Assembly: GCF_029360665.1 (NCBI RefSeq)
Contig: NZ_JARDUB010000002.1
Location: forward strand, 372,001-436,000
Source of the DNA: Eudoraea chungangensis
GTDB lineage: Bacteria; Bacteroidota; Bacteroidia; Flavobacteriales; Flavobacteriaceae
Direction of reading: 5' to 3'
Length of the DNA stretch: 64,000 bases
In this document: piece after piece, positions 1 to 64,000 of the stretch
How positions within the stretch are numbered: the first letter of the stretch is position 1
Layout of the letters: every line of letters begins with the position of its first letter
Translations under genes and position numbers: made by a program
The notes under the pieces: generated by a model
Seen by the model: only the letters and a program-made list of their open reading frames with translations
Databases searched by the model: none
Told to the model about the DNA's origin: nothing

Positions 1-22
1 CCGTTTTTTAACGGTCTTTTTT
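1..22 (+). terminator. Rho-independent terminator at the window edge
   Basis: A short stem CCGTT (1-5) / AACGG (10-14) with a TTTT loop is followed by a T-rich run (15-22). It probably ends a gene lying upstream of the window. The stem may extend further left, which cannot be seen. No clear promoter was found between it and murI. Confidence 0.55.
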
Positions 23-106
23 ATTGGTCTTAAGTCTCGTAAATGTTAACTTAGACTTAGTAGATATCAATGGTAAATAAGAATGCTTTAACCCTAGAAG
101 ATAATA

Positions 107-895
107 ATGAATAATGGTCCTATAGGTATATTTGATTCAGGGGTAGGCGGACTTACGGTCTGGAAGGAAGTTCATAATTTACTTCCCCAGGAATCTTATA
201 TTTATTTGGCGGATAGTAAGAACGCTCCCTATGGAGATAAATCTACCCCAGAGATTATCTCGTTAAGTAAAAAAAATGTAGACTTCCTTATCTCTAAGGG
301 TTGTAAACTAATTGTGGTGGCCTGCAATACCGCTACAACAAATGCTATTAAGCTGCTTAGGCAGACCTATGAAATACCTTTTATAGGGATAGAACCAGCA
401 ATTAAACCGGCAGCCTTAAAGACTTCAACCGGAAGTGTTGGTGTCTTAGCGACTAAAGGTACCTTGGCTAGCTCACTCTTTCAGAAAACATCCAAAGACT
501 ACGGCAAAGAAATTCACATCTTGGAAAAAGAAGGCAAAGGTCTTGTTCCATTAATTGAAGCTGGACTTATCGATAGGAAAGAAACGGAGGAACTTTTAAA
601 TTCTTATATACAACCAATGCTTAAAGCGAATATCGATAGCTTGGTTTTAGGATGTACCCATTATCCTCTTCTCATTCCACTGTTGCGTAAAATACTTCCT
701 GAAAATGTAGAAATTATCGATTGCGGAAGAGCCGTTGCAAAACAGACCAAGGCTGTTTTAAAGAATAAAAATCTATTAAGTAAAAATAGTAAAGAGCATT
801 TTCTAGAGTTTTATACAAATTCCGATAAGGAGGCTTTGGAATATTTTCTAAAAAATTATGGAATCCAAAATTCGGTGTTTACCTCTGTATTTTAG
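107..895 (+). CDS. murI: Glutamate racemase MurI
   Basis: Cofactor-independent racemase that makes D-glutamate for peptidoglycan in the cytoplasm. The 262-residue length is normal for the family. The N-terminal DSGVGGLT motif is present (residues 10-17). Both catalytic cysteines are visible, Cys73 in ACNTAT and Cys183 in GCTHYP. The gene stands alone behind a terminator and converges on folA, with only 14 bp between the stops. The ATG at 107 gives the usual compact N-terminus; no Shine-Dalgarno is seen, as expected for this phylum. Confidence 0.96.
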   Translation: MNNGPIGIFDSGVGGLTVWKEVHNLLPQESYIYLADSKNAPYGDKSTPEIISLSKKNVDFLISKGCKLIVVACNTATTNAIKLLRQTYEIPFIGIEPAIKPAALKTSTGSVGVLATKGTLASSLFQKTSKDYGKEIHILEKEGKGLVPLIEAGLIDRKETEELLNSYIQPMLKANIDSLVLGCTHYPLLIPLLRKILPENVEIIDCGRAVAKQTKAVLKNKNLLSKNSKEHFLEFYTNSDKEALEYFLKNYGIQNSVFTSVF

Positions 896-909
896 TATAC
901 AAAAAATTA

Positions 910-1416
910 TCATTTGTTATTTCGTACCCGGATATATGTTCTGTAACTAAAATCATATGCGTGTCTATCATCTTTTGGGTGATATTCTTCTTTGATTAAT
1001 TCCCATTGCTTAAGATCTACAGTTGGAAAAAATGTATCTGCCTCAAAAGACTCATGTACTCTGGTGAGTTCTAAAATATCCGCATAAGGCATTGCCAATT
1101 TGTATATTTCTCCTCCACCAATAATAAAGCTTAATTCGTCTTCGCTTACCAGATCAAGTGCATCTTCTAAAGAGTTCACGACTACACACAGAGGTAAGTT
1201 TATTTGGTAATTTGGGTCTCTACTAATAACTATGTGTGTCCTGTTACTTAGGGGCTTGGGAAAGCTTTGAAAAGTTTTACGACCCATAATTATTTTATGC
1301 CCGGAGGTAAATTGTTTAAAACGCCTAAAGTCGTCTGGTAAATGCCATAAAAGGTCATTGTTTTTCCCCAGAGAGTTATTCTCTCCCAATGCCGCAATCA
1401 TACTTATTTTACCCAC
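910..1416 (-). CDS. folA: Dihydrofolate reductase
   Basis: NADPH-dependent reduction of dihydrofolate to tetrahydrofolate. The protein is 168 residues, typical of bacterial DHFR. Visible family signs are the N-terminal MIAAL strand, WHLPDDF with the active-site acid (Asp29 aligns with E. coli Asp27), the IIMGRKTFQS nucleotide-binding segment and the IIGGGEIY loop. It lies directly downstream of, and abuts, the 2TM-protein gene, so the two are probably one reverse-strand operon. thyA, which uses the same cofactor, lies about 5 kb away and is transcribed separately. Confidence 0.96.
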   Translation of the reverse strand: MGKISMIAALGENNSLGKNNDLLWHLPDDFRRFKQFTSGHKIIMGRKTFQSFPKPLSNRTHIVISRDPNYQINLPLCVVVNSLEDALDLVSEDELSFIIGGGEIYKLAMPYADILELTRVHESFEADTFFPTVDLKQWELIKEEYHPKDDRHAYDFSYRTYIRVRNNK

Positions 1417-1790
1417 TAGTCCTTTTTTGAATATCTAGATAGAGGAAAGTCTTTGTCGGTTTCCTCTTGTATTTCAGAAATACGTTTTCTCTGTTTTGCT
1501 ACCAATAGCTCTCTTTGCCTGCGTTCCCATTCAGTTCCCATAAAGCGTTTAAAAAAGTATACATCTACTGCGTGTATAATTAGAATAAAGGTCCATATTA
1601 TAACTGCCCATAGATACCAATCGTATTCTTGTCCATAGTTCAATACTTTGTTAATTAGGACAAAGAAAACCGCTCCAATGAGAAAAAAAACAAAGTGCAC
1701 AAAAAGTGCTTTTTTTTGTTTAAGCCTCTTTTGAGCATATTCTAACAATTCATGTTGAGATTTATCTATTTTCACCTCTGATTTACGCAT
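1416..1790 (-). CDS. 2TM domain membrane protein
   Basis: Small 124-residue protein with two hydrophobic helices, about residues 30-50 and 57-78, flanked by basic and charged segments. This is the layout of the 2TM domain family (PF13239) common in Flavobacteriia, where it also occurs fused to histidine kinases. No catalytic residues are evident and the function is unknown. A -7-like box on the reverse strand (positions 1821-1828) suits a promoter for this gene and folA. The last base of its stop overlaps the folA start. Confidence 0.8.
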   Translation of the reverse strand: MRKSEVKIDKSQHELLEYAQKRLKQKKALFVHFVFFLIGAVFFVLINKVLNYGQEYDWYLWAVIIWTFILIIHAVDVYFFKRFMGTEWERRQRELLVAKQRKRISEIQEETDKDFPLSRYSKKD

Positions 1791-1820
1791 GGTAACTAGG
1801 CTATATACTATCTTTAATCA

Positions 1821-1828
1821 CAAAGATA
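1821..1828 (-). promoter_or_regulatory. Probable -7 promoter box for the 2TM-folA operon
   Basis: Reads TATCTTTG on the reverse strand, matching the Bacteroidota -7 consensus TAnnTTTG about 30 bp before the ATG. No convincing -33 TTG is present, so confidence is moderate. Confidence 0.45.
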
Positions 1829-1855
1829 CATTAAACCTAAAAAATACTTGAGTTA

Positions 1856-2944
1856 ATGATATATAACCCAAAAGTTTCGTTTCCTGTTGCAAAACAAGGA
1901 GTATATGCCAATACTGCGACATTTGGACTGATGAGTGACAGTTTGTTAGAATGGCGCCATGAACATGATTTAGACTATTTAGTGGGAGGAAGTACTTTTA
2001 AAATAAAGAGTATGGGGATCATGGAGGAATTAAGAGTAGAAATTGCAAATTTCTTTAACAGCAAACAGGAAGAAGTCGCACTAATTCCGAATCTTTCTAT
2101 AGGCTTAAATATTGTAGCGGAGGGATTAAATTCAAAAAAAGAGAAGATTTTGTTGCTTAAGAATGACTACCCTTCTTTAAGTTGGCCTTTCAGAAGTAGG
2201 GACTTTAGCTGTATAGAAATTCCTATTCAAGACAGACTAGAGGAGTCTATCATAGAGACAATTAAGAAACACTCTATTAGCATTCTGGCCTTGAGTCTAA
2301 TTCAATGGTTAGACGGCTTTATGATAAACATGGATTACTTAAAAAGACTTAAAGTTCAATTTCCTGATTTATTGATAATTGCCGATGGCACCCAATATTG
2401 CGGGGCTCATAATTTTGATTTTCAAAATTCAGGAATCGATATTTTGGCCTGTAGTGGTTATAAATGGCTTCTGGCGGGTACAGGGAATGGGTTTATGTTA
2501 TTAAAAGATGTAGTAAGGGAGAGGTGCAGGCCAAAAGAAAGCGGATTCAATGCCTCAGGTGCCAATGTATCTCTTTTCCAACAATGGACCCTTAATAAGT
2601 ACTTTGAACCCGGGCATCTGGATTCGTTGGCATTTGGGAGCTTACTTTTTTCTATAAAAAACCTGGCGACAATCGGGATGAGAAAAATAGCCGAACATAA
2701 TACGTGCCTGGCCGAATATGCTAGTAGAGAACTCTTGGATATGAGGTTCATAGAAGAGACATATACAACATTGAGCGCTCCAAGTACCATCTTTAATCTT
2801 GCTGGGGACAGTCGTCTTTTTGACCATTTGGAACGTAATAAAGTGGTTTGTTCAAAACGTGGTCAGGGCATTAGAGTGAGTTTTCATTATTATAATACAT
2901 TAGATGACCTAAAAGTATTCTTCGATATCCTTAAATCTTACTAA
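1856..2944 (+). CDS. Class V aminotransferase / cysteine desulfurase-like PLP enzyme
   Basis: A 362-residue fold-type I PLP protein. The PLP-phosphate and pyridine anchors are visible: ADGTQ with Asp177, and the Schiff-base lysine Lys203 in SGYKWLLAGTGNGF. The C-terminal FNLAGDSRLFDHLERNKVVCSKRG region, ending in RVSFHYYNT, is typical of the class V/NifS-like family. The exact substrate cannot be read from sequence. Because egtB and egtD lie about 2 kb away, a C-S lyase role in ergothioneine synthesis (EgtE-like) is conceivable, but the genes are not in one operon and this is inference. Confidence 0.85.
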   Translation: MIYNPKVSFPVAKQGVYANTATFGLMSDSLLEWRHEHDLDYLVGGSTFKIKSMGIMEELRVEIANFFNSKQEEVALIPNLSIGLNIVAEGLNSKKEKILLLKNDYPSLSWPFRSRDFSCIEIPIQDRLEESIIETIKKHSISILALSLIQWLDGFMINMDYLKRLKVQFPDLLIIADGTQYCGAHNFDFQNSGIDILACSGYKWLLAGTGNGFMLLKDVVRERCRPKESGFNASGANVSLFQQWTLNKYFEPGHLDSLAFGSLLFSIKNLATIGMRKIAEHNTCLAEYASRELLDMRFIEETYTTLSAPSTIFNLAGDSRLFDHLERNKVVCSKRGQGIRVSFHYYNTLDDLKVFFDILKSY

Positions 2945-3066
2945 GTAGTGTTGTCTATTTGCAAAATGCCATTCTTATATTTTAGGAATGTGAATTAATT
3001 GTCATGCATATTTTATCAAATTGATAATTATGATATTAATCATTGTAAATGAGGAATTTAATACTT

Positions 3067-3074
3067 TAAATTTG
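3067..3074 (+). promoter_or_regulatory. -7 promoter box for the CBM48 gene
   Basis: TAAATTTG matches TAnnTTTG, with a TTG at 3043-3045 placed 21 bp upstream as a -33 element. It lies 26 bp before the ATG at 3101. Confidence 0.6.
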
Positions 3075-3100
3075 CAGCTTAAATTTGAAAAATTAGAATT

Positions 3101-3397
3101 ATGGCAATTGCAAAACAATATTTGAAAACGAAACCAGTATGCAAGGTAACTTTTACAGTGCCAGCAGAAGATGCTAAAAAAGTAGCTGTTGTAGGAGACT
3201 TCAACAATTGGAACCCAAAAGGGAGTATGCTAAAAAAATTAAAGAATGGAACTTTTAAGGGAACTTTTGATTTGCCAAAAGAAAACACTTTTGAGTTTAA
3301 GTATTTAGTTGATGGAAATTACATCAATGAGACTGAGGCAGATCGTTACCAATGGAATGATTTTGCTGGTTCTGAGAATGCGGTTTTAGACCTATAA
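3101..3397 (+). CDS. CBM48/isoamylase N-terminal-like glycogen-binding protein
   Basis: A 98-residue protein made of a single early-set/AMPK-type carbohydrate-binding domain. Family features are FTVPAEDAKKVAVVGDFNNWNP (shown in two parts: beta strand, then GDFNNW), the hydrophobic FKGTFDL strand and the FEFKYLVDG segment. The GDFNNWNP motif is the diagnostic one. No catalytic domain is attached, so it may bind glycogen or act as a stand-alone subunit; this role is inferred. It has its own promoter and a strong terminator. Confidence 0.85.
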   Translation: MAIAKQYLKTKPVCKVTFTVPAEDAKKVAVVGDFNNWNPKGSMLKKLKNGTFKGTFDLPKENTFEFKYLVDGNYINETEADRYQWNDFAGSENAVLDL

Positions 3398-3417
3398 ACC
3401 AGAGAAAAGTAATTAAT

Positions 3418-3450
3418 AAACCGGAATGCTTTTCGTATTCCGGTTTTTTT
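3418..3450 (+). terminator. Rho-independent terminator after the CBM48 gene
   Basis: A strong stem AAACCGGAATGC / GTATTCCGGTTT with a short loop, running into seven Ts. It separates this gene from the GAF-domain gene downstream. Confidence 0.9.
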
Positions 3451-3523
3451 GTGTTTATTATTTGATAAACTATTTTTAATATTATCGAATAGGAGCAAAT
3501 AATAGCATTTTAGTACTTGGGGT

Positions 3524-3988
3524 ATGAAAATTTTAGAAACCATTAAAGGCTTCCTCAACGAGGGAGAAACAGATTGGCAAAAAGTTCTTGAAATTGTTGC
3601 TAAAGAATATAGTTGTACAACAGCCACCCTACATTTTTTAAATACAGATTCCAAGCTATTAAGTCTCAAAGCATATCTGGGAATTCCAAGTTTTCTTTTG
3701 CCTAAGCTTTCTGAAATACCTATAGGTAAGGGCATGGCAGGAATCGCCGCAGAGCGAATGGAAGCGGTTGAAATGTGTAATCTTCAGACGGATAGTAGTG
3801 GTGTAGCCAGACCAGCAGCCAAAGAAACAAAGGTAGAGGGTTCTGTTGCCGCACCTATGCTTTATAATGGTGTTCTTTATGGAACTTTGGGAATAGGAAA
3901 ATCGGTTCCCTACGATTTTACCGAAAAAGAAATTTCTGAACTTATGGAAATTGGTTTGGAAATTAGCAAATTCTGCGCAAAGAATTAG
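3524..3988 (+). CDS. GAF domain-containing protein
   Basis: A 154-residue single GAF-type sensory domain. An N-terminal helix (FLNEGETDWQKVLEIVAKEY) leads into alternating strands, with the typical IPIGKGMAGIAAE and YGTLGIGK segments. No output domain is attached. Such stand-alone GAF proteins bind small ligands or act as methionine sulfoxide reductases (fRMsr). The fRMsr cysteines are not clearly recognisable, so the ligand and activity remain unknown. It converges on egtD. Confidence 0.75.
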   Translation: MKILETIKGFLNEGETDWQKVLEIVAKEYSCTTATLHFLNTDSKLLSLKAYLGIPSFLLPKLSEIPIGKGMAGIAAERMEAVEMCNLQTDSSGVARPAAKETKVEGSVAAPMLYNGVLYGTLGIGKSVPYDFTEKEISELMEIGLEISKFCAKN

Positions 3989-4063
3989 GGAAATATCATT
4001 TGGTTCAATTATTTTTTGGGGATCTTCTGTACATTAAAATCTAACCAATAAAGAATACTCGTT

Positions 4064-5041
4064 TTATTTTGTTGCTCTTTTTAGGATGTAGTTCTTGTAC
4101 ATTTTCTTTGGATCTTCAAATTCTTGTAGTACTTCAAGCCCAGCTTTTTGGCATAGCCAATCCACTATTTCCGAATCGTATTTCTGTGAAATTTCTGTAT
4201 GTATGGTTTCCCATGCTTTGAAACTTACATTTAGATCTAATTTATCAATAGTAACATTTTGTTCCTCAGTTGAAACTAGATAACTCTTTGCAGTACCAGA
4301 TTCAGGATCGTATACTTCCCAGTGAATAAATTTATCTAATACAAAGTTGGCGTCTAATTCTTCATTAATTCTAACTAAAAGATTTTTATTAAATTTTTCT
4401 GTTACCCCTTCATGGTCATTGTAGGCATCCAAAACCGTTTTGGGATGTTTTTTTTGATCAAATCCAACAAAAAAAAGATCTTCTTCGTTCATCAAATCGC
4501 GGATGCCTTTTAAAAATTCAATTGCTTGTGGATGTAGTAAGTTGCCAATATTAGAGCCGAGAAAAAGGAGTATCTTTTTCCTTTTGGTAGTCCTGCATAA
4601 GGTCTTTATGCTTTCAAAATAGGTGCCTTGGATAGGATCAACCTTTAGTTCTGGCAGCTCTTCCTTCAAGGAGATCTTTAATTTCTCTAAAGCGTTAGTA
4701 CTAATATCAATTGGTAAATATGTAAATCTTGCTTGTATGCGAACTAAATTTTCCAATAGGATTTTGGTTTTCTTGCCATCACCAGCTCCCAGTTCGATCA
4801 AATCAAAACTTTCCGTACCATTTTTAAAATAGTTGCATATTTCGCTTTTGTGGTTTTCTAGAATTTCGAATTCACAATTTGTTAAATAGTACGTGGGCAT
4901 TGCCATTATTTCCTGAAACAAACGATCTCCTTTAGCGTCGTAAAAGTATTTAGATGAAAGTTGTTTAGGAAATTTCGTCAAGCCCAGATAAACGTCTTTT
5001 TCAAAATCTGAGGTAAACGGGAGAGTGAATTTTTCTTGCAT
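4064..5041 (-). CDS. egtD: EgtD-like L-histidine N-alpha-methyltransferase
   Basis: SAM-dependent methyltransferase of 325 residues that trimethylates histidine to hercynine, the first step of ergothioneine synthesis. The SAM-binding motif ELGAGDGK is at residues 83-90, the family signature MPTYYLTNCE at 48-57, and LFLGSNIGN follows. It is downstream of egtB on the same strand with a 16-bp gap, so the two form an operon. The pairing with an EgtB-type enzyme supports the assignment over other class I methyltransferases. Confidence 0.88.
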   Translation of the reverse strand: MQEKFTLPFTSDFEKDVYLGLTKFPKQLSSKYFYDAKGDRLFQEIMAMPTYYLTNCEFEILENHKSEICNYFKNGTESFDLIELGAGDGKKTKILLENLVRIQARFTYLPIDISTNALEKLKISLKEELPELKVDPIQGTYFESIKTLCRTTKRKKILLFLGSNIGNLLHPQAIEFLKGIRDLMNEEDLFFVGFDQKKHPKTVLDAYNDHEGVTEKFNKNLLVRINEELDANFVLDKFIHWEVYDPESGTAKSYLVSTEEQNVTIDKLDLNVSFKAWETIHTEISQKYDSEIVDWLCQKAGLEVLQEFEDPKKMYKNYILKRATK

Positions 5042-5057
5042 AGTGTGTTTGTCGCAA

Positions 5058-6218
5058 TTATCTGGCTAACCTTAAGCCGGTATATTGCCATCTTAATTTT
5101 GGATGAAAGAAGTTTCTGTAAGTAGCTCTTGTGTGTTCTTTAGGAGTTGCAACGGATCCTCCTCTTAGAACTTTTTGATTAACCATAAATTTGCCGTTAT
5201 ACTCCCCCAAGGCCCCATCTGCTTTTTTGTATCCCGGATAAGGTAAATATGCACTTTCTGTCCATTCCCATCGATCCCCCCATTTAAAATTTTCTTGCGC
5301 AACTTCCCATTCAAATTCCGTTGGGAGTCTTAAACCCCGCCATTGTGCGTAGGCAAATGCCTCGTAGTAAGAAATATGACTTACCGGATTATTCGGATCT
5401 AGTAACTGTAATCCCTTTAGTGTATATTGATGCCATGTGCCATCAATATTATGCCAATAAAGAGGTGCGGAGATTTGGTTCTTATTAAGCCAGTCCCAGC
5501 CTTCTGCATGCCAATACTCAAAAGACGAATAACCTCCTTCTTGAATGAATTCTAGAAAGTCAGCATTGGTGACAAGAAGATTAGAAATTTCGTAAGATGG
5601 CAAATAAATTTGGTGATTTCCTAATTCGTTATCAAAACAAAACCCCTCCCCAGTATGACCAATAGAGTAAATGCCTTCCGCTACACTTAACCAGATTTCT
5701 GAATTATCACTATTGGGATCTTCATTCCAATCTTCCTTATAAAATGGAAATAAGGGATTATTTCCCAGGATGTATTTGATATCTGTTAGTAATAATTCTT
5801 GGTGTTGCTTTTCATGGTGAATACCTATTTCCAAAAGTTCGAACATTTCTTTCGAAGTCTTTGCACTAAACAAATCAACAATTTTGTCAGTAACATATTT
5901 ACGATAATCGTAAACCTCGGCTACCGAAGGTCTCGAAAGATTACCTCTATTTGCACGGATTACTCTTTTGCCTACGGATTCGTAGTAACTATTAAAGACA
6001 AAAGAAAAATCGTCGTTAAAGGGAATATAGTCTGCCGAATATTTTTGGAGTAAAAATTCTTCAAAAAACCAGGTAGTATGTCCCAAATGCCATTTAGGTG
6101 GCGAAACATCTTCTATAGGTTGTACCACATAATCTTCCGTTTGTAATGGCGCACACCTCTTCTCACTTTCCAGACGTGTATCTAGAAAAGTGTCTAGGAT
6201 GGTTTTAGTTAAAAGCAT
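5058..6218 (-). CDS. egtB: EgtB-like ergothioneine biosynthesis sulfoxide synthase
   Basis: Non-haem iron enzyme that joins hercynine with a thiol donor and oxygen to form a sulfoxide intermediate. The 386-residue protein has an N-terminal DinB-like helical domain with the iron ligands: a His in WHLGHT and the HX3HXE motif in HHEKQHQELL. A C-terminal FGE-sulfatase-like domain starts near residue 180 and ends in RNFFHPKLRWQYTGLRLAR. The thiol donor (cysteine or gamma-glutamylcysteine) cannot be told from sequence. An OvoA-type enzyme for ovothiol is an alternative, but it would usually carry its own methyltransferase domain. Confidence 0.88.
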   Translation of the reverse strand: MLLTKTILDTFLDTRLESEKRCAPLQTEDYVVQPIEDVSPPKWHLGHTTWFFEEFLLQKYSADYIPFNDDFSFVFNSYYESVGKRVIRANRGNLSRPSVAEVYDYRKYVTDKIVDLFSAKTSKEMFELLEIGIHHEKQHQELLLTDIKYILGNNPLFPFYKEDWNEDPNSDNSEIWLSVAEGIYSIGHTGEGFCFDNELGNHQIYLPSYEISNLLVTNADFLEFIQEGGYSSFEYWHAEGWDWLNKNQISAPLYWHNIDGTWHQYTLKGLQLLDPNNPVSHISYYEAFAYAQWRGLRLPTEFEWEVAQENFKWGDRWEWTESAYLPYPGYKKADGALGEYNGKFMVNQKVLRGGSVATPKEHTRATYRNFFHPKLRWQYTGLRLAR

Positions 6219-6272
6219 GTCATTTTTCCCTAAATATAGTTATTAATACAGGGCGACAAAAGCAAAATTCAA

Positions 6273-7097
6273 TTAGACTGCTACGACCCCCTTAATGTGC
6301 GGATATGGATCGTAGTGTAAAAGTTCAAAATCGTCAAACGTAAAATTGAAAATGTCCTTCACTTCAGCATTAATAACCATTTTAGGTAATGGTCTAGGAT
6401 CCCTGCTTAGCTGTAATTCTATCTGCTCCAGATGATTTTTATATATGTGAGCATCTCCAAAGGTGTGTATAAATTCCCCGGCTTCGTACCCACAAACCTG
6501 TGCGATCATCATGGTAAAAAGAGCATAGGAAGCTATGTTAAAAGGAACCCCCAAAAAAATATCCGCACTCCGTTGGTACAACTGACAAGACAATTTTCCA
6601 TCAGAAACATAGAACTGAAAAAAAGCATGGCAAGGAGGAAGTGCAGCCTTCCCTTCGCTTACATTTTCTGAGAAGGATTTTGAGGTGTCTGGCAAGACAC
6701 TTGGGTTCCATGCAGAAACTAACATTCTTCTGCTGTCTGGATTGTTTTTTAAAGAATGGATAACTTCTTTTATTTGGTCGATGTTTTCATTGTTCCAATT
6801 TCTCCACTGATGTCCGTAAACGGGGCCTAAATCACCATTCTCGTCGGCCCATTCGTTCCATATCCTTACGCCGTGTTCTTGTAAATAGGAAACATTTGTA
6901 TCTCCCTTTAAGAACCACAATAATTCATGAATGATAGATTTGAGATGTAATTTTTTTGTTGTTATCATCGGGAAACCTTCCTGCAGATCAAAACGCATTT
7001 GATATCCAAAAACACTGTAAGTTCCGGTTCCTGTTCTATCTGCCTTTTGTGCTCCTTTTTCGAGGACGTGTTTCAACAAATCGTGGTATTGTTTCAT
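6273..7097 (-). CDS. thyA: Thymidylate synthase
   Basis: Converts dUMP and methylene-tetrahydrofolate to dTMP. It has 274 residues, slightly longer than E. coli ThyA because of an insertion of about ten residues (near 138-152) just before the active site. The catalytic Cys156 sits in [11 protein letters not shown]. Other family signs are DRTGTGT, the [17 protein letters not shown] substrate segment, DSRRM and [14 protein letters not shown]. Its stop lies 54 bp from the egtB start; it is probably a separate transcript. Confidence 0.97.
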
Positions 7098-7188
7098 GAT
7101 AAAAACTTTTTAAGAACGAAAATAAGCAAAGAAGAAGCTCTCTCCCTTTTGGAGTTTTCAAAACTTATTAACTTTCATTAATTTATTG

Positions 7189-8667
7189 CTATCCCAGAAT
7201 CATTCCTGCAATTGTTGCGGAGAGCAGGGAAGCCAGGGTGCCTCCTAAAACTGCCCGCATTCCAAATTCAGACAGTGTTTTTCGCTGACCCGGGGCAAGA
7301 GATCCAATACCGCCTATCTGGATTCCTATAGATGCAAAGTTTGCAAACCCACAAAGCATATAAGTGCCCATTATTACCGATTTATTAAAAGAAAAGTGTG
7401 GAGTATTTAGCATATTTTTCAATTCTGCCAGCTGCAGGTAACCTACGAATTCGCTGGCAGCTAGTTTAACACCCAAAAGCTGCCCCATTAAAAGTATGTC
7501 TTGTGAATTTACCCCAATAATCCACATTAGGGGAGAGAAGATACTTCCGAGTATGGCCTCCAAGGAAAGACCCTTATAAAAAGAATTAGCAGCAATCCAA
7601 CTATTTAGGCTGGTCATTTCTCCTGCCCAATCCAAAACCCCGTTAATCATAGCTATAAAAGCTAGGAAAACTAAAAGCATAGCCCCTACGTTGACCGCTA
7701 GTTTTAAACCTTCTGAGGTACCATTTGCAATAGCATCTAATATGTTAGTCCCTATTTTATCTGCAGAAATTTCGAGCTCACTATTTACTTTTTCGGTTTC
7801 AGGGTATAACATTTTTGAAACTACAATTGCTCCTGGGGCAGCCATCACAGATGCTGCCAACAAATGCTTGGCAAATTGTATTTGAAGCAAGGGGTCATCT
7901 CCACCTAAAAAGCCGATATAAGCAGCCAAAACCGCACCAGCTACGGTAGCCATACCTCCAACCATTACAAGTAAAATTTCTGAACGGGTCATCTTTTCTA
8001 AATAGGCTTTGATAAGCAATGGAGCTTCTGTTTGCCCTAAGAAAATGTTTCCTGCAACACTAAGGCTCTCTGCGCCGGATATTCCTAGAGATTTAGAAAG
8101 GAGCCATGCAAAAGCACGCACTATTTTCTGAATAATACCCAAATAAAACAGTACTGAGGTAAGGGCAGAGAAGAAGATTATTGTTGGCAGAACTTGAAGG
8201 GCGAAAATAAACCCGAATGTATCTGTGTCTACAATTAATCCTTCAAATAGAAATTGACTTCCAACTTTGGTATACTCAAGAATATTGACAAATATTCTGC
8301 CTATAGATTCAAAAACTACTTGAATCAAAGAGATTTGCAATACCCCTACAGCAATTATAAGTTGCAATGCAAGCCCTATTCCGACTGTTCTCCAGTTTAT
8401 TGCTTTTCTATTGGCACTAAATAGGTAAGCCACAAATAATAAGAAAGTCATCCCTAAAATTCCTCTCCATAAGGATGTCAGAGAGAATCCTGCATTCGGA
8501 ACCAGTGTTTGAAGAGCTGTCTGGGATCTGGAGATGGCACTATTGGTAGTAAATGCCATGGAATCTATTTCAATTCCTGTAGTTGCATATGTTACAAAGG
8601 GGATAAAAAATAAAAAAGTAAAATATAAACAAATCCTACTTCTTATATGGTCACTAAAAGGAATCAA
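7189..8667 (-). CDS. nupC: NupC/CNT-family nucleoside transporter
   Basis: Concentrative nucleoside:cation symporter in the inner membrane, 492 residues. The N-terminus (residues 10-30) is a hydrophobic, signal-like segment. It is followed by multiple membrane helices with CNT motifs such as GQTEAPLLIKAYL and ANFASIGIQIGGIG near the C-terminus. It starts inside the stop of the bifunctional-nuclease gene (ATGA overlap, 4 bp), implying translational coupling. thyA follows 91 bp downstream, which fits a role in nucleoside salvage. Confidence 0.92.
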   Translation of the reverse strand: MIPFSDHIRSRICLYFTFLFFIPFVTYATTGIEIDSMAFTTNSAISRSQTALQTLVPNAGFSLTSLWRGILGMTFLLFVAYLFSANRKAINWRTVGIGLALQLIIAVGVLQISLIQVVFESIGRIFVNILEYTKVGSQFLFEGLIVDTDTFGFIFALQVLPTIIFFSALTSVLFYLGIIQKIVRAFAWLLSKSLGISGAESLSVAGNIFLGQTEAPLLIKAYLEKMTRSEILLVMVGGMATVAGAVLAAYIGFLGGDDPLLQIQFAKHLLAASVMAAPGAIVVSKMLYPETEKVNSELEISADKIGTNILDAIANGTSEGLKLAVNVGAMLLVFLAFIAMINGVLDWAGEMTSLNSWIAANSFYKGLSLEAILGSIFSPLMWIIGVNSQDILLMGQLLGVKLAASEFVGYLQLAELKNMLNTPHFSFNKSVIMGTYMLCGFANFASIGIQIGGIGSLAPGQRKTLSEFGMRAVLGGTLASLLSATIAGMILG

Positions 8668-9293
8668 TTGCGTTTTGATATTTCATCTCTTAGCTTAGCT
8701 GCCTTTTCATAATCTTCGTTAGTCACGGCTTTTTCTAATTCGGCATTTAACTCTTCAAGGCTTAACTCTTTATACGGGGCAGCCATTCCTGGATCTATCT
8801 CCACGGTTTCTCCTTCTTGAAGAATTTCATCGACCACTATACTATCGTCACTCTCTTCCTTTTCTTTATCTTTCGAGGAAAATTTTAAAAATATACCTGC
8901 CTTGTCAAGAATGGTTTTATAAGTGAAAATGGGTGCATTGAACCGTAGAGCTAATGCAATAGCATCGCTTGTTCTGGCATCAATTATTTCCTCGATTTTA
9001 TCTCTTTCACAAATGATGCTCGAATAAAATACTCCGTCTACTAATTTGTGAATTATAACCTGTTTAACAATTATATCAAATCTGTCGGAGAAATTCTTAA
9101 AAAGATCATGGGTTAAAGGTCTAGGGGGTTTTATTTCCTTTTCCAGAGCAATGGCTATTGATTGTGCTTCAAACGCACCTATTACAATAGGTAGCTTTCT
9201 GTCACCCTCAACCTCGTTTAAGATTAGAGCATAAGCCCCATTTTGTGTTTGGCTATAGGAGATACCTTTTATTTTTAATCGTACTAAACTCAT
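8664..9293 (-). CDS. Bifunctional nuclease family (DUF151) protein with UVR motif
   Basis: A 209-residue protein. The N-terminal DUF151/BFN domain (about 1-135) carries LPIVIGAFEAQSIA and DARTSDAIALALR. A charged linker (about 140-165) leads to a C-terminal UvrB/UvrC-type helical hairpin (about 175-205, EELNAELEKAVTNEDYEKAA). Members of the family show nuclease activity in plants and bacteria; the substrate here is unknown. It is coupled to nupC by an ATGA overlap. Confidence 0.85.
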   Translation of the reverse strand: MSLVRLKIKGISYSQTQNGAYALILNEVEGDRKLPIVIGAFEAQSIAIALEKEIKPPRPLTHDLFKNFSDRFDIIVKQVIIHKLVDGVFYSSIICERDKIEEIIDARTSDAIALALRFNAPIFTYKTILDKAGIFLKFSSKDKEKEESDDSIVVDEILQEGETVEIDPGMAAPYKELSLEELNAELEKAVTNEDYEKAAKLRDEISKRN

Positions 9294-9327
9294 AGTTCAC
9301 CTGACCTTATAGGGCTATTAAAAGATA

Positions 9328-9349
9328 ATTATTGAAAATATTCAATAAT
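9328..9349. other. Perfect inverted repeat between etfA and the DUF151 gene
   Basis: ATTATTGAA and TTCAATAAT (9 bp each) flank an AATA spacer. It lies in the 82-bp gap between two reverse-strand genes, 35-56 bp before the ATG at 9293. It could be an operator or a weak AT-only hairpin; there is no T-run, so a classical terminator is unlikely. Confidence 0.4.
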
Positions 9350-9375
9350 CAGTTAAGGGCACAAATTAACAAAAA

Positions 9376-10344
9376 TTAAGCGTTTTGTGCCTTAAATTCT
9401 TTTAATTTTTCGATGAGTTCAGGGACCACTTCAAAGGCATCACCAACAACACCGTAGTCGGCAGCTTTGAAAAATGGTGCATCGGGATCTGTATTTATGA
9501 CAAGCTTTACTTTAGAAGAATTTACCCCTGCCAGGTGTTGAATAGCTCCGGAAATTCCTATGGCGATATAAAGATTACTAGAAACAGGTTTCCCGGTCTG
9601 CCCTACATGTTCGCTATGTGGTCTCCACCCTAAGTCCGAAACTGGCTTGGAACATGCAGTTGCGGCCCCTAGTACTTCTGCCAGGTCCTCAATTAATGAC
9701 CAGTTTTCTGGACCTTTTAGACCTCTTCCTCCAGATACTACTATGTCGGCATCGGCAATAGTTGCCTTGCCTGTAACTTTGTCTATAGAAACCGAGCTTA
9801 CTCCTAAATCGGACCCCTCAATATTAGGATTAAATTCCAGGACTTCAGTTTGGGTTTTATTTTCATTTATACCAAATGCATTACTAGAGACACCAATTAT
9901 TCCTATATCTGTATCTATTGAAGTAGTTGCAAACCCTTTATTGCTAAATACAGTTCTCTTTAGGGTAAGCGGTTCAGTATTTAGCGGAGCAGCTACAACA
10001 TTTGGACAATATCCTGCATTTAGTTTGCCTGCAAGAATTCCAGCCATATACTTTGTGTCCGTGCTAGAGCTTATTATGATGTTTTTACTATTTTCCTGAG
10101 CTATCGCTTGCGACACAGCCTCAGCATATGCATTGGCATTAAAATTAGTTAAATTAGCATCCTTTATATTTAACACCTTGCTAATTCCAAAATTCCCAAG
10201 CTCTTCAGGGTTTTCTACATTAAAGGCTATGGCGATGGCCACAGTTTTTAATTCTTGTGCGAGCATAAAACCATAAGACGCCACCTCGAATGCATTTTTT
10301 TTGAATTTTCCATTTTCAGATTCGGTATATACTAGTACTGACAT
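9376..10344 (-). CDS. etfA: Electron transfer flavoprotein alpha subunit
   Basis: FAD-binding subunit of ETF, which accepts electrons from acyl-CoA and other dehydrogenases. The 322 residues match the family. The C-terminal FAD domain is clear: VSGGRGLKGPENW, GWRPHSEHVGQTGKPVSSNLYIAIGISGA (in two parts) and INTDPDAPFFKAADYGVVGDAFEVVP. It sits 54 bp downstream of etfB, so the two subunits are co-transcribed. Confidence 0.96.
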   Translation of the reverse strand: MSVLVYTESENGKFKKNAFEVASYGFMLAQELKTVAIAIAFNVENPEELGNFGISKVLNIKDANLTNFNANAYAEAVSQAIAQENSKNIIISSSTDTKYMAGILAGKLNAGYCPNVVAAPLNTEPLTLKRTVFSNKGFATTSIDTDIGIIGVSSNAFGINENKTQTEVLEFNPNIEGSDLGVSSVSIDKVTGKATIADADIVVSGGRGLKGPENWSLIEDLAEVLGAATACSKPVSDLGWRPHSEHVGQTGKPVSSNLYIAIGISGAIQHLAGVNSSKVKLVINTDPDAPFFKAADYGVVGDAFEVVPELIEKLKEFKAQNA

Positions 10345-10398
10345 ATATTTTCTTTTAGAGGCTCCCTTTAGGAAGCATGGTAAACCTTATTCTTACGT

Positions 10399-11145
10399 TT
10401 AAATTACTTTGGCCTCGTTATGTAATAGGTCAACGAGTTCGGATAGATTGTTAGCTTCAACGAGCTTAACCGCGCCCTTTGGAGCCGGCTTTTCAAAAGC
10501 AAGGTCTGAACTACCTGTGTTCGCCTCAACTGGGGCAACAACGTTTAACTTTTTTTGTCTTGCCATCATTATTCCCCGCATGTTAGGAATTCTAAGATCA
10601 CTCTCTTCAACAAGTCCTTTCTGTCCGCCTACAATTAGGGGTAATTTCGTACTGAGTGTTTCTTTGCCGCCGTCTATTTCTCTTGTTGCCGTAACCTTAT
10701 TGCCATCAATTTCTAATCCAATACAGGTATTAACAAAATTGTAATTCAGTTGAGCAGCTAATATTCCTGGGACCATGCCTCCATTATAGTCTATAGATTC
10801 TCTCCCTGCAATAATTAGGTCATAGGAGTCCTCTTTAATGAGCTTTGCTAATTGGGTAGCCACGGATAAACCATTTGTAGGTTCCATATCAACTCTTATG
10901 GCTTCATCTGCACCTATGGCCAGTGCCTTTCTCATGGTTGGTTCTGCTGTGTTCAGACCTACTGTTGCTACATGAACTGTAGCTCCCTGTTTCTCCTTAA
11001 ACCACATCGCCCTAGTTAGGCCAAATTCATCGTTAGGATTTATTACAAATTGCACTCCACTAGAGTCGAATTTGGTATCTCCTTCCGTAAAGTTAATTTT
11101 AGACGTAGTATCTGGAACATTGCTAATACAGACTAATATTTTCAT
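10399..11145 (-). CDS. etfB: Electron transfer flavoprotein beta subunit
   Basis: AMP-binding beta subunit of ETF, 248 residues. Typical segments are INPNDEFGLTRAMWFKEK, the LIIAGRESIDYNGGMVPG loop and the C-terminal signature region with NMRGIMMARQKKL. It is the first gene of a two-gene etfBA operon. A reverse-strand promoter box lies at 11195-11202 and a perfect 18-bp palindrome overlaps it, which suggests specific repression. Confidence 0.96.
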   Translation of the reverse strand: MKILVCISNVPDTTSKINFTEGDTKFDSSGVQFVINPNDEFGLTRAMWFKEKQGATVHVATVGLNTAEPTMRKALAIGADEAIRVDMEPTNGLSVATQLAKLIKEDSYDLIIAGRESIDYNGGMVPGILAAQLNYNFVNTCIGLEIDGNKVTATREIDGGKETLSTKLPLIVGGQKGLVEESDLRIPNMRGIMMARQKKLNVVAPVEANTGSSDLAFEKPAPKGAVKLVEANNLSELVDLLHNEAKVI

Positions 11146-11194
11146 CTCGCTAGTTTTTTAAACGAATTTGTCGGCTAAGATAGCTATTAATTTC

Positions 11195-11202
11195 CAAAAA
11201 TA
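11195..11202 (-). promoter_or_regulatory. -7 promoter box for etfBA
   Basis: Reads TATTTTTG on the reverse strand, a full match to TAnnTTTG, 50 bp before the etfB ATG. Its upstream edge overlaps the palindrome at 11201-11218. Confidence 0.55.
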
Positions 11203-11218
11203 CTATGCATGCATAGTA
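11201..11218. promoter_or_regulatory. 18-bp perfect palindrome, candidate operator between etfBA and pdhB
   Basis: TACTATGCATGCATAGTA is a perfect palindrome with no spacer. It overlaps the etfBA promoter box and lies about 54 bp upstream of a TATTTTTG box (11272-11279) for pdhB. Uninterrupted dyads of this length are typical of MarR- or TetR-type dimeric repressors. No regulator gene is adjacent, so the ligand is unknown. Confidence 0.6.
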
Positions 11219-11271
11219 AATATTGTATCTTTTTTTACGCTTTATCGGGCTTCATTTGCTATATATTTTCC

Positions 11272-11279
11272 TATTTTTG
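11272..11279 (+). promoter_or_regulatory. -7 promoter box for pdhB
   Basis: TATTTTTG, full consensus, 43 bp before the ATG at 11323. A TTTG at 11255-11258 is too close (13 bp) to be an ideal -33 element. Confidence 0.5.
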
Positions 11280-11322
11280 TGGGCATTTTGATGTATAATT
11301 TTTTTAAATAAACAACTAGTAA

Positions 11323-12300
11323 ATGAAAACTCTACAGTTTAGACAAGCTATTGCTGAGGCCATGTCCGAAGAAATGAGAAAGGACGATTCTATTTATTTA
11401 ATGGGAGAAGAAGTTGCGGAATACAATGGCGCATATAAAGCTTCAAAAGGGATGTTAGATGAGTTTGGACCAGAAAGAGTAATAGATACTCCTATATCTG
11501 AACTAGGCTTTGCTGGTATTGGTGTAGGTTCTGCTATGAACGGAAACAGACCAATAATAGAGTTTATGACCTTCAATTTTGCCTTGGTTGGTATTGATCA
11601 AATTATTAATAATGCAGCAAAAATCAGACAAATGTCTGGAGGACAATTCAATTGCCCTATTGTATTTAGGGGTCCAACTGCTTCTGCGGGTCAGCTGGCT
11701 GCAACACATTCACAGGCTTTTGAAAGTTGGTATGCAAATTGTCCGGGATTAAAGGTAGTAGTTCCTTCGAATCCAAATGATGCAAAAGGTTTATTAAAGG
11801 CTGCCATAAGAGATGATGATCCGGTTATTTTTATGGAATCGGAACAGATGTATGGGGATAAAGGAGAGGTGGTTGAAGGAGAATTTACTATTCCTTTAGG
11901 AGTAGCCGAAATAAAAAGAGAAGGAACGGATGTTACTATTGTCTCTTTTGGAAAGATTATTAAAGAAGCATATAAGGCTGCGGAAATTTTGGAGAAAGAA
12001 GGAATAAGCTGTGAGATAATTGATCTTAGAACTGTAAAGCCCATGGATCAAAAGACTATTTTAGATTCGGTTAAAAAAACAAATAGATTAGTAGTTTTGG
12101 AAGAAGCCTGGCCTTTTGGCAATGTTGCTACGGAGATTACTTATCTGGTTCAATCTAAAATATTCGACTATTTAGATGCCCCAATAGTTAAAATAAATAC
12201 AGCGGATACTCCAGCCCCATATTCTCCAGTATTGCTGGAAGAATGGCTGCCGAATCATGAAGATGTAGTAAAAGCTGTTAAGAAAGTGTTATATAAATAA
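11323..12300 (+). CDS. pdhB: Pyruvate dehydrogenase E1 component, beta subunit
   Basis: Thiamine-diphosphate enzyme subunit of 325 residues that works with an E1-alpha chain. Visible are the LMGEEVAEYNGAYKASKG start, DTPISELGFAGIGVG, the cofactor-site region EFMTFNFALVGIDQIINNAAK (in parts), and the C-terminal transketolase domain with VVLEEAWPFGNVATEI. The alpha and E2 genes are not adjacent, so this is a lone gene with its own promoter and terminator. A branched-chain 2-oxoacid E1-beta is the main alternative; the length and sequence favour pyruvate dehydrogenase. Confidence 0.93.
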   Translation: MKTLQFRQAIAEAMSEEMRKDDSIYLMGEEVAEYNGAYKASKGMLDEFGPERVIDTPISELGFAGIGVGSAMNGNRPIIEFMTFNFALVGIDQIINNAAKIRQMSGGQFNCPIVFRGPTASAGQLAATHSQAFESWYANCPGLKVVVPSNPNDAKGLLKAAIRDDDPVIFMESEQMYGDKGEVVEGEFTIPLGVAEIKREGTDVTIVSFGKIIKEAYKAAEILEKEGISCEIIDLRTVKPMDQKTILDSVKKTNRLVVLEEAWPFGNVATEITYLVQSKIFDYLDAPIVKINTADTPAPYSPVLLEEWLPNHEDVVKAVKKVLYK

Positions 12301-12328
12301 GTAAACTGGTTTTGTAAAGTTATATTAG

Positions 12329-12362
12329 CTTCGCCGACCTAGTGTAGGCGAAGTTTTTTTTT
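12329..12362 (+). terminator. Rho-independent terminator after pdhB
   Basis: Stem CTTCGCC (12329-12335) / GGCGAAG (12347-12353) with an 11-nt loop and a run of nine Ts. Confidence 0.92.
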
Positions 12363-12456
12363 AAAGAATTCTATTCGAAGTCAATTTACCCTAAACTGTT
12401 TAGACCCGCATTAATACTTCCTCAGTATGAGGATAAAGTTAAATGGTACCGTACTT

Positions 12457-14949
12457 ATGAAAAGAATTTTTCTTTCTTTTTTTCTAATACTTCCGCTTAT
12501 CTTGTTAGCACAAACCAAGGCTGCTGGTATAGTTGTTGATCAGGAGGGGGAACCGGTGGCATTTGCGAATGTAGTTTTAAAAGGAACTACACAAGGAACT
12601 ATTACAAATGAAGATGGCCTGTTTTACTTAGAATCTGAAGAAACACATAGGGCACTACTAATTTCATTTATCGGTTACCAGACAGAAGAAATTCTGCTCA
12701 ACAAAGCGGTCAATTATGATCTAAATGTGGTTTTGGTTCAGGGCGAGCAACTAGATGAAGTTGTGGTCTATGTAGGGAAACAGTCTAAAAAAAATAACCC
12801 TGCTATTGATATTTTAAAGAAAATATGGGCCAAGAAAAGGATAAATGGACTTCGACAATTTAAGCAATACCAATACGACAAGTACGAAAAAGTAGAGTTT
12901 GATTTAAATTCTATTGATAGTGCGATGATGAAAAGCAAACTTTTTAAAGGAATGGAGTTTGTATTTCAGGATTTAGATACTTCCAGAATCTCTGGAAAAA
13001 CTTACCTGCCTATTTTTTTAAATGAGACCTTCTCTAAAGTCTATGGAGATAATGTAATTAACCAAAATAAGGAGGATGTCCTAGGAAATAAAAATTCTGG
13101 TTTTAGCAACAATCAGGCTATAATCGGTTTTGTAAAAGACTTGTACAATGAGTACGACGTTTACGATAACTACCTGAAATTCTTTGATAAGAGTTTTCCG
13201 AGTCCTCTAGGAAAACCGGGAATTGACGCCTATAATTACGTATTGTCAGACAGTGCATTTATTGAAGATAAATGGTGTTATCATATTATATATTACCCAA
13301 GACGTAAGAACGAACTAACATTTAAAGGAGACTTTTGGGTAAATGATACTACCTATGCGGTAAAGAAAATAAGTCTGGAGGTAACAAAAAGTGCTAATAT
13401 TAATTGGGTCAAAGAGATTTACATTGAACAAGAGTTCGAGGTCTTAAACGATTCTGTCTTCCTTTTGGAAAGAGATTATATGCTTAGCGACTTTAGTCTT
13501 TTTAAGAAAGAAGAGTCTAAAGGGGTTTATGGCAAAAGGACTACTGTTTATGGGAACTATCAGTTTGATAGGGAAAGGCCTAGTTCATTTTACAAAAACA
13601 AGACAGACCCTTTTAATCCGGTTACTTTTGAGAGGGATAGTGTTTTTTGGAAGAATAGTCGATTGGAATCTCTGAATAAGGATGAACAGGGTATTTATGC
13701 TCTTTTAGATACTTTGAAGACTGTGCCCCGCTTTAAAACAGCCTATAATGTGGTTAGTATTCTCGCTTCTGGATATGTTGAAATTGATCGTTGGAACATT
13801 GATTTGGGTAATATATATAGTGGTATAGGCTTTAACGATGCGGAAGGGATACGACTTAGAGGAGGGGCCCGAACCTATTTTGGGCAGAACGATCCATGGC
13901 GTATTGAGGGATATATGGCTTACGGCTTTAAAGATAAGAAGTTTAAACACGGGATTTCCGGAAAATGGCTTTTAGACAAAAAAAATAGAATAATCGTATC
14001 GGGGGGTAACAGGCGAGATATTGAGCAATTGGGTATAAACCTAACACAGACAACAGATGTTTTAGGAAGGAGTGTGGCTTCTTCGGCTATTTTTACGGTT
14101 GGTAGTAATGACCGATTAACGAATATTAATCTTACCACCTTTAATCTGGATTTAGAACCAGTAACAAATTTCAGGATACGCTTTGGAAGCTCTTTTCGAA
14201 CTTTGAGTTCTGCCTTACCGGATGCTTTTAGCCTAGATTATATAGACCTTGAAGCACCAGGTGGAATATCCTCTGAAACAAAACAATTTGAATTAAATAC
14301 AATTTTGCTTTTTACACCAGGTAAAACCACCATTGGAAATGGGGTAGAAAGGCGAAATGTAAATGAAGACTACAGCACCTTTCTTCTAAACTATACCAAA
14401 GGTTTAAAAGGGTTTTTAAATAGTGATTTTGAGTTTGAAAAAATACAATTTTCCTATGCACAACCGTGGCAATTAGGGGGTTTTGGCCGATTGTTGAGTA
14501 CTGTTGAGGTTGGCAAAACATTCGGGGTAGTACCTTTGAGTTTATTAAGCGTTATTCCAGGGAATCAGACTTATTTTACTATTTACAACACTTTTTCCAA
14601 TTTAGACTTTTACGAATTTGTTACAGATACTTACGCTACAGTACATTTAGAGCAAAACTTTAATGGCAGACTTTTTTCCAGAATACCGTACATCAGAGAT
14701 TTAAATTTGCGGGAAATTGTAGGCTTTAGAGCCGCCTGGGGAGAGCTGTCTAATGCAAATAAATTAATTAGTAGTCCTACAAATATTCCTCTCCGAGCGC
14801 CGTCTGACGAACCTTATTGGGAATACTCTTTTGGGATTGGGAATATTTTTAAAATATTTCGAATAGATTTTAATTTTAGAGGAAATTATTTAGATATTCC
14901 TGGTGCTAACTCCTTTAGTGTAAAAGGAACATTTGCCTTTAGTTTTTAG
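12457..14949 (+). CDS. DUF5686 outer-membrane protein with carboxypeptidase-like regulatory domain
   Basis: About 830 residues. The ATG at 12457 gives a clean signal peptide (KRIFLSFFLILPLILLAQ); an in-frame ATG at 12427 would add ten residues before it. A CarboxypepD_reg-like beta domain follows (about 20-105, with GIVVDQEGEPVAFANVVLKG and GTITNEDGLFYL). The remainder is DUF5686, an amphipathic beta-rich region likely to form an outer-membrane barrel, ending in aromatic FAFSF. Substrate unknown. Proteins of this type are common in Bacteroidota and are sometimes linked to surface or secretion functions. Confidence 0.85.
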   Translation: MKRIFLSFFLILPLILLAQTKAAGIVVDQEGEPVAFANVVLKGTTQGTITNEDGLFYLESEETHRALLISFIGYQTEEILLNKAVNYDLNVVLVQGEQLDEVVVYVGKQSKKNNPAIDILKKIWAKKRINGLRQFKQYQYDKYEKVEFDLNSIDSAMMKSKLFKGMEFVFQDLDTSRISGKTYLPIFLNETFSKVYGDNVINQNKEDVLGNKNSGFSNNQAIIGFVKDLYNEYDVYDNYLKFFDKSFPSPLGKPGIDAYNYVLSDSAFIEDKWCYHIIYYPRRKNELTFKGDFWVNDTTYAVKKISLEVTKSANINWVKEIYIEQEFEVLNDSVFLLERDYMLSDFSLFKKEESKGVYGKRTTVYGNYQFDRERPSSFYKNKTDPFNPVTFERDSVFWKNSRLESLNKDEQGIYALLDTLKTVPRFKTAYNVVSILASGYVEIDRWNIDLGNIYSGIGFNDAEGIRLRGGARTYFGQNDPWRIEGYMAYGFKDKKFKHGISGKWLLDKKNRIIVSGGNRRDIEQLGINLTQTTDVLGRSVASSAIFTVGSNDRLTNINLTTFNLDLEPVTNFRIRFGSSFRTLSSALPDAFSLDYIDLEAPGGISSETKQFELNTILLFTPGKTTIGNGVERRNVNEDYSTFLLNYTKGLKGFLNSDFEFEKIQFSYAQPWQLGGFGRLLSTVEVGKTFGVVPLSLLSVIPGNQTYFTIYNTFSNLDFYEFVTDTYATVHLEQNFNGRLFSRIPYIRDLNLREIVGFRAAWGELSNANKLISSPTNIPLRAPSDEPYWEYSFGIGNIFKIFRIDFNFRGNYLDIPGANSFSVKGTFAFSF

Positions 14950-15122
14950 AGCTATTTCTTTATTTTATCTAAGCTTTTAAGTAGAATAAGGATTTATAAA
15001 AATAGATTTCGTCAATAAAAAAACTTCAGCTTTTTTTGGCTGTAATAATATGTTTTAAAATCAGTATCCGGTCTTCTTGCGAGTTGAGTGAAATTCTGCT
15101 TTTTTATTCTATTTCATTTTAC

Positions 15123-15130
15123 TACTTTTG
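15123..15130 (+). promoter_or_regulatory. -7 promoter box for hppA
   Basis: TACTTTTG matches TAnnTTTG, 32 bp before the hppA ATG. No good -33 TTG is seen at the expected distance. Confidence 0.5.
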
Positions 15131-15162
15131 CAGCCGTTTTAAATCGCAAATAACTAACTAAT

Positions 15163-17517
15163 ATGGAATTAATAGTAAATTTTTTACCAGCTTTTGGAGT
15201 TTTGGCTCTCCTATTCGTTTTTGTAAAAAACTCCTGGGTTTCCAAGCAGGATGGAGGAGATGAAAAGATGTCAAGAATAGCAAAGAATATAGCAGATGGT
15301 GCTATGTCTTTTCTAAAAGCCGAATACAAAATCTTATCCATCTTTGTTTTAGCAGTAGCAGTATTGCTTTATTTCAAAGGTTCTATGGAAGAAGGTTCAC
15401 ACGGGATGGTAGCTTTATCCTTTGTTGTAGGAGCTATATGCTCTGCTCTGGCCGGTTTCATTGGAATGCGCGTTGCAACCAAAGCGAATGTGAGAACAAC
15501 CCAAGCGGCTAAACAAAGCTTAGGTAAGGCACTTGAAGTGGCTTTTGCCGGTGGTTCTGTTATGGGTCTTGGCGTGGTTGGTCTGGGAGTTCTAGGTCTT
15601 AGCGGACTATTCTGGGCATATCAAATGATTTGGCCTGGAACAGAAAACATCCCCCTGGTACTTAATGTGCTTTCTGGATTTTCTTTAGGAGCTTCCTCGA
15701 TTGCTCTTTTTGCCCGTGTAGGGGGGGGAATATATACCAAGGCAGCGGATGTTGGTGCGGATTTAGTTGGAAAGGTTGAAGCTGGTATTCCAGAAGATCA
15801 CCCACTAAACCCTGCTACGATTGCAGATAACGTTGGAGATAACGTTGGAGATGTTGCCGGGATGGGCGCTGATTTATTTGAGTCTTTTGTAGGCTCCATT
15901 ATAGGAACCATGGTATTGGGAGCCTTTATTTTTACACCAGAATTTGGTGGTCTGGGAGCTGTTTATTTACCTCTAGTCTTGGCCGCTATTGGAATTGTTA
16001 TGTCCATAGTCGGAACCTTCTTTGTAAAGGTAAAAGATGGTGGCAGTCCTCATAAAGCCTTGAATCTGGGAGAATTCGGATCAGGCGCCTTGATGATAGT
16101 TGCTTCTTATTTTGTAATTACTTCTATGTTGCCAGAGAGTATTGAAGGATTACCTTTCGGTGCAATGGGAGTCTTCTGGGCTACTCTTGCAGGTTTGGTT
16201 GCTGGTTTTGGCGTTGGGAAAATTACGGAATACTATACAGGAACGGGTACTAAACCTGTAACTTCTATTGTTAGGCAATCTCAAACAGGTGCCGCTACCA
16301 ATATTATTTCCGGATTGGGAGTAGGGATGATGTCTACTGCAGTTCCAATTATTTTAATTGCGGCTGCTATTTTGGTTTCCCATCACTTTGCAGGGTTGTA
16401 TGGTATAGCTATTGCGGCTGTTGGAATGCTTGCTAACACGGGTATACAATTAGCAGTAGATGCCTATGGTCCTATTTCTGATAATGCAGGAGGTATTGCT
16501 GAAATGGCCGAATTGCAGAAAGAAGTTAGAGAGCGCACCGATATGCTAGATGCAGTTGGAAATACTACTGCGGCTATAGGAAAAGGATTTGCTATCGCTT
16601 CTGCTGCACTTACGGCATTGGCTTTATTTGCCGCCTTTATGAAAGTGGCCAAAGTAGATGCAATTGATGTTTCTCAGCCAGATATTATGGCCGGACTACT
16701 TGTTGGTGGTATGCTTCCATTTGTATTTTCTGCCCTGTCAATGAATGCTGTGGGTAGAGCTGCAATGGCTATGATAGAAGAAGTTAGAAGACAGTTTAGA
16801 GATATTCCTGCCTTACATGCTGCCTTGGAGATTATGCGTAAGTATGATTCGGATATGTCTAAGGCTTCCCCTGAAGATAGAAAGATATTTGATGCGGCCG
16901 ACGGTGTTGCTGAATACGATAAATGTGTGGATATTTCTACCAAAGCATCTATCAAAGAGATGGTGCTTCCAGGTTTATTGGCTATTGCGGTACCGGTTGC
17001 TGTAGGTTTTATTGGAGGAGCTGAGATGTTAGGAGGTTTGTTAGCAGGTGTAACTACCTGTGGCGTATTGATGGCTATCTTTCAGTCAAATGCTGGTGGT
17101 GCTTGGGATAACGCAAAAAAAATGATTGAATCTGAAGGTGGGAAAGGAACTGATGCTCATAAGGCAGCAGTAGTTGGAGATACTGTTGGGGATCCATTTA
17201 AAGATACCTCAGGTCCTTCCTTGAATATTCTTTTAAAACTTATGTCGGTGGTTGCGTTGGTAATTGCACCGAGTATCGCTATATCCTCTGATGCCATGTC
17301 TGCCTATAACAGTGAGGCTTTGCAGCAAGAAGTTAAAAAGGAAATAGTAGTAGAGATGACCGACACAGAAACTGGAATGGTTTCTGCAACTGTAACAACC
17401 ACGGAAGAATCGGATGGAGTGGTTAACACAGAGGAGGTTGTTTACGAAGGAACAGAAGAGGATGTAAAGGCACAAGTAAATGCCTTGTCTAATGAAGTTA
17501 AGAAAGAAAAGAAATAA
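15163..17517 (+). CDS. hppA: Membrane-bound ion-pumping pyrophosphatase, K+-dependent type
   Basis: Integral membrane enzyme coupling pyrophosphate hydrolysis to cation export; 784 residues with about 16 helices. Hallmarks are [49 protein letters not shown] and [17 protein letters not shown]. The GNTTAA segment has Ala where K+-independent proton pumps have Lys, which points to the K+-dependent class that includes Na+ pumps. The C-terminus carries about 60 extra, acidic, Thr/Glu-rich residues after the last helix. Whether Na+, H+ or both are pumped is not decidable from sequence alone. Confidence 0.95.
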
Positions 17518-17545
17518 CCCATAGTTAGCACTGTGGTTAGAATAT

Positions 17546-17575
17546 AAAAAATCCCGCTTCTTAGCGGGATTTTTT
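17546..17575. terminator. Bidirectional terminator between hppA and the deoxynucleoside kinase gene
   Basis: AAAAAATCCCGC / GCGGGATTTTTT with a six-base loop. The A-run and T-run make it work for both convergent genes. Confidence 0.92.
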
Positions 17576-17594
17576 AATGGAAGAAAAATAGCTT

Positions 17595-18209
17595 TTAGAA
17601 AAGACCATTAATTTCCGCATCGATTTTATTTATAACGTCTCCTAGGTGTTCTGGATTATCTACGAAATTTAAATTGTCTACATCCACAACCAGAAGTTTT
17701 CCCTTTTCATAACTCTGTGCCCATGCCTCGTATCTTTCATTTAGGCGACTTAAATAGTCTATGGAAATAGAATTTTCGTAGTCTCTGCCTCTCTTGTGTA
17801 TTTGGTTTACCAAATTAGGAATAGAACTTCGCAGATAAATAAGTAAATCAGGAGGTTGTACTAAAGTCTCCATTAATTCAAAGAGACTTGTATAATTACT
17901 AAAGTCTCTATTGGTCATTAAACCCATTGCATGTAAATTGGGCGCAAAGATATGAGCATCCTCATAAATGGTTCTGTCCTGAATAATGTCCTTTCCTGTC
18001 TTTCTGAATTTTAAAATTTGCCGGTATCTGCTATTTAGAAAATATATCTGCAAATTAAAGCTCCAACGCTCCATTTGGTTGTAAAAATCATCGAGGTAAG
18101 GGTTGGCTACTACATCTTCAAAATGCGCTTCCCATCGGTAATGTTTGGCCAATAACCTTGTAAGTGTTGTTTTACCAGCTCCGATATTTCCTGCAACAGC
18201 AATATGCAT
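17595..18209 (-). CDS. Deoxynucleoside kinase
   Basis: Phosphorylates deoxynucleosides for salvage; 204 residues. It has a P-loop near the N-terminus (AGNIGAGKTTL), the DRTIYEDAHIFA motif and the lid-like LRSSIPNLVNQIHKRGRDYE segment with the family Arg residues. The family includes deoxyadenosine, deoxyguanosine and deoxycytidine kinases; substrate preference cannot be assigned. It stands alone, convergent with hppA and divergent from metK. Confidence 0.9.
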   Translation of the reverse strand: MHIAVAGNIGAGKTTLTRLLAKHYRWEAHFEDVVANPYLDDFYNQMERWSFNLQIYFLNSRYRQILKFRKTGKDIIQDRTIYEDAHIFAPNLHAMGLMTNRDFSNYTSLFELMETLVQPPDLLIYLRSSIPNLVNQIHKRGRDYENSISIDYLSRLNERYEAWAQSYEKGKLLVVDVDNLNFVDNPEHLGDVINKIDAEINGLF

Positions 18210-18348
18210 AGGGCGTAAATGTTTTTGGTTGGTTTTGGTAGTTCAAGAACACACAATATACAAAGTATATAGTTGTGTAGAAAAAATAGTTGTTGAAATG
18301 CACTAGTTAATTACCTTTTACAAAGTTTTTATTTCATTTGCAATTATG

Positions 18349-18356
18349 TATTTTTG
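18349..18356 (+). promoter_or_regulatory. -7 promoter box for the metK leader
   Basis: TATTTTTG, full consensus, 11 bp before the first base of the leader's P1 stem, so the transcript would begin right at the structured RNA. The -33 element is weak. Confidence 0.55.
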
Positions 18357-18366
18357 TAAGCTCAAA

Positions 18367-18502
18367 ACAAGAGGAGGGATTTGGCTGATTGCAACCTCTT
18401 GTGTGGAACAATAACTAGATGTTCTGCCAAAGTAAAATGCTAAACCAGTTCTGCGAATACGTTCGTCTAGCAGTTTACTTTATCACAAAGCTATCAGCCA
18501 AA
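18367..18502 (+). ncRNA. SAM-II-like ('long loops' type) riboswitch in the metK leader
   Basis: P1 is an 8-bp stem, ACAAGAGG (18367-18374) with CCTCTTGT (18395-18402). Its loop holds TTTGGCTGAT (18380-18389), which pairs perfectly over 10 bp with ATCAGCCAAA (18493-18502), forming an H-type pseudoknot. The loop ends in ATTGCAA directly before the P1 3' strand, and AAAGCTA (18487-18493) precedes the P2 3' strand; both resemble conserved SAM-II core sequences. Between P1 and P2 lie two extra hairpins, GAACA/TGTTC and a 17-nt arm (18429-18445 with 18465-18481, two mismatches). P2 ends 19 nt before the metK ATG, which suggests control of translation start. Confidence 0.72.
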
Positions 18503-18521
18503 ATTTAGAAAATTAAGATTT

Positions 18522-19778
18522 ATGGCCTATTTGTTTACCTCAGAATCTGTTAGTGAAGGACATCCAGATAAAATTGCAGATCAGATTAGCGATGCTTTAT
18601 TAGATAATTTTCTGGCCTTTGATCCTGAGAGTAAAGTAGCCTGTGAAACACTGGTAACTACAGGACAGGTGATCTTGGCAGGAGAAGTTAAAAGTCATAC
18701 CTATGTAGATTTACAACAGATTGCCCGGGAAGTAATTAATAATATTGGTTACACTAAAGGGGCCTATCAGTTTAGTGGGGATTCCTGTGGAGTAATTTCA
18801 TTAATACATGAACAGTCGAAAGAAATTAATCAAGGAGTAGATCGGGGATCTAAGGAAGAGCAGGGTGCAGGAGATCAGGGGATGATGTTTGGCTATGCCA
18901 CAGATGAGAGTGAAAATTATATGCCGTTAGCCTTAGATATTTCACACCTCATTTTACAGGAGTTGTCGCTTTTAAGAAATGAAAACGAACAAATTCAATA
19001 TTTAAGACCCGATGCAAAGGCTCAGGTAACTATTGCTTATGGGGACAACAATACTCCGCAGCGCATAGATACCATTGTCATTTCTACCCAACACGATGAG
19101 TTTATGCAAGACGATTCGGAGATGCTTGCTAAAATAAAGAAGGATCTTATTGAAATTCTGATGCCCAGAGTATTAAAAAGACTTCCCGAAAATGCCCAAC
19201 GTCTTTTCGATACTGATATCACTTATCATATTAATCCAACGGGGAAGTTTGTTATTGGTGGCCCACATGGGGACACGGGTCTTACCGGAAGAAAGATCAT
19301 TGTGGATACATATGGGGGGAAAGGAGCTCATGGCGGAGGAGCTTTTAGCGGAAAAGATCCAAGCAAGGTAGATAGAAGTGCTGCCTATGCTGCCAGACAT
19401 GCTGCAAAGAATCTTGTGGCTGCTGGTGTTGCAAAAGAGATTTTGGTTCAAGTAAGTTATGCCATTGGCGTTGTTGAGCCCACATCAATTTATGTCAATA
19501 CCTACGGAACTTCCAAGCTTGGTCTAACCGATGGGCAAATCGCAGAAAAGGTAGCAGGGATTTTTGATATGAGACCCTTTGCTATTGAATCTAGACTGCA
19601 ATTAAGAAATCCTATCTATTTAGAAACAGCAGCCTATGGGCATATGGGTCGTGTTCCAAGAAAGGTAACTAAGGTCTTCGAGTCCCCGTATAATGGTAAG
19701 CTAAGTAAGGAGGTAGAATTGTTTACCTGGGAAAAATTGGATAGTTTGGAAGAGGTGAAAACTGCATTCGGATTATAA
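18522..19778 (+). CDS. metK: S-adenosylmethionine synthetase
   Basis: Makes SAM from methionine and ATP; 418 residues, somewhat longer than the E. coli enzyme (384). Motifs include [20 protein letters not shown] (N-terminal), [12 protein letters not shown], the phosphate-binding [22 protein letters not shown] region and [12 protein letters not shown]. Its leader contains a predicted SAM-sensing pseudoknot close to the start codon, a direct product-feedback arrangement. The methionine biosynthesis genes downstream have a different SAM aptamer class. Confidence 0.97.
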
Positions 19779-19817
19779 TTTTTTTATATTTTCTAGGAAT
19801 TTATAAAATTCCATCCC

Positions 19818-19825
19818 TATATTTG
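19818..19825 (+). promoter_or_regulatory. -7 promoter box for the metY operon
   Basis: TATATTTG, full consensus, 30 bp before the first SAM-I aptamer. No clear -33 TTG. Confidence 0.5.
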
Positions 19826-19854
19826 TCTTAGTAAGTTCAACATTTTATTGACAA

Positions 19855-19961
19855 GTTATCAAGAAAGGTGGAGGGAATAGACCCTATGAAACCTTAGCAA
19901 CCCTTTGCTTCTACAGTAAAGAAGGTGCTACATTCTATCATGATTACTCATGAAAGATAAC
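19855..19961 (+). ncRNA. SAM-I riboswitch (S-box) before metY
   Basis: Classic S-box core: P1 strands GTTATC (19855-19860) and GATAAC (19956-19961), AAGAAAGGTGGAGGGA, the kink-turn side GAAACCTTAGCAACC and AAGGTGCTACATTCTA. It controls the metY-metX/AK/HSD-metB genes that follow. Binding of SAM should lower expression. Confidence 0.95.
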
Positions 19962-19997
19962 AATCTGATATTACTTCGGTAACCTATCTTTCTTTTT
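19953..19997 (+). terminator. Probable expression-platform terminator of the first SAM-I riboswitch
   Basis: GAAAGATA (19953-19960) pairs with TATCTTTC (19985-19992), followed by TTTTT. An inner TTAC-TTCG-GTAA tetraloop hairpin lies within. The left strand shares bases with the 3' strand of P1, so the two folds compete. The exact switching logic is not clear from sequence. Confidence 0.55.
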
Positions 19998-20135
19998 AAC
20001 TTTTTATAATTATTGATCGGATTTGTAAAATATACATCCCTAGGATGTGCTATTCTACAGTTTAACATGTAAACAATTGTTTTATCATTTATAAATAGAA
20101 TCAGCATTTGATTAGAATGCATAAAAAAGAAAGTC

Positions 20136-21428
20136 ATGAGTGAACACAAATTTTCGACCAATGCTCTCCATGCAGGTCACGACACAACATCCAACGGAGG
20201 AACTAGAGCAGTGCCAATTTATCAGAGTACTGCCTATGTTTTTAATAATTCTGAACACGCGGCAAACTTATTCTCTTTGGCCGAATTCGGAAATATTTAT
20301 ACAAGAATAAACAACCCAACAAATGATATTTTAGAGCAGCGATTGGCGGCTTTAGAAGGAGGAATAGCGTCTGTCGTAACTTCTTCCGGAACTGGGGCAA
20401 TCAATACAGCACTTTTGGTATTGCTTAAATCTGGTGATCATATAGTTGCCTCTAATAGTCTTTATGGAGGAACTTATAATTTGTTAAGCGTTACCTTACC
20501 ACGTCTGGGAATTACTACAACATTTGTTGATCCCTCGGATCCTTCTAATTTTGGGAAGGCGGTTCAGGAAAATACCCGGGCCTTCTTTGTAGAATCCTTA
20601 GGGAATCCAAAATTAGATGTTCTAGACTTAAAAGCAATATCAGCAGAGGCCAAAACAGCTAAGGTGCCTTTTATTGTAGACAATACCGTAGCTACGCCTG
20701 CACTTCTAAACCCTATAGAACACGGTGCAAATATTGTAATTCATTCGCTTACTAAATATATTAATGGAAACGGTACGGCTCTTGGAGGGGCTATTATTGA
20801 TGCAGGTACTTTTGATTGGGCTAATGGTAAGTTTCCTGAATTTACAGAGCCCTCTGCCGGATATCATGGATTAGTATATCACGAAGCCTTGGGGCCAGCA
20901 GCTTTTATCGCTAAAGTTCGAATTGAAGGATTAAGAGATCATGGTGCTTGTTTAAGCCCATTTAATGCTTTTCAAATAATTCAGGGATTAGAAACTCTCG
21001 AAATCCGTATGAAAAAGCACAGCGAAAATGCATTAAATCTGGCAAAATGGTTAGAAGGAAGATCCGAAGTAAGCTGGGTAAACTATCCCGGACTTAAAAA
21101 CAGCAAATACTACGCGGAGGCAGAAGCTTACTTGCCAAATGGACAAAGTGGGCTAATTACATTTGGCGTAAAAGGTGGTTTTGATTCTGCAAAGAAAATT
21201 GCAGATAATACCAAACTATTTTCATTACTTGCAAATATTGGAGATACTAAATCTCTCATAATCCATCCATCCAGTACAACGCATCAGCAATTAGATGAAG
21301 CTTCACAAGAGGCTGCCGGGGTAACCACAGACTTAATAAGACTGTCTGTTGGTTTAGAAAATCTGGATGACTTAAAAAGTGATTTGGAACAGGCTTTTGC
21401 TACAATAGATAAATCTGTTTTGGCGTAG
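20136..21428 (+). CDS. metY: O-acetylhomoserine sulfhydrylase (thiol-lyase)
   Basis: PLP enzyme that makes homocysteine from O-acetylhomoserine and sulfide; 430 residues, the usual MetY length. The Schiff-base lysine is in HSLTKYINGNG. Also visible are SGTGAINTALL, FVESLGNPKLDVLD, and the long MetY-type insertion (GKFPEFTEPSAGYHGLVYHEALGPAAF, in parts) that separates it from cystathionine synthases. It is the first gene after the SAM-I riboswitch and lies upstream of the MetX fusion that makes its substrate. Confidence 0.95.
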   Translation: MSEHKFSTNALHAGHDTTSNGGTRAVPIYQSTAYVFNNSEHAANLFSLAEFGNIYTRINNPTNDILEQRLAALEGGIASVVTSSGTGAINTALLVLLKSGDHIVASNSLYGGTYNLLSVTLPRLGITTTFVDPSDPSNFGKAVQENTRAFFVESLGNPKLDVLDLKAISAEAKTAKVPFIVDNTVATPALLNPIEHGANIVIHSLTKYINGNGTALGGAIIDAGTFDWANGKFPEFTEPSAGYHGLVYHEALGPAAFIAKVRIEGLRDHGACLSPFNAFQIIQGLETLEIRMKKHSENALNLAKWLEGRSEVSWVNYPGLKNSKYYAEAEAYLPNGQSGLITFGVKGGFDSAKKIADNTKLFSLLANIGDTKSLIIHPSSTTHQQLDEASQEAAGVTTDLIRLSVGLENLDDLKSDLEQAFATIDKSVLA

Positions 21429-21449
21429 GTTCAGGTAAAAGTAATAGGG

Positions 21450-21482
21450 GGGCAGTATTCCATAAATGATGGAATACTGCCC
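21450..21482 (+). other. Intercistronic perfect hairpin between metY and the MetX fusion gene
   Basis: GGGCAGTATTCCAT (21450-21463) and ATGGAATACTGCCC (21469-21482) form a 14-bp perfect stem with a 5-nt loop. No T-run follows, so it may stabilise the upstream mRNA, act as a partial terminator, or set metY and metX apart in level. The downstream ATG is 22 nt away. Confidence 0.6.
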
Positions 21483-21504
21483 TATCAAAATTTAAAGGAT
21501 TGGA

Positions 21505-24500
21505 ATGAAAGGAGTACAAAATAGACTTCATCATCTTAAGATTAAAAAGTTTAAGACCTTGAGTGGTGCGGACCATTATATTGAATTGTCGTATCAACTA
21601 TTTGGACAAGAGCTCCATACGGCACCAATCATAGTAGTGAACCATGCTCTTACCGGAAATTCAAATGTATGTGGAGAAGATGGTTGGTGGGCTTCGTTAA
21701 TAGGAGATGGTAAGTGTATTGATACAAAGAGATATACCGTTTTGGCTTTTAATATTCCCGGCAACGGATACGATGGTTTTGTAATTGAAAATTATAAAGA
21801 ATTTGTGGCAGGAGATATTGCTAGAATATTTCTGGAAGGTCTACGACAACTCCATATCAATAGGGTATTTGCTTTAATCGGAGGTTCTTTGGGAGGAGGA
21901 ATAGCATGGGAGATGGCGGCGATAAATCCTCTCTTAACGGAACATCTTATTCCTGTGGCTGCAGATTGGAAATCTACAGATTGGCTCATTGCCAACTGTC
22001 AGATACAAGAGCAATTCCTGGTAAATTCCAGTCAGCCTGTTCATGATGCGCGTATGCATGCTATGCTTTGCTACAGAACACCACAATCCTTTAAAGCTAG
22101 ATTTCAGCGCAGTACCAATGAAGAATTAAATGTTTTTAATGTAGAGAGTTGGTTAACACACCATGGGAAGAAACTACAAGAGCGCTTTCAAGTTTCTGCC
22201 TATAAACTTACCAATCAATTATTAAAGACAATAGATATTACCAGGGATGGGGAAGAGGCGTTTCACAATCTTCAAAATAGTTCTACCAAGATCCATATTA
22301 TTGGGGTAGACTCCGATTTGTTTTTTACTGCTACGGAGAATAAGGACACGTTTAAACAAATTGCCCAGGCAAATAGCAATGTTACCTATGGAGAGATTAA
22401 GTCTCTGCATGGTCATGATGCCTTCCTCATTGAGTTCGAACAAATGGAACAACTTCTGGAAGGGATATTTAATAAGAACGGAAGGCTTTCGAGGGTTAAA
22501 ATTCTAAAATTTGGCGGTAAATCTTTATCAAATGGTGAGGGATTAGGACATGTATTGGATATTATTTCTAGAAAAGTTAAGAAAGATGAAAATATTGCTG
22601 TAGTCTTATCCGCTCGAGAAAAGGGAACGGATCAATTACAGAATATATTAAATAAGGCGGCCCAAGGGAAAAAATATTACAAAGACTTTGAGAGTTTTGA
22701 AAATTACCAAAAACATACCTTTAAGAATGTTAATCTTTCTCAGGAATTTAAAGCGCTGGCCAAGCTTTTTGAAGGAGTAGCTCTTTTAGGGGATTACAGT
22801 CCAAAGATTCAGGATCAAGTATTGGCATATGGTGAACTTATTTCAGGTAAACTTATCTCAAAATTACTTATCGGAAAAGGAATGGATGCTGTTTTATTGG
22901 ATAGTAGAAAGTTAATAAAGACCGATAATACCTATGGCGACGCCAAAGTTTTGGAAGAGATTTCAAGGGAAAACGTGGTCAAGGAATTTGCTAAATTAAA
23001 GGCCCATCAGATTCCAATTATTACTGGTTTTATAGCTTCAACTCTAAATGGCGAGACCACTACTTTAGGCCGAAATGGCAGCAATTATACTGCAGCCCTG
23101 ATTGCTAACTTTCTGGATGCGGAAGAACTACAAAACTTTACTCATGTGGATGGGATATTTACCGCAAACCCCGACATGGTTGCGGATGCACAGAGGATAA
23201 CGCAGCTTTCTTATTCGGAGGCTAATGAACTGGCTAATTTTGGCGCAACGATTTTACATGCCAAAACAATTATTCCTTTAATAGAAAAAAATATTCCTTT
23301 ACGTATCCTTAATACTTTTAATGGTGATAATGAAGGTACTCTGATAAATGCTAAGACTAGTAAGGAAGGTATTAAGTCATTATCAGTTATTGAAAACGAA
23401 GCGCTTATAAATTTAGAGGGTAGGGGATTACTGGGAAAAGTGGGCATTGATGCAAGAATTTTTAAAACCTTAAGTCATAATAATATTTCAGTTAGTATTA
23501 TCTCACAAGGTTCTTCGGAGAGAGGAATAGGGCTAGTTGTAAATTCGGATAAGGCCGAGTTGGCGAAACGGGCGCTACAAATGGAATTTGAAAGTGATTT
23601 TAAATCGAAGGATATAAATACTATTAGTATAGTACGCGACGTTTCTGTGATTTCTATTGTAGGTCAAGATTTAAGCACTTTCCACAAACCATACAATGCG
23701 CTGATTAAAAATCATATAGTCCCCATACTATTTAATAATACGGTATCCGGGAAGAATGTAAGCATTGTGGTGAACAAGTCCGACTTGCATAAGGCTTTAA
23801 ATGTAATGCACGGACAGATCTTTGGGATAAGTAAGAAAATAAATCTAGCAATATTTGGACATGGGAATGTTGGGGGTACCTTGGTTGATCAGATATTAAG
23901 TTCAAATAAAACAATTGAAGAGAGAAAGGGAATTCATCTTAATATTTTCGCCTTGGCCAATTCCAAAAAAGTTCTTTTAAACAAGACGGGAATAAAGAAA
24001 AGTTGGCGCGGAAACATAAATTCGAAAGGTATACCTTACACTATACCAGAGATTTTTAAATATGCCAAGAGCCACCACTTAGAAAACCTTATTGCTATTG
24101 ATAATACAGCAAATGAAGATTTTGTTGCCCACTATTTCGATTTTATAGAAAATGGTTATGACATGGTTTCTTCCAACAAAATTGCCAATACCTTAGGCTA
24201 TGATTACTATGCCTTACTTAGAGAGGAGCTGTCGAAAAATCAGAAACAGTACCTGTATGAAACAAATGTTGGAGCTGGCTTGCCACTAATCGATACCATA
24301 AAGCTACTCCATCTTTCTGGAGAAAATATTACCAGAATAAAGGGAATATTTTCCGGATCCTTAAGCTATTTGTTTAATACGTTCTCTGAAAATGATCTTC
24401 CTTTTTCATCTATTTTAAAGGAGGCAATAAGTAAAGGTTTTACGGAACCGGATCCAAGAGAAGATCTATCCGGAAATGATGTAGGCAGGAAGTTATTAAT

Positions 24501-24909
24501 TCTGGCCAGAGAACTAGAACTAAAAAATGAATTTCGTGATATTCGCATTCAAAACCTGATTCATCCCGATTTAAGGAAGGGAGATGTTAACCACTTTTTA
24601 AAGCATATGGATAGATTAGATGAGGTTTTTCAGAAAATAAAAGAAGAACAAAAACCAAACCATGTATTGCGCTATGTTGGAGATTTACATGGAGATTTGC
24701 AAAAAGACACGGGACTGTTAGATGTAGAATTGGTATCTGTACCGAAAGAAAGTGCGCTTGGACAAGTAAAGGGTTCGGATTCTATTGTTGAGATATATAC
24801 AGAGTCTTATGGAGAACATCCAATAGTTATACAAGGAGCAGGGGCGGGAGCTGCAGTCACAGCCCGCGGAGTTTTTGGAGACGTCTTACGAATAGCTGAA
24901 AAAATATAA
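21505..24909 (+). CDS. Trifunctional fusion: homoserine O-acetyltransferase - aspartokinase - homoserine dehydrogenase
   Basis: One 1134-residue chain. Residues 1-330 are an alpha/beta-hydrolase MetX domain, with nucleophile Ser128 in IGGSLGGG, Asp271 in VDSDLFF and the GHDAFL motif with His304. Residues 331 to about 777 are aspartokinase (VKILKFGGKSL start, GFIAST, TLGRNGSNYTAA, then ACT regulatory repeats). Residues about 778-1134 are homoserine dehydrogenase (LAIFGHGNVGG, SNKIAN, GIFSGSLSYLFN, ending GAAVTARGVFGDVLRIAEK). The part after 330 resembles E. coli ThrA. There is no stop or frame change. It joins the first, third and acetylation steps of the route to methionine. SAM-I RNA and neighbours suggest methionine-directed use; it may also feed threonine. 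Confidence 0.93.
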   Translation: MKGVQNRLHHLKIKKFKTLSGADHYIELSYQLFGQELHTAPIIVVNHALTGNSNVCGEDGWWASLIGDGKCIDTKRYTVLAFNIPGNGYDGFVIENYKEFVAGDIARIFLEGLRQLHINRVFALIGGSLGGGIAWEMAAINPLLTEHLIPVAADWKSTDWLIANCQIQEQFLVNSSQPVHDARMHAMLCYRTPQSFKARFQRSTNEELNVFNVESWLTHHGKKLQERFQVSAYKLTNQLLKTIDITRDGEEAFHNLQNSSTKIHIIGVDSDLFFTATENKDTFKQIAQANSNVTYGEIKSLHGHDAFLIEFEQMEQLLEGIFNKNGRLSRVKILKFGGKSLSNGEGLGHVLDIISRKVKKDENIAVVLSAREKGTDQLQNILNKAAQGKKYYKDFESFENYQKHTFKNVNLSQEFKALAKLFEGVALLGDYSPKIQDQVLAYGELISGKLISKLLIGKGMDAVLLDSRKLIKTDNTYGDAKVLEEISRENVVKEFAKLKAHQIPIITGFIASTLNGETTTLGRNGSNYTAALIANFLDAEELQNFTHVDGIFTANPDMVADAQRITQLSYSEANELANFGATILHAKTIIPLIEKNIPLRILNTFNGDNEGTLINAKTSKEGIKSLSVIENEALINLEGRGLLGKVGIDARIFKTLSHNNISVSIISQGSSERGIGLVVNSDKAELAKRALQMEFESDFKSKDINTISIVRDVSVISIVGQDLSTFHKPYNALIKNHIVPILFNNTVSGKNVSIVVNKSDLHKALNVMHGQIFGISKKINLAIFGHGNVGGTLVDQILSSNKTIEERKGIHLNIFALANSKKVLLNKTGIKKSWRGNINSKGIPYTIPEIFKYAKSHHLENLIAIDNTANEDFVAHYFDFIENGYDMVSSNKIANTLGYDYYALLREELSKNQKQYLYETNVGAGLPLIDTIKLLHLSGENITRIKGIFSGSLSYLFNTFSENDLPFSSILKEAISKGFTEPDPREDLSGNDVGRKLLILARELELKNEFRDIRIQNLIHPDLRKGDVNHFLKHMDRLDEVFQKIKEEQKPNHVLRYVGDLHGDLQKDTGLLDVELVSVPKESALGQVKGSDSIVEIYTESYGEHPIVIQGAGAGAAVTARGVFGDVLRIAEKI

Positions 24910-24935
24910 TTCCTAATACATTAATTGCCTTTAAT

Positions 24936-26105
24936 ATGAAAAGAAAGTTTGAAACAGAAGCTATTCGAACTCAAATTAAAAGATCCGAATTTCTAGAACA
25001 TTCAAATCCACTTTACCTTACTTCTAGTTTTGTTTTTGAAGACGCTGAGGATATGAGAGCTTCCTTTGCCGAGGAGAAAGAACGCAATATTTATTCGAGG
25101 TATTCCAATCCAAATTCGTCAGAGTTTATAGAAAAAGTCTGTAAGATGGAAGGCGCGGAAGATGGCTTTGCTTTTGCATCAGGAATGTCGGCAGTATTTT
25201 CCACTTTTGCGGCACTTTTAGATAGTGGAGATCATATTTTGTCGGCAAGGAGTATTTTCGGCTCTACCCATAGTCTGTTTAATCAGGTGTTTCCAAAGTG
25301 GAATATCAGCCATAGTTATTTCCAATTTGATCATTTGAAAAGTTTGGAAGAACAAATACAACCAAATACGAAAGTCCTTTATGCGGAAACGCCAACAAAC
25401 CCAGGAGTAGACATATTAGATCTTGAGGCATTGGGAAAATTTGCAAAAAAGCATAATCTAATACTCATCATAGACAATTGTTTTGCAACGCCTTACTTAC
25501 AGCAGCCTATTAAATTTGGTGCGGATTTGGTGATTCATTCGGGCACCAAATTAATGGACGGGCAGGGAAGAGTTTTGGGTGGACTCACAGTAGGACGGAG
25601 AGAATTAGTGGATAAGATCTATAAATACTCAAGAATTACAGGCCCGGCTCTTTCTCCATTTAATGCGTGGGTCTTGTCTAAAAGTCTAGAAACACTGGGT
25701 GTAAGAGTAGACAGACACTGTAGCAATGCTTTAGAAGTTGCGGAGAATCTGGAAAAGCATCCCAAGGTGAATTGGGTAAAATACCCGTTTCTTCCGTCTC
25801 ACCCGCAATACGAATTGGCTAAAAAGCAAATGAAAGCAGGTGGATGTGTCGTGTCATTTGAAATTAATGGCGGGATTTCTGCGGGACAAATTTTTTTCAA
25901 TTCAATTAGAATGCTCTCACTCTCAGCCAATTTGGGAGATACCAGAAGTATTGTGACCCATCCGGCCTCCACTACGCATAGTAAATTATCTTCACTGGAA
26001 AGAGCAGAATGCGGCATAAGTGATGGAATGGTAAGAATCTCAGTTGGACTAGAGCATATAGACGATATACTAAGAGACATTCACTCCGCTTTAGAAAAAG
26101 TATAG
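24936..26105 (+). CDS. Trans-sulfuration family PLP enzyme (O-acyl/succinylhomoserine sulfhydrylase or cystathionine gamma-synthase)
   Basis: A 389-residue Cys/Met metabolism PLP enzyme, 26 bp after the fusion gene and co-transcribed with it. Schiff-base lysine in HSGTKLMDGQGRVLGG; FASGMSAVFSTFAALLDSGD, YAETPTNPGVDILDLEAL and THPASTTHSKL are typical. The sequence fits MetZ/MetB-type proteins better than MetY. With metY upstream there are two routes for homoserine-ester sulfhydrylation in one operon; which donor each uses is not decidable here. Confidence 0.88.
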   Translation: MKRKFETEAIRTQIKRSEFLEHSNPLYLTSSFVFEDAEDMRASFAEEKERNIYSRYSNPNSSEFIEKVCKMEGAEDGFAFASGMSAVFSTFAALLDSGDHILSARSIFGSTHSLFNQVFPKWNISHSYFQFDHLKSLEEQIQPNTKVLYAETPTNPGVDILDLEALGKFAKKHNLILIIDNCFATPYLQQPIKFGADLVIHSGTKLMDGQGRVLGGLTVGRRELVDKIYKYSRITGPALSPFNAWVLSKSLETLGVRVDRHCSNALEVAENLEKHPKVNWVKYPFLPSHPQYELAKKQMKAGGCVVSFEINGGISAGQIFFNSIRMLSLSANLGDTRSIVTHPASTTHSKLSSLERAECGISDGMVRISVGLEHIDDILRDIHSALEKV

Positions 26106-26141
26106 TTTTTCTACATCCCCCGATTTGATTATCTTCGTTTT

Positions 26142-26552
26142 GTGCTGTCCAAAAAGACAAAATACGGATTAAAAGCTCTTACCTACCTCGCTTCAAAACC
26201 GAAGAATGAGCCGGTACAAATTGCGGAAATTGCAGAACACGAAAATATCTCTCAAAAGTTTTTAGAGACTATCCTTTTGAGCCTAAGAAAGACTGGTTTT
26301 TTAGGATCAAAAAAGGGTAAGGGCGGCGGCTACTACCTTATAAAAGACCCCTCTGATATTAAAATGACTTCCGTAATTAGAATTCTTGAAGGCCCTATTG
26401 CAATGATACCTTGTGTAAGCCTTAACTTTTATGAGAAATGTGATGATTGTCCGGATGAGAATAAATGTTCTGTGCATAAACTCATGATTCAGGTTAGAGA
26501 TAGTGCCCTAAAGGTATATGGCCAAACCACCCTTTCCGACTTAATTGGTTGA
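26142..26552 (+). CDS. Rrf2 family transcriptional regulator
   Basis: A 136-residue winged-helix regulator. The GTG start at 26142 gives the standard N-terminus LSKKTKYGLKALTYLA. The helix-turn-helix covers about residues 25-60 (IAEHENISQKFLETILLSLRK). Four cysteines lie in the C-terminal region (CVSL, CDDC, CSVH, about residues 91-112), the zone that binds Fe-S clusters or senses sulfur metabolites in IscR and CymR relatives. It is downstream of methionine genes and upstream of sulfate-reduction genes, so a sulfur-status role is likely (inference). Confidence 0.88.
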   Translation: MLSKKTKYGLKALTYLASKPKNEPVQIAEIAEHENISQKFLETILLSLRKTGFLGSKKGKGGGYYLIKDPSDIKMTSVIRILEGPIAMIPCVSLNFYEKCDDCPDENKCSVHKLMIQVRDSALKVYGQTTLSDLIG

Positions 26553-26621
26553 TGCAATATTTTTAGGTATGCGTGACTTTTTTTGAACCATTCGCAAAAA
26601 CCACTGCCATTTTCAATTAAT

Positions 26622-26644
26622 CTACTAAAACCATAGACTAAATG
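26622..26644 (+). promoter_or_regulatory. Weak copy of the sulfate-assimilation motif
   Basis: Contains CTACTAAAACCATAGACTAA, a degenerate match to the stronger copies at 26702-26724 and 27731-27753. It lies 44 bp upstream of the promoter box, so it could be an auxiliary site. Confidence 0.35.
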
Positions 26645-26687
26645 TAATATTCAGAAATAATTAACGTCTTAGCTAGAATAATTATAC

Positions 26688-26695
26688 TATTTTTG
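26688..26695 (+). promoter_or_regulatory. -7 promoter box for DUF2061-cysH
   Basis: TATTTTTG, full consensus. The expected start site falls at or just before the motif at 26702-26724. Confidence 0.5.
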
Positions 26696-26701
26696 ATTAC
26701 T

Positions 26702-26724
26702 CTAGTAAACCTATAGGATAATAA
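26702..26724 (+). promoter_or_regulatory. Candidate operator (TAAACNTATAGGATAA motif) before DUF2061-cysH
   Basis: Contains CTAGTAAACCTATAGGATAA with a CCTATAGG palindromic centre. 19 of 23 bases match the copy before the sulfite reductase gene. Position just after the promoter box suits a repressor such as the nearby Rrf2 protein; this link is inferred. Confidence 0.5.
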
Positions 26725-26732
26725 TTTATTAC

Positions 26733-26996
26733 ATGATTACAGAACAAATAGCGCAATCAAACGCAGCAACAAGAAGTAATTATACGGAAGATATTATTTC
26801 GGAACATCCCAAGAGAAGTATTGCTAAATCTATTAGCTGGCGAATAGTTGGGACCTTAGATACGGTTATAATTTCTTGGCTGATTACCGGAACTTTAAGC
26901 GTAGCTTTTTCCATTGGTTTAGTAGAACTGGGTACAAAAATGCTCCTCTATTTTGCACATGAGCGCATGTGGAATGTTATAAAATGGGGAAGATAG
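26733..26996 (+). CDS. DUF2061 membrane protein
   Basis: An 87-residue protein with the DUF2061 signature: KSISWRIVGTLDTVIISWL and ELGTKMLLYFAHERMWN, forming two membrane-spanning segments. Family members are often encoded next to sulfate-assimilation genes, as here, with cysH starting 22 bp downstream. The biochemical role is unknown. Confidence 0.88.
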   Translation: MITEQIAQSNAATRSNYTEDIISEHPKRSIAKSISWRIVGTLDTVIISWLITGTLSVAFSIGLVELGTKMLLYFAHERMWNVIKWGR

Positions 26997-27018
26997 TTAT
27001 AATAATAAGTATAGAAGT

Positions 27019-27642
27019 ATGAGTTTGACGAAACAAGACATTGATCATTTAAACCATCATTTTAAAGGTATTCCCCCAGAAGAAATTATTTCCTGGGCAG
27101 TACATTATGGTTCACGACCAGTAGTGACTACTAATTTTAGACCATATGAGGTGGCTATTTTAAACGCTGTCACGGAGGTTAGATCCAATATTCCCGTAAT
27201 TTGGTGCGATACAGGATATAATACACCTAATACCTACAATCATGCCGAAGAATTAATAGAACGTCTTAATCTTAATATTAAGTTATATGTTCCTAAGCAA
27301 ACCACGGCACATAGAGATGCCGTAATGGGCATTCCGGATATTGACGACCCTAGACATAAACTATTTACGGAACAGGTAAAGTTAGAACCTTTTCGGCGAG
27401 CTATGTCGGAGTACCAACCGGATGTATGGTTTACCAACCTACGGAAGGGACAAACGGCCCTCAGGGATACTTTAAATATACTGAGTCTTAGTGAGTCCGG
27501 GGTGCTGAAAGTGAGTCCCTTTTACCATTGGAGTGATACTAGATTAGATGCCTACCTAAGCCAGAGAGGCCTTCCAAATGAACACAAGTATTTTGATCCT
27601 ACTAAAGTATTGGAAAACAGAGAATGCGGAATTCATACCTAG
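27019..27642 (+). CDS. cysH: Phosphoadenylyl-sulfate (PAPS) reductase
   Basis: Reduces PAPS to sulfite; 207 residues. The catalytic cysteine is in the C-terminal ECGIHT motif. The paired cysteines that bind a 4Fe-4S cluster in APS reductases are absent, so the PAPS-specific, thioredoxin-dependent type is more likely. Substrate-site segments include VTTNFRPYE, WCDTGYNTPNTY and NLRKGQTALRDT. It follows DUF2061 closely. No ATP sulfurylase or APS kinase gene follows, which is unusual for such a cluster. Confidence 0.93.
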   Translation: MSLTKQDIDHLNHHFKGIPPEEIISWAVHYGSRPVVTTNFRPYEVAILNAVTEVRSNIPVIWCDTGYNTPNTYNHAEELIERLNLNIKLYVPKQTTAHRDAVMGIPDIDDPRHKLFTEQVKLEPFRRAMSEYQPDVWFTNLRKGQTALRDTLNILSLSESGVLKVSPFYHWSDTRLDAYLSQRGLPNEHKYFDPTKVLENRECGIHT

Positions 27643-27730
27643 AAGAGGTGTTCTGAAATGTTAAAATTGTTTTGATTTATAACTAAACTTTTTACTATCT
27701 AAAAGTACAGGTTTAGTAATTTATAATAAC

Positions 27731-27753
27731 CTATTAAACATATAGGATAAATA
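27731..27753 (+). promoter_or_regulatory. Candidate operator (TAAACNTATAGGATAA motif) before the sulfite reductase gene
   Basis: Contains CTATTAAACATATAGGATAA, 9 bp before the ATG at 27763. It shares 19 of 23 bases with the site at 26702-26724. Its repetition at a second start of sulfur genes suggests co-regulation. Confidence 0.5.
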
Positions 27754-27762
27754 GACTAAAAA

Positions 27763-29853
27763 ATGCAAAGTTTTAGAACTGAAATTGAAAACCCTTTAGT
27801 TGAAAAAGACATTCTTGAACTAGAGAAAAAAATAAGGGCCTTCAAAGGTGGTAGCATAGATGAAGAAAAGTTTAGAAGTCTTCGTTTAGCCAGGGGTGTC
27901 TATGGTCAAAGACAGCCTGGTGTGCAAATGATTCGTATTAAGCTACCATACGGGAAAGTAAGTTCAAAGCAGTTGCGAAGAATCGCAGCGGTTGCAGATG
28001 AATATTCTACAGGAAGACTGCATATTACCACAAGACAAGATATACAAATACACTATGTTGATTTAGAAAGGACGCCTGAACTTTGGGCCCAGTTAGAAAA
28101 GGATGAGGTAACTCTCCGAGAAGCCTGTGGTAACACGGTTAGAAATGTAACAGCCAGTGAAACAGCAGGAATAGATCCAAATGAGCCCTTTGATGTTTCT
28201 CCCTATGCCCAGGCAATATTCGAATATTTCTTACGAAATCCCGTAGGACAAGAAATGGGAAGAAAGTTTAAAGTTTCTTTTTCTGCTTCGGATGCGGATA
28301 CAGGACTCTCCTATATGCATGACCTTGGGTTTATTGCGAAGATGGAAAACAATACCAGAGGTTTTAAAGTTCTTTTAGGTGGGGGTCTGGGTTCACAACC
28401 AAGGCATGCCGATGTTTTATACGATTTTTTAGAGGTCGATAAAATAATTCCCTTGATGGAAACCGTAATTCGAGTGTTTGATCGTTATGGGGAAAGAAAG
28501 AGCAGGGCCAAAGCCCGACTTAAATTTTTGCTTAAAGATATGGGTTTAGAGGGTTTTAAAGGATTGCTAGAAGCAGAGCAAACAGCATTGCCTCATAAAG
28601 TCTGGCCAATTGACATTAGTACCTATCCTGCAGTAGTAATAGCTAATAGAAAAGAAGAATTTGATTTACCCCAGAATACTGAGGCGTATAGCAAATGGAA
28701 ACAAACCAACGTTATTCCTCAAAAACAAGCAGGGTATTACGCCATTGGGATAAAAGTTAAATTGGGAGATTTTTATACCGATAAGGCAAGATTCCTTGCA
28801 GACCTTGTAGAAAAATATGCCGCCGCTGAGATTAGACTTAGTTTGAGACAGAATATCCTAATCCCCTATGTTAAGGAATCTCTCTTGCCCTTGTTTTATG
28901 CAGAATTAGAACGACTTGGATTTGCCGAAATTGGGTATAACAAGGCAGTAGATATTACAGCCTGTCCTGGAACGGACACCTGTAATCTTGGAATTGCCAG
29001 CAGTACTGGAATTGCAGCGGAGCTAGAGAACCTTATTGCTTCGGAGTACCCCAACTTTATAAATAATCCAGATTTAGTAATAAAAATAAGTGGATGTATG
29101 AATGCCTGCGGGCAACATTCTATGGCCAATATTGGATTTCAGGGAATGTCTATAAGAACAAAGGAAAAGTTAGTAGCTCCGGCCTTACAAGTGTTGCTCG
29201 GTGGGGGAAATATAGGAGATGGCAATGCGGTATTTGCGGATAAGGTAATAAAAATTCCGAGCAAAAGAGGACCTAGTGCTCTGCGATATATTTTGGACGA
29301 CTATATAGCAAATGGCCAAAATAAGGCCTATCATTTATATTATGCTGAACAGGGAGAACATTACTTTTATAATCTTCTAAAACCCCTGGCGGCCATAGAT
29401 AATTTAACAAAAGAAGATTTCATAGACTGGGGTAACGAAAAACAGTATAAAAAGGCCATTGGTATAGGAGAGTGTGCCGGAGTAGTTATTGATTTAATTG
29501 CCACACTCTTATTTGAAAGTGAGGAGAAGATACAAAATGCTGAAGAGGAAATTTTGCAAGAGAAATGGGCAGCATCTATCTATTATGCCTATGCGTCTAT
29601 GGTAAATACGGCTAAGGCCATGCTTACTTCAGAGAACACAAAAACGAATACGCACAATAGTATCATTAAAGACTTTCAAAGATTATTTGTAGACACAGGG
29701 AAGATCGTATTAGAGGAATCCTTTGTAGAACTGGTTTTACAATTGAATAAAAAAGAACCAACAGCGATTTTCGCGAAGAGCTATTTGGCAAATGCCAAGG
29801 CATTTCTAACTACTGTTGACCAATATAGAAATCAAGAATTAAGCCATGCATAG
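27763..29853 (+). CDS. Ferredoxin-type sulfite/nitrite reductase with C-terminal HEPN-like domain
   Basis: A 696-residue protein. Two sulfite/nitrite reductase half-repeats fill about 1-530, with siroheme/4Fe-4S cysteines in CPGTDTC (CX5C) and CMNAC (CX3C). Residues from about 555 on form a helical HEPN-like tail (SIYYAYASMVNTAKAMLTSE). The family reduces sulfite to sulfide or nitrite to ammonia using ferredoxin. Context with cysH, siroheme genes and a ferredoxin-NADP reductase argues for sulfite. The gene overlaps cobA by 8 bp. Confidence 0.9.
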   Translation: MQSFRTEIENPLVEKDILELEKKIRAFKGGSIDEEKFRSLRLARGVYGQRQPGVQMIRIKLPYGKVSSKQLRRIAAVADEYSTGRLHITTRQDIQIHYVDLERTPELWAQLEKDEVTLREACGNTVRNVTASETAGIDPNEPFDVSPYAQAIFEYFLRNPVGQEMGRKFKVSFSASDADTGLSYMHDLGFIAKMENNTRGFKVLLGGGLGSQPRHADVLYDFLEVDKIIPLMETVIRVFDRYGERKSRAKARLKFLLKDMGLEGFKGLLEAEQTALPHKVWPIDISTYPAVVIANRKEEFDLPQNTEAYSKWKQTNVIPQKQAGYYAIGIKVKLGDFYTDKARFLADLVEKYAAAEIRLSLRQNILIPYVKESLLPLFYAELERLGFAEIGYNKAVDITACPGTDTCNLGIASSTGIAAELENLIASEYPNFINNPDLVIKISGCMNACGQHSMANIGFQGMSIRTKEKLVAPALQVLLGGGNIGDGNAVFADKVIKIPSKRGPSALRYILDDYIANGQNKAYHLYYAEQGEHYFYNLLKPLAAIDNLTKEDFIDWGNEKQYKKAIGIGECAGVVIDLIATLLFESEEKIQNAEEEILQEKWAASIYYAYASMVNTAKAMLTSENTKTNTHNSIIKDFQRLFVDTGKIVLEESFVELVLQLNKKEPTAIFAKSYLANAKAFLTTVDQYRNQELSHA

Positions 29854-30607
29854 AGACGCAAAATTAACCGTAATAGGCGCGGGTCCGGGAGACCCAGACC
29901 TTATTACCTTAAAGGCTATTAAGGCTCTTGAAGAGGCCAAAGTAGTTCTATACGACGCATTGGTAAATAGGCAATTGTTACAATATGCTAAAAAGGCAGA
30001 ACAAATTTTCGTAGGAAAGCGAAGAGGTTGTTATACTTATCAACAGGAGCAAATCAATGACCTAATCATTCAAAGAGCAACCACTAAGGGAAGCGTGGTA
30101 CGCTTAAAGGGAGGCGACCCTTTTGTATTCGGAAGGGGCGCAGAAGAAATGGAATTCGCTTCTAAACACGGTATTCAGGTAGCAATGGTTCCGGGAATTT
30201 CCTCTTGTATATCGGTACCTGCATCTCAAAATATTCCAGTGACAAAAAGGGGATCGGCCGAAAGTTTTTGGGTTATTACGGGCACTACTAAAGAACATAA
30301 GTTATCAGGAGATATCCATTTAGCGGCCAAATCAAGTGCCACCGTTGTAATATTAATGGGCATGTCTAAATTGGCAGCTATTGTTTCTCTTTTTAAAAAG
30401 GAAAAGAAGGAGGATCTTCCTGTGGCAATAATACAGAATGGAACAACAGACAAAGAAAAAATTGGCGTTGGCACTGTGGGCACTATTGAAAGCGTAGTTG
30501 CCGAAAAGGAACTTGCCAATCCCGCAATAATTATCCTTGGCGATGTTGTTAACCATTATAACAGTCTAAAACGTATTAAGCAACAATTAAACCTAGAACT
30601 AGTTTAA
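29846..30607 (+). CDS. cobA: Uroporphyrinogen-III C-methyltransferase
   Basis: SUMT enzyme that makes precorrin-2 for siroheme; 253 residues. Motifs: VIGAGPGDPDLITLKA, YDALVN, RLKGGDPFVFGRGAEE, VPGISS and ILMGMSKL. It overlaps the end of the reductase gene by 8 bp, so it is translationally coupled to the enzyme that needs siroheme. Only the methyltransferase is present; the dehydrogenase/chelatase is the next gene. Confidence 0.95.
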   Translation: MHRDAKLTVIGAGPGDPDLITLKAIKALEEAKVVLYDALVNRQLLQYAKKAEQIFVGKRRGCYTYQQEQINDLIIQRATTKGSVVRLKGGDPFVFGRGAEEMEFASKHGIQVAMVPGISSCISVPASQNIPVTKRGSAESFWVITGTTKEHKLSGDIHLAAKSSATVVILMGMSKLAAIVSLFKKEKKEDLPVAIIQNGTTDKEKIGVGTVGTIESVVAEKELANPAIIILGDVVNHYNSLKRIKQQLNLELV

Positions 30608-30609
30608 TT

Positions 30610-31191
30610 ATGGAACGTAATAATTTGTATCCAATTTTTCTAAAAGCTTCTCAACTACATATTTTAATTGTTGGTGGAGGTTATGTTGCAGAAGAAAAAC
30701 TAAACTTTTTAACAAAGTCCAGTCCAGATGCTATAGTTTCGATGGTTTCACCAATGTACCGGGAGGGGACACTTGCATTAGCAAAAAAATACAAGGTAGA
30801 GCTTTTCTATAGCAATTACCATCGCGATTTTCTAAAAGGAAAACATATGGTGGTGGCAACTACAGATAATCCGGAGGTAAACGTACAAGTATATAGGGAT
30901 TGTAAGGATATAGACAAGTTGGTTAATGTAGCGGATAATCCTCCATATTGCGATTTTTATATGGGAGGAATAGTCACCAAAGGACATGTTAAAATTGCCA
31001 TATCTACCAATGGCAAGTCTCCAACAACAGCCAAGCGTTTAAGGCAATTTTTTGAAGATATTATACCTGAAGATATTAATAAAATGGTAGAAAATCTCCA
31101 TGCTTTTCGCAAGACTTTAAAAGGAGATTTTGAGAGTAAAGTAGATCAGATGAACAAGCTAACCAAAACTTTGATTTCTGACCCTAATTAA
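30610..31191 (+). CDS. Precorrin-2 dehydrogenase / sirohydrochlorin ferrochelatase
   Basis: Converts precorrin-2 to siroheme; 193 residues, close to Met8p-type proteins. NAD-binding ILIVGGGYVAEEKLNFL at the N-terminus, VNVADNPPYCDFYMGGIV, and ISTNGKSPTTAKRLRQF. It follows cobA by 2 bp, completing a siroheme pathway split over two polypeptides instead of one CysG. Confidence 0.93.
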   Translation: MERNNLYPIFLKASQLHILIVGGGYVAEEKLNFLTKSSPDAIVSMVSPMYREGTLALAKKYKVELFYSNYHRDFLKGKHMVVATTDNPEVNVQVYRDCKDIDKLVNVADNPPYCDFYMGGIVTKGHVKIAISTNGKSPTTAKRLRQFFEDIIPEDINKMVENLHAFRKTLKGDFESKVDQMNKLTKTLISDPN

Positions 31192-31258
31192 TAATAAAAT
31201 ACAATAAATTTGCAAACTTAAAGGAGATAGGATCTTCCTTTTAAAAAATAGCTATAAA

Positions 31259-32323
31259 ATGATTAAAACGGATATATTGATAATCGGAGCCGGTCCTACT
31301 GGTTTATTCACTGTCTTTGAGGCTGGCTTGTTAAAAATGAAAGCACATCTTATTGATGCTTTGCCAATGCCAGGAGGACAATGTTCCGAGATTTACCCTA
31401 AAAAGCCCATTTATGATATTCCGGCCTATCCCGAAATTTTGGCAGGAGATTTAGTGGATAAATTGATGGATCAGATAAAACCTTTTGAACCTGGGTTTAC
31501 CCTGGGGGAAAGGGCTGAAACGCTTGAGAAGCTGGAAGACGGATCATTTATTGTCACTACGAATTTAGGTACTAAACATCATGCACCAGTTGTTGTAATT
31601 GCCGGAGGACTCGGGTCTTTTGAACCACGGAAACCCCTAATATCCAATATTAGCAAGTTCGAAGATAACGGAGTGGCTTATATGATAAAAGATCCCGAGC
31701 AATATCGAGATAAAAAAGTAGTGATTGCCGGAGGAGGAGACTCTGCCTTAGATTGGGCAATTTTCCTGAGCGATGTAGCTTCTGAGGTTACTTTAGTGCA
31801 TAGAAGAAATGAATTCCGTGGGGCTTTAGACTCTGTTGAAAAGGCTGCAGAATTGGCCAAAGCTGGGAGAATAAAGCTTTTTACACAAGCGGAGGTAAAG
31901 AACCTATATGGGGAGGATCAATTGAGCGCAGTTGGAATCGGATTTACCGATCCTGATAAGAGGGAACATTACTTAGAAACAGACTATTTTATTCCATTAT
32001 TTGGGTTGTCACCCAAGTTAGGCCCAATAGGCGGATGGGGATTGGAAATTGAAAAAAATGCCATAAAAGTAAATAATTCCTACGATTATCAGACCAATAT
32101 AAAAGGGGTGTATGCCATAGGTGATGTGAATACCTATCCTGGAAAACTGAAGTTGATTCTCTCTGGGTTTCATGAGGCCGCTGTAATGTGTCAGAGTGCG
32201 TATCAAATTGTAAACCCTGGAAAAAGATATATGATGAAATATACTACCGTCGGAGGTGTTACCGGATTTGATGGAACAAAAAAGGAAGCAAAAAAGGAAG
32301 TTATTCAGAGTATACTGGCATAA
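31259..32323 (+). CDS. Ferredoxin--NADP reductase (thioredoxin reductase-like type)
   Basis: Flavoprotein of 354 residues. FAD motif IIGAGPTGLFTVFEAG at the N-terminus, NADP motif VVIAGGGDSALDWA in the middle, and the C-terminal GVYAIGDVNTYPGKLKLILSGFHEAA region (in parts). There is no CxxC redox pair, so it is an FNR of the YumC type, not a thioredoxin reductase. Next to the sulfite reductase it would supply reduced ferredoxin. No ferredoxin gene is adjacent. Confidence 0.9.
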   Translation: MIKTDILIIGAGPTGLFTVFEAGLLKMKAHLIDALPMPGGQCSEIYPKKPIYDIPAYPEILAGDLVDKLMDQIKPFEPGFTLGERAETLEKLEDGSFIVTTNLGTKHHAPVVVIAGGLGSFEPRKPLISNISKFEDNGVAYMIKDPEQYRDKKVVIAGGGDSALDWAIFLSDVASEVTLVHRRNEFRGALDSVEKAAELAKAGRIKLFTQAEVKNLYGEDQLSAVGIGFTDPDKREHYLETDYFIPLFGLSPKLGPIGGWGLEIEKNAIKVNNSYDYQTNIKGVYAIGDVNTYPGKLKLILSGFHEAAVMCQSAYQIVNPGKRYMMKYTTVGGVTGFDGTKKEAKKEVIQSILA

Positions 32324-32412
32324 TCTTATTTGAATATTAGTCTACTTCAGGGAAATTTTAATAATGGTCGGGGAAAACAGTTTTCTCTAAAATGAAAAAA
32401 TTCAAATTTTCC

Positions 32413-32443
32413 TTGTATTTCATAGGTGTGTAGCCTTACTTTG
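32413..32443 (+). promoter_or_regulatory. Probable promoter of the metH-metF operon
   Basis: -33 TTG at 32413-32415 and a -7 element TACTTTG (32437-32443, one base shorter than TAnnTTTG), 21 bp apart. It would start transcription about 20 bp before the second SAM-I aptamer. Confidence 0.45.
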
Positions 32444-32468
32444 CGCTAGTTCATTTATAAAATGTTAT

Positions 32469-32583
32469 TGTTATCAAGAAAGGTGGAGGGAATAGACCCG
32501 TTGAAACCTTAGCAACCCTTTACTTTAAAGAAGGTGCTACATTCTACCAATTTTCTAATTTATTAGACCAAGGCTAGATAACA
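32469..32583 (+). ncRNA. SAM-I riboswitch (S-box) before split metH
   Basis: P1 strands TGTTATC (32469-32475) and GATAACA (32577-32583); core AAGAAAGGTGGAGGGA, GAAACCTTAGCAACC and AAGGTGCTACATTCTA, almost identical to the copy at 19855. It lies 159 bp before the first metH gene. It should reduce expression of metH and metF when SAM is plentiful. Confidence 0.95.
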
Positions 32584-32587
32584 CAAA

Positions 32588-32636
32588 CTAAAAACAGTAG
32601 TTTTTAGTCTACCTTTCTTGATTACATATTTTTTAT
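32588..32636 (+). promoter_or_regulatory. Expression platform of the second SAM-I riboswitch with anti-aptamer strand
   Basis: A perfect hairpin CTAAAAAC/GTTTTTAG (32588-32607, AGTA loop) is followed by TCTACCTTTCTTGAT (32608-32622). That strand is complementary (one G-U) to 32473-32487 inside the aptamer. A T-rich run (32629-32636) follows. Pairing of the two strands would abolish the aptamer. Confidence 0.5.
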
Positions 32637-32742
32637 TTGAAGTAAACTTTAAAATTAATCGTGAGCCACAAGGGCATTATTTTTAAAGCGTATTTTATAG
32701 AACTAATGGAATTTAGTTTAAGATATAAGTAATAGAAAGGTC

Positions 32743-33756
32743 ATGATCCAAGAGTTGTTAAAAAGTAGAATATTGGTGTTAGATGGAGCAATGGGGACTA
32801 TGTTGCAACGCTATAAGTTTCAGGAAGCCGATTTTAGAGGGGAACGTTTTAAAGACTGGGAACATCCTCTACAAGGTAATAATGATCTGCTGTCTATAAC
32901 CCAACCAAAAGCTATTGAAGAGGTACATAGGAAGTATTTTGCAGCAGGTGCGGATATAGTAGAAACGAATACCTTCTCTGGAACCTCTATTGCCATGGCA
33001 GACTACCATTTAGAAGACTTGGTATACGAACTGAACTTTGAATCGGCCAGAATTGCGAAAAAAGTTGCATCTGAATTCACTGCAAAAGAACCAGGAAAGC
33101 CCCGATTTGTTGCTGGCAGTATTGGGCCAACCAATAAAACGGCTAGTATGTCTCCTGATGTTAATGATCCAGGTTTTAGAGCCGTATCATTTGAAACGCT
33201 TCGCCTGGCCTATAAAGAACAGGTAGAAGCTTTAGTAGATGGTGGGGTAGATATATTATTAGTAGAGACGGTATTTGATACCTTAAATGCAAAGGCAGCC
33301 CTCTTTGCCATTGCCGAAGTAAAAGAAGAAAGAAATATAAATACTCCAGTTATGGTAAGTGGAACTATAACGGATGCTTCGGGAAGAACATTATCTGGAC
33401 AGACGGCCGAAGCATTTCTAGTATCTATAGATCATATCTCCTTGTTGTCTATTGGATTTAATTGTGCCTTAGGTGCCAAACAGTTGGTGCCGTATTTGGA
33501 AACCATAGCGAGAAAAACACATATAGGTATTTCGGCGCATCCTAATGCTGGATTACCAAATGCTTTCGGAGAATACGACCAGAGTCCGGAGGATATGGCA
33601 AACCAAATAAAGGAGTATCTAGATAAAGACCTCATAAATATTATTGGAGGATGTTGTGGCTCTACTCCGGAGCATATTACAGCTATCGCTAATATTGCAA
33701 AAGATTACAGGCCAAGGAATATAGAATACCAACTAAGTAAACCACTTTTTCTATAG
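32743..33756 (+). CDS. Methionine synthase, homocysteine-binding part (split MetH N-terminal module)
   Basis: A 337-residue homocysteine S-methyltransferase domain. [16 protein letters not shown] start; zinc-site cysteines in FNCALGAK and [11 protein letters not shown]. In E. coli this is the first module of one MetH chain; here it is a separate gene ending 2 bp before the next start, in a different frame. Splitting is known in Bacteroidota, and both parts are intact. SAM-I control is upstream. Confidence 0.93.
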
Positions 33757-33758
33757 CC

Positions 33759-36524
33759 ATGGATAATAAAGCGAAAGTGTTAAAGGATAATACTCCACTA
33801 AATCACGGGCTAGGGTCAGAATCAGATCCTAAAAGGTTTCTGAAACTTTCCGGATTGGAACCTTTGGTGGTCACACCAGAGAGTAACTTTATTAACGTGG
33901 GCGAAAGAACCAATGTGGCAGGGTCTAAAAAGTTTTTACGTCTTATTAAAGAAGAAAAGTTTGAAGAAGCTCTCGATATTGCTCGTCATCAGGTAGAGGG
34001 TGGGGCTCAGATAATTGATATCAATATGGACGACGGCCTTATTGATGGAAAAGAAGCCATGATTCGTTTTGTTAATTTAATAATGGCGGAACCAGACATT
34101 GCCAGGGTCCCGATAATGATTGATAGCTCCAAATGGGAAATTATTGAGGCCGCACTACGATTAATTCAAGGCAAATGCGTTGTTAATTCAATAAGTCTAA
34201 AAGAAGGAGAGGAAGAGTTCCTAAGACAGGCCAAACTAATTAGACGCTATGGTGCCGCAGTGATAATAATGGCATTCGATGAAATTGGACAGGCAGACAA
34301 TTATCAGAGAAGGATAGACATAGCAAAAAGGTCCTATAATATCTTGGTGAACAGCTTACAATTTCCACCAGAAGATATCATTTTTGATTTGAATATTTTC
34401 CCCGTCGCAACCGGGATGGAGGAACATAAAGAAAATGCCACTGACTTTTTTGCCGCTACAAAATGGGTAAGAGAAAATTTGCCCTATGCGAATGTCAGCG
34501 GTGGAGTTAGTAATGTTTCATTTTCTTTTAGAGGCAATAATACCGTTCGTGAAGCTATGCACTCTGTCTTTCTATATCACGGGATTAAAGCAGGTATGAA
34601 TATGGGAATTGTTAACCCAACTATGTTGGAGGTTTATGACGATATTCCTAAAGACTTACTGGAAAAAGTTGAAGACGTAATTTTAAACAGGAGAGAAGAT
34701 GCAACCGAGCGGTTACTAGATTTTGCCGAGACCGTGGTTGGCAAGTCTAAAAATACACAAGTAGACGAATCTTGGAGAGAAGAACCTATACAGCAGCGAA
34801 TAACCAGAGCTCTGGTTAAAGGGATTGACCACTATATTCTAGCTGATGTGGAAGAAGCGAGACTTTCAGTAAATAAACCTATTGAGGTAATTGAGGGCCA
34901 TCTTATGAACGGGATGAACGTCGTGGGGGACCTTTTTGGAAGTGGCAAGATGTTTTTGCCTCAAGTAGTAAAATCTGCTAGGGTTATGAAAAAAGCAGTG
35001 GCGTATTTACTGCCCTTTATTGAAGAGGACAAAGGAAATGCCGTAGAATCTGCTGGAAAGATTCTAATGGCTACAGTAAAAGGAGATGTACATGATATAG
35101 GGAAAAATATCGTTGGGGTAGTTCTTGCCTGTAATAATTATGAAATTATTGACCTTGGTGTTATGGTACCCCCCGAAAAAATTATAGAGAAGGCAATAGA
35201 TGAAGAAGTTGATGTTATTGGGTTAAGTGGACTTATAACTCCCTCTTTAGATGAAATGGTTCATCTTGCAAATGAAATGGATCGTAAGGGTTTTAATATT
35301 CCATTATTAATTGGCGGAGCAACAACAAGCAAAGCCCATACGGCAGTAAAAATTGATCCGAAGTACAAAGCTTCTGTTGTGCATGTTAATGACGCGTCAA
35401 GAGCGGTTACGGTTTTAGGAAATCTTTTGCAAAAAGAAACCGCCAAAGACTACAAAGCGAAGCTAAAAGAGGATTACAAGGATTTCCGAGAAAAGTTTTT
35501 AAATCGAAGCAAACAAAAAGAATATCTTACTATAGAATTGGCGAGAGATAATTACTTTAAAATAGACTGGTCTCTAGAACAAATTAAGCAACCAAATAAG
35601 CTCGGAATTCAAGAAATACAATATCAGAATCTAAATACTTTAGTAGACTTTATAGATTGGACTCCATTTTTTAGGAGCTGGGATTTACACGGAAAGTATC
35701 CTGCCATATTGGAAGACTCCGTAGTAGGGAAACAGGCTTCAGAATTGTTTGGAGATGCCCAAGTTCTATTGGACAAAATTATCAAAGAAAAGTGGTTTAC
35801 GGCTAAAGCCGTATTCGGACTTTTTAAAGCTAATTCTGTAAACAAAGACGATATTGAAGTGGTTTATCAGAATGATGCGGCCCCGGATAAAGAAAATATC
35901 ACAGAGTCACAAATATTTAGAACACTTAGACAGCAAACGAAGAAAAAGTCTGGGGTGGCCAATATTGCTCTTTCGGATTTTATAGCTCCAAAAACTTTGG
36001 GTATTCAAGATTATATAGGTTGTTTTTGTGTAAGCACTGGTTTTGGCGTTAAGGAGAAAGCGATACAATTTGAAAAGGAATTAGACGATTATAATGCTAT
36101 AATGGTAAAAGCGTTAGCAGATAGATTGGCAGAAGCTTTCGCGGAATACCTGCATCAGGAAGTTAGAATTAACCACTGGGGCTATGCGCCCAAAGAAGCT
36201 CTTTCTAATCAGGCATTAATTGAAGAAAACTACAGAGGTATAAGGCCCGCACCAGGTTATCCAGCTTGTCCGGATCATACCGAAAAAAACACTATTTGGT
36301 CATTGTTAAATGTAAAGGAAAGAATTGGAGTTGAATTAACGGAAAGTTTAGCCATGTATCCCGCAGCAAGTGTAAGTGGGTATTACTTTGCAAACCCAAA
36401 AGCAAAATATTTCGGATTGGGTAAAATTAAAATGGACCAACTCATAGATTATGCATCTAGAAAAGGCATACCCAAGGAAGAAGCGGAGCGATGGTTAGCT
36501 CCAAATCTGGGAGAGGAGATCTAG
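33759..36524 (+). CDS. metH: Methionine synthase, folate/cobalamin/activation part (split MetH C-terminal module)
   Basis: A 921-residue protein with, in order, a pterin-binding domain (about 30-320; [25 protein letters not shown]), the cobalamin cap and B12-binding domains (about 345-590; [12 protein letters not shown] carries the cobalt-ligating His, then [13 protein letters not shown]) and the SAM-binding activation domain (C-terminal; [33 protein letters not shown]). Together with the preceding gene it equals full MetH (about 1258 residues). It needs B12. Confidence 0.95.
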
Positions 36525-36581
36525 ATAAAAAGAATGTGGACTAAGAAATTAAATGTTTACTAAGGATTAATAGAATAGAAA

Positions 36582-37535
36582 ATGAAAGTGACCGACCATA
36601 TTAAGAAAGCGCAGGGAAAAACCCTCTTCTCTTTTGAAATAATACCTCCAGTTAAAGGACGAAATATTAAGGAACTTTATGATAATATTGATCCATTGAT
36701 GGAGTTTAGTCCTCCTTTCATTGATGTTACCACTTCAAGAGAGGAATATGTCTATATTGATAGAAATGGACTCCTCGATAAGAAACTTACAAGGATGCGT
36801 CCAGGTACCGTTGGTATTTGCGCTTCCATTAAGCACAAATACGATGTGGATACCATTCCTCATGTTTTATGTGGTGGCTTTACAAAAGAAGAAACAGAGT
36901 ATCTTTTGGTAGACTGTCATTATTTGGGAATAGACAATATTATGGCATTGAGAGGGGATGCTATGAAGGAAGAAAAATATTTTGAGCCTTCAAAAGGAGG
37001 CCATATATATGCAGCCGATTTAGTTAGACAGATTAATCACTTAAATTCAGGTCAGTATCTTCATGAAGTAATAGAAACGGATAACTGTGCCGACTTTTGT
37101 ATTGGTGTGGCCGGCTATCCCGAGAAGCACATGGAAGCCCCTTCCTTAAAAACGGATTTAAAATGGCTTAAGAAAAAAATTGATGAAGGGGCTCACTATG
37201 TAGTTACGCAGATGTTCTTTGATAATACTAAATATTTTGAATTTGTCGAAGCTGCGAGAGCTATGGGTATCACAGTACCAATTATACCCGGAATAAAACC
37301 TATTGCTGTTAAAAGGCACCTTCAATTGTTACCCCAAGTATTCAGAATAGACCTGCCACAAGACCTTATAGAAGCTGTGGATGCCAGCAAGTCGAACAAA
37401 GAAGTTCGGCAGGTAGGAATAGAATGGGCTATTACACAATCTAAGGAGTTACGAGATGCAGGTGTTCCTGTTCTGCACTATTATTCCATGGGAAAATCTG
37501 ATAATATTAAGACCATTGCACGGGCAGTCTTCTAA
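36582..37535 (+). CDS. metF: Methylenetetrahydrofolate reductase
   Basis: Flavoprotein that makes 5-methyl-THF for MetH; 317 residues. FSFEIIPPVKGRN start, DVTTSREEYVY, NIMALRGD, GVAGYPEKHMEAP, and TQMFFDN. It follows metH by 57 bp and so belongs to the same SAM-I-controlled transcript. Confidence 0.96.
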   Translation: MKVTDHIKKAQGKTLFSFEIIPPVKGRNIKELYDNIDPLMEFSPPFIDVTTSREEYVYIDRNGLLDKKLTRMRPGTVGICASIKHKYDVDTIPHVLCGGFTKEETEYLLVDCHYLGIDNIMALRGDAMKEEKYFEPSKGGHIYAADLVRQINHLNSGQYLHEVIETDNCADFCIGVAGYPEKHMEAPSLKTDLKWLKKKIDEGAHYVVTQMFFDNTKYFEFVEAARAMGITVPIIPGIKPIAVKRHLQLLPQVFRIDLPQDLIEAVDASKSNKEVRQVGIEWAITQSKELRDAGVPVLHYYSMGKSDNIKTIARAVF

Positions 37536-37647
37536 CAATTTAGCCACGGAAAAAACATATAAATTTCCCTGTAAAATAGGAAAACGGGGACTCTTTTAGT
37601 AGACCTATATACTGTATTTCACTTCTTTTTTTACCACTTAAATTTCC

Positions 37648-37655
37648 TATTTTTG
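37648..37655 (+). promoter_or_regulatory. -7 promoter box almost touching the start codon
   Basis: TATTTTTG, full consensus, ends 6 bp before the ATG at 37662. With a normal start site a few bases downstream, the mRNA would be leaderless or nearly so. Confidence 0.5.
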
Positions 37656-37661
37656 CATCCC

Positions 37662-38762
37662 ATGAACTACAAATTCCTTGTTGTTTCTTTACTTTATTCA
37701 TTTTGTTGTTTTTCTCAGGAAAAGGAAAAATCAAATATGTATACCATAGATGCCAATGCTTTCTACGGATCTATCCTATTACACAATACAGATATCTCTC
37801 ATTTAATAACAGAACATCCCGTAGGATTCATTTTGGGTCTTAATAAGCGTAACTACGGGCAAAAAGAATGGCATCAGGCATATAATTATCCTGATACAGG
37901 GGTTTCTTTTATCTACCAAGATATGCGAAATAAGACGCTGGGAGAGAACTATAGTATATATGCCCATTACAATTTCTATTTCTTTAAACGATATATGCAG
38001 TTTCGCATAGGACAGGGTATTGCTTATAATACGAATCCCTATGATAAAAATGTAAATTTTAGAAACAACGCCTATGGGTCCAGTATTATGAGTTCTACCT
38101 TTTTAATGCTAAATTTTCAAAAGGACAGATTTTACAAAGGACTTGGACTTAAGGCGGGAATATCTCTGATTCATTATTCAAATGCCAATGTAAAAGCACC
38201 AAATACTTCTACCAATACTTTTGCCTTTAACGCCGGATTAGTCTATGACCTAAATTGGGAAGAAGAGGTGAACTATATTTATAATGCGGAAAAACTTAAA
38301 GTCTCGGAACCAATTCATTTTAATGCTGTCTTTAGAACCGGTATTAACGAAAGTGATGTAATTAATTCTGGCCAATACGCTTTTTATATATTGTCTGCAT
38401 ACGCAGATAAACGAGTCTCAAGAAAAAGCGGCATACAAATAGGAGCAGATCTGTTCTTTTCGAATTTCCTGAAAGAACTTATAAGATATCAGTCTATTTC
38501 CTTTCCAGAATTAGAAGTGGATCAAAATGCGGATTACAAAAGAGTGGGTTTGTTCGCCGGATACGAGCTCTATATATCTAAATTAAGTATTCTGGCACAA
38601 TTGGGATATTATGTTTATTACCCCTTCGATTTTGAGGGAAGAGTGTATAATAGAGTAGGTTTCAAGTATTATTTTGGGAAAAACCTTCATGGGGCGATTA
38701 CCTTAAAGTCTCATGGAGCAGCGGCTGAGGCAGTGGAATTTGGTATTGGCATAAGATTATGA
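37662..38762 (+). CDS. Acyloxyacyl hydrolase / PagL-like lipid A 3-O-deacylase
   Basis: About 366 residues, starting at the ATG at 37662 (a TTG at 37653 is less likely). Signal peptide NYKFLVVSLLYSFCCFSQ. The PagL-type motif is seen in HYSNANVKAPNTSTNTFAF, with the expected His-Ser pair; the barrel ends in VEFGIGIRL. The protein is longer than Pseudomonas PagL because of an N-terminal beta-rich region. It would remove acyl chains from lipid A in the outer membrane; the exact substrate bond is inferred from family. Confidence 0.8.
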   Translation: MNYKFLVVSLLYSFCCFSQEKEKSNMYTIDANAFYGSILLHNTDISHLITEHPVGFILGLNKRNYGQKEWHQAYNYPDTGVSFIYQDMRNKTLGENYSIYAHYNFYFFKRYMQFRIGQGIAYNTNPYDKNVNFRNNAYGSSIMSSTFLMLNFQKDRFYKGLGLKAGISLIHYSNANVKAPNTSTNTFAFNAGLVYDLNWEEEVNYIYNAEKLKVSEPIHFNAVFRTGINESDVINSGQYAFYILSAYADKRVSRKSGIQIGADLFFSNFLKELIRYQSISFPELEVDQNADYKRVGLFAGYELYISKLSILAQLGYYVYYPFDFEGRVYNRVGFKYYFGKNLHGAITLKSHGAAAEAVEFGIGIRL

Positions 38763-38788
38763 GAGAAATAGAAGAAAAGATTAATTCA

Positions 38789-39562
38789 ATGAAAAAACGG
38801 TTAAAACCATACTGCCTGGTATTGGAAGTCTGTTTGTTAGTCTTATTAAGCGCATGCAATAGTGAAAATGCTCCTGACTGTTTTCAAACTAGTGGAGAAA
38901 TTATACGAGAAGAATTGGAAGTAGATAGCTTTGACAGGATTCTTGTAAATGAAAATATCCGTTTAGTTGTTCGAGAAGGAGCGGTGCAAAAAGTTGAAGT
39001 TGAGACCGGTAAAAATCTACGAAGTGATGTAACTGCCTCCGTTACGGATGGCAGAATTTCTCTTTTCGATACAAACAGTTGTAATTTTGTACGGCCTTAT
39101 GGTCTAACCACCTTCTATATTACCACGCCTCATTTAGTAGAGATCAGAAGCAATACGGGCTTTTCTATTGAAAGCGATGGAATACTCGGATTTCCAAGTC
39201 TTACACTTATTTCCGAAAGTTTCATTGACCCTGATAATCTAACTACCGACGGCTCTTTCGATATGGAAGTGGATATGGAGAATCTAACTATCGTAGTTAA
39301 TGGTATTGCTTATTTTAAAATAAGCGGCAGGGCCCAAGAGGCCCAATTTACAATTGCTGCCGGGGATTCCAGAATAGAAGCGGAATTATTTACCGTGGAA
39401 GAATTAGTAATTAGTCACAGAGGTAGTAATGATATGCTTATTAGTCCTCAAGCATCGCTTAGGGGAAGTATTTCTGGCACCGGGGATGTAGTGAGTTTTA
39501 CTAGACCAGAAATTGTTGAAGTAGAAGAAATATATAGGGGAAAGCTCTTATACAGGGATTAA
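38789..39562 (+). CDS. DUF2807 (head GIN-type) lipoprotein
   Basis: Adhesin-like beta-helical protein, about 257 residues from the ATG at 38789. That start gives a lipoprotein signal (KKRLK, hydrophobic core, LLSAC lipobox). An upstream ATG at 38759 overlaps the previous stop (ATGA) and would add ten residues; it may be used for coupling. The body holds repeated short strands of the DUF2807 type. Function unknown; a distant paralogue lies at 45931. Confidence 0.78.
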   Translation: MKKRLKPYCLVLEVCLLVLLSACNSENAPDCFQTSGEIIREELEVDSFDRILVNENIRLVVREGAVQKVEVETGKNLRSDVTASVTDGRISLFDTNSCNFVRPYGLTTFYITTPHLVEIRSNTGFSIESDGILGFPSLTLISESFIDPDNLTTDGSFDMEVDMENLTIVVNGIAYFKISGRAQEAQFTIAAGDSRIEAELFTVEELVISHRGSNDMLISPQASLRGSISGTGDVVSFTRPEIVEVEEIYRGKLLYRD

Positions 39563-39600
39563 TCAAGGTAATACTTCATAAAGTATTACCTTGATTAATC
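39557..39600. terminator. 20-bp perfect inverted repeat, hairpin terminator-like
   Basis: GATTAATCAAGGTAATACTT (39557-39576) and its exact complement (39581-39600) flank a CATA loop. The left arm contains the stop codon of the lipoprotein gene. There is no T-run, so it may act as a hairpin-only terminator or mRNA stabiliser. Confidence 0.55.
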
Positions 39601-39628
39601 ATTAATAATCTATATTAAAAAGTGACTT

Positions 39629-40609
39629 TTGCGGGCCGATAGCTTATTGCGTTCTTTGATTAACGAAGGTGAAATACCAGGACTGGCGATTGGTGTTAGC
39701 CAAGAAAATGGCCAACAATACTTGCAAGGCTTCGGTTATTCTAATATAGAGAGTAAACTTCTTATTGATCCTACACGTAGCCTCTTTAGAATAGCCAGCG
39801 TGTCAAAACCAATTGCCGCAATGGCTCTTGCCAGAGCAGTGCAGGACGGAATAATCGATCTTGATGCATCATTCTATGATTATGTGTCTTATTTCCCTCT
39901 CAAAGAATTCGATTTTACAATTAGACATTTGGCTTCTCATACCGCAGGTATCAGAGCTTATCGCGGAAAAGAATATGGACTAAATTTACCATTGAGTATT
40001 AAGGAGGGTTTAGCGCTTTTTAAAGACGATCCCTTACAATTTGCCCCTGGAACCTCCTTTTTGTATAATAGCTATGGTTGGGTGATGATTTCCTTGGCCA
40101 TAGAGGAAGTTACAGGACTTCCATTTTCTGAGTATGTAAAGGAGAAGATTTTACACCCTCTAAATATGCTTCATACCTTTCCGGAAGATACAAAAGGGCG
40201 CCATATAGACCAGGTAAACTTTTACACCTCCAAAGGGTCTAATTTTGTAGATTCTATTCCGGTAAACAACACCTATAAATTGGCTGGAGGAGGATACCTG
40301 TCTACTGTCTTTGATTTAATAAAATTAGGCCAAGAGATTCTAAAACCCACGCTGGTATCAGAAGAGATTTTAAGGGAATTCCTCACTTCACAAATTATCG
40401 AGGGAAATCCAACCTACTATGGTTTGGGCTGGGAGGTCAGCGTAGACAGGAAGAATAGAAAATATTACGGACATCAAGGCAATGGCGTTGGAGCGTATTC
40501 TAACTTCTTTATCTATCCAGATAAAAATACGGTCATAGCTATTCTTATTAATTGTACAGATCCAAAAATCCAGAAGAACTTAGACGCTGTAATCGATCAA
40601 TTTCTATAG
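39629..40609 (+). CDS. Serine hydrolase (class C beta-lactamase/DD-peptidase family)
   Basis: A 326-residue protein of the beta-lactamase-like family. SxxK nucleophile in SVSKPIAAM, the second motif YNS in FLYNSYGW, and the third HQG in YGHQGNG. The only start in frame is a TTG at 39629, after an in-frame stop at 39623-39625. No signal peptide is seen, unlike many relatives, so it may be cytoplasmic or have a lost N-terminus. Substrate unknown (peptides, esters or beta-lactams are all possible). Confidence 0.82.
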   Translation: MRADSLLRSLINEGEIPGLAIGVSQENGQQYLQGFGYSNIESKLLIDPTRSLFRIASVSKPIAAMALARAVQDGIIDLDASFYDYVSYFPLKEFDFTIRHLASHTAGIRAYRGKEYGLNLPLSIKEGLALFKDDPLQFAPGTSFLYNSYGWVMISLAIEEVTGLPFSEYVKEKILHPLNMLHTFPEDTKGRHIDQVNFYTSKGSNFVDSIPVNNTYKLAGGGYLSTVFDLIKLGQEILKPTLVSEEILREFLTSQIIEGNPTYYGLGWEVSVDRKNRKYYGHQGNGVGAYSNFFIYPDKNTVIAILINCTDPKIQKNLDAVIDQFL

Positions 40610-40617
40610 AGGTATTC

Positions 40618-41523
40618 TTAAAGATTTTTCGTTTGCGTAAGTTCCGTAAACAAAGATTCTAAATTTTTGTTTTTTCGGTTTAGTTGGAGAGTCTTTAATT
40701 TATTGTCATGAGCAAAATCAAATACTACCGGTCGCATATCTTTTGAGGTTTTAAAAGTTATTTCATAGAAGAATCCCGACCGGTTTACGACCTCAGATAC
40801 GTAGGGTAGTTTTTGAAGAAAAGCTTCTTCAACGCGGTAATCAAATTCCACTTCTATTATTTGCTCTTCCTCTGGCCTTAAATCTTTTAGAACTTTATCG
40901 GCTACCAGAACGCCCTTATTGATAATGATTACTCTATTGCAGATCTCTTCGACCTCTTTCATTATATGTGTAGATAATAAAATAGTTTTGTCACTACTTA
41001 TACTCTTAATCAGTTTGCGTATTTCTATGAGTTGGTTTGGATCTAAGCCGGTAGTAGGTTCATCGAGAATTAATACTTCTGGGTTGTGTAACAGAGCCGC
41101 AGCCAGGCCTACTCTTTGTTGGTATCCCTTGGAAAGTGCCCCTATAACCTTATGCGCTTCGGACACTAAACCTACCTGATCAATAACTTCAGAAATTCTA
41201 ACTTTTGATACCCCGTAAAGACTTGCATTAAAGCCTAGATATTCCTTTACATACATTTCGTTGTACAATGGATTGTGTTCTGCAACATAGCCAATACTCT
41301 TTCTAACGGCCAGAGCATCTTTAACGACGTCGTGTTGATTTACTTCAGCTGTACCATCATCCGCAAGGAGGTAAGTCGTAAGAATTTTCATCATGGTAGA
41401 TTTGCCAGCCCCATTCGGACCCAGAAAGCCTACGATTTCTCCTTTGGAAACCTTAAAGGAAACCTTATCTAAAGCTTTTTGTTCTCCGTAATATTTGGTA
41501 ATATTTTGAACACTTAAGGACAT
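40618..41523 (-). CDS. gldA: Gliding motility ABC transporter ATP-binding protein GldA
   Basis: ATPase of 301 residues. Walker A GPNGAGKST, signature LSKGYQQRVG, Walker B LILDEP and a switch His in STHIMKEVEE. It has the C-terminal DUF4162-like extension of ABC-2-type exporters. The overall sequence matches GldA, which works with GldF and GldG in Flavobacteriia; those membrane partners are not here. gldB and gldC are in this window at 59.5 kb. Assigned to gldA by family resemblance; another ABC-2 ATPase is possible. Confidence 0.83.
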   Translation of the reverse strand: MSLSVQNITKYYGEQKALDKVSFKVSKGEIVGFLGPNGAGKSTMMKILTTYLLADDGTAEVNQHDVVKDALAVRKSIGYVAEHNPLYNEMYVKEYLGFNASLYGVSKVRISEVIDQVGLVSEAHKVIGALSKGYQQRVGLAAALLHNPEVLILDEPTTGLDPNQLIEIRKLIKSISSDKTILLSTHIMKEVEEICNRVIIINKGVLVADKVLKDLRPEEEQIIEVEFDYRVEEAFLQKLPYVSEVVNRSGFFYEITFKTSKDMRPVVFDFAHDNKLKTLQLNRKNKNLESLFTELTQTKNL

Positions 41524-41708
41524 AAGTATTTTTTTGTAAAAATAAACATTGTGTGTTTATCCCTGTAAGAGGAGCATTTTTATTTTAGATTATTTTAAAT
41601 AAAGGACTTTAGAGCAATAGTGAATCCGCACAAATCGACTTCTTTTTAAAAAGAAAATGCAAGGAATTAATTTATATCATGAATATTCTTAAAAAGATAC
41701 AGTTTGTC

Positions 41709-41738
41709 TTTGTTTTTTAATTTTAATATTTACCTTAG
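41709..41738 (+). promoter_or_regulatory. Tentative promoter of the aromatic operon leader
   Basis: TTTG at 41709-41712 as -33 and TACCTTAG at 41731-41738 as a partial -7 match, 18 bp apart. This would put the start about 12 nt before the leader-peptide ATG. Confidence 0.35.
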
Positions 41739-41756
41739 CCATTCAATTATACTGAA

Positions 41757-41828
41757 ATGACGCGTAACTATTTTTGGAACAGCTTTTATTTTTACTTCTT
41801 TTTCAAAGAAGTAAGGGGACTGTTTTAG
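41757..41828 (+). CDS. Aromatic-rich leader peptide of the pheA operon (attenuator)
   Basis: A 23-codon reading frame with ATG at 41757 and TAG at 41826-41828. It contains seven Phe, three Tyr and one Trp; residues 10-16 read FYFYFFF and residues 5-7 read YFW. It is followed by an attenuator-like set of hairpins and a terminator right before pheA. The design matches E. coli pheL-type ribosome-mediated attenuation, here with Phe and Tyr as signals. No other plausible gene occupies this 376-bp gap. Confidence 0.78.
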   Translation: MTRNYFWNSFYFYFFFKEVRGLF

Positions 41829-41883
41829 ATTGTTACTAACAAGATATTAAAGTAAGTCCCGTAAAATACGGGACTTTTTTTTA
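41792..41883 (+). promoter_or_regulatory. Attenuator RNA: pause hairpin and antiterminator of the pheA operon
   Basis: Pause hairpin: TTACTTCTTT (41792-41801) pairs perfectly with AAAGAAGTAA (41805-41814); its left strand consists of leader Phe/Tyr codons. Antiterminator: GGGACT (41816-41821) is complementary to AGTCCC (41855-41860), the left arm of the terminator. A TTGTT/AACAA mini-hairpin (41830-41842) lies between. A ribosome stalled on aromatic codons would free the GGGACT strand; one at the stop codon (41826) would cover it. Confidence 0.7.
41855..41883 (+). terminator. Terminator 17 bp before pheA (attenuator 3:4 hairpin)
   Basis: AGTCCCGTA (41855-41863) and TACGGGACT (41867-41875) form a 9-bp perfect stem with an AAA loop, then eight Ts. 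No gene upstream on this strand needs it, since gldA runs the other way, so its target is the pheA transcript itself. Confidence 0.92.
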
Positions 41884-41899
41884 GCAATAGATTGACTGA

Positions 41900-42727
41900 A
41901 TGGGTCTTAAAATAGCAATACAGGGAATTAAAGGATCTAACCATCATCAGGTGGCTCTGGACTATTTTGGAAATGAAATCAACTTAGTGGAATGTTTGTC
42001 TTTTCATAAATTGGTGGATGAATTGTTGAATAAAAAGGCCGATAAAGGAATAATGGCAATAGAAAATTCAATTGCTGGTTCAATTATCCCAAATTATGCC
42101 CTAGTTTACGAGAATAACCTTCACATAATTGGTGAGTATTATTTAAATATTCACCACCACCTTATGGCATTGGAAGGACAGAGTCTTTCAGATTTAAAAG
42201 AAGTGAGATCCCATCCAATGGCTCTTTTACAGTGTAGGGAATTTTTAAAAACCCAATCTCAAATGAAGATGATTGAGGATGTGGATACTGCAGAAACAGC
42301 TAGGAACATCCATGAGAATTCTTTAAAAGGAGTTGCCGCGATTGCCCCTAAAGTAGCTGCCAACTTGTACGATCTTAAAATCGTAAAAGATAATATCCAG
42401 ACCATTCACAATAATTCTACTCGCTTTATAATCGTAAAAACACAGAATAAAGAACTGCCCATTGAAGAGATAAACAAAGCATCTCTCCGATTTATAACAG
42501 ACCACAAAAGAGGAAGTTTGGCTACCGCTTTAAATGTAATGAGCGATTGTAATTTGAATTTAACCAAAATCCAGTCTTTACCCATAATTGAGACACCTTG
42601 GAAATATGCTTTTTTTGTTGATGTCACTTTCGAAAAATACGAGGACTTTGCTAAATCGAAGGCGCTTTTGGCTATAATGTTAGAAGATTTTAAAGTCTTA
42701 GGAGAATATAAAAATGCCCGGTTATGA
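41900..42727 (+). CDS. pheA: Prephenate dehydratase
   Basis: Makes phenylpyruvate; 275 residues. Catalytic domain residues 1 to about 180 (GIKGSNHHQVALDYF start, MAIENSIAGSIIPNY, and NSTRFIIVK). A C-terminal ACT domain (about 195-275; HKRGSLATALNVMSDCNLNLTKIQSLP) would bind phenylalanine. There is no fused chorismate mutase; that lies on the DAHP synthase. It is the first gene after the attenuator and overlaps the next start by 4 bp. Confidence 0.94.
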   Translation: MGLKIAIQGIKGSNHHQVALDYFGNEINLVECLSFHKLVDELLNKKADKGIMAIENSIAGSIIPNYALVYENNLHIIGEYYLNIHHHLMALEGQSLSDLKEVRSHPMALLQCREFLKTQSQMKMIEDVDTAETARNIHENSLKGVAAIAPKVAANLYDLKIVKDNIQTIHNNSTRFIIVKTQNKELPIEEINKASLRFITDHKRGSLATALNVMSDCNLNLTKIQSLPIIETPWKYAFFVDVTFEKYEDFAKSKALLAIMLEDFKVLGEYKNARL

Positions 42728-43875
42728 TAGAAAAGGCAAAAAGACTGCAAACGGTAGAAGAATACTATTTCTCAAAAAAGCTGAGAGAGGTTCGCGCCTT
42801 AGTACAAGCTGGGAAACCCGTAATAAACATGGGAATTGGAAGTCCGGATCTGCCTCCCTCAGAGGAAGTTATTTCGGCACTTAAAAGTTCATTGCACGAC
42901 CCTAAAGCACATCAATATCAGAGTTATCAGGGCCTGCCCGAGCTTAGAGAGGCTATAGTAGAGTTTTATAAAACACAGTTTGAGGTTAGTCTGGATGCTG
43001 CTGCTGAAGTACTTCCCCTAATGGGATCTAAAGAAGGGATTATGCATATAAGTCTTGCCTTCTTAAACCCAGGGGACGAGGTTTTGATTCCTAATCCGGG
43101 ATATCCTACATATACTTCTGTTTCAAAATTAGTTGGGGCTAAAATTAGAGAGTACAACTTATTAGAATCGAATGCCTGGTTACCAGATTTATCTGCCTTG
43201 GAAAAACAAGACCTTTCAAAAGTTAAATTGATGTGGACAAGCTATCCACACATGCCAACAGGCGCTACGGCAGATTTAAAGGATTTAAGAAAGTTGGTTG
43301 AATTTGCTGAGAAGCATAATATTTTATTGGTGAATGATAATCCGTATAGCTTTGTTTTATGCGAAAATCCAACAAGCCTTTTAAGTATTGCTGCCGCCAA
43401 GAATTCTGTTTTAGAATTAAATTCATTGAGTAAGACCTTTAATATGGCGGGTTGGCGTGTAGGAATGGTTTTAGGAGGTGCAGATAATATTAACGCCATT
43501 CTTAAAGTAAAAAGCAATATGGATTCAGGTATGTTTTATGGGATCCAGAAAGGAGCTATTGCCGCATTAAATAGTGCGGAGAATTGGTATAATTCGCTAA
43601 ATGAACTTTATAAGTCTAGAAGGAATAAAATGTTTCATTTAGCAGATCTTTTGGGGTGCTCGTACGACAAAGAAGCTGCCGGAATGTTTGTTTGGGCCAA
43701 ATTACCCGAAGCGAAGGAAGGTTCCGAGCAGTTTATTGATAGAATATTGAAAGAGAAGGATATCTTCATTGCCCCTGGTACCATTTTTGGAACCAATGGC
43801 GAAGGATATATACGGTTTTCACTCTGTGTTAGTGAGGAGAAGATTGAAGAAGCCATAAAACGTTTCGCGAACTAA
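42724..43875 (+). CDS. Class I/II PLP aminotransferase (aromatic pathway)
   Basis: A 383-residue fold-type I aminotransferase. GIGSPDLPPSEEV, NPGYPTYTS, NDNPYSFV, and the Schiff-base lysine in NSLSKTFNMAGWRVG. Its ATGA start overlaps pheA, implying coupled synthesis. In this setting it likely aminates phenylpyruvate and hydroxyphenylpyruvate (or prephenate); specificity is inferred from context only. Confidence 0.9.
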   Translation: MIEKAKRLQTVEEYYFSKKLREVRALVQAGKPVINMGIGSPDLPPSEEVISALKSSLHDPKAHQYQSYQGLPELREAIVEFYKTQFEVSLDAAAEVLPLMGSKEGIMHISLAFLNPGDEVLIPNPGYPTYTSVSKLVGAKIREYNLLESNAWLPDLSALEKQDLSKVKLMWTSYPHMPTGATADLKDLRKLVEFAEKHNILLVNDNPYSFVLCENPTSLLSIAAAKNSVLELNSLSKTFNMAGWRVGMVLGGADNINAILKVKSNMDSGMFYGIQKGAIAALNSAENWYNSLNELYKSRRNKMFHLADLLGCSYDKEAAGMFVWAKLPEAKEGSEQFIDRILKEKDIFIAPGTIFGTNGEGYIRFSLCVSEEKIEEAIKRFAN

Positions 43876-43886
43876 GTAAAGCAAAA

Positions 43887-44753
43887 ATGAAAGTAGTAAT
43901 CGTTGGTGTTGGGCTAATCGGAGGCTCTATTGCAAGAGACTTAAAAGCAGGGTATTCCAATATTAGTATTAAAGGAGTTGATATTAATAAGGAGTATTTA
44001 GAACAAGCTCTTGAATTAGGATTAATGGATGGTTTGGCAACAGACACCGATTTGGCGGAGGCCGACATTGTATTTGTTTGTATTCCGGTTAACGCCATTG
44101 TCCAAGACCTTCCAAAAATTTTAGATAAGGTAGGCGAGGAAACCTTGGTAATAGATGCTGGTTCTACAAAATTGGAAATATGTAAAACAGTAGATCAGCA
44201 TCCTAAAAGAAGAAACTTTTTGGCATGTCACCCTATCGCAGGTACAGAATACTCTGGCCCGGAAGCAGCAATTTTAGAACTTTATAAAGGGAAGACAAAC
44301 ATAATTTGTGAAGTGGAGAAAACTGCCTTTAGACTACAAGAGAAAGCCTTGGATATTTTTAAAAATATGGGGATGCGAATTCGCTATATGAATCCGGAGT
44401 CTCACGATAAGCATATTGCCTATGTTTCTCATTTATCGCACATAAGTTCTTTTATGTTAGGAAAAACAGTTATTCAGAAGGAAAAGAATGAAAGAGATAT
44501 TTTTGATATGGCAGGTAGTGGTTTTGAAAGTACCGTTAGACTAGCAAAAAGTTCTCCGGCCATGTGGACTCCTATATTTCAACAAAATAAGAGTAATATT
44601 GTGGAAATTTTAGAGGCTTATATTCAGAATTTAGAAGATTTTAAGGACTTGCTAGTGCAGGATAATTATGAGGCTGTTTTTGAAGAAATGGCGAATACAA
44701 ATAAAATAAAAGAAATATTAATTGGAATACCGCAACAAAGTAAAGAGAAATAA
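43887..44753 (+). CDS. tyrA: Prephenate dehydrogenase
   Basis: NAD(P)-dependent step to tyrosine; 288 residues. N-terminal dinucleotide motif VGVGLIGGSIARDLK, active-site HPIAGTEYSGP, and the helical domain with SHLSHISSFML. There is no fused chorismate mutase or clear ACT domain. It lies 11 bp after the aminotransferase. Confidence 0.94.
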   Translation: MKVVIVGVGLIGGSIARDLKAGYSNISIKGVDINKEYLEQALELGLMDGLATDTDLAEADIVFVCIPVNAIVQDLPKILDKVGEETLVIDAGSTKLEICKTVDQHPKRRNFLACHPIAGTEYSGPEAAILELYKGKTNIICEVEKTAFRLQEKALDIFKNMGMRIRYMNPESHDKHIAYVSHLSHISSFMLGKTVIQKEKNERDIFDMAGSGFESTVRLAKSSPAMWTPIFQQNKSNIVEILEAYIQNLEDFKDLLVQDNYEAVFEEMANTNKIKEILIGIPQQSKEK

Positions 44754-44755
44754 GA

Positions 44756-45841
44756 ATGGAAAATAAAAAAGAATTAAGATCTTGGTTAGATGAGATGAAC
44801 TTGGCTCATCCTTTAGTAATTGCAGGTCCGTGTAGTGCCGAAACAGAAGAACAGGTATTAGGAATTGCTCATGATTTAAAAGATACCGATGTAAATTATT
44901 ACCGGGCCGGTATATGGAAGCCTAGAACCAGACCGGGTAATTTTGAAGGCGTTGGAGCCATCGGCCTTAAATGGTTGCAAAAAGTTAAGGCCGAAACGGG
45001 CTTAAAAACTGCAACAGAGGTTGCCAATAGAGCTCATGTAGATCTAGCCCTTGAGCATGACGTAGATTTATTGTGGATCGGAGCACGTTCTACAGTAAGT
45101 CCTTTTATTGTTCAAGAAATAGCAGATGCTTTGGAAGGCACCGATAAAGTTGTTCTAGTTAAGAACCCGGTAAATCCAGACTTATCCCTTTGGTTGGGCG
45201 CTATTGAAAGACTTTACACTGCGGATATTAAAAAGTTAGGGGTAATCCACCGCGGGTTTTCTAGTTATGAAAAAACAAAATACAGAAATATTCCTGAATG
45301 GCAGATGGCAATTGAACTACAAACTAAATTTCCAGATTTACCATTAATTAACGACCCTTCCCATATTACTGGGAATAGGAATATGATTTTTGATGTCTCT
45401 CAAACTGCTTTGGATTTGAATTTTGATGGATTAATGATTGAGACACATCACGATCCTGATAATGCTTGGAGCGATGCTGCACAGCAGGTTACGCCAAAAA
45501 ATTTAGTTCAAATCATGGAAGACTTAAAAATTAGAAAAGAGACCGACGAGGAAGCAGATTACAATCAGAAAATAAGTAATCTAAGAGCACAGATTGATAT
45601 TATCGACAACCAATTATTAGATTTTTTAGGTAAAAGAATGAAAGTTTCTGACGGAATAGGGGAGCTTAAAAAACAAAGAAATGTTGCCGTTTTACAGACC
45701 AATAGGTGGAATTCTATCCTTGGAAAAATGATTTTAGAAGGAGAAACCAAAGGCTTAAGCGAAGAGTTTGTTCTAAAATTATTTAAGGCTATTCATCAGG
45801 AATCTATAAACCATCAAGAAAAAATAATCAATGCTGGCTAA
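44756..45841 (+). CDS. Bifunctional DAHP synthase / chorismate mutase (type II order)
   Basis: A 361-residue fusion. Residues 1 to about 265 are a DAHP synthase of the KDSA-like subfamily (GPCSAETEEQV, RAGIWKPRTRPGNFEG, NDPSHITGNRN, IETHHDPDNAWSD). From about 270 an AroQ-type chorismate mutase follows (NLRAQIDIIDNQLLDFLGKR, then VLQTNRW). It commits carbon to the shikimate pathway and makes prephenate for pheA and tyrA. As the last gene of an attenuated operon, its supply would respond to Phe/Tyr levels. Confidence 0.94.
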   Translation: MENKKELRSWLDEMNLAHPLVIAGPCSAETEEQVLGIAHDLKDTDVNYYRAGIWKPRTRPGNFEGVGAIGLKWLQKVKAETGLKTATEVANRAHVDLALEHDVDLLWIGARSTVSPFIVQEIADALEGTDKVVLVKNPVNPDLSLWLGAIERLYTADIKKLGVIHRGFSSYEKTKYRNIPEWQMAIELQTKFPDLPLINDPSHITGNRNMIFDVSQTALDLNFDGLMIETHHDPDNAWSDAAQQVTPKNLVQIMEDLKIRKETDEEADYNQKISNLRAQIDIIDNQLLDFLGKRMKVSDGIGELKKQRNVAVLQTNRWNSILGKMILEGETKGLSEEFVLKLFKAIHQESINHQEKIINAG

Positions 45842-45930
45842 GATTCTTGTTAAATTTTCATTTAACTATTCGAAAAGTGTAACACATTAGATAAAAGACT
45901 ATCTTTTCTTAAATGTAAAAATTCAAAAAA

Positions 45931-46605
45931 ATGAAAAATCTTATAAGCCTTTGCTTTGTTTTGGTTACCGCTATTAGTTTTGCACAAAACATAGTAAATA
46001 AAGATGTGGGTTCTTTTAGCGAGATTAAAGTTTATGACTTGATTGAAGTAAATCTCATCAAGTCTGACGTTAACAAAATTATGGTTAAAGGACATAATGT
46101 ATACGATGTTAAGTTTGTAAATAAAAATGGGGTTTTAAAACTCCGAATGGATGCCGATAGCAAATTTCAAGGAGAAGATACTTTTGTGGAGGTTTATTAT
46201 ACTTCATTATCTGTAATAGATGGTAATGAAGGTGCCAGAATAGTATGTAATGAACTTATCCAACAGAACAATCTTACTTTGAAAACGCAAGAGGGCGCTA
46301 AAATTGTTGTGGGGATGGAAGTGAAAGATGTAGATATTCGTGCCGTAACCGGTGGAGTGGTTGAAGCTTCTGGTTTGGCAAAGAATCAAATTGTAGTGAT
46401 TAATACTGGAGGCGTATTTGATGGGCGAGGACTAAAGTCGGAAGTCGCCAGTATCAAAATTTCTGCCGGAGGTGAGGCAGAATTGTATGCAACAGAACAA
46501 GTTGATGTAAATGTAAAGGCAGGAGGAGATGTATTCGTCTACGGAAACCCCAAAACTGTGAATAAAAACACCTTGGCAGGTGGAAGAATTGTCTTCAAGG
46601 ATTAG
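45931..46605 (+). CDS. Head GIN (DUF2807) domain secreted protein
   Basis: A 224-residue protein with an N-terminal signal peptide (KNLISLCFVLVTAISFAQ). The remainder is a right-handed beta-helix of short Gly/Val-rich strands typical of DUF2807. No lipobox. Function unknown. It has its own terminator and lies between the aromatic operon and rsgA. Confidence 0.8.
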   Translation: MKNLISLCFVLVTAISFAQNIVNKDVGSFSEIKVYDLIEVNLIKSDVNKIMVKGHNVYDVKFVNKNGVLKLRMDADSKFQGEDTFVEVYYTSLSVIDGNEGARIVCNELIQQNNLTLKTQEGAKIVVGMEVKDVDIRAVTGGVVEASGLAKNQIVVINTGGVFDGRGLKSEVASIKISAGGEAELYATEQVDVNVKAGGDVFVYGNPKTVNKNTLAGGRIVFKD

Positions 46606-46631
46606 TCTACTATTTAATTTATACAATATTA

Positions 46632-46665
46632 ATCCCGAACATAGTTTTTATGTTCGGGATTTTTC
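46632..46665 (+). terminator. Rho-independent terminator after the DUF2807 gene
   Basis: ATCCCGAACATA / TATGTTCGGGAT stem with a 5-nt loop and a T-run. Confidence 0.92.
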
Positions 46666-46722
46666 TAATGGTATTCTTGCGAATAAAACTAATATTGTTT
46701 CTTTGTAGACAAATAAGATCGC

Positions 46723-47673
46723 ATGAAGGGTACGGTTTACAAATCTACTGGCAGTTGGTATACTGTGAAGACCGAAGAAGGTACTACCCATGAATGTAGG
46801 ATAAGAGGTAAGTTCCGTTTAAAGGGCATTAAGAGTACCAACCCAATTGCTGTTGGGGATCATGTGATATTTCAGCTTGAAACTATTGGGGATGAGACGT
46901 TTGGCGTTATTTCAGAAATACAGGAAAGAAAGAATTACATTATCCGAAAATCGGTAAATCTTTCTAAACAAACTCATATTCTGGCAGCCAATTTAGATCA
47001 GGTATTTCTTCTTGTTACTTTGAATAATCCTAGAACTTCCACCATCTTTATCGACAGGTTTTTGGTAACATGTGAAGCCTATGATATTAAGACAATACTT
47101 CTTTTTAATAAATTAGATATATATAGTACGGAAGAATTAGATGAGATAAAATATCTTGCTGGCATTTATAGAAAAATAGGCTATGAATGTATAGGTATTT
47201 CAGCAAAAACAGGAAAAAACGTGTCAAAGGTTAGTGATCTTATGAAAGATAAAGTCAATTTTTTTTCAGGTCATTCTGGTGTTGGGAAGTCTACCTTAGT
47301 CAATACTATTGCGCCAGAACTTCAGCTTAAAACGAATGCAATATCTACCCAGCACTATCAAGGACAGCATACCACTACTTTTGCAGAAATGTATGATCTT
47401 AGTTTTGGAGCCAAGATAATAGATACCCCTGGAATAAAGGGTTTTGGTGTTGTGGATATGGAGAAAGATGAAATAGGGGATTATTTTCCTGAATTTTTTG
47501 CTTTAAAAGAGAATTGTAAGTTTAATAATTGTTTGCATGTAGATGAACCCAAATGTGCGGTAAAGGCGGCTTTGGAAAATGATGAAGTCTCTTGGAGCAG
47601 ATACCAAAGCTATTTGCAAATACTTAGCGGTGATGAAGATACCTATAGAATTGATAATTACGAAGAGCAATGA
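46723..47673 (+). CDS. rsgA: Ribosome small-subunit biogenesis GTPase RsgA
   Basis: Circularly permuted GTPase of 316 residues. An N-terminal OB fold (1 to about 70) precedes the G domain, in which G4 (FNKLD) comes before G1 (GHSGVGKSTL) and G3 (DTPGIKGFG). The C-terminal zinc site is seen in CKFNNCLHVDEPKC. It overlaps dtd by 4 bp, starting a run of three coupled genes. Confidence 0.95.
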   Translation: MKGTVYKSTGSWYTVKTEEGTTHECRIRGKFRLKGIKSTNPIAVGDHVIFQLETIGDETFGVISEIQERKNYIIRKSVNLSKQTHILAANLDQVFLLVTLNNPRTSTIFIDRFLVTCEAYDIKTILLFNKLDIYSTEELDEIKYLAGIYRKIGYECIGISAKTGKNVSKVSDLMKDKVNFFSGHSGVGKSTLVNTIAPELQLKTNAISTQHYQGQHTTTFAEMYDLSFGAKIIDTPGIKGFGVVDMEKDEIGDYFPEFFALKENCKFNNCLHVDEPKCAVKAALENDEVSWSRYQSYLQILSGDEDTYRIDNYEEQ

Positions 47674-48125
47674 GAGCAGTGATACAAAGAGTGCAGCATT
47701 GTTCTGTAACGATAGACCATAAAGTGGTTTCTGCCATACAGGAAGGTTTGTTAGTTTTATTGGGGATTGAAGATGCCGATACCTCCGAAGATATTCAATG
47801 GCTTTCTAAGAAGATAATAAACATGAGGATTTTTAATGATAAGGAAGGAGTCATGAATTTATCTCTTTTAGATATTAATGGAGAGACTCTAGTAGTGAGC
47901 CAGTTTACATTGCATGCGGCAACCAAGAAAGGAAATAGACCTTCTTATGTAAAAGCGGCGAGACCGGATTTAGCTATACCTTTATACGAGCAGTTTTTAA
48001 AACAGATAGAAGCAGACCTAGGAAAACAAGTTGGGGCGGGGGTATTTGGTGCTGATATGAAAGTTAGCTTGTTAAACGACGGCCCCGTTACCATACTTTT
48101 GGATACAAAAAATAAAGAATTATGA
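47670..48125 (+). CDS. dtd: D-aminoacyl-tRNA deacylase
   Basis: Removes D-amino acids from tRNA; 151 residues. MRAVIQRVQHCSV start, active-site SQFTLHA, and NRPSYVKAARP. The NDGPVTILLDT segment carries the Gly-cisPro motif. Overlaps both neighbours by 4 bp. Confidence 0.95.
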   Translation: MRAVIQRVQHCSVTIDHKVVSAIQEGLLVLLGIEDADTSEDIQWLSKKIINMRIFNDKEGVMNLSLLDINGETLVVSQFTLHAATKKGNRPSYVKAARPDLAIPLYEQFLKQIEADLGKQVGAGVFGADMKVSLLNDGPVTILLDTKNKEL

Positions 48126-48448
48126 ATATTAAGGATGCACAAAAGGCGGTGGATGATTGGATAAATGAGCATGGGGTTCGGTACTTCAATGAATTAACCA
48201 ATATGGCGCAACTTACTGAGGAAGTAGGAGAAGTAGCGAGAATAATTGCCAGACGATACGGAGAGCAAAGCGAAAAAGATTCTGATAAGAGTAAAGATTT
48301 AGGAGAAGAATTGGCCGACGTTGTTTTTGTGGTATTGTGCCTTGCCAATCAAACCGGAATTGATTTGCAACAGGCATTGGAAAAAAAAATGGACCTAAAA
48401 GCGAAAAGAGATCATCAGAGGCATCAAAATAATCCTAAACTGAAATAG
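48122..48448 (+). CDS. MazG-like nucleotide pyrophosphohydrolase
   Basis: A 108-residue single all-alpha NTP-PPase domain. Metal-binding ExxE...ExxD pattern: LTEEVGEVARI followed by LGEELADVVFVVLCLAN. Probably hydrolyses non-canonical or excess NTPs. Coupled to dtd by an ATGA overlap, which suggests a housekeeping 'cleaning' operon with rsgA. Confidence 0.88.
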   Translation: MNIKDAQKAVDDWINEHGVRYFNELTNMAQLTEEVGEVARIIARRYGEQSEKDSDKSKDLGEELADVVFVVLCLANQTGIDLQQALEKKMDLKAKRDHQRHQNNPKLK

Positions 48449-48483
48449 TTTGTATCTTTACCTTTTGCTAAAAATCAATACTT

Positions 48484-49713
48484 TTGAATTTACTCCTTAG
48501 AGGCCCTAAAAATAAAAACCTCAACACTCAGCTTAATATAACCGGCTCTAAAAGCGAAACGAATAGGCTTCTTTTGCTTCAGGCAATTTATCCTAACCTC
48601 AGTCTCAAAAACCTTTCCGTTTCTGATGACGGAGAGGCCATGGCTAAGGGGTTAGGAATTGAATCTGGCACCGTTGATATCCATCATGCAGGAACTGCTA
48701 TGCGTTTTTTAACGGCATTTTTTGCCTCACAGGAAGGGAAAGAAATTATTCTTACCGGGTCTAAACGAATGCAGGAGCGGCCAATTAAGGTTTTAGTGGA
48801 GGCATTAATTCAATTAGGTGCTGAAATTGATTATGTGGAAAACGATGGTTTTCCACCTATTAAGATTGTTGGAAAAAACCTAAGCAAGAAAAAAGTAAGT
48901 CTCCCAGCCAATATTAGTAGTCAGTACATTTCTGCTCTTTTGTTAATTGCACCTAGTTTGCAAAGGGGTTTGGAATTAGAATTAATTGGAAAGATAACCT
49001 CTGTACCGTATATAAAAATGACATTGGCTCTTTTAGATCAAATAGGAGTTAGCAGTCAATTTAGCGGTAATTCAATCAAAGTACTCCCTTGTAAAAGTGT
49101 AAAAGACCTGACCATAACAGTAGAATCTGATTGGAGCTCTGCTTCGTATTTCTACAGCTTAATCGCTATGAGCGATGTGGGGAGTAACATTTGTTTGTCG
49201 TCGTATAAAACAGATAGTCTGCAGGGTGATAGTATTTTAACGGAACTATATACTTTCTTTGGTGTAGAAACCGTATTTGAAGACGACCTTCTATATATTC
49301 ACAAAAAAAAGAGCCCAGAAAAGGACTCTTTTAGCTATGATCTTACCAACGCTCCGGATTTGGCTCAAACAGTTGCTGCTACTTGTTTTGGATTAGGTAT
49401 GTCCTGTAATTTAATAGGTTTACATACCCTAAAAATAAAGGAGACAGATAGGTTGGTGGCCATGGAAAACGAACTGACAAAACTTGGGGCCAAGGTCAGC
49501 ATCACAGATTTTTCTCTCACCCTTGCCGCTTCCAAAATACATTCGGAAGAGGTTAGTATTAATACCTACAACGATCATCGAATGGCCATGGCATTTGCTC
49601 CATTGGCACTCCTAAGACCTTTAAAAATAAACGATGCCGAAGTTGTTTCTAAGTCTTATCCTAACTTTTGGAAGGACTTTCAACAAATAGGATTTATTAC
49701 AAAGGAGGTTTAA
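48484..49713 (+). CDS. aroA: 3-phosphoshikimate 1-carboxyvinyltransferase (EPSP synthase)
   Basis: Shikimate-pathway enzyme of 409 residues. The TTG start at 48484 gives NLLLRGPKNK. Visible: GSKSETNRLLLLQA (Lys/Ser of the shikimate-phosphate site), HAGTAMRFL, SSQYISALLL, ESDWSSASYF, NDHRMAMAFA and SKSYPNFW. It lies 35 bp after the MazG-like gene and outside the attenuated operon. Confidence 0.94.
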   Translation: MNLLLRGPKNKNLNTQLNITGSKSETNRLLLLQAIYPNLSLKNLSVSDDGEAMAKGLGIESGTVDIHHAGTAMRFLTAFFASQEGKEIILTGSKRMQERPIKVLVEALIQLGAEIDYVENDGFPPIKIVGKNLSKKKVSLPANISSQYISALLLIAPSLQRGLELELIGKITSVPYIKMTLALLDQIGVSSQFSGNSIKVLPCKSVKDLTITVESDWSSASYFYSLIAMSDVGSNICLSSYKTDSLQGDSILTELYTFFGVETVFEDDLLYIHKKKSPEKDSFSYDLTNAPDLAQTVAATCFGLGMSCNLIGLHTLKIKETDRLVAMENELTKLGAKVSITDFSLTLAASKIHSEEVSINTYNDHRMAMAFAPLALLRPLKINDAEVVSKSYPNFWKDFQQIGFITKEV

Positions 49714-49736
49714 TCCATATTTAAACTTGCATTTAC

Positions 49737-49768
49737 TTGACTTCGCCTATACCACTATCGTATATTTG
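49737..49768 (+). promoter_or_regulatory. Promoter of queA
   Basis: -33 TTG (49737-49739), 21-bp spacer and -7 TATATTTG (49761-49768), a full Bacteroidota match. The ATG is 32 bp downstream. Confidence 0.7.
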
Positions 49769-49800
49769 CCACCGCAAAAAAGACTCACTAAAACACCTAT

Positions 49801-50850
49801 ATGAAATTATCACACTTTAATTTTGAATTGCCAAAAGAGTTATTGGCAGAATATCCCGCTGAGAATAGAGATGAATCTAAATTGATGGTTGTCCATAGAG
49901 AAACTGGAAAAATTGAACACAAAATGTTCAAAGACCTTATAAATTACTTCGATGAAGGTGATGTAATGGTCCTTAACAATACCAAAGTTTTTCCTGCAAG
50001 ACTTTATGGGAATAAAGAAAAAACTGGCGCAAGAATTGAAGTATTTTTATTACGCGAATTAAATGAAGAACAACGACTTTGGGATGTTTTGGTAGATCCG
50101 GCAAGGAAGATAAGAATCGGTAATAAGTTGTATTTTGGAGAAGATGAGACTCTGGTCGCTGAAGTGATAGATAATACAACCTCCAGAGGTAGAACGCTTC
50201 GTTTTTTATACGACGGTTCCTATACAGATTTTAGAAGAAAATTAAGAGAACTGGGCGAAACTCCCTTGCCTAAATATATTAAGCGAGAAGTAGAACCGGA
50301 GGATGAAAGTAGATACCAAACTATTTATGCTAAATACGAGGGAGCGGTTGCAGCGCCTACAGCAGGATTGCATTTTTCTAAACACCTTTTGAAACGCCTG
50401 GAAATTAAGGGTATAGATTTTGCCGAACTTACTTTACATGTAGGATTGGGTACTTTTAGTCCTGTAGAAGTGGAAGATCTTTCTAAGCATAAGATGGATA
50501 GCGAAGAATTAGTTATCGAAGAGAAGGCTACAGAAATTGTAAATTCGGCCAAGTTGAACAAGCGTAAGATTTGTGCTGTGGGAACAACTGCCATGCGAGG
50601 TTTAGAGAGTGCAGTTTCTTCGGAACATACTTTAAATACTTTTGACGGTTGGACCAATAAGTTTGTTTTTCCTCCATATGATTTTAGTATAGCCAACGCA
50701 ATGGTCACTAACTTTCATCTGCCTAAATCCACTCTTTTAATGATGGTGTCGGCATTTATGGGGCACGACTTAATGAAAAGGGCTTACAAAGAAGCCATAA
50801 TAGAAGGATACAGGTTTTATTCATACGGTGATGCTATGCTGATCATATAA
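49801..50850 (+). CDS. queA: tRNA preQ1(34) S-adenosylmethionine ribosyltransferase-isomerase
   Basis: Late step of queuosine synthesis using SAM as ribosyl donor; 349 residues. Signatures: [66 protein letters not shown] and [21 protein letters not shown] (in parts). It has its own promoter and terminator. Confidence 0.96.
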
Positions 50851-50874
50851 TGGATAGCCTTTACTATAATGTAT

Positions 50875-50913
50875 ATCCTGTCTTTTCTTTAATGGTTAGA
50901 CAGGATTTTTTTT
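50875..50913 (+). terminator. Rho-independent terminator between queA and rlmN
   Basis: ATCCTGTCT / AGACAGGAT stem with a 14-nt loop followed by eight Ts. The next ATG is only 5 bp away, so rlmN either has its promoter inside queA or depends on read-through. Confidence 0.85.
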
Positions 50914-50917
50914 AAGG

Positions 50918-51958
50918 ATGAGTGATAAAAAAGACATACGGGCGCTTACCAAAGAACAGTTACGGAGTTTTTTCGAAGAGATAGGGCAGCCGGCATTTAG
51001 AGGAAATCAGGTTTATGAATGGTTGTGGCAAAAATCTGTTCATTCTTTTGATGCCATGACTAATATTTCTAAAGCTACTAGGGCCAAACTCCAAGAACAA
51101 TTTGTAATTAACCATATTAAGGTAGATCAGTTGCAAAGAAGTTCTGATGGTACCATTAAAAATGCAGTTAGGTTACATGATGATTTAATTGTAGAATCTG
51201 TATTGATTCCTGTTAAAGACAGAACAACGGCCTGTGTCTCTAGTCAGGTTGGATGTAGTCTAGATTGTCAGTTTTGTGCTACAGCCAGACTGAAAAGGAT
51301 GCGAAACCTAAATCCAGATGAAATATATGATCAGGTAGTGGCAATTCACAATGAGAGCCTTCTATATTTTAACAGACCTCTCACAAATATTGTTTTTATG
51401 GGGATGGGGGAACCCTTAATGAATTACAATAACGTACTTAAGGCAATTGATAAAATAACTTCTCCAGAGGGTTTAGGAATGTCTCCGAAAAGAATAACAG
51501 TATCTACTTCTGGAGTGCCAAAAATGATTAAAAAATTAGCTGATGACAAAGTTAGATTTAATCTGGCCGTTTCCTTACACTCGGCCATAGAAGAAGTAAG
51601 AACATCTATCATGCCCTTTAATGCCACCTTTAGTCTAACAGATTTAAGAGATTCCTTGATCTATTGGTATAAGCAAACCAAAAGCAGAATTACTTATGAA
51701 TATGTAGTTTGGGAGGGTATTAATGACAAACCTAGGGATATTGAAGCTTTGATTAAATTCTGTAAGTTCGCGCCTGCAAAAGTAAATTTAATTGAGTACA
51801 ATCCTATTGATGATGAACGATTTCGGCAGGCCTCCTCTAGGGCTATTGAGGCTTATGTAAAAGCATTAGAGGAGGAAGGAATTACGGTAACTGTAAGAAG
51901 GTCAAGAGGAAAAGATATAGACGCCGCCTGTGGACAACTTGCCAACAAAACTACTTAG
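50918..51958 (+). CDS. rlmN: 23S rRNA/tRNA adenine-C2 methyltransferase RlmN
   Basis: Radical SAM enzyme of 346 residues. The cluster motif CX3CX2C is in CSLDCQFC, and the catalytic cysteines are in TACVSSQVG and DAACGQLA. GMGEPLMNYNNV and RITVSTSGVP are typical. Start ATG immediately follows the queA terminator. Confidence 0.95.
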   Translation: MSDKKDIRALTKEQLRSFFEEIGQPAFRGNQVYEWLWQKSVHSFDAMTNISKATRAKLQEQFVINHIKVDQLQRSSDGTIKNAVRLHDDLIVESVLIPVKDRTTACVSSQVGCSLDCQFCATARLKRMRNLNPDEIYDQVVAIHNESLLYFNRPLTNIVFMGMGEPLMNYNNVLKAIDKITSPEGLGMSPKRITVSTSGVPKMIKKLADDKVRFNLAVSLHSAIEEVRTSIMPFNATFSLTDLRDSLIYWYKQTKSRITYEYVVWEGINDKPRDIEALIKFCKFAPAKVNLIEYNPIDDERFRQASSRAIEAYVKALEEEGITVTVRRSRGKDIDAACGQLANKTT

Positions 51959-52091
51959 GATAAGGCTAATTCTTAGAGAAAGGCGTCACAAGACGATTTA
52001 TTAATTCAGGAAATCCTTTATTTCCTATTTCAGACTTCTTTCCCCTTTATATTTTGCCTAATTTTAGCAAAAAGAAGAAACATATCACCTC

Positions 52092-53069
52092 TTGAAAATT
52101 GTAGCACAAATTTCGGAACCCATAAGCATGGAAATGGAACTTTTTGAAAGAAAGTTCAGGGAATCTATGTTAACTAATGTTGCGCTACTAAATCGAATTA
52201 CGTACTATATTGTCAATAGAAAGGGGAAACAGATGCGCCCTATGTTTGTGTTCCTTACGGCAAAACTGGTTAACAATGGGGAAGTAAATGAAAGAACTTA
52301 TAGGGGAGCCTCCGTGATTGAATTAATTCATACCGCCTCTTTAGTGCATGACGATGTTGTAGACGATAGTTATAAGAGAAGAGGATTTTTTTCCATAAAT
52401 GCCTTGTGGAAAAATAAGATTGCAGTTTTAGTAGGCGATTATCTACTTTCTAAAGGAATGCTCCTTTCTGTGGAATACGAAGATTTTGATCTGTTGAAAA
52501 TTATTTCTGTGGCTATAAGAGAAATAAGTGAAGGAGAATTATTGCAAATTGATAAGGCCCGAAGATTAGATATAACAGAGGAGGTCTACTACGAGATCAT
52601 TAGGCAAAAAACCGCTACCTTAATCGCTGCATGTTGTAGTTTAGGAGCGTGCTCCGTTAAACCTGAGAGTAAGGAAGTGGAGGCCTTTAGAAAGTTTGGT
52701 GAACTGTGCGGTATGGCTTTTCAAATTAAAGATGATTTATTCGACTATGGGACAGAAAAAATTGGGAAGCCTACGGGTATAGATATTAAGGAACAGAAGA
52801 TGACTTTACCATTAATTTATACCCTAAACAATTGCTCGTCCAAAGAGAAGAAGTGGCTAATTAATTCAGTCAAGAATCATAATAAAGATAAAAAAAGAGT
52901 AAAAGAGGTAATCTCCCTTGTAAAGGAAAGAGGAGGACTGCGATATGCAGAACAAAAGATGAATGCCTTTAAAAACGAAGCTCTTGAACTATTAAATACA
53001 TATCCAGATTCTCCATATAAAGATGCCTTACGTCTTATGGTTAATTATGTAGTAGATAGGAAGAAATAA
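52092..53069 (+). CDS. Polyprenyl synthetase (isoprenyl diphosphate synthase)
   Basis: Long-chain prenyl diphosphate synthase, 325 residues. First Asp-rich motif in LVHDDVVDDSYKRRG, second in FQIKDDLFDYG; also KQMRPMFVFLTAKL. The TTG start at 52092 gives KIVAQISEPISMEMELF, a well-conserved N-terminus, so it is preferred over the later ATG. Probably supplies menaquinone or polyprenyl carrier side chains. Confidence 0.92.
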   Translation: MKIVAQISEPISMEMELFERKFRESMLTNVALLNRITYYIVNRKGKQMRPMFVFLTAKLVNNGEVNERTYRGASVIELIHTASLVHDDVVDDSYKRRGFFSINALWKNKIAVLVGDYLLSKGMLLSVEYEDFDLLKIISVAIREISEGELLQIDKARRLDITEEVYYEIIRQKTATLIAACCSLGACSVKPESKEVEAFRKFGELCGMAFQIKDDLFDYGTEKIGKPTGIDIKEQKMTLPLIYTLNNCSSKEKKWLINSVKNHNKDKKRVKEVISLVKERGGLRYAEQKMNAFKNEALELLNTYPDSPYKDALRLMVNYVVDRKK

Positions 53070-53131
53070 TTTATTTTATCTTCAGGCAACCTTTCTAAAA
53101 GCAAAAGCGTCTATCTAATTAGAAGACTAGA

Positions 53132-53704
53132 ATGAAAGCTTTGAAAATCATATCATTTTACAATAACGAAAAGGGTTTAATTCGTAAAGCTGCGAAGGGA
53201 AATAACAATGCTCAGCGTGTTATTTTTGAAAAGTACTCTCCTAAAATGCTTGGTGTATGCAGACAATATATTAAGGATATACATTTTGCTGAAGATGTAA
53301 TGATTAAAAGTTTTGTAAAAGTCTTTGATAAAATAGACTCCTTTAGACAGGAAGGAAGTTTTGAAGGATGGATTAGAAAAATAATGGTTAGAGAGTGTAT
53401 TTCCTTTTTAAGGAAAAAACAATTTGTTGTTTTTGATGAAGAAGCAATTGATAACCATATTGGATCTGAGGACGCGCTTTCCAGTGATTTGGACGCAGAG
53501 TATTTACAAAGAATGATAGATAGATTGCCAGAAGGTTATAGAATGGTATTTGTTTTATTTGCCATAGAGGGTTACAAGCATAACGAAATTGGTTCTATGT
53601 TAAATATTTCTGAAAGTACTTCCAAGTCACAATTGTTTAAGGCGAGAAGAATTTTAAAAGAACAATTAAGAAAACAAAATGTGTTGGGTTATGGAACCGA
53701 ATAA
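53132..53704 (+). CDS. RNA polymerase ECF-type sigma factor
   Basis: A 190-residue sigma-70 family protein with regions 2 (YSPKMLGVCRQYIKD, then EDVMIKSFVKVFDKI and FEGWIRKIMVRECIS) and 4 (LPEGYRMVFVLFAIEG, NEIGSMLNISESTSKSQLFK). The 3' end overlaps the next gene by 14 bp, whose protein has a single membrane helix, the usual sigma/anti-sigma layout. Signal unknown. Confidence 0.93.
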   Translation: MKALKIISFYNNEKGLIRKAAKGNNNAQRVIFEKYSPKMLGVCRQYIKDIHFAEDVMIKSFVKVFDKIDSFRQEGSFEGWIRKIMVRECISFLRKKQFVVFDEEAIDNHIGSEDALSSDLDAEYLQRMIDRLPEGYRMVFVLFAIEGYKHNEIGSMLNISESTSKSQLFKARRILKEQLRKQNVLGYGTE

Positions 53705-54455
53705 ACTAGAAAAACATTTTCGAAAGACGTTTGCGGAAAGAGAAATACAACCTTCTCCGGAGGCTTGGCATAAGATTAATAATGAGATAAAGAAGGACAA
53801 GACTCGTGCGAATTTGCCCTGGTTGAGATATGCTAGTGCTGCGGCTATTGTTTTATTTGTTTTTGGCGCAGTCTTCTATTTTGATAAACAAAATACTCAG
53901 GAGTTTATTATACCCGCTAACCATAATCTCGAAGAGACTATTGTGAATTCTGATGCCGACAAGCATACCCCTATAGAGAAACAAAAGCGGGAAGATACTA
54001 GAGGGAATATTGTTGCCGAGGATATTGAGAAACCAATAAAATCAAGTGCGAATCCTACTAAGATAAAGGTTTCATCAAAATCGAATCCGCATCCTCAAAA
54101 TACAGAGGTGACAAGGACTAATACTAAGGAAGCGCAGAATGTAATTAAAGAGTTGCCAAAGGATAAAACCGATCTTCTAATTGATAGAAAAATAGAGGAA
54201 GTAATGGCCGAGGTAATGGTTTTAGAGAGTAATAAAAATGAGTTGTCCGACATAGAAGTTGAGGCGCTTTTAGTTAAAGCACAAAAGGAAATCTTAGATG
54301 ATGCACTTTTTAGACCAGACCATTCTATTGATCCTAATACACTTTTGTCACAAGTAGAAAATGAGTTGGATCAGTCCTTTAGAGACCAAATCTTCGATAA
54401 GCTTAAAACAGGTTTTAAGAAAGTTAGAACTGCTGTAGCAGATCGAAATAATTAA
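53691..54455 (+). CDS. Putative anti-sigma factor / single-pass membrane protein
   Basis: About 254 residues from the ATG at 53691 (a start at 53679 is possible). A short cytoplasmic part (EPNKLEKHFRKTFAEREIQPSPEAW) is followed by one membrane helix (YASAAAIVLFVFGAVFYF, about 40-60) and a long, charged, low-complexity extracytoplasmic region. No zinc motif. Its overlap with the ECF sigma gene supports an anti-sigma role (inference). Confidence 0.7.
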   Translation: MEPNKLEKHFRKTFAEREIQPSPEAWHKINNEIKKDKTRANLPWLRYASAAAIVLFVFGAVFYFDKQNTQEFIIPANHNLEETIVNSDADKHTPIEKQKREDTRGNIVAEDIEKPIKSSANPTKIKVSSKSNPHPQNTEVTRTNTKEAQNVIKELPKDKTDLLIDRKIEEVMAEVMVLESNKNELSDIEVEALLVKAQKEILDDALFRPDHSIDPNTLLSQVENELDQSFRDQIFDKLKTGFKKVRTAVADRNN

Positions 54456-54543
54456 GTAATACCAGAACACTTATTCTATTTTTAATTTTTTTCAATGGAG
54501 GAATTGAAAGGAGTTTATTCATCAATAACAAATCAAAACAATC

Positions 54544-55617
54544 ATGAGAACAATCATTAATTATTTAGTCGTTTTTTCACTATGCATCTTTACTACCACA
54601 CTGATGGCTCAGGAAACTGCAGACCAACAGATTCAGGAGTTAAAATTGGAAAGAGAACGGGTAACATTACAAGAAAAAAAGGCTCTAAAAAGCGAAGTTG
54701 AAGCGATTAACAGCAGACTAGAAAAGGGAACCTTGACCAAAGAAGAAGCCGACGAACTTAAAGAGGAAGCGGCAAAAAAACGGGCTCTTAATATCGAAGA
54801 TAGACTTAGCATTATTGATAATAAAATTGCAATTTTAGAAAGGAACGGCTTAGAAAATCCCTCAGAATTAGCCATAGAAGAAGACAAGGAAGAAAAGGAG
54901 GAAAAGACAACTGTGATAAAAATAGATCGAGATGATTGGGATTTATTCTACAATGAGAATGGATGGTCGAAGTATGATAGGAGAACATACTCTGATTTTG
55001 TAATAGCATTCGGATTAAATAATGCAATTATAGATGGTGAATCCTTGGAAGATACACCGTATAAAGTTTGGGGAAGTAGATTTTTTGAAATTGGTTGGAA
55101 CTGGAGAACAAGGGTTTTTAATAATTCAAACTTTTTAAGATTCCACTATGGCTTTTCTTTTCAGTTTAACGGATTAAAATCCAAAAATAATTTTTACTAC
55201 ACCACCAACGAGCTTGGGGAAACCGTTTATGAACAGTTTCCTTATGATTTAAGTAAGTCAAAACTTAGAATGGATAATCTGGTGGTTCCAGTATATTTTG
55301 AATTTGGTCCTTCAAAGACCAAAGTTAGTCAGAATAGTATACGGTATTCTCTGAATAACCAATTTAGGATAGGTCTCGGAGGCTATGGCGGATTTAATTT
55401 AGGGACCCGTCAGAAGTTAAAATACAACAGGGACGGTCAAAATGTCAAGGAGAAACTAAAGGGTGGTATTAACAGTAGTCAGTTTATATACGGTTTATCT
55501 GGTTATATGGGAGTAGATTGCTTTCTGGTTTATGTAAAATACGACCTAAATCCAATTTTTAGGGATTATACTCCCGAGCAAAGAAATATATCTTTTGGAT
55601 TACGATTTACCTTGTAG
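54544..55617 (+). CDS. Outer-membrane beta-barrel (PorT-like) protein with coiled coil
   Basis: A 357-residue protein. Signal peptide (hydrophobic stretch to LMAQ), then a Glu/Lys-rich heptad-like coiled coil (about 25-105), then a beta-barrel with alternating aromatics, ending in FGLRFTL. Downstream of the sigma/anti-sigma pair with an 88-bp gap; probably a member of that regulon. Function unknown. Confidence 0.75.
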   Translation: MRTIINYLVVFSLCIFTTTLMAQETADQQIQELKLERERVTLQEKKALKSEVEAINSRLEKGTLTKEEADELKEEAAKKRALNIEDRLSIIDNKIAILERNGLENPSELAIEEDKEEKEEKTTVIKIDRDDWDLFYNENGWSKYDRRTYSDFVIAFGLNNAIIDGESLEDTPYKVWGSRFFEIGWNWRTRVFNNSNFLRFHYGFSFQFNGLKSKNNFYYTTNELGETVYEQFPYDLSKSKLRMDNLVVPVYFEFGPSKTKVSQNSIRYSLNNQFRIGLGGYGGFNLGTRQKLKYNRDGQNVKEKLKGGINSSQFIYGLSGYMGVDCFLVYVKYDLNPIFRDYTPEQRNISFGLRFTL

Positions 55618-55672
55618 TAAATCCAAATAAAAATCATAAAAGTATTTGCTTCATAAAGCTGAAATATCGAAG

Positions 55673-55703
55673 CTTCCGGGGTTCAAAACCTCCGGAAGTT
55701 TTT
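55673..55703 (+). terminator. Rho-independent terminator after the PorT-like gene
   Basis: CTTCCGGGGTT / AACCTCCGGAAG stem with one bulge, loop CAA, then TTTTT. Confidence 0.85.
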
Positions 55704-55810
55704 CTTTCCCAATGATTTTCTTGCGCAAATTTTTAGTTTCAAAATCGAGCTGAAATTACTTTATATTGCATCCTTCTATTTTCGTATTTTTACAGACTAG
55801 CATTTACAAT

Positions 55811-57790
55811 TTGATTTCAAAAGTTACTATAGATCAGGTATATGAAACCGCTCGCTTAGAAGAGGTGATTGGGGATTTTGTGCAGCTCAAAAAATCTGGT
55901 TCTAATTTTAAAGGCCTAAGTCCTTTTACAGATGAACGTTCCCCAAGTTTTATGGTATCGCCTGTAAAACAAATATGGAAGGACTTTAGTAGTGGGAAAG
56001 GAGGTAATGTAGTGGCTTTTTTAATGGAGCACGAACATTTTACTTATCCCGAAGCCATTAAATATCTCGCTAAGAAGTATAATATAGAAGTTGAAGAAAC
56101 GGAGAGAACAGATGCTCAAAAAGAAATGGCAAATGAGCGCGAAAGCATGTACTTGGTGTCTGAATTTGCGCAAAAGTATTTTGCCAATGTCCTTTGGAAT
56201 CAGGAGTTGGGCAAGGCAATTGGCTTAAGTTATTATAAAGAAAGAGGTTTTAGCGATGAAAGTATAAAAAAGTTTGGGTTGGGATATTGCCTTGATCAAT
56301 GGGAAGCTTTCACTGAACATGCCCTCGGAAAAGGGTATAAGGAAGAGTTTTTAGTTAAAACCGGGCTTACTATATTAAAAGAGAATTCGGCGAATCCTGA
56401 ATTAACCAAACGTTTTGACAGGTTTAAGGGAAGAGTTATGTTCCCTATTCATTCTATGAGTGGGCGAGTACTTGGTTTTGGTGGAAGAATCCTGACCAAT
56501 GATAAGAAAGCAGCCAAATATCTGAATTCTCCGGAAAGTGATATTTACCATAAGAGTAAGGTGCTTTATGGGATTTATTATGCCAAACAGGCAATTGCCA
56601 GGGAAGATAATTGCTATCTGGTTGAAGGTTACACAGATGTTATACAGTTATACCAAAGCGGAATCCACAATGTAGTCTCATCAAGCGGGACTGCACTTAC
56701 TCCCGAACAAATAAGGTTAATAAATAGACTGAGCTCTAATATCACTGTGCTTTTTGATGGAGATGCAGCAGGTTTAAGAGCCTCTCTTAGGGGTATAGAT
56801 TTAATCTTGGAACAAGGAATGAACGTACGGGTTTGTACCTTTCCAGAGGGCGAGGATCCCGATAGTTTTGCTAGAAAAAATTCTAAAGAAGAAATTGAGA
56901 ACTATCTAAAGGATAATTCTAAAGATTTTATACAGTTTAAAACTTCTCTTCTTAATGAGGAAGCGGCGAATGATCCAATAAAAAGAGCGGACACCATTAA
57001 GGAGATAGTATCTAGCATATCTAAAATTCCCGACCGGATAAAGAAGGAGGTCTATGTACAAGAATGTGCTCGCATCATGAGTATTTCAGAAGAAGTCTTG
57101 TTTAATGCTCTGGCCCAAATTACAAATAAAAAGAGGAGGGAAGACTTAAAGAAAACCAATATTCCCGAAAACAAGGCCTTTGAAGTTCTAAAGCACAGTC
57201 CAAAACAGGAGAAGCTAAATCTGCAATTCGAACTAGAGAAAAAGATTATTGAAATGCTCTTGCTTTATGGAGATCTACTACAGGAATTTGAGGATCTTGT
57301 GCTAAAAGAAAACGAATCAGGTGATTTGGTCCTTGAACCAGAGAATACGGAAGTAAAGGTTTATGAAAAGGTATTCCTAGATCTACAAGAGGACGAGATT
57401 GAACTCACCGATGATAATTTTAGGGCTATTTATTATAAATTAATTGAAGCTCTAAGTCAAAAAGAGGATTTTTCAATTCAATTATTTCTAAATGATCTCG
57501 ACAATGAGATGGGCTCACAAGTATCTTCCATTTTAATGGAAGAAGAGAAATATGAATTACATGAATGGGCAAGAAAGGATATTTATCCCAAAGAAAAGGA
57601 AAAGAGTATATCGCAATTGGTTAGTGAGACTATTTTAACCCTGAGGTGTTTTTTGGTTAAAAAGAGAATTTCCTCCTTACAAAATAATACCCAAGGAGCA
57701 GATAACAATAAGGAATTGCTCGAGGAAATAATGAATTACCTGCAATTGAATAAACTGTTGAATAAAAAATTAAACCGAGTACTTTCCTAA
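55811..57790 (+). CDS. dnaG: DNA primase DnaG with degenerate zinc site
   Basis: Replication primase of about 659 residues. The TTG at 55811 gives ISKVTIDQVYETARLEEVIG, the conserved start; a further-upstream ATG at 55766 is less likely. The N-terminal CHC2 fold is present (SPFTDERSPSF), but all four zinc ligands are replaced (Ser37, Thr40, Asp58, Ser61). The TOPRIM domain is intact: VEGYTDVIQLY, FDGDAAG and EGEDPDSF. The C-terminal helicase-binding region is long and acidic. Confidence 0.95.
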   Translation: MISKVTIDQVYETARLEEVIGDFVQLKKSGSNFKGLSPFTDERSPSFMVSPVKQIWKDFSSGKGGNVVAFLMEHEHFTYPEAIKYLAKKYNIEVEETERTDAQKEMANERESMYLVSEFAQKYFANVLWNQELGKAIGLSYYKERGFSDESIKKFGLGYCLDQWEAFTEHALGKGYKEEFLVKTGLTILKENSANPELTKRFDRFKGRVMFPIHSMSGRVLGFGGRILTNDKKAAKYLNSPESDIYHKSKVLYGIYYAKQAIAREDNCYLVEGYTDVIQLYQSGIHNVVSSSGTALTPEQIRLINRLSSNITVLFDGDAAGLRASLRGIDLILEQGMNVRVCTFPEGEDPDSFARKNSKEEIENYLKDNSKDFIQFKTSLLNEEAANDPIKRADTIKEIVSSISKIPDRIKKEVYVQECARIMSISEEVLFNALAQITNKKRREDLKKTNIPENKAFEVLKHSPKQEKLNLQFELEKKIIEMLLLYGDLLQEFEDLVLKENESGDLVLEPENTEVKVYEKVFLDLQEDEIELTDDNFRAIYYKLIEALSQKEDFSIQLFLNDLDNEMGSQVSSILMEEEKYELHEWARKDIYPKEKEKSISQLVSETILTLRCFLVKKRISSLQNNTQGADNNKELLEEIMNYLQLNKLLNKKLNRVLS

Positions 57791-57814
57791 TACTTCTTCT
57801 AAAGAAGAAAAAGA

Positions 57815-57848
57815 AAAGGCCCTAATTGCTCTAATTAGGACCTTTTTT
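57815..57848. terminator. Bidirectional terminator between dnaG and the response regulator gene
   Basis: AAAAGG, then CCTAATT / AATTAGG, then CCTTTT, with a GCTCT loop and one C/A mismatch; seven Ts on the forward strand and A-rich on the other. Confidence 0.88.
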
Positions 57849-57868
57849 TATGGTAAAATATTCAGTTT

Positions 57869-58498
57869 TTAATATAATTCTAAGGCTTTAGCCTGTTGTA
57901 ACAAATCTACCAAATTGTCTACATTTAGCTTTTTCATAAGACGAGCCTTATACGTACTAACGGTTTTTTCGTTAAGGTTGAGACCAAGGGCCACGTCTTT
58001 ATTTCTTTTGCCACTTGCCAATAATTTCAATACTTCAATTTCTCTTGTAGAAAGTTTTCTAAAGAATCTTCGTGGTTTTTGTGTGCCTTCGTCAAAGGCC
58101 AGTCTCTGTGCTAATTCATTCGTAATAAACATGCTTCCTTCACTGACTTTTCTAACTGCTGAAATAATATAGTCTAAATCTGCTGTTTTGGACAGATAGC
58201 CAAATGCTCCAGCCCTAATTGTACTTAAGGCATAAACATCTTCTGATTGCCCGCTGTATATAAGAACCTTTACGTTCGGATGCTCTTGTTTTAACTTTCT
58301 AAGGGTAGCGATCCCATTTATTTCTGGGATATCCATTTCTAAGATTACTACATCCGGACTTAGCTTCTCTAGCTTTCTGAATAGTTCGTTGGTAGTTGCA
58401 GCATCATCTATAATATCAAATTGGGAAGTATTGCTAAGCACTTGTCTAATTCCCAAGCGGACTACGGGATGATTATCGGCAATTAAAACTTTTATCAT
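57869..58498 (-). CDS. NarL/FixJ-type response regulator with atypical receiver
   Basis: A 209-residue protein. Receiver domain 1-120 and LuxR-type helix-turn-helix about 145-205 (LSTREIEVLKLLASGKRNKDVA, then NEKTVSTYKARLMKKL). The phospho-acceptor position holds Glu54 (VVILEMDIP) instead of Asp, and the acidic pocket has Asp8-Asn9 rather than two acids; Lys104 is retained. It may act without phosphorylation. No histidine kinase is adjacent. Confidence 0.9.
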   Translation of the reverse strand: MIKVLIADNHPVVRLGIRQVLSNTSQFDIIDDAATTNELFRKLEKLSPDVVILEMDIPEINGIATLRKLKQEHPNVKVLIYSGQSEDVYALSTIRAGAFGYLSKTADLDYIISAVRKVSEGSMFITNELAQRLAFDEGTQKPRRFFRKLSTREIEVLKLLASGKRNKDVALGLNLNEKTVSTYKARLMKKLNVDNLVDLLQQAKALELY

Positions 58499-58535
58499 AA
58501 GGATTGGTTTCTAGAATTTAACGAGTCGCATTGTC

Positions 58536-58543
58536 CAAAAATA
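58536..58543 (-). promoter_or_regulatory. -7 promoter box of the response regulator gene
   Basis: TATTTTTG on the reverse strand, full consensus, 37 bp before the ATG. Confidence 0.5.
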
Positions 58544-58664
58544 CTGACATGCAATGTAAGGTTAAAATATCTAATTTCTTAAACAAAATTCTACTTTTTT
58601 TCCCTAAAAATGAGAACAATAAGACGATTATTCGATTTAATTAACTGATTCTTAGTTAAGAGGT

Positions 58665-59453
58665 TTATTTTAACTCTTCAGGAATTTCGCAAACCGGAAT
58701 AGGAATCATTTTATGTCGATTAGCGGTATTATATCGGCTATAAATGGTAAATACTTCTTTTTCTCTTCCTTCAAAATCTTCTGTAGTTTTTCCTTCATCC
58801 TTCATGCGCATTGCCCACTCTAATTCCGGGTATGAAGCACCAATTTGATCTTCATCCGTTCGGGAGTCGCCCCATAAACCATCTGTAGGAGGGGCTACTA
58901 GAATTTCGTGGTTAACTCCTAAAAACTTAGCAACTTCATATACTTCTGTTTTTAATAAATCTGCAATGGGGCTCAGATCTACTCCTCCATCACCATATTT
59001 AGTGTAGAATCCAATGCCAAAATCTTCAACCTTATTTCCGGTTCCAGCTACTAAATAGCCCTTAAGTCCTGCAAAATAATAAAGTGAAGTCATCCTAAGT
59101 CGAGCTCTAGTATTGGCTAAAGACATCATCCTACTTTCTTCATTATCTACCTCAGGTAAGGCTAAAATAAGATTGTCAAAGACCGGAGTCAGATTTACTT
59201 CTACCCGCGAAACATTATCAAAATGCTTCATCAACCATTCAATATGGTTGGTTGCCCTGGTAACCTGCTTAGCACCTTGATGTATTGGCATCTCTACGCA
59301 CAACAGTTGTAACCCAGTTTTTGCACATAAGGTTGAGGTAAGAGCAGAATCTATACCTCCTGAAACACCAATTACAAAACCTTTACATTTTGCATTGTTT
59401 GCATAGGACTTGAGCCAGTCCACTATATGGTCTACTACCTTTTCTGCTTGCAT
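58665..59453 (-). CDS. nadE: NH3-dependent NAD+ synthetase
   Basis: Adenylating amidase that makes NAD+ from NaAD and ammonia; 262 residues with no glutaminase domain. P-loop-like SGGIDSALT, GTGNKVEDFGIGFYTKYGDGG (in parts), DLSPIADLLKTEV and APPTDGLWGDSRTDEDQIG. It diverges from gldB with 91 bp between start codons. Confidence 0.95.
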   Translation of the reverse strand: MQAEKVVDHIVDWLKSYANNAKCKGFVIGVSGGIDSALTSTLCAKTGLQLLCVEMPIHQGAKQVTRATNHIEWLMKHFDNVSRVEVNLTPVFDNLILALPEVDNEESRMMSLANTRARLRMTSLYYFAGLKGYLVAGTGNKVEDFGIGFYTKYGDGGVDLSPIADLLKTEVYEVAKFLGVNHEILVAPPTDGLWGDSRTDEDQIGASYPELEWAMRMKDEGKTTEDFEGREKEVFTIYSRYNTANRHKMIPIPVCEIPEELK

Positions 59454-59478
59454 AAGACGAATTTTTATTTGGAAATAG

Positions 59479-59486
59479 TAACTTTG
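59479..59486 (+). promoter_or_regulatory. -7 promoter box for gldBC
   Basis: TAACTTTG matches TAnnTTTG, 58 bp before the gldB ATG. Confidence 0.45.
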
Positions 59487-59544
59487 CTGGGTTAAAAATA
59501 AAACCTAGGGCGTTAATAAGAAAATAGAAGCGTAAATACTTTAT

Positions 59545-60507
59545 ATGAAAGGAACAATTATTATCCTATTATTGGCTGTTTTGTTAATTTCCTCTTGCAA
59601 GAATGCAGATAAAATTCCTACAGAAATAAGCGACAAGGAAATCGACTTAAGAATTTCCCGTTTTGACCGGGAGTTTATGGAAATTGCCCCGAATGAATTC
59701 GATTTGTTAAAAGAGAAATATCCTTTTCTTTTCGCACAACAATATTCCGATAGTGTATGGCTTGCTAAGCAGCAAGACTCTTTGCAGCTGGAACTCTATA
59801 AAGAGGTAGAAGCTGAATTTCCTGATTTCATAGAAGAGGCACAAGAGTTAGAGCTTCTTTTTAAACACATTACCTATTACTTTCCAAACTACCCTCTGCC
59901 ATGGGTTATTACTTTGATTTCAGACGTAGACTACCAAAATAGAGTAATTCTCACGGATTCACTCTTATTGATAGGTTTAGACAATTATCTAGGAGAAGAC
60001 CATAGATTTTATGGGGGTATGGACAGATATATTGCCTCTGGTTTAGAGAAAGAAAATTTGATTAGCGATGTAAGTAGTGCCTTTTGTAAAAAACTTATTA
60101 AGTTTCCGAGGGATCGGATGTTTTTAGCGCAAATGATGTATTATGGGAAGGAATTATATATTAAGGAGAAATTAATGCCATGGCAGTCGGATGCTCTCAA
60201 AATTGGATATTCTGAAACAGAATTACTATGGGCTCAAGAAAATGAAGAGCAGATTTGGAGATATTTTATTGAAAGAGAACTATTGTACAGTACAGATAAC
60301 AAGTTGGCCGCTCGTTTTTTAGATCCAGCACCGTTTTCAAAATTTGGTCTGGAATTGGATAATGAATCCCCTGGACGAATAGGAAGATTTATGGGTTGGC
60401 AAATTGTAAGTTCTTTTATGAATAATAATGAAGTAAGCCTTGTTCAATTGTTGGACCTGCCCGCGGATGAGATATTTAAGAGGTCTAAATATAAACCTAG
60501 AAAATAA
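59545..60507 (+). CDS. gldB: Gliding motility lipoprotein GldB
   Basis: A 320-residue lipoprotein with signal and lipobox (LLISSC, Cys near 18). The mature part matches GldB: LRISRFDREFMEI and the C-terminal GRFMGWQIVSSFM. In Flavobacterium, GldB is needed for gliding and associated type IX secretion. gldC follows 2 bp later. Confidence 0.92.
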   Translation: MKGTIIILLLAVLLISSCKNADKIPTEISDKEIDLRISRFDREFMEIAPNEFDLLKEKYPFLFAQQYSDSVWLAKQQDSLQLELYKEVEAEFPDFIEEAQELELLFKHITYYFPNYPLPWVITLISDVDYQNRVILTDSLLLIGLDNYLGEDHRFYGGMDRYIASGLEKENLISDVSSAFCKKLIKFPRDRMFLAQMMYYGKELYIKEKLMPWQSDALKIGYSETELLWAQENEEQIWRYFIERELLYSTDNKLAARFLDPAPFSKFGLELDNESPGRIGRFMGWQIVSSFMNNNEVSLVQLLDLPADEIFKRSKYKPRK

Positions 60508-60509
60508 AA

Positions 60510-60848
60510 ATGAAAAAATTACATACATCAGAAATTACCCTAACCGTTGGACTAGATGAAAATCGAGTACCTGAAAAACTAAACTGGTCTGCACAAGATG
60601 GTGGGATAGAGAATGAAGAAGCCAAGGCTATGCTTTTGTCTGTCTGGGATAGTAAAAATCAGGAGTCTCTAAAAATTGACCTGTGGACCAAGGATATGCC
60701 CGTAGATGAAATGAAAATATTTTTTCACCAAACCCTTTTGGCATTGTCCGACACTTTTATGAAGGCTACACAAGACGAAAAAATGACAGCAACTATGAAA
60801 GACTTTTGTGCCTATTTCGCAGAGAAATTAGAACTTTCTAAAGATTAG
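60510..60848 (+). CDS. gldC: Gliding motility protein GldC
   Basis: A 112-residue cytoplasmic protein matching GldC: ITLTVGLDENRVPEKLNWSA and MKIFFHQTLLALSDTFMKAT. It follows gldB by 2 bp, the conserved order in Flavobacteriia. GldC supports gliding but its biochemical role is unknown. Confidence 0.92.
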   Translation: MKKLHTSEITLTVGLDENRVPEKLNWSAQDGGIENEEAKAMLLSVWDSKNQESLKIDLWTKDMPVDEMKIFFHQTLLALSDTFMKATQDEKMTATMKDFCAYFAEKLELSKD

Positions 60849-61194
60849 TCTTAGGGTTTCGTTATAGGCCTTCCTTCCGACATTAAAGTTTTTTAGACCT
60901 AGCTAGCTGTATTCCGGCCAGGATTCAGAAGTAGTTTCTTTATCTTGCTTGTTAGGCATTAGTAGGTCGTTCCTGTTCCCTTGGGAATGGATCTCTGGAT
61001 TAACATATGCCATCATGTGAATCTAGACCAGAACCGGGGATAATCAGTAGACTGGAAATCAAGCAGTGGAAGATTCCTGATGTATATTTAAAACAGATTC
61101 TTGCCTTAGGGCTGTAAGTTTCTTTTATATCGATAGACCTACTACTAATACGATGTCACAATTCACCTTAAATTAAAGTCCTCCTATTTTAAGT
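60849..61194. other. 346-bp intergenic region without recognised content
   Basis: No plausible reading frame, tRNA-like fold, terminator or riboswitch was recognised. It is somewhat richer in G+C than neighbouring intergenic DNA and contains CTAG-rich stretches and a small TTCCC/GGGAA hairpin (near 60976). It may be decayed coding DNA or an unrecognised RNA. Confidence 0.5.
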
Positions 61195-61590
61195 ATGGAA
61201 AATCAAAATAGTTCTACCTTGCTTTTTGTTTACAATGCAGATAATGGTTGGCAGAATGTTATAATAGATGGGGTACATAAAATACTGTCACCGAAAACCT
61301 ATCCATGTAAATTATGTGAAATTACCCATGGCTTTTTTAGCGAAAAAAAGAAATGGAAAGATTTTTTAAACCACTACGATAGAAAAATGGAATTTTTACA
61401 CCGCGATCAGTTTAAAAAGCAATATGCATCAAAATTTGGATATAAATTTGAGTTTCCGATTGTTCTTTTGGAAGAAAGGGGAGAACTTCAGGTGTTTATT
61501 TCAACCGAGGAGCTAAATCAACTTGGAGATTCGGAAGACTTGATACAATTTATCAAAAATAGAGATTCGGGAAGTAAGTCTGCCGAGTAA
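61195..61590 (+). CDS. Uncharacterised conserved protein with CxxC
   Basis: A 131-residue soluble protein. The start FVYNADNGWQNVIIDGVHKI and the CKLCEITHGFF segment (CxxC) resemble a family of unknown function seen in Bacteroidota. The C-terminal half has PIVLLEERGELQVFISTEEL. The CxxC pair could bind metal or be redox active (inference). It converges on engB with 3 bp between stops. Confidence 0.65.
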   Translation: MENQNSSTLLFVYNADNGWQNVIIDGVHKILSPKTYPCKLCEITHGFFSEKKKWKDFLNHYDRKMEFLHRDQFKKQYASKFGYKFEFPIVLLEERGELQVFISTEELNQLGDSEDLIQFIKNRDSGSKSAE

Positions 61591-61593
61591 TGG

Positions 61594-62205
61594 CTATTTG
61601 TTTTTGATTAAACTAGTGTTAATGTTCTCAATGTAGTTAAGGACTTCTTCTCTTCCATAAGAGGAGGAAGAAGAGGTTACAAAATATGTTGGTGCTTCCT
61701 CCCATATACCATCTAATAAGGCTTGTATATAAGATTCCACATTTCTTTGGACGGCCATTGGTTTTAATTTATCGGCTTTGGTAAAAATGATGGCAAATGG
61801 AATTCCGTTTTCGCCCATCCATTCCATAAATTCTAGGTCTACTGGCTGCGGTTCATGTCTTATATCGATCAATAAGAATGCAGCTATAAGTTGTTCTCTT
61901 TTTAAGAAATAATCCGTGATATATTTCTGAAATGTCTTTTTTGATTTTTTAGATACTCTGGCATATCCGTACCCGGGTAAATCTACCAAATACCACTGTT
62001 TGTTAATGATGAAATGATTTATTAATTGAGTTTTTCCAGGCCTGCCAGAAGTTTTGGCCAAACTTTTCCTTGAGGTAAGCATATTGATCAGGGATGACTT
62101 GCCTACATTAGACCTGCCAATAAAAGCATATTCCGGAAAAGGAGCGGAAGGACATTTATCCACACTCGAATTACTCATTAAAAAGTCTGCCGACTTGATT
62201 TTCAT
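61594..62205 (-). CDS. engB: Ribosome biogenesis GTP-binding protein EngB (YihA/YsxC)
   Basis: Small GTPase needed for 50S assembly; about 203 residues from the ATG at 62205 (KIKSADFLMSNSS). An upstream ATG at 62244 lies inside the preceding gene and is unlikely. G1 GRSNVGKSSLIN, G2-like GRPGKTQLIN, G3 DLPGYGYA and G4 TKADK are visible. Seven bp after the hydrolase gene, probably one operon. Confidence 0.95.
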   Translation of the reverse strand: MKIKSADFLMSNSSVDKCPSAPFPEYAFIGRSNVGKSSLINMLTSRKSLAKTSGRPGKTQLINHFIINKQWYLVDLPGYGYARVSKKSKKTFQKYITDYFLKREQLIAAFLLIDIRHEPQPVDLEFMEWMGENGIPFAIIFTKADKLKPMAVQRNVESYIQALLDGIWEEAPTYFVTSSSSSYGREEVLNYIENINTSLIKNK

Positions 62206-62212
62206 AGCTCTA

Positions 62213-62983
62213 TTAGAACTTTCTTTTCTGCAGCCAAGCATCAAGAATTTGATTAAACTCTTCTGGATGTTCCATCATTGGAGCGTGTCCACACTTTTCT
62301 ATCCAAAACAACTCAGAATCGGGTAGTAACTCATGAAATTCTCTAGCCACATTAGGAGGGGTCACCGAATCATTTTCACCCCATATAATACAGGTTGGAG
62401 TTTTCATTTTAGGTAAATCTTTAGACATATTATGTCTTATGGCACTTTTTGCAATTGCCAAAGTCTTTACAAGTTTCATCCTGTCGTTTACCGTTTCAAA
62501 GACTTCATCCACAATTTCTTTGGTTGCTACTTTGGGATCATAAAAAACATCTTGTGCTTTCTTTTTAATAAATTCATAATCCCCTCGTTTCGGATATCCA
62601 TCTCCCATGGCGCTTTCATAAAGACCAGAACTTCCGGTGATTACTAATGCTTTTACCATTTGCGGATATAGTTTTGTATGCAGAAGACCAATATGCCCGC
62701 CTAAGGAATTTCCTAATAGAATTACATCCTTTAATTCTTTGAACTCTATAAACTTTTCAAGAAATTTGGCGAAATTTTTTACGTTGGTTTTAAGCATGGG
62801 CATGTCGTAGATGGGCAATTCGGGCACCAATACTCTATAGCCCTTTTTGGGAAAGTAGTCTGTGACACCATGAAAATTGCTTAAGCCACCCATGAGGCCG
62901 TGTAGTATTATCATGGGAGTACCTTCTCCTACTTCTATAAACCTGAATTTTCCTTCTTTTTTAATCTCGGGTTTCATGTACAA
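62213..62983 (-). CDS. Alpha/beta hydrolase
   Basis: A 256-residue alpha/beta-hydrolase. HGLMGGLSNF (oxyanion loop), nucleophile Ser in LGNSLGGHIG, acid in WGENDSVTP and His in CGHAPMMEHPEEF. The substrate is unknown. A second ATG at 62977 is also possible. It heads an operon with engB; a reverse-strand promoter box lies at 63004-63011. Confidence 0.87.
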   Translation of the reverse strand: MYMKPEIKKEGKFRFIEVGEGTPMIILHGLMGGLSNFHGVTDYFPKKGYRVLVPELPIYDMPMLKTNVKNFAKFLEKFIEFKELKDVILLGNSLGGHIGLLHTKLYPQMVKALVITGSSGLYESAMGDGYPKRGDYEFIKKKAQDVFYDPKVATKEIVDEVFETVNDRMKLVKTLAIAKSAIRHNMSKDLPKMKTPTCIIWGENDSVTPPNVAREFHELLPDSELFWIEKCGHAPMMEHPEEFNQILDAWLQKRKF

Positions 62984-63003
62984 ATGCTTGTGGCATTAGT
63001 GCG

Positions 63004-63032
63004 CAAATATAGGCAATTCGATAGAATACCAA
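63004..63032 (-). promoter_or_regulatory. Promoter of the hydrolase-engB operon
   Basis: Reverse-strand -7 TATATTTG (63004-63011) with a -33 TTG (63030-63032) 18 bp further upstream. Confidence 0.6.
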
Positions 63033-63171
63033 TACTTTTGTATAAAAGTGCTAGAGATAAACAGCACTTACTTTTACTCAGTACAAATAAGACAAATGAT
63101 TTATTTCTTATCTCACGGATGACAAACTTCCCAATCCTTCTAAGTTAAATTAAAGACTTTTTATCAACAAA

Positions 63172-63196
63172 GTGGTAAATTGTGGTAAATTGTGGT
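63172..63196 (+). promoter_or_regulatory. Probable MraZ operator: three 10-bp direct repeats
   Basis: GTGGT occurs at 63172, 63182 and 63192, each separated by 5 bp (AAATT spacers), upstream of the mraZ promoter box. Known MraZ operators are three or more direct TGG-containing repeats with a 10-bp period before mraZ, so autoregulation is likely. Confidence 0.72.
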
Positions 63197-63207
63197 AATA
63201 AATTCTA

Positions 63208-63215
63208 TATATTTG
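63208..63215 (+). promoter_or_regulatory. -7 promoter box of mraZ
   Basis: TATATTTG, full consensus, 31 bp before the GTG start and 11 bp after the last operator repeat, so the repeats cover the -33 zone. Confidence 0.65.
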
Positions 63216-63246
63216 AGTTGTATTACACAAAGCCAACCATTTAGAA

Positions 63247-63711
63247 GTGATAAGTTTCATAGGAACATACGATTGTAAGGCAGATGTTAAGGGTCGGGTG
63301 ATGATACCTGTAACCCTAAAAAACCAATTGGCCCCTGTACTTACCAAAGGCTTTGTTATTAAACGATCTGTTTTTCAACCTTGTTTGGAATTATACCCCA
63401 TGGATGAATGGAGTCTGCTAATGCAGAAAATGAATAAGAAGAACAGGTTTAAGAAAAAGAACAACGATTTTATTAGAAGATTTTCAGCCGGAGTTAAGCC
63501 AGTGGAAATTGATGCAACTGGGAGGTTATTAATACCGAAAAACTTAGTTTCTGTAGCAGGTATTAAGAAGGAGGTGGTTCTGAGTTCTGCTATTAATATT
63601 ATTGAAATTTGGGATAAGGATAGTTATGAAAAGGTGCTTGATGATACGGCGGAGAATTTTGCCGAATTAGCCGAAGAGGTAATGGGAGATGATGGAGACG
63701 AATTATCATAA
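63247..63711 (+). CDS. mraZ: Division/cell-wall cluster transcriptional regulator MraZ
   Basis: A 154-residue AbrB-fold protein with two swapped-hairpin repeats: DCKADVKGRVMIP and VEIDATGRLLIPK. GTG start at 63247 gives ISFIGTYDCK. First gene of the dcw cluster; it overlaps rsmH by 20 bp. The direct repeats upstream suit autoregulation. Confidence 0.94.
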   Translation: MISFIGTYDCKADVKGRVMIPVTLKNQLAPVLTKGFVIKRSVFQPCLELYPMDEWSLLMQKMNKKNRFKKKNNDFIRRFSAGVKPVEIDATGRLLIPKNLVSVAGIKKEVVLSSAINIIEIWDKDSYEKVLDDTAENFAELAEEVMGDDGDELS

Positions 63712-64000
63712 TCCAGTTTTATTAAAGGAGTCTATCGATGGACTTAATATTGTTGAAGGTGGGGTTTATGTAGATGCCACCTTTGGAGGTGGAGGACATT
63801 CTAAGGCAATTCTAGAACGACTTGGAAGTAGTGGAAAGTTGTTTGCCTTTGACCAAGATGAAGAGGCTCTGGACAATGTTATCGAGGATGATAGATTTAC
63901 CTTGATTAATGAAAACTTTAGGTTTTTAAAGCAGTTTTTAAAGTTCTATGGCATTCGAGAAGTTGATGGGATTTTGGCAGACTTTGGGGTTTCTTCGCAT
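63692..64000 (+). CDS. rsmH: 16S rRNA (cytosine-1402-N4) methyltransferase RsmH, 5' part
   Basis: Open frame from the ATG at 63692 to the window edge (103 codons, 3' end missing). The SAM-binding motif VDATFGGGGHSKAIL is clear, followed by FAFDQDEEAL and DGILADFGVSSH. It overlaps the end of mraZ by 20 bp, the conserved dcw order. Confidence 0.93.
   Translation, partial: METNYHNPVLLKESIDGLNIVEGGVYVDATFGGGGHSKAILERLGSSGKLFAFDQDEEALDNVIEDDRFTLINENFRFLKQFLKFYGIREVDGILADFGVSSH

Follow-up and report, generated by a model that had tools for sequence, protein, structure and literature searches.

Organisation of the pheA locus

The window, i.e. the entire 64,000-nucleotide stretch of Eudoraea chungangensis DNA analysed here, derives from a 3.7-Mb genome that is near-complete (99.97%) and harbours an operon composed, as the earlier note had read it, of pheA, an aminotransferase gene, tyrA and a gene coding for a DAHP synthase-chorismate mutase (Table 1). 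These assignments are borne out by Pfam; among the NCBIfam matches listed, tyrA alone of the four operon genes passes its cut-off. PF00793 has a single further match in the genome, a KDO-8-P synthase, and PF01474 has none, so that the DAHP synthase encoded in the operon is the only one detected there. Upstream of pheA, gldA runs in the opposite direction, as had also been stated. In several genomes assigned to the same genus, the 200 bases preceding pheA are identical to those of named Eudoraea records, including E. adriatica DSM 19308.

The short frame in front of pheA codes for 23 amino acids, 11 of them aromatic when Trp is included, and contains the run of seven consecutive aromatic codons reported before. 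The 10-bp pause hairpin was likewise found in its place, with an extension at its base, and the six bases of strand 2, located at the end of the frame, are indeed complementary to strand 3 (AGTCCC, 41855-41860) in the left arm of the terminator. The latter had been described as a 9-bp stem followed by eight T residues; the T run stands (41875-41882, at the 3' side of the terminator), and the stem measures 10 bp by the terminator scan. From the end of the terminator (41876) to the ATG of pheA (41900) there are 23 bp. Folding of positions 41740-41892 gives -38.9 kcal/mol versus a mean of -22.8 for shuffled sequences (z = -4.95). Further upstream lies a promoter-like pair of motifs that is presumably of the Bacteroidota -33/-7 type; over 127 sequences there were 103 matches to a TAnnTTA-like motif starting 24-30 nt 5' of the leader ATG. 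Elsewhere in the window, one SAM-II and two SAM-I riboswitches (18365-18453, 19853-19963 and 32468-32584) are found within 15 kb.

Table 1. Features of the pheA locus of Eudoraea chungangensis, in window coordinates
Feature	Position	Strand	Evidence
gldA	40618-41523	opposite to pheA	TIGR03522 above cut-off
Promoter-like pair: TTTG (41709-41712), 18-nt spacer, TACCTTAG (41731-41738)	41709-41738	+	sequence
Leader peptide ORF, MTRNYFWNSFYFYFFFKEVRGLF	41757-41828	+	sequence, ORF translation; conserved in relatives
Basal extension of 1:2 hairpin, AACAG (41778-41782) / CTGTT (41820-41824)	41778-41824	+	fold; 71-79% of cells paired
Regulatory codon run FYFYFFF, codons 10-16	41784-41804	+	translation, stall scan, substitution counts
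Apical 1:2 (pause) hairpin, TTACTTCTTT / AAAGAAGTAA	41792-41801 / 41805-41814	+	sequence, fold, 44-sequence alignment
Strand 2 (antiterminator), GGGACT, within end of leader ORF	41816-41821	+	sequence, pairing tests
Intrinsic terminator (strands 3 and 4), AAGTCCCGTA-AAA-TACGGGACTT	41854-41876	+	terminator scan, 10 bp
pheA, prephenate dehydratase	41900-42727	+	PF00800 above cut-off; best NCBIfam match below cut-off
Class I/II aminotransferase	42724-43875	+	PF00155
tyrA, prephenate dehydrogenase	43887-44753	+	PF02153, PF20463; NF006307 above cut-off
DAHP synthase-chorismate mutase	44756-45841	+	PF00793 and PF01817 above cut-off; NCBIfam matches below cut-off

Distribution of the leader across the class

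Upstream regions were drawn from a first set of genomes, in which pheA was matched in 73 out of 99, from a class-wide draw (72 out of 247) and from 80 named loci kept from 552 relatives. Partial or weak pheA matches in G008, G095 and G121 were left out of the sample, loci in which tblastn could not place the gene (L149-L151) or the start was not found (L202) were dropped, and 13 duplicates were merged, which left 203 distinct upstream regions for scoring. A leader was called where an ORF 10-45 codons long contained five or more Phe or Tyr codons in a stretch of ten and a terminator followed 5-70 nt downstream.

By this rule, 172 of the 203 regions carry a Phe/Tyr-rich ORF with a terminator. 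Calls were made in 127 of the 135 regions of the first set, which consists mostly of Flavobacteriaceae, and in 45 of the 68 from the class-wide draw, where they represent 16 of 25 families; the first set contributes families f2, f3, f9 and f15 as further carriers. The same rule gave only six calls in 2030 dinucleotide shuffles and five in 2358 other pieces from the same loci, and across the window it returned the pheA leader together with two more frames, at 15084 and 38643, that both start with a codon other than ATG. Judged by sequence, the leader arrangement therefore extends across a large part of the class and is not confined to the group considered in the earlier note.

Among the 31 regions lacking a call, several nevertheless contain a leader or part of one: in L029 it is present about 500 bp upstream of pheA, in L139 the terminator loop is longer, in L196 and L203 a leader is seen with its terminator uncalled, and in L171, L174 and L176 the aromatic run is shorter. 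The region of L116 ends at a contig edge. Upstream of pheA in the remaining 23, no ATG frame rich in aromatic codons and followed by a terminator was found. These include all eight genomes of family f27 (L247 and L292-L298), in none of which a DAHP synthase gene was seen within about 5 kb read from pheA onward.

A covariance model built from 44 leaders was in addition searched in 60 genomes independently of the position of pheA, some of these genomes having supplied sequences for the model. It matched in 43 of them at E-values up to 0.1; in 35 of the 60 the best match reached 3.2e-5 or better, and every one of these lies upstream of pheA. Weak matches at pheA were seen in G034 and G021, and most of the remaining weak matches, which are located away from pheA, are probably due to chance. 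Of 12 stretches inspected, nine are such sites away from pheA, with E-values from 7.5e-4 to 0.04, and an aromatic ORF followed by a terminator was present in one (L235 of genome G082, MYVYYLKYTFLYSPAFEKNGTITIFQ) and in none of the other eight.

The same genome G082 carries three tandem units of leader and terminator (L246/L232, about 300-735) upstream of a pheA frame of 185 codons only, in an operon with no detected tyrA. Units two and three contain Phe but no Tyr codons, and unit one is Phe-only when read from an inner ATG, a longer start adding two Tyr codons; the covariance model matched units two and three only. In G022 (L236, 203-331), which accounts for the distant leader of L029, a distance of about 500 bp separates pheA from the leader and terminator upstream of it, and repeated sequence of the type GGCGGGAT is found in between.

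Strand pairing and covariation

The alignment across relatives that the earlier note had proposed as a check confirms the conservation of the aromatic frame and reveals covariation in the 1:2 and 3:4 helices taken as a whole. Over 44 sequences, 94.5% of the cells of the terminator are paired, with changes on both sides in seven of its ten pairs. The two parts of the apical 1:2 hairpin have 73% and 64% of cells paired, two of its ten pairs being mostly unpaired. In the two helices combined, changes on both sides are seen in 63 cells, versus 27 in shuffles.

For the 2:3 helix, a plain MAFFT alignment, in which some rows are one column out of register, gave no excess of covariation (166 of 500 shuffles were as high). 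Strands 2 and 3 come in lineage-specific pairs such as GGGACT/AGTCCC, CGAGAC/GTCTCG, AAGGCT/AGCCTT and GAGCGGTC/GACCGCTC, with others besides; altogether 92 distinct 2:3 helices were counted, and only three of 166 leaders gave none. In alignment-free permutation tests that ignore phylogeny, the strand 2 regions of 172 leaders scored a mean of 17.72 against their own strand 3 and 13.84 (sd 0.22) against permuted partners; with a single leader for each of 20 families the values were 17.27 and 12.36 (sd 0.76), and none of 5000 permutations was as high. Even the differing peptide tails TGLL, NETLYV, GSVV and GNLYV are each encoded by a sequence complementary to its own terminator. By these alignment-free tests, the predicted antiterminator is mutually exclusive with the terminator, and its pairing is kept across lineages.

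Codon content and selection

Substitutions in codons 10-16 were counted for 78 leaders of 23 codons on the pheA tree. The core underwent 38 synonymous, 12 Phe-Tyr and nine other changes, so that Phe-Tyr exchanges make up 12 of 21 amino acid changes versus an expected one in eight (p = 1.4e-6), the expectation being that a neutral one-step change yields one Phe-Tyr exchange per seven others. The nine other changes include no Phe-Leu and one Phe-Ser exchange. Leu or Ser codons reached by pyrimidine changes would still pair with purines and are nevertheless scarce, so that RNA pairing alone does not explain the Phe-Tyr excess.

These counts bear on two other explanations of the frame. It might code for a functional small aromatic-rich (membrane) peptide, the terminator being a separate, constitutive element, and the strong conservation of the aromatic amino acids in the core would fit such a product. 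However, Phe and Tyr swap within the core, the residues behind it follow RNA pairing and not peptide identity, and the strong whole-genome matches of the covariance model sit before pheA, so that we regard a functional peptide as very improbable. The same holds for a sensor made of RNA only, i.e. a riboswitch, T-box or protein-bound leader in which the frame would be incidental: no Rfam riboswitch or T-box model matches at the leader site (aptamers having been covered by Rfam only), and conservation is codon-wise, as the excess of synonymous over amino acid changes demonstrates, although a ligand or protein could in principle switch between terminator and antiterminator unaided. A leader read by the ribosome is the explanation pursued below.

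Outside the core, leader position 7 is occupied by Trp in 49, by Tyr or Phe in 28 and by Asn in one of the 78 leaders, and a Trp codon occurs in 95 of the 172 leaders. The amino acids sensed would accordingly be Phe and Tyr, and perhaps Trp. That Tyr codons mark the presence of tyrA was considered but found no support: of the 12 leader operons that have sufficient sequence downstream and in which tyrA was not detected, 11 keep Tyr, G082 being the exception; a thirteenth, L268, ends at a contig edge.

With regard to the DAHP synthase gene, aroF was found within the stretch read in all 39 leader-bearing operons and in nine of 24 without a leader, eight of the 24 leaderless ones belonging to one family and the leader genomes having been chosen to spread families. 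This count used a looser rule (four Phe or Tyr codons in ten) and left out the named loci L032-L111; L275, whose upstream stretch is cut, was set as leader-bearing by hand, L290 was dropped as cut short, aroF of L281 lies about 2 kb after tyrA, and in L305 a single ORF is matched by both models. An association of the leader with the DAHP synthase gene is thus suggested only.

Proposed mechanism and modelled ribosome stalling

Taking together the frame, its conservation, the strand pairing and the placement of the codons, all of which are established by sequence and comparison, we infer a promoter, translation of the leader, stalling, termination and read-through, and propose a ribosome-mediated transcription attenuator at pheA, a reading to which we would assign a probability of about 90%. 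RNA polymerase would start at about 41745, with a ribosome translating the 23-codon leader close behind. When Phe- or Tyr-tRNA is scarce, the ribosome would stall in FYFYFFF and leave strand 2 free to pair with the emerging strand 3, by which formation of the terminator would be delayed and the operon from pheA to the DAHP synthase gene transcribed. With charged tRNAs, the ribosome would reach the stop codon and cover strand 2, the 3:4 terminator would form and transcription would end near 41882.

This scheme was explored by a stall scan, in which the ribosome was placed at each codon in turn and the RNA 3' of it was folded as far as strand 3 reaches, i.e. thermodynamically and before strand 4 is made. 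Along the aromatic run, the mean probability of the 2:3 helix in 166 leaders fell from 0.97 to 0.76 (codons -14 to -8 counted from the stop); it was 0.23 at codon -6 and 0.00 at the stop codon and the two codons before it. In the model, a ribosome stalled at the aromatic run thus frees strand 2, and one at the stop codon covers it. In the full-length Eudoraea sequence at equilibrium, however, the 3:4 terminator is favoured at every ribosome position (P = 0.91-0.93), and antitermination would therefore have to be kinetic; the folding results make a kinetic switch more likely than an equilibrium one. Furthermore, the 2:3 helix of the Eudoraea sequence has a probability of 0.71 without a ribosome and of 1.0 on an early stall, and the averages without a ribosome are 0.72 for 2:3 before strand 4 and 0.89 for the terminator in the full transcript. 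As 2:3 still forms without a ribosome or on an early stall, the 1:2 hairpin is no clear protector, and its influence in the model is small.

A terminator that always forms at equilibrium would also be in line with control at the level of translation or RNA decay, by uORF coupling or Rho instead of intrinsic termination, and the position of the ribosome might alter RNA stability as well. Against this, the terminator with its T tract is conserved with covariation and the antiterminator strand is matched to it, which leaves such control hardly more probable than the two explanations dismissed above. Within the attenuation reading, one may go further and envisage a class-old, pan-aromatic attenuator in which Phe, Tyr and often Trp codons are interchangeable, which acts on the pathway at its entry enzyme, the only DAHP synthase detected, and which is purely kinetic without a working protector, so that an untranslated leader would read through unlike that of E. 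coli; we consider this extended version possible but rather doubtful.

Relation to known attenuators

The E. coli pheL/pheA system (RF01859) resembles the Eudoraea locus in its Phe-rich short ORF, terminator, antiterminator and prephenate dehydratase gene, and in the same model its 2:3 helix likewise forms on stalls at aromatic codons. The claim of a pheL-like logic reading both Phe and Tyr is accordingly supported by frame conservation, by the pairing of strands 2, 3 and 4 and by codon placement, but the details differ from E. coli. Leaders of the Eudoraea type have mixed Phe and Tyr, often also Trp codons, whereas pheL has Phe alone; in pheL the 2:3 helix outcompetes the terminator at most Phe codons under equilibrium conditions, in Eudoraea never; stalls at codons 2 and 3 block 2:3 in pheL, and no such effect is seen with the weak protector of Eudoraea; and tyrA and the DAHP synthase gene, which belong to the pheA operon in Eudoraea, lie on the other strand in E. 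coli. The Phe leader model RF01859 aligns over its full length to the Eudoraea leader with 21.6 bits (gathering threshold 55, E = 0.16), and the Trp and Thr leader models of Rfam score similarly at the same site (21.3 and 21.2). At the gathering threshold, no Rfam model matches the pheA leader in the window or in the loci of five relatives scanned. Within the same phylum, the Bacteroid-trp leader (RF01692) is also a leader-peptide RNA, but with Trp codons and in front of another operon, and it has no match at 41700-41950 up to an E-value of 10.

The earlier note knew of no described case in this group; this Trp leader and published work on pheA are, however, on record. According to parts of PMC9723704, a study of Flavobacterium psychrophilum from 2021, a conserved structured 5' element lies upstream of pheA, is present in other genera of the Flavobacteriaceae and has no Rfam hit, and there are clues to leader peptides upstream of amino acid operons; these main-text parts mention no peptide, codons, antiterminator or range past the family for the pheA element, which very probably is the same as the Eudoraea leader. 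Short ORFs resembling leader peptides have also been noted in 5' UTRs of Bacteroides thetaiotaomicron (PMC7366714). In the literature covered, which extended to few subscription journals, no detailed description of the pheA leader was recognised. The work of Lopatovskaya from 2010 is said to include Bacteroidetes. Hence the type of attenuation is known and the element itself had in part been noticed; what sets this leader apart is its mixture of aromatic codons.

If the attenuator reading is true, these leaders would constitute a conserved aromatic leader-peptide RNA family for the class, linked to the enzyme through which the pathway is entered, and would offer ready targets for studying kinetic versus equilibrium attenuation. 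Classical attenuation might then be a general mode of control, with his, trp and phe/tyr leaders in one genome, in bacteria whose ribosomes do not recognise Shine-Dalgarno sequences (PMC9976891).

Other amino acid leaders in the genome

Upstream of the two ilvD-family genes of the Eudoraea genome no leader and terminator with a matching codon run were found, nor were a leader and terminator present in the 500 nt upstream of either of its two homoserine dehydrogenase genes. Before hisG (L221, 1200-1309), a His-rich leader, MKNKSIHHHLYTGTQAR, is followed by a terminator and has no Rfam match at the gathering threshold. Before trpE (L222, 2039-2156, minus strand), there is a Trp leader with a terminator, MKKTIVNTWWWNLLRQTS, which matches RF01692 with 75.1 bits versus a threshold of 49.
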